DNA of 7,638 bases, taken from assembly GCA_030671985.1 (NCBI GenBank), contig DAOVHI010000064.1, positions 1-7,638 of the forward strand, given 5' to 3'. The notes beneath the pieces are model-generated. The model saw nothing but the letters and a program-made list of their open reading frames with translations, was not told the DNA's origin and ran no database searches. The position numbers were made by a program, and so were the translations under genes. Below, one piece after another: positions 1 to 7,638 of the stretch. Each line of letters starts with the position of its first letter. Positions within the stretch are counted from its first letter, which is position 1. The DNA is from JAHJDO01 sp030671985 [NCBI: bacterium] (lineage in GTDB: Bacteria > JAHJDO01).

Positions 1-563
1 AGCATGTCTTTTATTTTGCCTAAACAGCTATCCAGAGCATTTTTAATCATTCTCCTTATTCTTCGTTGTGATATATCTTGTGTTAAAGGATAAAAAGGAA
101 CGATTCTTCCTGTATGAATTAGCTCTTCAGTTTCGCTCTCTTTGTCTTTGAAACGTAAAATTTCATAAGACTGGCTGGATATTTGCAATTCCTTGCCGTA
201 TAGCTGAACCTTACCGCTTACAACAATCCTTGTGTCGACCTTGAACTGTTCTTCTAAAAACGGCTGATTAAACCATACTGCGTATATTATGCCCGTGCCG
301 TCGTCAATAGCTGCTTTGAGTACGCTTAAATTTTCCTTTAATTTTCGTACTCCGCTTGTTAGAACTTTTCCACTAACTGTGTACTGCATTCCAACACGGA
401 GCTTTGCAATAGGAGAAAAATCACTTCTATCTTCATACCTGCGCGGAATATAATAAAGAAGGTCTTTGACTGTTTGGATACCAAGACGCTCAAAAAACGC
501 CGTCCTTTTCGGACCAACGCCTTTCATATATTGGATAGAAGTATCCAGCTTAAGCATTGTCAT
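1..563 (-). CDS. recG: ATP-dependent DNA helicase RecG, N-terminal part (runs off the left edge)
   Basis: RecG is a cytoplasmic superfamily 2 helicase that remodels stalled replication forks and branch-migrates Holliday junctions. About 187 N-terminal codons are visible, and the frame stays open to the window edge. They cover the first helical segment and most of the wedge (OB-fold) domain. Diagnostic stretches are MKGVGPKRTAFFERLG near residues 13-28, DLLYYIPRRYEDRS just after, VVSGKVQLYGKELQI in the OB fold, and GRIVPFYPLT followed by the QRRIRRMI helix. The helicase motor lies outside the window. The start is the first ATG after an in-frame TGA; an alternative ATG lies at 557. Neither has a convincing Shine-Dalgarno sequence, so translation may depend on coupling to the upstream genes. 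The gene follows the DUF5131 gene on the same strand with a 49-nt gap and no visible promoter or terminator. Identity is clear by recall of the family; the exact start is less certain. Confidence 0.93.
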   Translation of the reverse strand, partial: MTMLKLDTSIQYMKGVGPKRTAFFERLGIQTVKDLLYYIPRRYEDRSDFSPIAKLRVGMQYTVSGKVLTSGVRKLKENLSVLKAAIDDGTGIIYAVWFNQPFLEEQFKVDTRIVVSGKVQLYGKELQISSQSYEILRFKDKESETEELIHTGRIVPFYPLTQDISQRRIRRMIKNALDSCLGKIKDM

Positions 564-612
564 GGTAATAAATATTCATTGAACTTCGTTGGGGAAAAAG
601 GGTGTGTGCCAT

Positions 613-1335
613 TTATCTAGCCTCTACTAACTGAGGCATTTGATCCCAATACTTGCCTTCTAGCTTGCGACCCGTTTTCTTCTTATTTATTCCGCCCCAT
701 TGTTTAAAGAAAAAAGGCACTTTTTGTTTTAAACATTGATCACGAAGATCCGTCACCCACTCAGGATCCATATATCGAGCACCAGGACCTGATTCTCCGC
801 CAACGATTACCCAATCAATATTCTTTAAATTAACTTTGCCTATTGATCCAATAAGCGGTTCGAATGAAACAAACTTTACATTCGCTTCTGTATATTTTAA
901 GCAATCTATCCTATCTTTATACTTGTCGTTCTCAATGCTAACGCCCATCCAAATATTTTTCCCCCAGGTAAGTTCGTCACATAACTCTGCCAAGCGATCC
1001 GCTCTTTTGGTAAGAATCTGAAACGTATGAATAGACGCTTTATTCATTACATCAAAAACTTTTTTAATAAAAGTTTTCGATACCTCGCGATGAAAAAGAT
1101 CGCTCATTGAATTTACAAAAATCGTTTGAGGTTTTCTCCATTTAAGAGGTAATTCAAGCACATGTTCATGACACGCCAACTCAAACCCATTTCGATAATT
1201 CACCTGTCCCATAGCCTGTAGCCTTTTTGCCATTCGTTCGGCATAACAATTCTCACAACCCGGACTAATCTTTGAACATCCAGTCACCGGATTCCACGTT
1301 GACTCTGTCCATTCAATAGAAGATTTTGAAGCCAT
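613..1335 (-). CDS. DUF5131 / phage Gp37-Gp68 family three-Cys-motif protein (radical-SAM-like)
   Basis: This 240-residue protein matches the Gp37/Gp68 phage family (DUF5131, Pfam PF07505) from end to end. The N-terminus has the signature [14 protein letters not shown] followed by CENCYAE. Cys20, Cys27 and Cys30 form a C-x6-C-x2-C set, which resembles the 4Fe-4S cluster motif of radical SAM enzymes but with wider spacing than the classic C-x3-C-x2-C. The later blocks [31 protein letters not shown] and [14 protein letters not shown] fit a TIM-barrel-like fold typical of the family. The C-terminal FFFKQWGG block is also characteristic. The substrate and reaction are unknown to me. It starts 2 nt after tcmP stops, with an AAGGAG ribosome site embedded in the last codons of tcmP, so the two are almost certainly co-translated partners. 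The length is usual for the family and I see no missing motif. Confidence 0.9.
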
Positions 1336-1337
1336 AA

Positions 1338-2450
1338 TTATTGCTCCTTATATTTGATAATAGCCAGATCTTTATTCCAGTTGGAATCTGCGATATAAAA
1401 ACCTCTGATTTTATTGCCTGTTTTATACTCAACTTCAATAAGCCCTTGCTTTTGCATATCTTTTAAAATTTCATTTGCATATTTATTGGTAAAACCTTTT
1501 TGAGCTACCACCTCTATAATTTCAACATTTGTCAGTACTTTTTCCTCTTTAATATACCCCTGTAAAAATTGTTTAAGGCGCACAAAATTGTTTGAAAGTG
1601 TTGAAAGATTGAAAAGCGTCGGCTCATTATCTCTTTTTGTCCTCACAGTTACACCATCATTGGCATATTTCCAAACCAATTTATTCATCAATATTGTGCC
1701 TGTTATATGCTTCGTAAGATGAAATAAAGCATTTTTCTTCGCTCCATCGTCCAGCCCAATAGATCTAACATATTTTAAGTTTAGGTATGTCAGTAATCTC
1801 TGTCGTATTGACTCATTAAAATCAGTAATATTTGAATAATCAGCGCAACCTCTATCAGTAAAGTTTTCCAAAAACTGTTTAAGCGCTACAACGTCATCTG
1901 CACAACTCACGAAACGATATGAATGAAACGTAGGTAAAAACAACAAAACTTCTGAAGATGGTGTATCAATTAACGTCTTAACATCATCAATAGTCACATC
2001 ACTATAAGTAAAAGGATCCAAAAAGAAAAACTTCGGCTCAGTGACTTTTCCAAAGACATTAATCGTCTTGCTAAGAATCGAATCAAATTTCTCACACAAA
2101 GGTCCAACAATTTTGATTTCGACTGGATAGTTACGCTGTTTTAATGATTCACTTAAATTATCTACATGCTTCTTGTTCATATCGCTAAAAACAACAAAAA
2201 CTTCGGGATCTTGCCACTTCTTCCTAAGCATTGGACTTTCAAGCATGCTTTTTGCGGCATCCAAGAGAATAAGTGGACTTCCGTCTTGATCCCCATTTTT
2301 CCCGGGACCGCAAAAAAAATCAGCAATAAAACATTTACCAAATTGCATCAGAACTTTTGGTAAATAATTTTTAAGATACTGTTGATAAATCAGTATTTTT
2401 GAAGCAGTCAAATCAGATTGTTCATCAAAAAACTTATTATGTCTCTTCAT
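1338..2450 (-). CDS. tcmP: Three-Cys-motif partner protein TcmP
   Basis: This 370-residue protein belongs by pattern to the TcmP family, named for regularly neighbouring DUF5131-type three-Cys proteins, as it does here. The N-terminal half looks like a Rossmann-type methyltransferase fold. [13 protein letters not shown] at residues 41-53 resembles SAM-binding motif I. VVFSD at 86-90 resembles the acidic motif [11 protein letters not shown] at 142-150 resembles the DPPY/DPFG motif IV of N-methyltransferases. The C-terminal third (about residues 290-360, with [29 protein letters not shown] and IRGFYI) reads as a winged helix that could bind nucleic acid or protein. No membrane segment or signal peptide is seen. 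Its start codon overlaps the stop of the preceding zinc-ribbon gene in an ATGA arrangement, indicating translational coupling. The reaction is unknown; the methyltransferase-like reading is my inference from motifs. Confidence 0.88.
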
Positions 2451-2656
2451 CTCCGCTCTTCTGCAGTAAGTTCACAATGTTCTGTGGCATGAACCCATAT
2501 TTTATAATCACAGCTATTGCATATATAAACATCTAAATCTGACAATATTTTATTGTCTTCGTCAATGTCAGACATGATAGAAGTCTCTAGCCCATCATAT
2601 TCCATAATCTCCCCACATTTGCAAATGTGTTCTTCTAAAGATATTTTATTGCTCAT
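2447..2656 (-). CDS. Small zinc-ribbon-like protein upstream of tcmP
   Basis: I do not recognise this 69-residue protein as a named family. It has two cysteine pairs, C12-K-C14 near the N-terminus and C46-N-S-C49 near the C-terminus. Each lies in a short hydrophobic context (HICKCGEIMEY and YICNSCDYKIW), the usual look of a zinc ribbon with two knuckles. His60 and Cys61 add further potential ligands. The linker between the pairs is strongly acidic. A good ribosome site (GGGAG, 8 nt before the ATG) overlaps the end of the PLD gene. The stop codon overlaps the tcmP start by ATGA, which argues that this is a real gene translated at a level matched to tcmP. Plausible roles are an adaptor or metal-binding accessory subunit for TcmP and the three-Cys protein. 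That is inference from position only. Confidence 0.75.
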   Translation of the reverse strand: MSNKISLEEHICKCGEIMEYDGLETSIMSDIDEDNKILSDLDVYICNSCDYKIWVHATEHCELTAEERR

Positions 2657-2660
2657 AACT

Positions 2661-3314
2661 TTATCTCCCTTTAAAATTCATTCCTGCATCGGTTAGTCTA
2701 AACAAGCCAGAATAAGAAGATTTTCTTTCAAAATAATATCTATTGTATTTGCCTTTCCAGCCAACTAAATCACCATATATTGCTCTTCTAATATTCGCAT
2801 CAATGTTGACAACACCAGTAAAATCCACTCCATGTTTTTTTAATTCATTTTTCCCATACTCATAAATATCCTGTAAGTGTACATATCCGTCTCTAGTTTT
2901 TGGCAACTCTTTTGCTGCATCTATTACTAATCGTCTCAAGGTAGGTCTGGTGCCGGGAAGCATTTCTTCAACTTCTTGTAATTTTTTTATTTCGGCTTTA
3001 GTTTCTTCTTTTATAAATGCTTTTTCGTGATGAGTAAGTACTGTTTTGTAAATTTTTTTGTATCCTTCAATGTATTCACAACTGGGTTCAAACACCGTTT
3101 CTTGCAACCTCATCTTTAAATAAAAATTAATCAACTGCAATATCTCGCTTTCTGTTTCTATTCCCTTAAGAACAATATTTAGCTCAATATTTTTAGACAA
3201 TCCACCTGCTGTCAAATTAGAAGAACCTACAACAGAAGTAACTTTACCTTCTTTATTCTTAATAATATATAATTTAGGATGGAAAATGGAAAAAATTGTT
3301 CTTATTAGGTTCAC
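2661..3314 (-). CDS. Phospholipase-D-like nuclease, C-terminal part of a frameshifted gene
   Basis: This reading frame carries the catalytic half of a PLD-superfamily protein. FHPKLYI supplies the H-x-K pair, and GSSNLTAGGL about twenty residues later supplies the Ser/Asn motif. The acidic residue of a full HKD motif is not at its usual place, as in several PLD nucleases that work as dimers. The C-terminal 100 residues (RPTLRRLVIDAAKEL, DANIRRAIYGDL, YSGLFRLTDAG) look like a winged-helix or restriction-enzyme-type DNA-binding tail. The nominal start is a GTG at 3314 with no ribosome site. It overlaps the upstream frame by 41 nt, so this is better read as the continuation of the 3585-3274 frame after a one-base frameshift at a T6 run. 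The joined product would be about 307 residues. It ends 4 nt before the zinc-ribbon gene. Whether the protein is made is uncertain. Confidence 0.8.
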   Translation of the reverse strand: MNLIRTIFSIFHPKLYIIKNKEGKVTSVVGSSNLTAGGLSKNIELNIVLKGIETESEILQLINFYLKMRLQETVFEPSCEYIEGYKKIYKTVLTHHEKAFIKEETKAEIKKLQEVEEMLPGTRPTLRRLVIDAAKELPKTRDGYVHLQDIYEYGKNELKKHGVDFTGVVNIDANIRRAIYGDLVGWKGKYNRYYFERKSSYSGLFRLTDAGMNFKGR

Positions 3315-3585
3315 TAAAACAAAATAATTTCATACCAGTATAGAATTCCTGAAGTTTTTTTAATTCAAATAAAGAATCAGGATCTGTTGTTCGAAAATCA
3401 AGACCAACTAAAAATTCAACTTTTCCCTTATTTTTTAGAATGTTTTCTATGTTGGATTTTAGCATGGAGAGTCCGGAGAGTTTTAAAAATGCTACAGAAA
3501 ATTTTAAATCATTTGCATCATTAAGAGAACTTTTTAGAACATCTACCAGTTTTGTATTCTCATTTTCTACAATTGCAATTTGCAT
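3274..3585 (-). CDS. Phospholipase-D-like nuclease, N-terminal part of a frameshifted gene
   Basis: This frame of 103 residues encodes the N-terminal half of the PLD-like protein. DLKFSVAFLKLSGL and KVEFLVGLDFRTTDPDSL are typical of PLD-like domains found in restriction endonucleases and in nucleases attached to helicases. The family sequence continues sensibly to about residue 97 (MKLFCFSEPNKNN). It then degrades to FHFPS and stops just where the catalytic H-x-K should appear, and that motif is found in the next frame. The start is an ATG with an AAGGA ribosome site 7 nt upstream, 14 nt after the stop of a methyltransferase remnant. Without frameshift correction the product lacks its active site. 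A nuclease partnered with a DNA methyltransferase stub suggests a former restriction-modification cassette, but the family assignment cannot decide between that and other defence nucleases. Confidence 0.78.
   Translation of the reverse strand: MQIAIVENENTKLVDVLKSSLNDANDLKFSVAFLKLSGLSMLKSNIENILKNKGKVEFLVGLDFRTTDPDSLFELKKLQEFYTGMKLFCFSEPNKNNFFHFPS
3290..3295 (-). other. Homopolymer frameshift site in the PLD-like gene
   Basis: The coding strand has a run of six T residues here. Removing one T joins the upstream frame (…NKNN) to the downstream one (FSIFHPKLYI) without loss of motifs. The run is thus the simplest site for the frameshift. It could be a true inactivating mutation, a sequencing or assembly error, or a slippage site that restores the frame in some transcripts. 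Confidence 0.6.
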
Positions 3586-3599
3586 AAAATTTTCCTTTT

Positions 3600-3686
3600 T
3601 TATTTCTCATACTCATTTATGCCTGTTTTGGCTACGCCTTCGCTGATAAAATCAAGCAGTTTAGTCTTGCAACCATAATATCTCAT
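3600..3686 (-). pseudogene. N-terminal remnant of a D12-class (Dam-like) DNA adenine methyltransferase
   Basis: A 28-codon frame begins MRYYGCKTKLLDFISEG, very like the opening of D12-class N6-adenine DNA methyltransferases, whose N-terminus has the form MRYIGxKxKLLxFI and contacts the SAM cofactor. It stops at TAA after EYEK, before any DIFSGTG-like continuation, so more than 90 percent of a normal gene of roughly 250-300 codons is missing. The start is credible: an AGAGG ribosome site sits 8 nt upstream and overlaps the lexA stop codon, so the original gene was co-transcribed and coupled to lexA. The stub is followed after 14 nt by the PLD-like nuclease gene, which places the break at about 3586-3610. 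I did not find the missing part in this window. The alternative is a short leader peptide, which the family-like sequence makes less likely. Confidence 0.6.
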
Positions 3687-3697
3687 ACAGTATTCCT

Positions 3698-4366
3698 CTA
3701 AATTTTCCTTATTACACCTTCTACTTTGCCAACTATTGTAACATTGCTTTTTTTTGGATCAATAATTAACGACTTCATTGTATCATTCTCAGGTTGTAAT
3801 CTTATCTTATTTTTATCTCTATAAAACCTTTTAACTGTTGCCTCGTCTTCTATTAACGCAACTACAATTTCTCCCTGCTCTGCCGTTGGTTGTTGACGAA
3901 CTAAAACAAAATCACCATCAAGAATACCAGCATTGATCATACTTGTACCTCTAATTCTTAAAGCAAAAATTCCTTTGGGATTTCTCGCAATAGATTTATC
4001 AACGAATAATGTTCCTTCAACATTTTCTTTAGCAAGTATAGGACTTCCAGCTGAAACGCTTCCTACTATGGGTACCTCTGAAACCTTATCGTTGGTGCTA
4101 TTGACATTATTTTTTCCTGATACAATATGTGTTAATATTTTAATTCCTCTTGACTTATGTGGACGGCGAGAAATATAACCTTTACGCTCAATAGCTTCAA
4201 GATGATCCTTAACAGCGTTAGGGGATTTAAAGGAAAATTCCTCTTGGATTTCAGGAATTGAGGGCGGATATCCAAATCTTTCTATGTTAAAAAGAAGGAA
4301 TTTAAATATTTTATTTTGACGCTCTGTGAGTAACGAACTCTTTGATTTTTTATTCGCAATCCTCAT
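3698..4366 (-). CDS. lexA: SOS response repressor LexA
   Basis: LexA represses DNA-damage genes and cleaves itself when bound to RecA filaments. All key parts are present. From the ATG at 4366 the protein is 222 residues. It has an N-terminal winged helix (YPPSIPEIQEEF then SPNAVKDHLEAIERKGYI), the self-cleavage site SAGSP (Ala106-Gly107), the catalytic serine in RGTSM (Ser142) and the catalytic lysine in ATVKR (Lys179). The length is slightly above the usual 200-210 because of a longer linker around residues 80-96. An in-frame GTG two codons upstream (4372) would give 224 residues, but it lies almost at the promoter -10 element and would precede the expected transcription start, so I prefer the ATG. 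A CTG-N10-CAG box within its own promoter shows autoregulation. The gene ends 11 nt before the methyltransferase remnant, suggesting read-through into the accessory cluster. Confidence 0.95.
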   Translation of the reverse strand: MRIANKKSKSSLLTERQNKIFKFLLFNIERFGYPPSIPEIQEEFSFKSPNAVKDHLEAIERKGYISRRPHKSRGIKILTHIVSGKNNVNSTNDKVSEVPIVGSVSAGSPILAKENVEGTLFVDKSIARNPKGIFALRIRGTSMINAGILDGDFVLVRQQPTAEQGEIVVALIEDEATVKRFYRDKNKIRLQPENDTMKSLIIDPKKSNVTIVGKVEGVIRKI

Positions 4367-4374
4367 TCGCACAA

Positions 4375-4403
4375 ATGATACTGTAATAATTTACAGTTGT
4401 CAA
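4375..4403 (-). promoter_or_regulatory. lexA promoter, sigma-70 type
   Basis: On the minus strand TTGACA (4403-4398) is separated by exactly 17 bp from TATCAT (4380-4375), a near-consensus housekeeping promoter. Transcription would begin at about 4368-4366, at or within two bases of the lexA ATG. This leaves essentially no 5' leader and agrees with the absence of a Shine-Dalgarno sequence. Confidence 0.8.
4379..4398. promoter_or_regulatory. LexA-binding site (SOS box) in the lexA promoter spacer
   Basis: CTGTAATAATTTACAG at 4381-4396 is an inverted repeat (CTGTAA, 4-bp centre, TTACAG). With its flanking bases it follows the E. coli-type SOS box TACTGT-N8-ACAGTA, including the invariant CTG-N10-CAG. 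It occupies the spacer between the -35 and -10 hexamers, so a bound LexA dimer would block RNA polymerase directly. Confidence 0.85.
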
Positions 4404-4462
4404 CTATTTTTGTGCTATCCAATTATTCCTTTATTAAAAGCGAAAAACTCAAACCATAAGAG

Positions 4463-4495
4463 AAAAAAACGGAATTTCTTAATTTAATCAAAGAA
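4463..4495 (-). terminator. Possible weak terminator after the DUF1844 gene
   Basis: In the minus-strand transcript a 5-bp stem (TTCTT/AAGAA, 10-nt loop, 4495-4476) is followed after 6 nt by a run of seven T residues (4469-4463). The stem is short and AT-rich, so this is only suggestive. It would separate the sulfatase-DUF1844 unit from the lexA promoter. Confidence 0.25.
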
Positions 4496-4512
4496 TGACG
4501 AAGCAATGATAT

Positions 4513-4875
4513 TTACTCAGGTAGTTTACCTGCCTCTACATACTTCATTCGTAAGTCGTATAGGATGTTGTCTATTAATCTGGATTCCTCACTGGTGAGA
4601 TTGCCTTTTGTTTTTTCTTGGATCATCGCTATAATATCTATCGTATATTTAGCTCCATCTAAATTCTTTTCTTCCTTCTTTGTAATGGGATTTGGGTATA
4701 TCCCCAAACTCATCATTGCCTGCATGCTGAGACTGGTTATAAACATCATGAAATTCACCTCTAGTGGAGGCATCTTAAATTCTTTTTTCTTGTCCTCTGC
4801 TACCTTCTCTTTCCAGTTCTTATCTTCCTTTTTTGTATTGAATTTTATATCTTGTTTCTTCTTTTCTTTGCCCAT
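4513..4875 (-). CDS. DUF1844 family protein
   Basis: This 120-residue protein matches DUF1844 (Pfam PF08899), a small family of unknown function. Residues 1-35 are a very lysine-rich, probably disordered tail. The conserved domain follows from PPLEVNFMMFITSLSMQAMMSLG to TIDIIAMIQEKTKGNLTSEE and the C-terminal LIDNILYDLRMKYVE helix, giving an all-helical soluble protein. An ideal GGAGG ribosome site (4885-4881) lies 5 nt before the ATG. It starts 17 nt after the sulfatase-family gene stops, so the two are probably one operon. That link gives no clear functional clue, because DUF1844 genes occur in varied contexts. Confidence 0.88.
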   Translation of the reverse strand: MGKEKKKQDIKFNTKKEDKNWKEKVAEDKKKEFKMPPLEVNFMMFITSLSMQAMMSLGIYPNPITKKEEKNLDGAKYTIDIIAMIQEKTKGNLTSEESRLIDNILYDLRMKYVEAGKLPE

Positions 4876-4880
4876 ATCAA

Positions 4881-4885
4881 CCTCC
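4881..4885 (-). promoter_or_regulatory. Strong ribosome-binding site of the DUF1844 gene
   Basis: GGAGG stands 5 nt before the ATG. It is the clearest Shine-Dalgarno sequence in the window, shows that this genome uses canonical initiation, and makes the lack of one at lexA and recG meaningful. Confidence 0.8.
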
Positions 4886-4892
4886 AGTTATA

Positions 4893-6188
4893 TTACTTAT
4901 TTAACAAAAAAGACGGCTTCTTAATCCAGTTATGCAACTTGTCTTTAAACTGGTTTGCCACATCAGGCATATCATAGATTAAGTTGCGCTTTTCTCCGGG
5001 ATCATTCTTCAAATTATATAGTTCATAGCTGCATTTATCTTTATTGTTTGGATCATAATTATATATGAGTTTCATTTTTGGTGTTCTTATAGCGTATATC
5101 TTTCTTTCATCTCCCTGCAGAGCCTGCCAGCCGCAAGGAGTTGTTTCCAGATATGCCTCTTCTTTAAAATCCGCATTGTCCCCTTTTGTAAGCGGCATAA
5201 GAGAATGTCCTTCTGTCTCTTTTGGCGTCTCAAATCCCATAATATCAAACAGTGTCGGCATGACATCGGTTAAAGAAACCTGGGTTTCAACCACTTTTCC
5301 CTCTGGAAGCGCTTTTGGATATCTTATTATTAAAGGCACCTTTACAACTTCGTCATACAAAGTGCCGGCAAGCGAGCACGACGAATGTCCTACGGAACCT
5401 CTCTCGCCTATTTCTTCCCCGTGATCTGCGGTTAGAACAACCATTGTGTCATCCAGAATCCCTAATTCTTCCAACTTCCTTATATATCCTTCTATTTCCT
5501 CATCCTGAGATCTTATTTCTCCGTCATATAAAGCCATAATAGCAGATTTGTCTTCTTCCAGAAAAGTCATTGGGCCTGCGCTTCGCGGATGTGTTGCCGG
5601 TTCTAGAATCCCCTCTGCCTGCTGTTGTTCAAACTTACTCACAAGACCCGGTTTATGTATGATCATTGTGCTTTTTACAATTCTAAGTTTTTCTTTTGTT
5701 GACTCGCTAATTGTCGATTCTTCAGGCATAAACATAGCGTCATAAGGCGATTTTGGATTATATGGAAGATGAGTTTGATAGGGAGCCCACCACAGAAAAA
5801 ATTTATCATTTTTGTATTTTCCAATTGCATTCTTCAAATCCTTTACTTCTACGTATTTTAATCCTGCATACATCCATTGATCACAGCCTGCTGTTATATA
5901 TTCGTTCTCCTTAAGTATCTCAAAAGGCTGTTTCCATTTCTTCCACAATTTTCCCTTAATCCACACATCATATGTTTTTGGACCATCTACCCCATGAGTA
6001 ATTGGATCCAGGCCAGTAAACATAGAGACCATAGCAGGCATTGTATGGGAAGCAGTGCTCACTGCATTCTTGAAAAGAATGCCCTCTTTTGCCAATTTAT
6101 CGATATATGGACTTGTTTTCTTGGGATAACTGTAACAACCTAAATTAGCAGATCTGAGAGCATCAGGCACAATCATTAACACATTCAT
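4893..6188 (-). CDS. Sulfatase-family hydrolase of the alkaline phosphatase superfamily, with threonine nucleophile
   Basis: The 431-residue product has the full sulfatase fold. It opens with MNVLMIVPDALRSANLGCYSYP, with a metal-binding Asp9, and continues with ASHTMPAMVSMFTG around residues 46-59. VVLTADHGEE supplies metal ligands Asp255 and His256, GH follows at 267-268, and the tail motif ELYNLKNDPGEKRNL is typical. The usual formylglycine site CxPxR reads TMPAM here. Thr49 sits where the modified Cys/Ser belongs and Met replaces the Arg, so maturation by formylglycine-generating enzyme is not expected. Threonine nucleophiles occur in phosphodiesterases and phosphotransferases of this superfamily, so the substrate may be a phosphoester rather than a sulfate ester. 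There is no signal peptide or membrane segment, suggesting a cytoplasmic protein. A GTG at 6203 would add five residues but has no ribosome site, whereas the ATG at 6188 follows AAAAGG. The gene is divergent from gyrA and is followed by the DUF1844 gene. Confidence 0.88.
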   Translation of the reverse strand: MNVLMIVPDALRSANLGCYSYPKKTSPYIDKLAKEGILFKNAVSTASHTMPAMVSMFTGLDPITHGVDGPKTYDVWIKGKLWKKWKQPFEILKENEYITAGCDQWMYAGLKYVEVKDLKNAIGKYKNDKFFLWWAPYQTHLPYNPKSPYDAMFMPEESTISESTKEKLRIVKSTMIIHKPGLVSKFEQQQAEGILEPATHPRSAGPMTFLEEDKSAIMALYDGEIRSQDEEIEGYIRKLEELGILDDTMVVLTADHGEEIGERGSVGHSSCSLAGTLYDEVVKVPLIIRYPKALPEGKVVETQVSLTDVMPTLFDIMGFETPKETEGHSLMPLTKGDNADFKEEAYLETTPCGWQALQGDERKIYAIRTPKMKLIYNYDPNNKDKCSYELYNLKNDPGEKRNLIYDMPDVANQFKDKLHNWIKKPSFLLNK

Positions 6189-6224
6189 TTTACCTTTTCC
6201 CACATATGATTTAACTGTGTGAAT

Positions 6225-6250
6225 ATTATACTTTTCTCTAATCTTGTCAA
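6225..6250 (-). promoter_or_regulatory. Putative promoter of the sulfatase-DUF1844 unit
   Basis: The minus strand has a perfect TTGACA (6250-6245) and a perfect TATAAT (6230-6225), but only 14 bp apart, shorter than optimal. A shifted -10 reading TAATAT (6228-6223) would give 16 bp. The expected leader to the ATG at 6188 is about 30 nt. Confidence 0.5.
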
Positions 6251-6257
6251 GCTTAGC

Positions 6258-6294
6258 TTTGGAGTAAAATCGGGTAAAAAATTATTTGGAGTAA
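6258..6294. repeat. 10-bp direct repeat TTTGGAGTAA upstream of gyrA
   Basis: Two identical copies of TTTGGAGTAA lie at 6258-6267 and 6285-6294, offset by 27 bp. The second overlaps the candidate gyrA -35 element. They may be a regulator-binding pair or a chance repeat in a short AT-rich region. Confidence 0.5.
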
Positions 6295-6315
6295 GAAGAC
6301 CAAACATGTTATACT
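6286..6315 (+). promoter_or_regulatory. Putative gyrA promoter with extended -10
   Basis: TTGGAG (6286-6291) is 18 bp from TATACT (6310-6315), and TG one base upstream of the hexamer gives an extended -10 (TGTTATACT). Transcription would start at about 6322, leaving a leader of about 26 nt to the ATG at 6348. Confidence 0.5.
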
Positions 6316-6337
6316 TCGAACTTGAGTGAAGAACCAT

Positions 6338-6342
6338 GGGAG
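6338..6342 (+). promoter_or_regulatory. gyrA ribosome-binding site that decides the start
   Basis: GGGAG ends 5 nt before the ATG at 6348. The earlier in-frame ATG at 6336 overlaps this site and has no comparable one of its own, so 6348 is preferred. Confidence 0.65.
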
Positions 6343-6347
6343 AAAGA

Positions 6348-7638
6348 ATGGATACAACAGAAGAGAAGGTAGGCTTAGTACACATAGAAGATGAAATGCA
6401 AAGGTCTTATATAGACTATGCTATGAGCGTCATTATCGGACGCGCTTTACCTGATGTTAGGGATGGTCTAAAACCTGTTCATAGAAGAATTCTGTACGCA
6501 ATGCACGAACTGGGCATTGCAAGTAATAAATCATATAAAAAGTCTGCCAGAATCGTTGGTGATGTTCTTGGAAAATACCATCCACATGGTGATGCGGCAG
6601 TATATGGAACAATGACCAGAATGGTGCAGGAATTCTCATCCAGAGAACCCTTAATAGACGGTCAGGGTAATTTTGGTTCAATAGATGGAGATTCGGCAGC
6701 AGCTATGAGATATACAGAAGTGAGAATGTCCAAGATAAGCGAGGAACTTCTTGTAAATATCGAAAAAGAAACCGTGGATTTTGTACCGAATTTTGATGAA
6801 TCCCTTCAGGAGCCTACAGTGCTTCCCGCCAATGTACCAAACTTGCTGATAAATGGTTCACAAGGTATTGCCGTTGGTATGGCTACGGAAATTCCTCCTC
6901 ATAATCTTGGAGAGGTTGTAGATGGAGTTGTAAGCATAATTGACAATCCTGATATCACGGTTGATGAACTGATGCATATCATTAAGGGGCCTGATTTCCC
7001 AACTGGGGCTACCATATATGGAAAGAAACCCATTAGAGATGCCTATCATACTGGAAGAGGGTTAATTCAAGTGCGCGCAAAGGTAGGAATTGAGGATATA
7101 AAAGAGACTGATAGAGAGCGAATAATTATAACAGAAATCCCGTATCAGGTGAATAAAGCAAATCTAATTAAAACAATAGCGAATCTTGTAAGAGACCATA
7201 AAATAGAAGGGATATCCGATCTAAGAGATGAATCCGATAAAGACGGACTAAGAGTCGTTATTGAATTAAAGAAGGGAGAAATTGCACAGATAATAATTAA
7301 TCAACTTTACAAGCACACTCAGATGCAAATCACATATGGCACCATCCTTCTTGCTATAGATGAAAACAGACCAAAGATTTTTAATCTACGTGAGATGCTG
7401 GATAAGTTTCTTCAGCATAGACAGGAAGTTGTGCGCAGAAGAACACAATTTGATTTAAGAAAAGCAAAAGCTAAGGCACACATTTTAGAGGGATTAAAGA
7501 TTGCTATCGAACATCTTGATAAGGTTATAAAAATAATAAAATCATCTAAGGATGCGGATTCGGCGCGTAGCAGCCTAATGCAAGAGTTTAAGCTTTCTGA
7601 CCTGCAGGCACGAGCTATACTTGACATGCGTCTGCAAA
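6348..7638 (+). CDS. gyrA: DNA gyrase subunit A, N-terminal part (runs off the right edge)
   Basis: GyrA is the breakage-reunion subunit of DNA gyrase (A2B2), which introduces negative supercoils. About 430 codons are present, roughly half of a typical 800-880-residue protein. They cover the winged-helix and tower domains and end in the coiled-coil at [14 protein letters not shown]. Visible landmarks are [48 protein letters not shown], the catalytic tyrosine in AMRYTEVRM, and [19 protein letters not shown]. From the ATG at 6348 the catalytic residue is Tyr122, the same number as in E. coli, which supports this start; ATG 6336 would add four residues (MGER). The GyrA box that would separate GyrA from ParC lies outside the window, so the gyrA rather than parC call rests on overall resemblance. 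At the quinolone-contact positions the protein has Ala83 and Gly87 instead of Ser and Asp/Glu. Confidence 0.93.

Follow-up and report, generated by a model that had tools for sequence, protein, structure and literature searches.

A tcmP–DUF5131 gene pair as a candidate anti-phage module in a lexA-headed inserted stretch

What do a TcmP protein and a DUF5131 protein do together, and does the small cysteine-rich protein encoded just ahead of them belong to the same machinery? We investigated these questions in a bacterial DNA stretch of 7,638 nt, referred to here as the window. The original prediction described a compact unit of three genes and proposed a nucleic-acid-modifying or anti-phage module with a zinc-ribbon protein as its third subunit.

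The gene row and its insertion site

The three genes lie on the minus strand. The small ORF (2447..2656; 69 aa, five cysteines) encodes a zinc-ribbon-like protein with CxC and CxxC motifs. It is followed by tcmP (1338..2450; 370 aa), which encodes a protein resembling class I methyltransferases, with a winged-helix-like part at its C terminus, and by the DUF5131 gene (613..1335; 240 aa), which encodes a Cx6Cx2C protein of radical-SAM type, predicted to resemble spore photoproduct lyase. The small ORF and tcmP overlap in an ATGA (2450-2447), and the gap between tcmP and the DUF5131 gene is 2 nt (1337-1336). An AAGGAG within the 3' end of tcmP lies 8 nt ahead of the DUF5131 start, and a ribosome-site-like GGGAG lies ahead of the small ORF start. 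The 2-nt gap is seen again in five other loci (L002, L004, L014, L042, and L072), so the packing is not due to chance. The three packed genes are therefore real, as had been described. The extent of the unit is larger than described, as a PLD-like nuclease gene and lexA belong to the same row. The PLD-like gene (2661..3585, minus strand) is split by a frameshift into two ORFs (3585-3274 and 3314-2661), and 4 nt separate its end from the small ORF; lexA (3698..4372, minus strand), encoding a LexA-type repressor, heads the row. Both genes and an SOS-type promoter had been overlooked.

The row sits in a stretch of about 3.9 kb (564..4512) between a DUF1844 gene (4875-4513) and recG (563-3). In three sister genomes (G001, G002, and G004), DUF1844 directly adjoins recG and the stretch is missing; in G003, recG is preceded by a different gene.

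The lexA product scored 229.4 bits against TIGR00498 (cut-off 110.95) and contains both PF01726 and PF00717, as expected of LexA. Upstream is a sigma70-type promoter, TTGACA-17-TATCAT (4375..4403, minus strand), which matches the consensus at 11 of 12 positions. Our promoter scan of positions 500-4600 returned 16 sites where 15.9 are expected by chance, and this is the only one to score 11. Within the promoter spacer lies a LexA-box-like inverted repeat, ACTGTAATAATTTACAGT (4380..4397), with perfect 7-bp arms in a CTG-N10-CAG arrangement and 0 mismatches to ACTGTAWWWWWWTACAGT. The expected number of sites within 3 mismatches of that pattern is 0.28 for the window; the repeat is the only exact site in the 1.25-Mb genome, with one other at 2 mismatches. 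From these sequence features, the cassette looks to be switched on by DNA damage.

A second lexA-tcmP-radical-SAM row was found at L160. Its promoter spacer also holds an inverted repeat, but a different one, and the CTGT-N8-ACAG box is not present there. Since lexA lies directly upstream only in the window and at L160, SOS control is not general. Weaker LexA-like ORFs occur elsewhere near L017 (on the opposite strand), L092, L094, L102, and L105, the one at L092 scoring 22 bits and sharing the strand of tcmP, from which it lies 740 nt upstream. We rejected a general linkage of lexA to the pair, given two lexA-headed rows and otherwise weak, displaced ORFs.

These surroundings raise an alternative that we consider unlikely, namely a LexA-controlled DNA-repair cassette in which DUF5131 would reverse a lesion and TcmP would find it, using its fold for recognition or alkyl handling. 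A row that begins with lexA and an SOS-type promoter, and that adjoins recG, is consistent with repair. However, only two such lexA-headed rows were found. Furthermore, the three sister genomes show DUF1844-recG as the ordinary arrangement, to which the row is an addition, so the position beside recG says little.

The PLD-like gene and the small cysteine gene

Of the two PLD ORFs, the second (3314-2661) matches PLDc_2 at 31.5 bits (cut-off 27), and the protein shows a weak resemblance to NgoFVII-type nucleases (E 1.4e-4, below the cut-off). Intact relatives of 307-308 aa occur at L207 and L208, and at L208 a small cysteine-rich ORF and a DNA-methyltransferase-like gene, named by eye, come next after the relative. 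With the PLD gene directly upstream of the small ORF, these features bring to mind a restriction-modification-like system in which TcmP, with DUF5131, would mark host DNA and the PLD-like protein, helped by the small cysteine protein, would cut unmarked DNA. We regard this as improbable. The gene is frameshifted as sequenced, and no PLD relative was detected in the stretches taken from the other 132 DUF5131 loci; a general PLD linkage to the pair was rejected on that count, and a conserved nuclease partner was not found. Beyond these loci, the PLD search returned nothing from viral contigs, 6 weak records from plasmids, and a match in 13 of 384 genomes, 2 of them spanning most of the protein.

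The small protein had been described as a four-cysteine mini-protein; the actual count is five (residues 12, 14, 46, 49, and 61). Profile scans placed it in no Pfam or PADLOC family. A single chance-level row was returned from NCBIfam (E 0.24), and only phrog_34603 (E 6e-4) and phrog_5768 (E 0.076) from PHROG. Sequence searches gave no homologue, the best phage match being at E 1, and the PDB sequence search gave none at E 10. Nor was a homologue detected in any of 384 genomes, a search run without a positive control genome. Among 48 TcmP loci, we obtained one 12-bit match, away from the tcmP start.

We also counted cysteine ORFs upstream of tcmP independently of sequence similarity. A comparable ORF was present at 1/64 and 1/46 other loci, against 3 of 252 control genes; the two that passed the rule, at L039 and L202, are unconvincing by eye. 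When the rule was relaxed to four cysteines, 4/64 loci passed (L039, L042, L097, and L103) versus 25/252 controls. At L042, an ORF of 73 aa containing five cysteines but a single CxxC lies 96 nt upstream, with no detected similarity to the small protein. The third-subunit role assigned to the zinc-ribbon protein does not hold up against this near-absence, which is at the control level, and we rejected the protein as a conserved subunit. The check proposed with the prediction, conservation of a small CxC/CxxC gene upstream of tcmP, thus speaks against it.

A narrower version, in which the protein is a true third subunit in this lineage only, draws on the ATGA overlap and the GGGAG. However, the four closest TcmPs (51-69% identical) have no rule-passing cysteine ORF upstream, and the elsewhere near-empty locus and genome counts add to this; we judge it the least probable of the explanations considered. 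The small cysteine gene is probably incidental to the pair, and we infer that, like the PLD gene, it is a local accessory.

Predicted folds and conserved residues

TcmP matched TIGR04474 at 114.6 bits (cut-off 53), establishing membership, and PADLOC PDC-M30A at 179.7 bits. A PDB sequence search gave nothing significant (best E 0.41; RlmJ E 0.85). The structure model has a pLDDT of 92.0. The best VIA match is RlmJ (6qdx), with a Z score of 16.9 and an R.M.S.D. of 2.9 over 199 aa. Its lead over histamine methyltransferase, the next fold, is only 1.4 Z units, and Foldseek places histamine methyltransferase first. K18, G50, and D145 are invariant in 44/44 TcmP sequences; position 146 is Pro in 40/44 and position 148 is Gly in 38/44. 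In RlmJ, K18 and D164 are reported to be essential (PMC3814359). TcmP K18 and D145 fit this catalytic pair, as the RlmJ-type Lys of motif X and Asp of motif IV, when equated by motif order and fold rather than by an inspected superposition. The window TcmP motif reads DPFT, with neither the second Pro nor the Tyr of the RlmJ DPPY. As for the winged-helix tail of the original prediction, residues 287-342 of the model do form a confidently predicted helix/strand part at the C terminus, whereas Pfam matches to this part are all below cut-off (GMT-wHTH, E 0.096; MCM_C, E 0.046).

DUF5131 matched PF07505 at 343.4 bits (cut-off 28.9) and is thus a member of that family. In PADLOC it scored higher against PDC-M41B (402 bits) than against PDC-M30B (389.4 bits). 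Its cysteine motif is C20-x6-C27-x2-C30, where the usual radical-SAM spacing is Cx3Cx2C, and these three cysteines and C201 are conserved in 35/35 sequences. Sequence searches returned no row at E 1 from either the PDB or Radical_SAM PF04055, and the score against rSAM_mob_pairA (TIGR04471), 97.1 bits with a cut-off of 355, is too low for membership. In the structure model (pLDDT 88.3), VIA ranks radical-SAM enzymes highest, the best being spore photoproduct lyase (4fhg; Z score 13.3, R.M.S.D. 2.9, 190 aa); Foldseek alone gave no PDB match at E ≤0.001. The earlier description of a C-x6-C-x2-C radical-SAM-like protein agrees with both the invariant cysteines and the predicted fold. That the closest fold is a DNA-repair enzyme also favors the repair cassette.

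Next among the folds is a viperin-like enzyme (9dgw, Z score 11.6), which leads to another alternative, in which DUF5131 would make a chain-terminating nucleotide and TcmP would activate or methylate the nucleotide. Spore photoproduct lyase scores higher, though, and a free-nucleotide product would leave the exchange of TcmP described below unexplained. We consider this very improbable.

Pairing, exchange, and spread of the pair

TcmP and DUF5131 had been described as recurrent neighbors, and our survey bears this out. TcmP was matched at 62/80 genome loci of DUF5131, fragments included. With a strict gap rule, it lies directly upstream of DUF5131 at 49 of the 73 genome loci with room; the other loci of the 62 have over-long DUF5131 starts, fragments, other placement, or less room. 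One 266-aa neighbor (L038), by eye a divergent TcmP, was missed by the profile and is counted as a miss. DUF5131 is also found without TcmP. Starting instead from 48 TcmP loci (19 of the 20 over-cut-off matches from one phylum and 29 of the matches from another; L151, L164, and L165 coincide with L006, L011, and L005), 36 adjoin DUF5131 and 8 adjoin another radical-SAM-type protein. Seven of these eight alternative partners exceed the PF04055 cut-off, with L150 below (27.0 vs 29.5), and this second partner family weakly matches rSAM_mob_pairB (TIGR04470).

We then compared divergence of the two proteins across the window and 71 loci (72 rows), excluding TcmPs shorter than 800 nt or far from DUF5131 and trimming over-long DUF5131 ORFs to eight residues ahead of IEWT. 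There are 17 locus pairs in which DUF5131 identity reaches 85% or more; TcmP identity is 17-21% in 10 of these and 58-100% in the other 7. The main DNA similarity spans DUF5131 alone in 7/7 mismatched pairs examined and extends over tcmP too in 6/6 matched pairs. On the DUF5131 tree, ten TcmP classes require 30 changes, with a minimum possible of 9 and a shuffled mean of 39.4, a count that omits 12 rows belonging to no class with at least two members. AU tests were run on 30 chosen rows, and their groups were defined once the first tree had been inspected. The window's TcmP class as a single DUF5131 clade was rejected (p-AU 0.00017); three other groups were not (p 0.108, 0.127, and 0.194). By these sequence comparisons, tcmP is repeatedly exchanged while DUF5131 stays almost constant. 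The swapping shows modularity, not that TcmP chooses the target.

TcmP is patchy but not rare, exceeding the cut-off in 19/384 genomes of one phylum and 54/395 of another; in the window's phylum, one genome out of five carries it. It also occurs on 3 plasmids and in 5 Gordonia phage records. Taken with the empty site in three sister genomes, this distribution speaks for mobility. A search of viral contigs from one TcmP sequence found nothing although viral TcmPs exist, so this pattern search is insensitive for the family. TcmP and DUF5131 genes are each found on viral contigs or in phages, an occurrence that is also compatible with counter-defence or with keeping out rival phages.

The adjacent window genes match PDC-M30A and PDC-M30B, as judged by bit score alone. 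Among the neighbor proteins, some match models for restriction, DISARM, and MADS systems, in a scan without a background rate that covered 130 of 281 neighbor proteins and listed 25 of 306 and 25 of 160 families. Such patchy spread, defence-gene neighbors, and repeated TcmP exchange are unlike a repair enzyme. Together with the predicted folds, the PDC-M30 match and these neighbors lend weight to a nucleic-acid-modifying or anti-phage module as predicted, minus the zinc-ribbon protein as a subunit. On sequence grounds, the TcmP-DUF5131 pair is a widespread candidate anti-phage module.

Our favored explanation, held tentatively and at somewhat less than even confidence, is a horizontally acquired two-enzyme defence module of the PDC-M30 type in a LexA-controlled cassette. 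We infer a function along the following lines. DNA damage or phage attack would trigger LexA self-cleavage and transcription of the row. TcmP would bind a particular nucleic acid and methylate the exocyclic amine of a base by RlmJ-type Lys/Asp catalysis. DUF5131 would generate a 5'-deoxyadenosyl radical and act on the same base or the new methyl group, and the hypermodified or crosslinked base would block the phage. In this scheme TcmP would choose the target and be open to exchange, with DUF5131 as the catalyst that stays constant. Points against this explanation are DPFT in place of DPPY, the missing PF04055 match, the Cx6Cx2C spacing, the lack of a Foldseek match for DUF5131, the small RlmJ lead, and lexA directly upstream at two loci only. 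The three AU tests that did not reject, DUF5131 loci that have no TcmP, and the viral and phage copies also count against it.

Several known systems resemble parts of this picture. The closest is PDC-M30, whose A (TcmP) and B (DUF5131) models both match adjacent genes here; in the window, the surrounding stretch is headed by lexA and additionally carries the PLD and small cysteine genes. According to its published description, the PDC-M30 candidate is unvalidated and rests on guilt-by-embedding; it was predicted in 32/100 P. aeruginosa strains, 68.8% of the 32 being phage resistant (PMC10855318).

RlmJ, the 23S rRNA m6A2030 methyltransferase, shares with TcmP the fold, an N-terminal-side invariant Lys, and the motif IV Asp, at 9-11% identity; TcmP differs in having DPFT/DPxG, an extra C-terminal part, and locus-to-locus variability. 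Spore photoproduct lyase (SplB) shares the fold and a three-cysteine motif with DUF5131 at 11-12% identity, whereas DUF5131 has Cx6Cx2C, is 240 aa long rather than about 340, and usually has a methyltransferase-like partner. The rSAM_mob_pairA/B families (TIGR04471, TIGR04470) are related radical-SAM proteins of mobile pairs; the DUF5131 partner here is instead methyltransferase-like. In type I restriction, S subunits (HsdS) are exchanged on a near-constant partner, and likewise one variable part is swapped here, although this pair has no nuclease or translocase and target choice by TcmP is our proposal.

In the literature searched, DUF5131 is not mentioned by name, no activity is reported for either protein, and TcmP appears in table listings in the portions covered. 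New here are the module swapping, the alternative radical-SAM-type partners, and the lexA-headed 3.9-kb stretch with its empty site in sister genomes. The swapping of tcmP offers a direct and cheap test of target choice. A bolder reading, possible though doubtful, is a new anti-phage class in which interchangeable methyltransferases would choose and prime a base for a near-constant radical enzyme that makes a toxic or blocking lesion, with specificity spreading as tcmP is exchanged as a whole gene and the module kept silent by LexA until DNA damage in some lineages. If the proposed chemistry is true, radical chemistry on nucleic acid, for which the literature searched holds no precedent, would be at work in immunity.

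Gene row and its probable insertion site

The tcmP-DUF5131 pair lies in a minus-strand row headed by lexA, between a DUF1844 gene (4875-4513) and recG (563-3). The row consists of lexA (4372-3698; TIGR00498, 229.4 bits), a PLD-like gene that a frameshift breaks into two ORFs (3585-3274 and 3314-2661), a small ORF (2656-2447; no Pfam or PADLOC family match), tcmP (2450-1338; TIGR04474, 114.6 bits against a cut-off of 53), and the DUF5131 gene (1335-613; PF07505, 343.4 bits). The original prediction treated the last three as a unit. The ORF coordinates bear out that layout, with an ATGA overlap between the small ORF and tcmP and a 2-nt gap between tcmP and the DUF5131 gene. The small protein has five cysteines rather than the four described, and the three genes do not make up the whole unit, as the row also holds the PLD-like gene and lexA.

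TcmP was found in one of five genomes examined in the phylum, namely the window genome (1.25 Mb, 152 contigs, 92% complete); all five belong to one genus, and one of the other four is only 62% complete. DUF1844 and recG are directly adjacent in three of the others (G001, G002, and G004), so the row is missing from that site, and the sulfatase position is likewise kept. In the fourth, G003, a different gene precedes recG. The stretch of ~3.9 kb (564-4512) was either gained in the window genome or lost in the others. Gain is more likely because the nearest DUF5131 relatives found, in a search that may omit near records, lie outside the phylum: L002 (from the phylum of the Omnitrophota record L005), L003 (Planctomycetota), and L004 (Nitrospinae). 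The window lexA is only 31-36% identical to its relatives within the genus.

At 4403-4375 lies TTGACA-17-TATCAT, which at 11/12 has the top score of all promoter-like sites in 500-4600. The 16 promoter-like sites are a chance number, so it is the score and place of this one that count. Its spacer is filled by an inverted repeat, ACTGTAA-ATTA-TTACAGT, of the CTG-N10-CAG kind that also makes up E. coli SOS boxes. A pattern search of the window genome returned a single exact match to ACTGTAWWWWWWTACAGT. Allowing two mismatches added one site, the same number as a reversed control pattern; therefore, the exact match alone carries weight. The -10 box lies directly 5' of the GTG called as the lexA start (window 4366-4403). 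Translation probably begins at an ATG two codons downstream, on an almost leaderless message. A second lexA-tcmP-radical-SAM row occurs in L160, also from the phylum of L005 (560-3276; lexA 171.5 bits), where TTGACA and TATTGT flank a different inverted repeat, CCACACA-TT-TGTGTGG. No other locus had lexA immediately 5' of tcmP; weak LexA-like ORFs are present near five.

Small cysteine ORF and PLD-like gene

The small protein gave one NCBIfam row (E 0.24) and a match to PHROG 34603 (E 6e-4). Its proposed role as a third subunit was examined by surveying loci, just 5' of the gene, for a 40-130-aa ORF carrying four or more cysteines and two CxC/CxxC knuckles. Such an ORF precedes tcmP in 1/64 other tcmP-DUF5131 loci with enough room, against 3/252 control genes; relaxing the rule to four cysteines gave 4/64 and 25/252, respectively. 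A largely separate, TcmP-centred set (3/48 loci shared) gave 1/46. None was found 5' of the four TcmPs closest to that of the window (L004, L042, L005, and L011; 69%, 68%, 60%, and 51% identical). In L042, a 73-aa ORF lies 96 nt 5' of tcmP; it carries five cysteines and a single CxxC, and no similarity was detected. Similarity searches found no homologues in viral contigs or 384 genomes, and the best similarities in phages and plasmids had E values of 1 and 10, respectively. Given these counts and the lack of homologues, the small gene was rejected as a conserved third part.

The PLD-like gene (2661-3585) stops 4 nt short of the small ORF. Its frameshift, near a six-T run at ~3290-3300, reflects either sequencing error or decay; relatives in loci L207 and L208 are intact (307-308 aa). 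Visual inspection of L208 (344-3034) shows the PLD relative followed by an overlapping small cysteine-rich ORF and a DNA-methyltransferase-like gene, possibly a restriction-modification locus with a PLD nuclease. L207, the other near-full-length case, is without such an ORF directly after. The small gene may thus belong with the PLD gene, as the L208 arrangement suggests in one case of two.

Partners of TcmP and exchange of TcmP on DUF5131

TcmP and DUF5131 were said to recur as neighbours, and they do. An iterated profile, whose matches include fragments, detected TcmP at 62/80 genome and 19/52 viral-contig DUF5131 loci; under a strict gap rule, TcmP lies directly 5' in 49/73 and 13/47 loci with room. 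The remaining DUF5131 genes are solitary or have other neighbours such as KAP NTPases. In L037 (4577-6720) and L061 (4586-6705), the gene directly 5' of DUF5131 encodes not TcmP but a KAP-family NTPase (PDC-S20 match), which may be an alternative partner. L041 carries two tcmP/DUF5131 pairs in 12.7 kb (5012-6768 and 10396-12021), the second in reversed gene order.

Among 48 TcmP-centred loci, DUF5131 adjoins TcmP in 36, three are cut, and nine differ. Eight of the nine have a different radical-SAM-type protein directly 3' of TcmP; the ninth, L167, has neither. Seven of these eight partners exceed the PF04055 cut-off and one (L150) falls just under. They show weak PF07505 likeness by Pfam, and in NCBIfam they resemble the PA0069, Rv2578c, and mob-pairB families at scores well under cut-off. 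Thus, in the two phyla surveyed, a radical-SAM-type partner nearly always accompanies TcmP, and the family of that partner can change.

The main new result is that TcmP is exchanged on DUF5131. Median pairwise identity across 72 rows is 66% for DUF5131 and 20% for TcmP. This gap is not a mere rate difference. Where DUF5131 identity reaches 85% or more, the 17 row pairs split into seven with TcmP 58-100% identical (one identical throughout) and ten at 17-21%, with none between. The ten mismatched pairs form five groups of relatives: window/L002/L003, L036/L078 versus L039/L056, L069/L074, L067/L079, and L010/L052. The window and L002 share 90% identity in DUF5131 and 21% in TcmP, whereas the window and L004 share 82% and 70%. 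DUF5131 fourfold-degenerate sites are 62-65% identical in window/L002, L067/L079, L010/L052, and L069/L074. Seven mismatched pairs were compared as DNA: their principal stretch of similarity (76-88%) begins between -75 and +18 relative to the DUF5131 start and ends at most 61 nt from its stop, whereas in six matched pairs it continues through tcmP. Additional short matches elsewhere were seen, among the matches listed, in L010/L052, L069/L074, and L036/L056.

On a quick DUF5131 tree with many weak branches, ten TcmP classes require 30 changes (minimum 9; shuffled mean 39.4, 0/200 as low). Class and phylogeny are linked, yet exchange is frequent. Four or five classes cluster clearly, and small ones do not. 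AU tests rejected placing the loci of the window's TcmP class in a single DUF5131 clade (p 0.00017), and likewise those of L010/L025/L016 (p 1e-5); for three further groups a single clade was not rejected (p 0.108, 0.127, and 0.194). Because loci were chosen for DUF5131 closeness, swap frequency here is no population estimate; the existence of swaps is independent of that choice.

Predicted folds, defence context, and possible role

AlphaFold models were built for TcmP (44 alignment rows, pLDDT 92.0) and DUF5131 (35 rows, pLDDT 88.3). VIA-align places RlmJ first for TcmP (6qdx, Z 16.9, rmsd 2.9 over 199 residues), filling the first six rows, followed by histamine methyltransferase (Z 15.5, rmsd 4.1) and Trm1 (Z 15.0, rmsd 6.4); Foldseek ranks histamine methyltransferase top (E 1.3e-5). 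K18, G50, and D145 of TcmP are invariant (44/44), and a DxFxGxG loop is nearly so. A mutational study of RlmJ reports two essential residues, K18 in motif X and D164 in the DPPY of motif IV (PMC3814359). TcmP retains the D-P of DPPY but not the P-Y (DPFT in the window, mostly DPxG). For DUF5131, VIA-align favours spore photoproduct lyase (4fhg, Z 13.3, rmsd 2.9, 190 residues), with viperin-like enzymes next (Z 11.6). Foldseek gave no match at E ≤0.001, the best being NifB (7bi7, 2.2e-3) and spore photoproduct lyase (4e-3). DUF5131 keeps C20, C27, C30, C201, K110-R111, E159-P160, and E181 in 35/35 rows.

The pair is already catalogued as a defence candidate: in PADLOC, TcmP matches PDC-M30A (179.7 bits) and DUF5131 matches PDC-M30B (389.4) and PDC-M41B (402 bits). 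According to a P. aeruginosa study, such candidates come from guilt-by-embedding and are experimentally unvalidated, and PDC-M30 was predicted in 32/100 strains, 68.8% of them resistant (PMC10855318). In a Sinorhizobium meliloti regulated-gene table, a TcmP gene (SMa2243) follows the defence helicase gene hna (SMa2245) (PMC12445080). Scanning 130 of the 281 neighbour proteins of DUF5131 loci gave, as raw counts without background and with overlapping helicase models, DISARM DrmD at 3/130 and type III, type IIG restriction, Dsr1, MADS, RmrA, and BREX-type helicase models at 2/130 each; by Pfam, ResIII was found at 5/130 and HSDR_N, GmrSD, and S24 peptidase at 2/130 each, all among the matches listed. 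In L005 (1-6747), tcmP-DUF5131 lies directly 3' of genes that resemble, by eye, a type III restriction system. The final gene of that locus has a one-base overlap with tcmP and seems to carry an S24 (LexA-like) peptidase domain at its end.

Competing readings of the pair are repair, restriction-modification, and a viperin-like system. TcmP relatives also occur on three plasmids and in five Gordonia phage records, where the gene is annotated methyltransferase; given this carriage by phages, the pair may instead serve counter-defence or phage-phage exclusion. Among the open-access matches listed, we found no function for the pair and no earlier report of TcmP exchange on DUF5131, of a second radical-SAM partner of TcmP, or of the LexA-headed form.

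A constant DUF5131 with an exchangeable TcmP suggests a division of labour: TcmP would select the target, and DUF5131 would carry out one common radical reaction. The models suggest a nucleic-acid base as substrate. Methylation might come first and the radical step second, an order guessed from the two chemistries. In the window, LexA would repress the row until DNA is damaged, and such silencing would fit a harmful or costly product.
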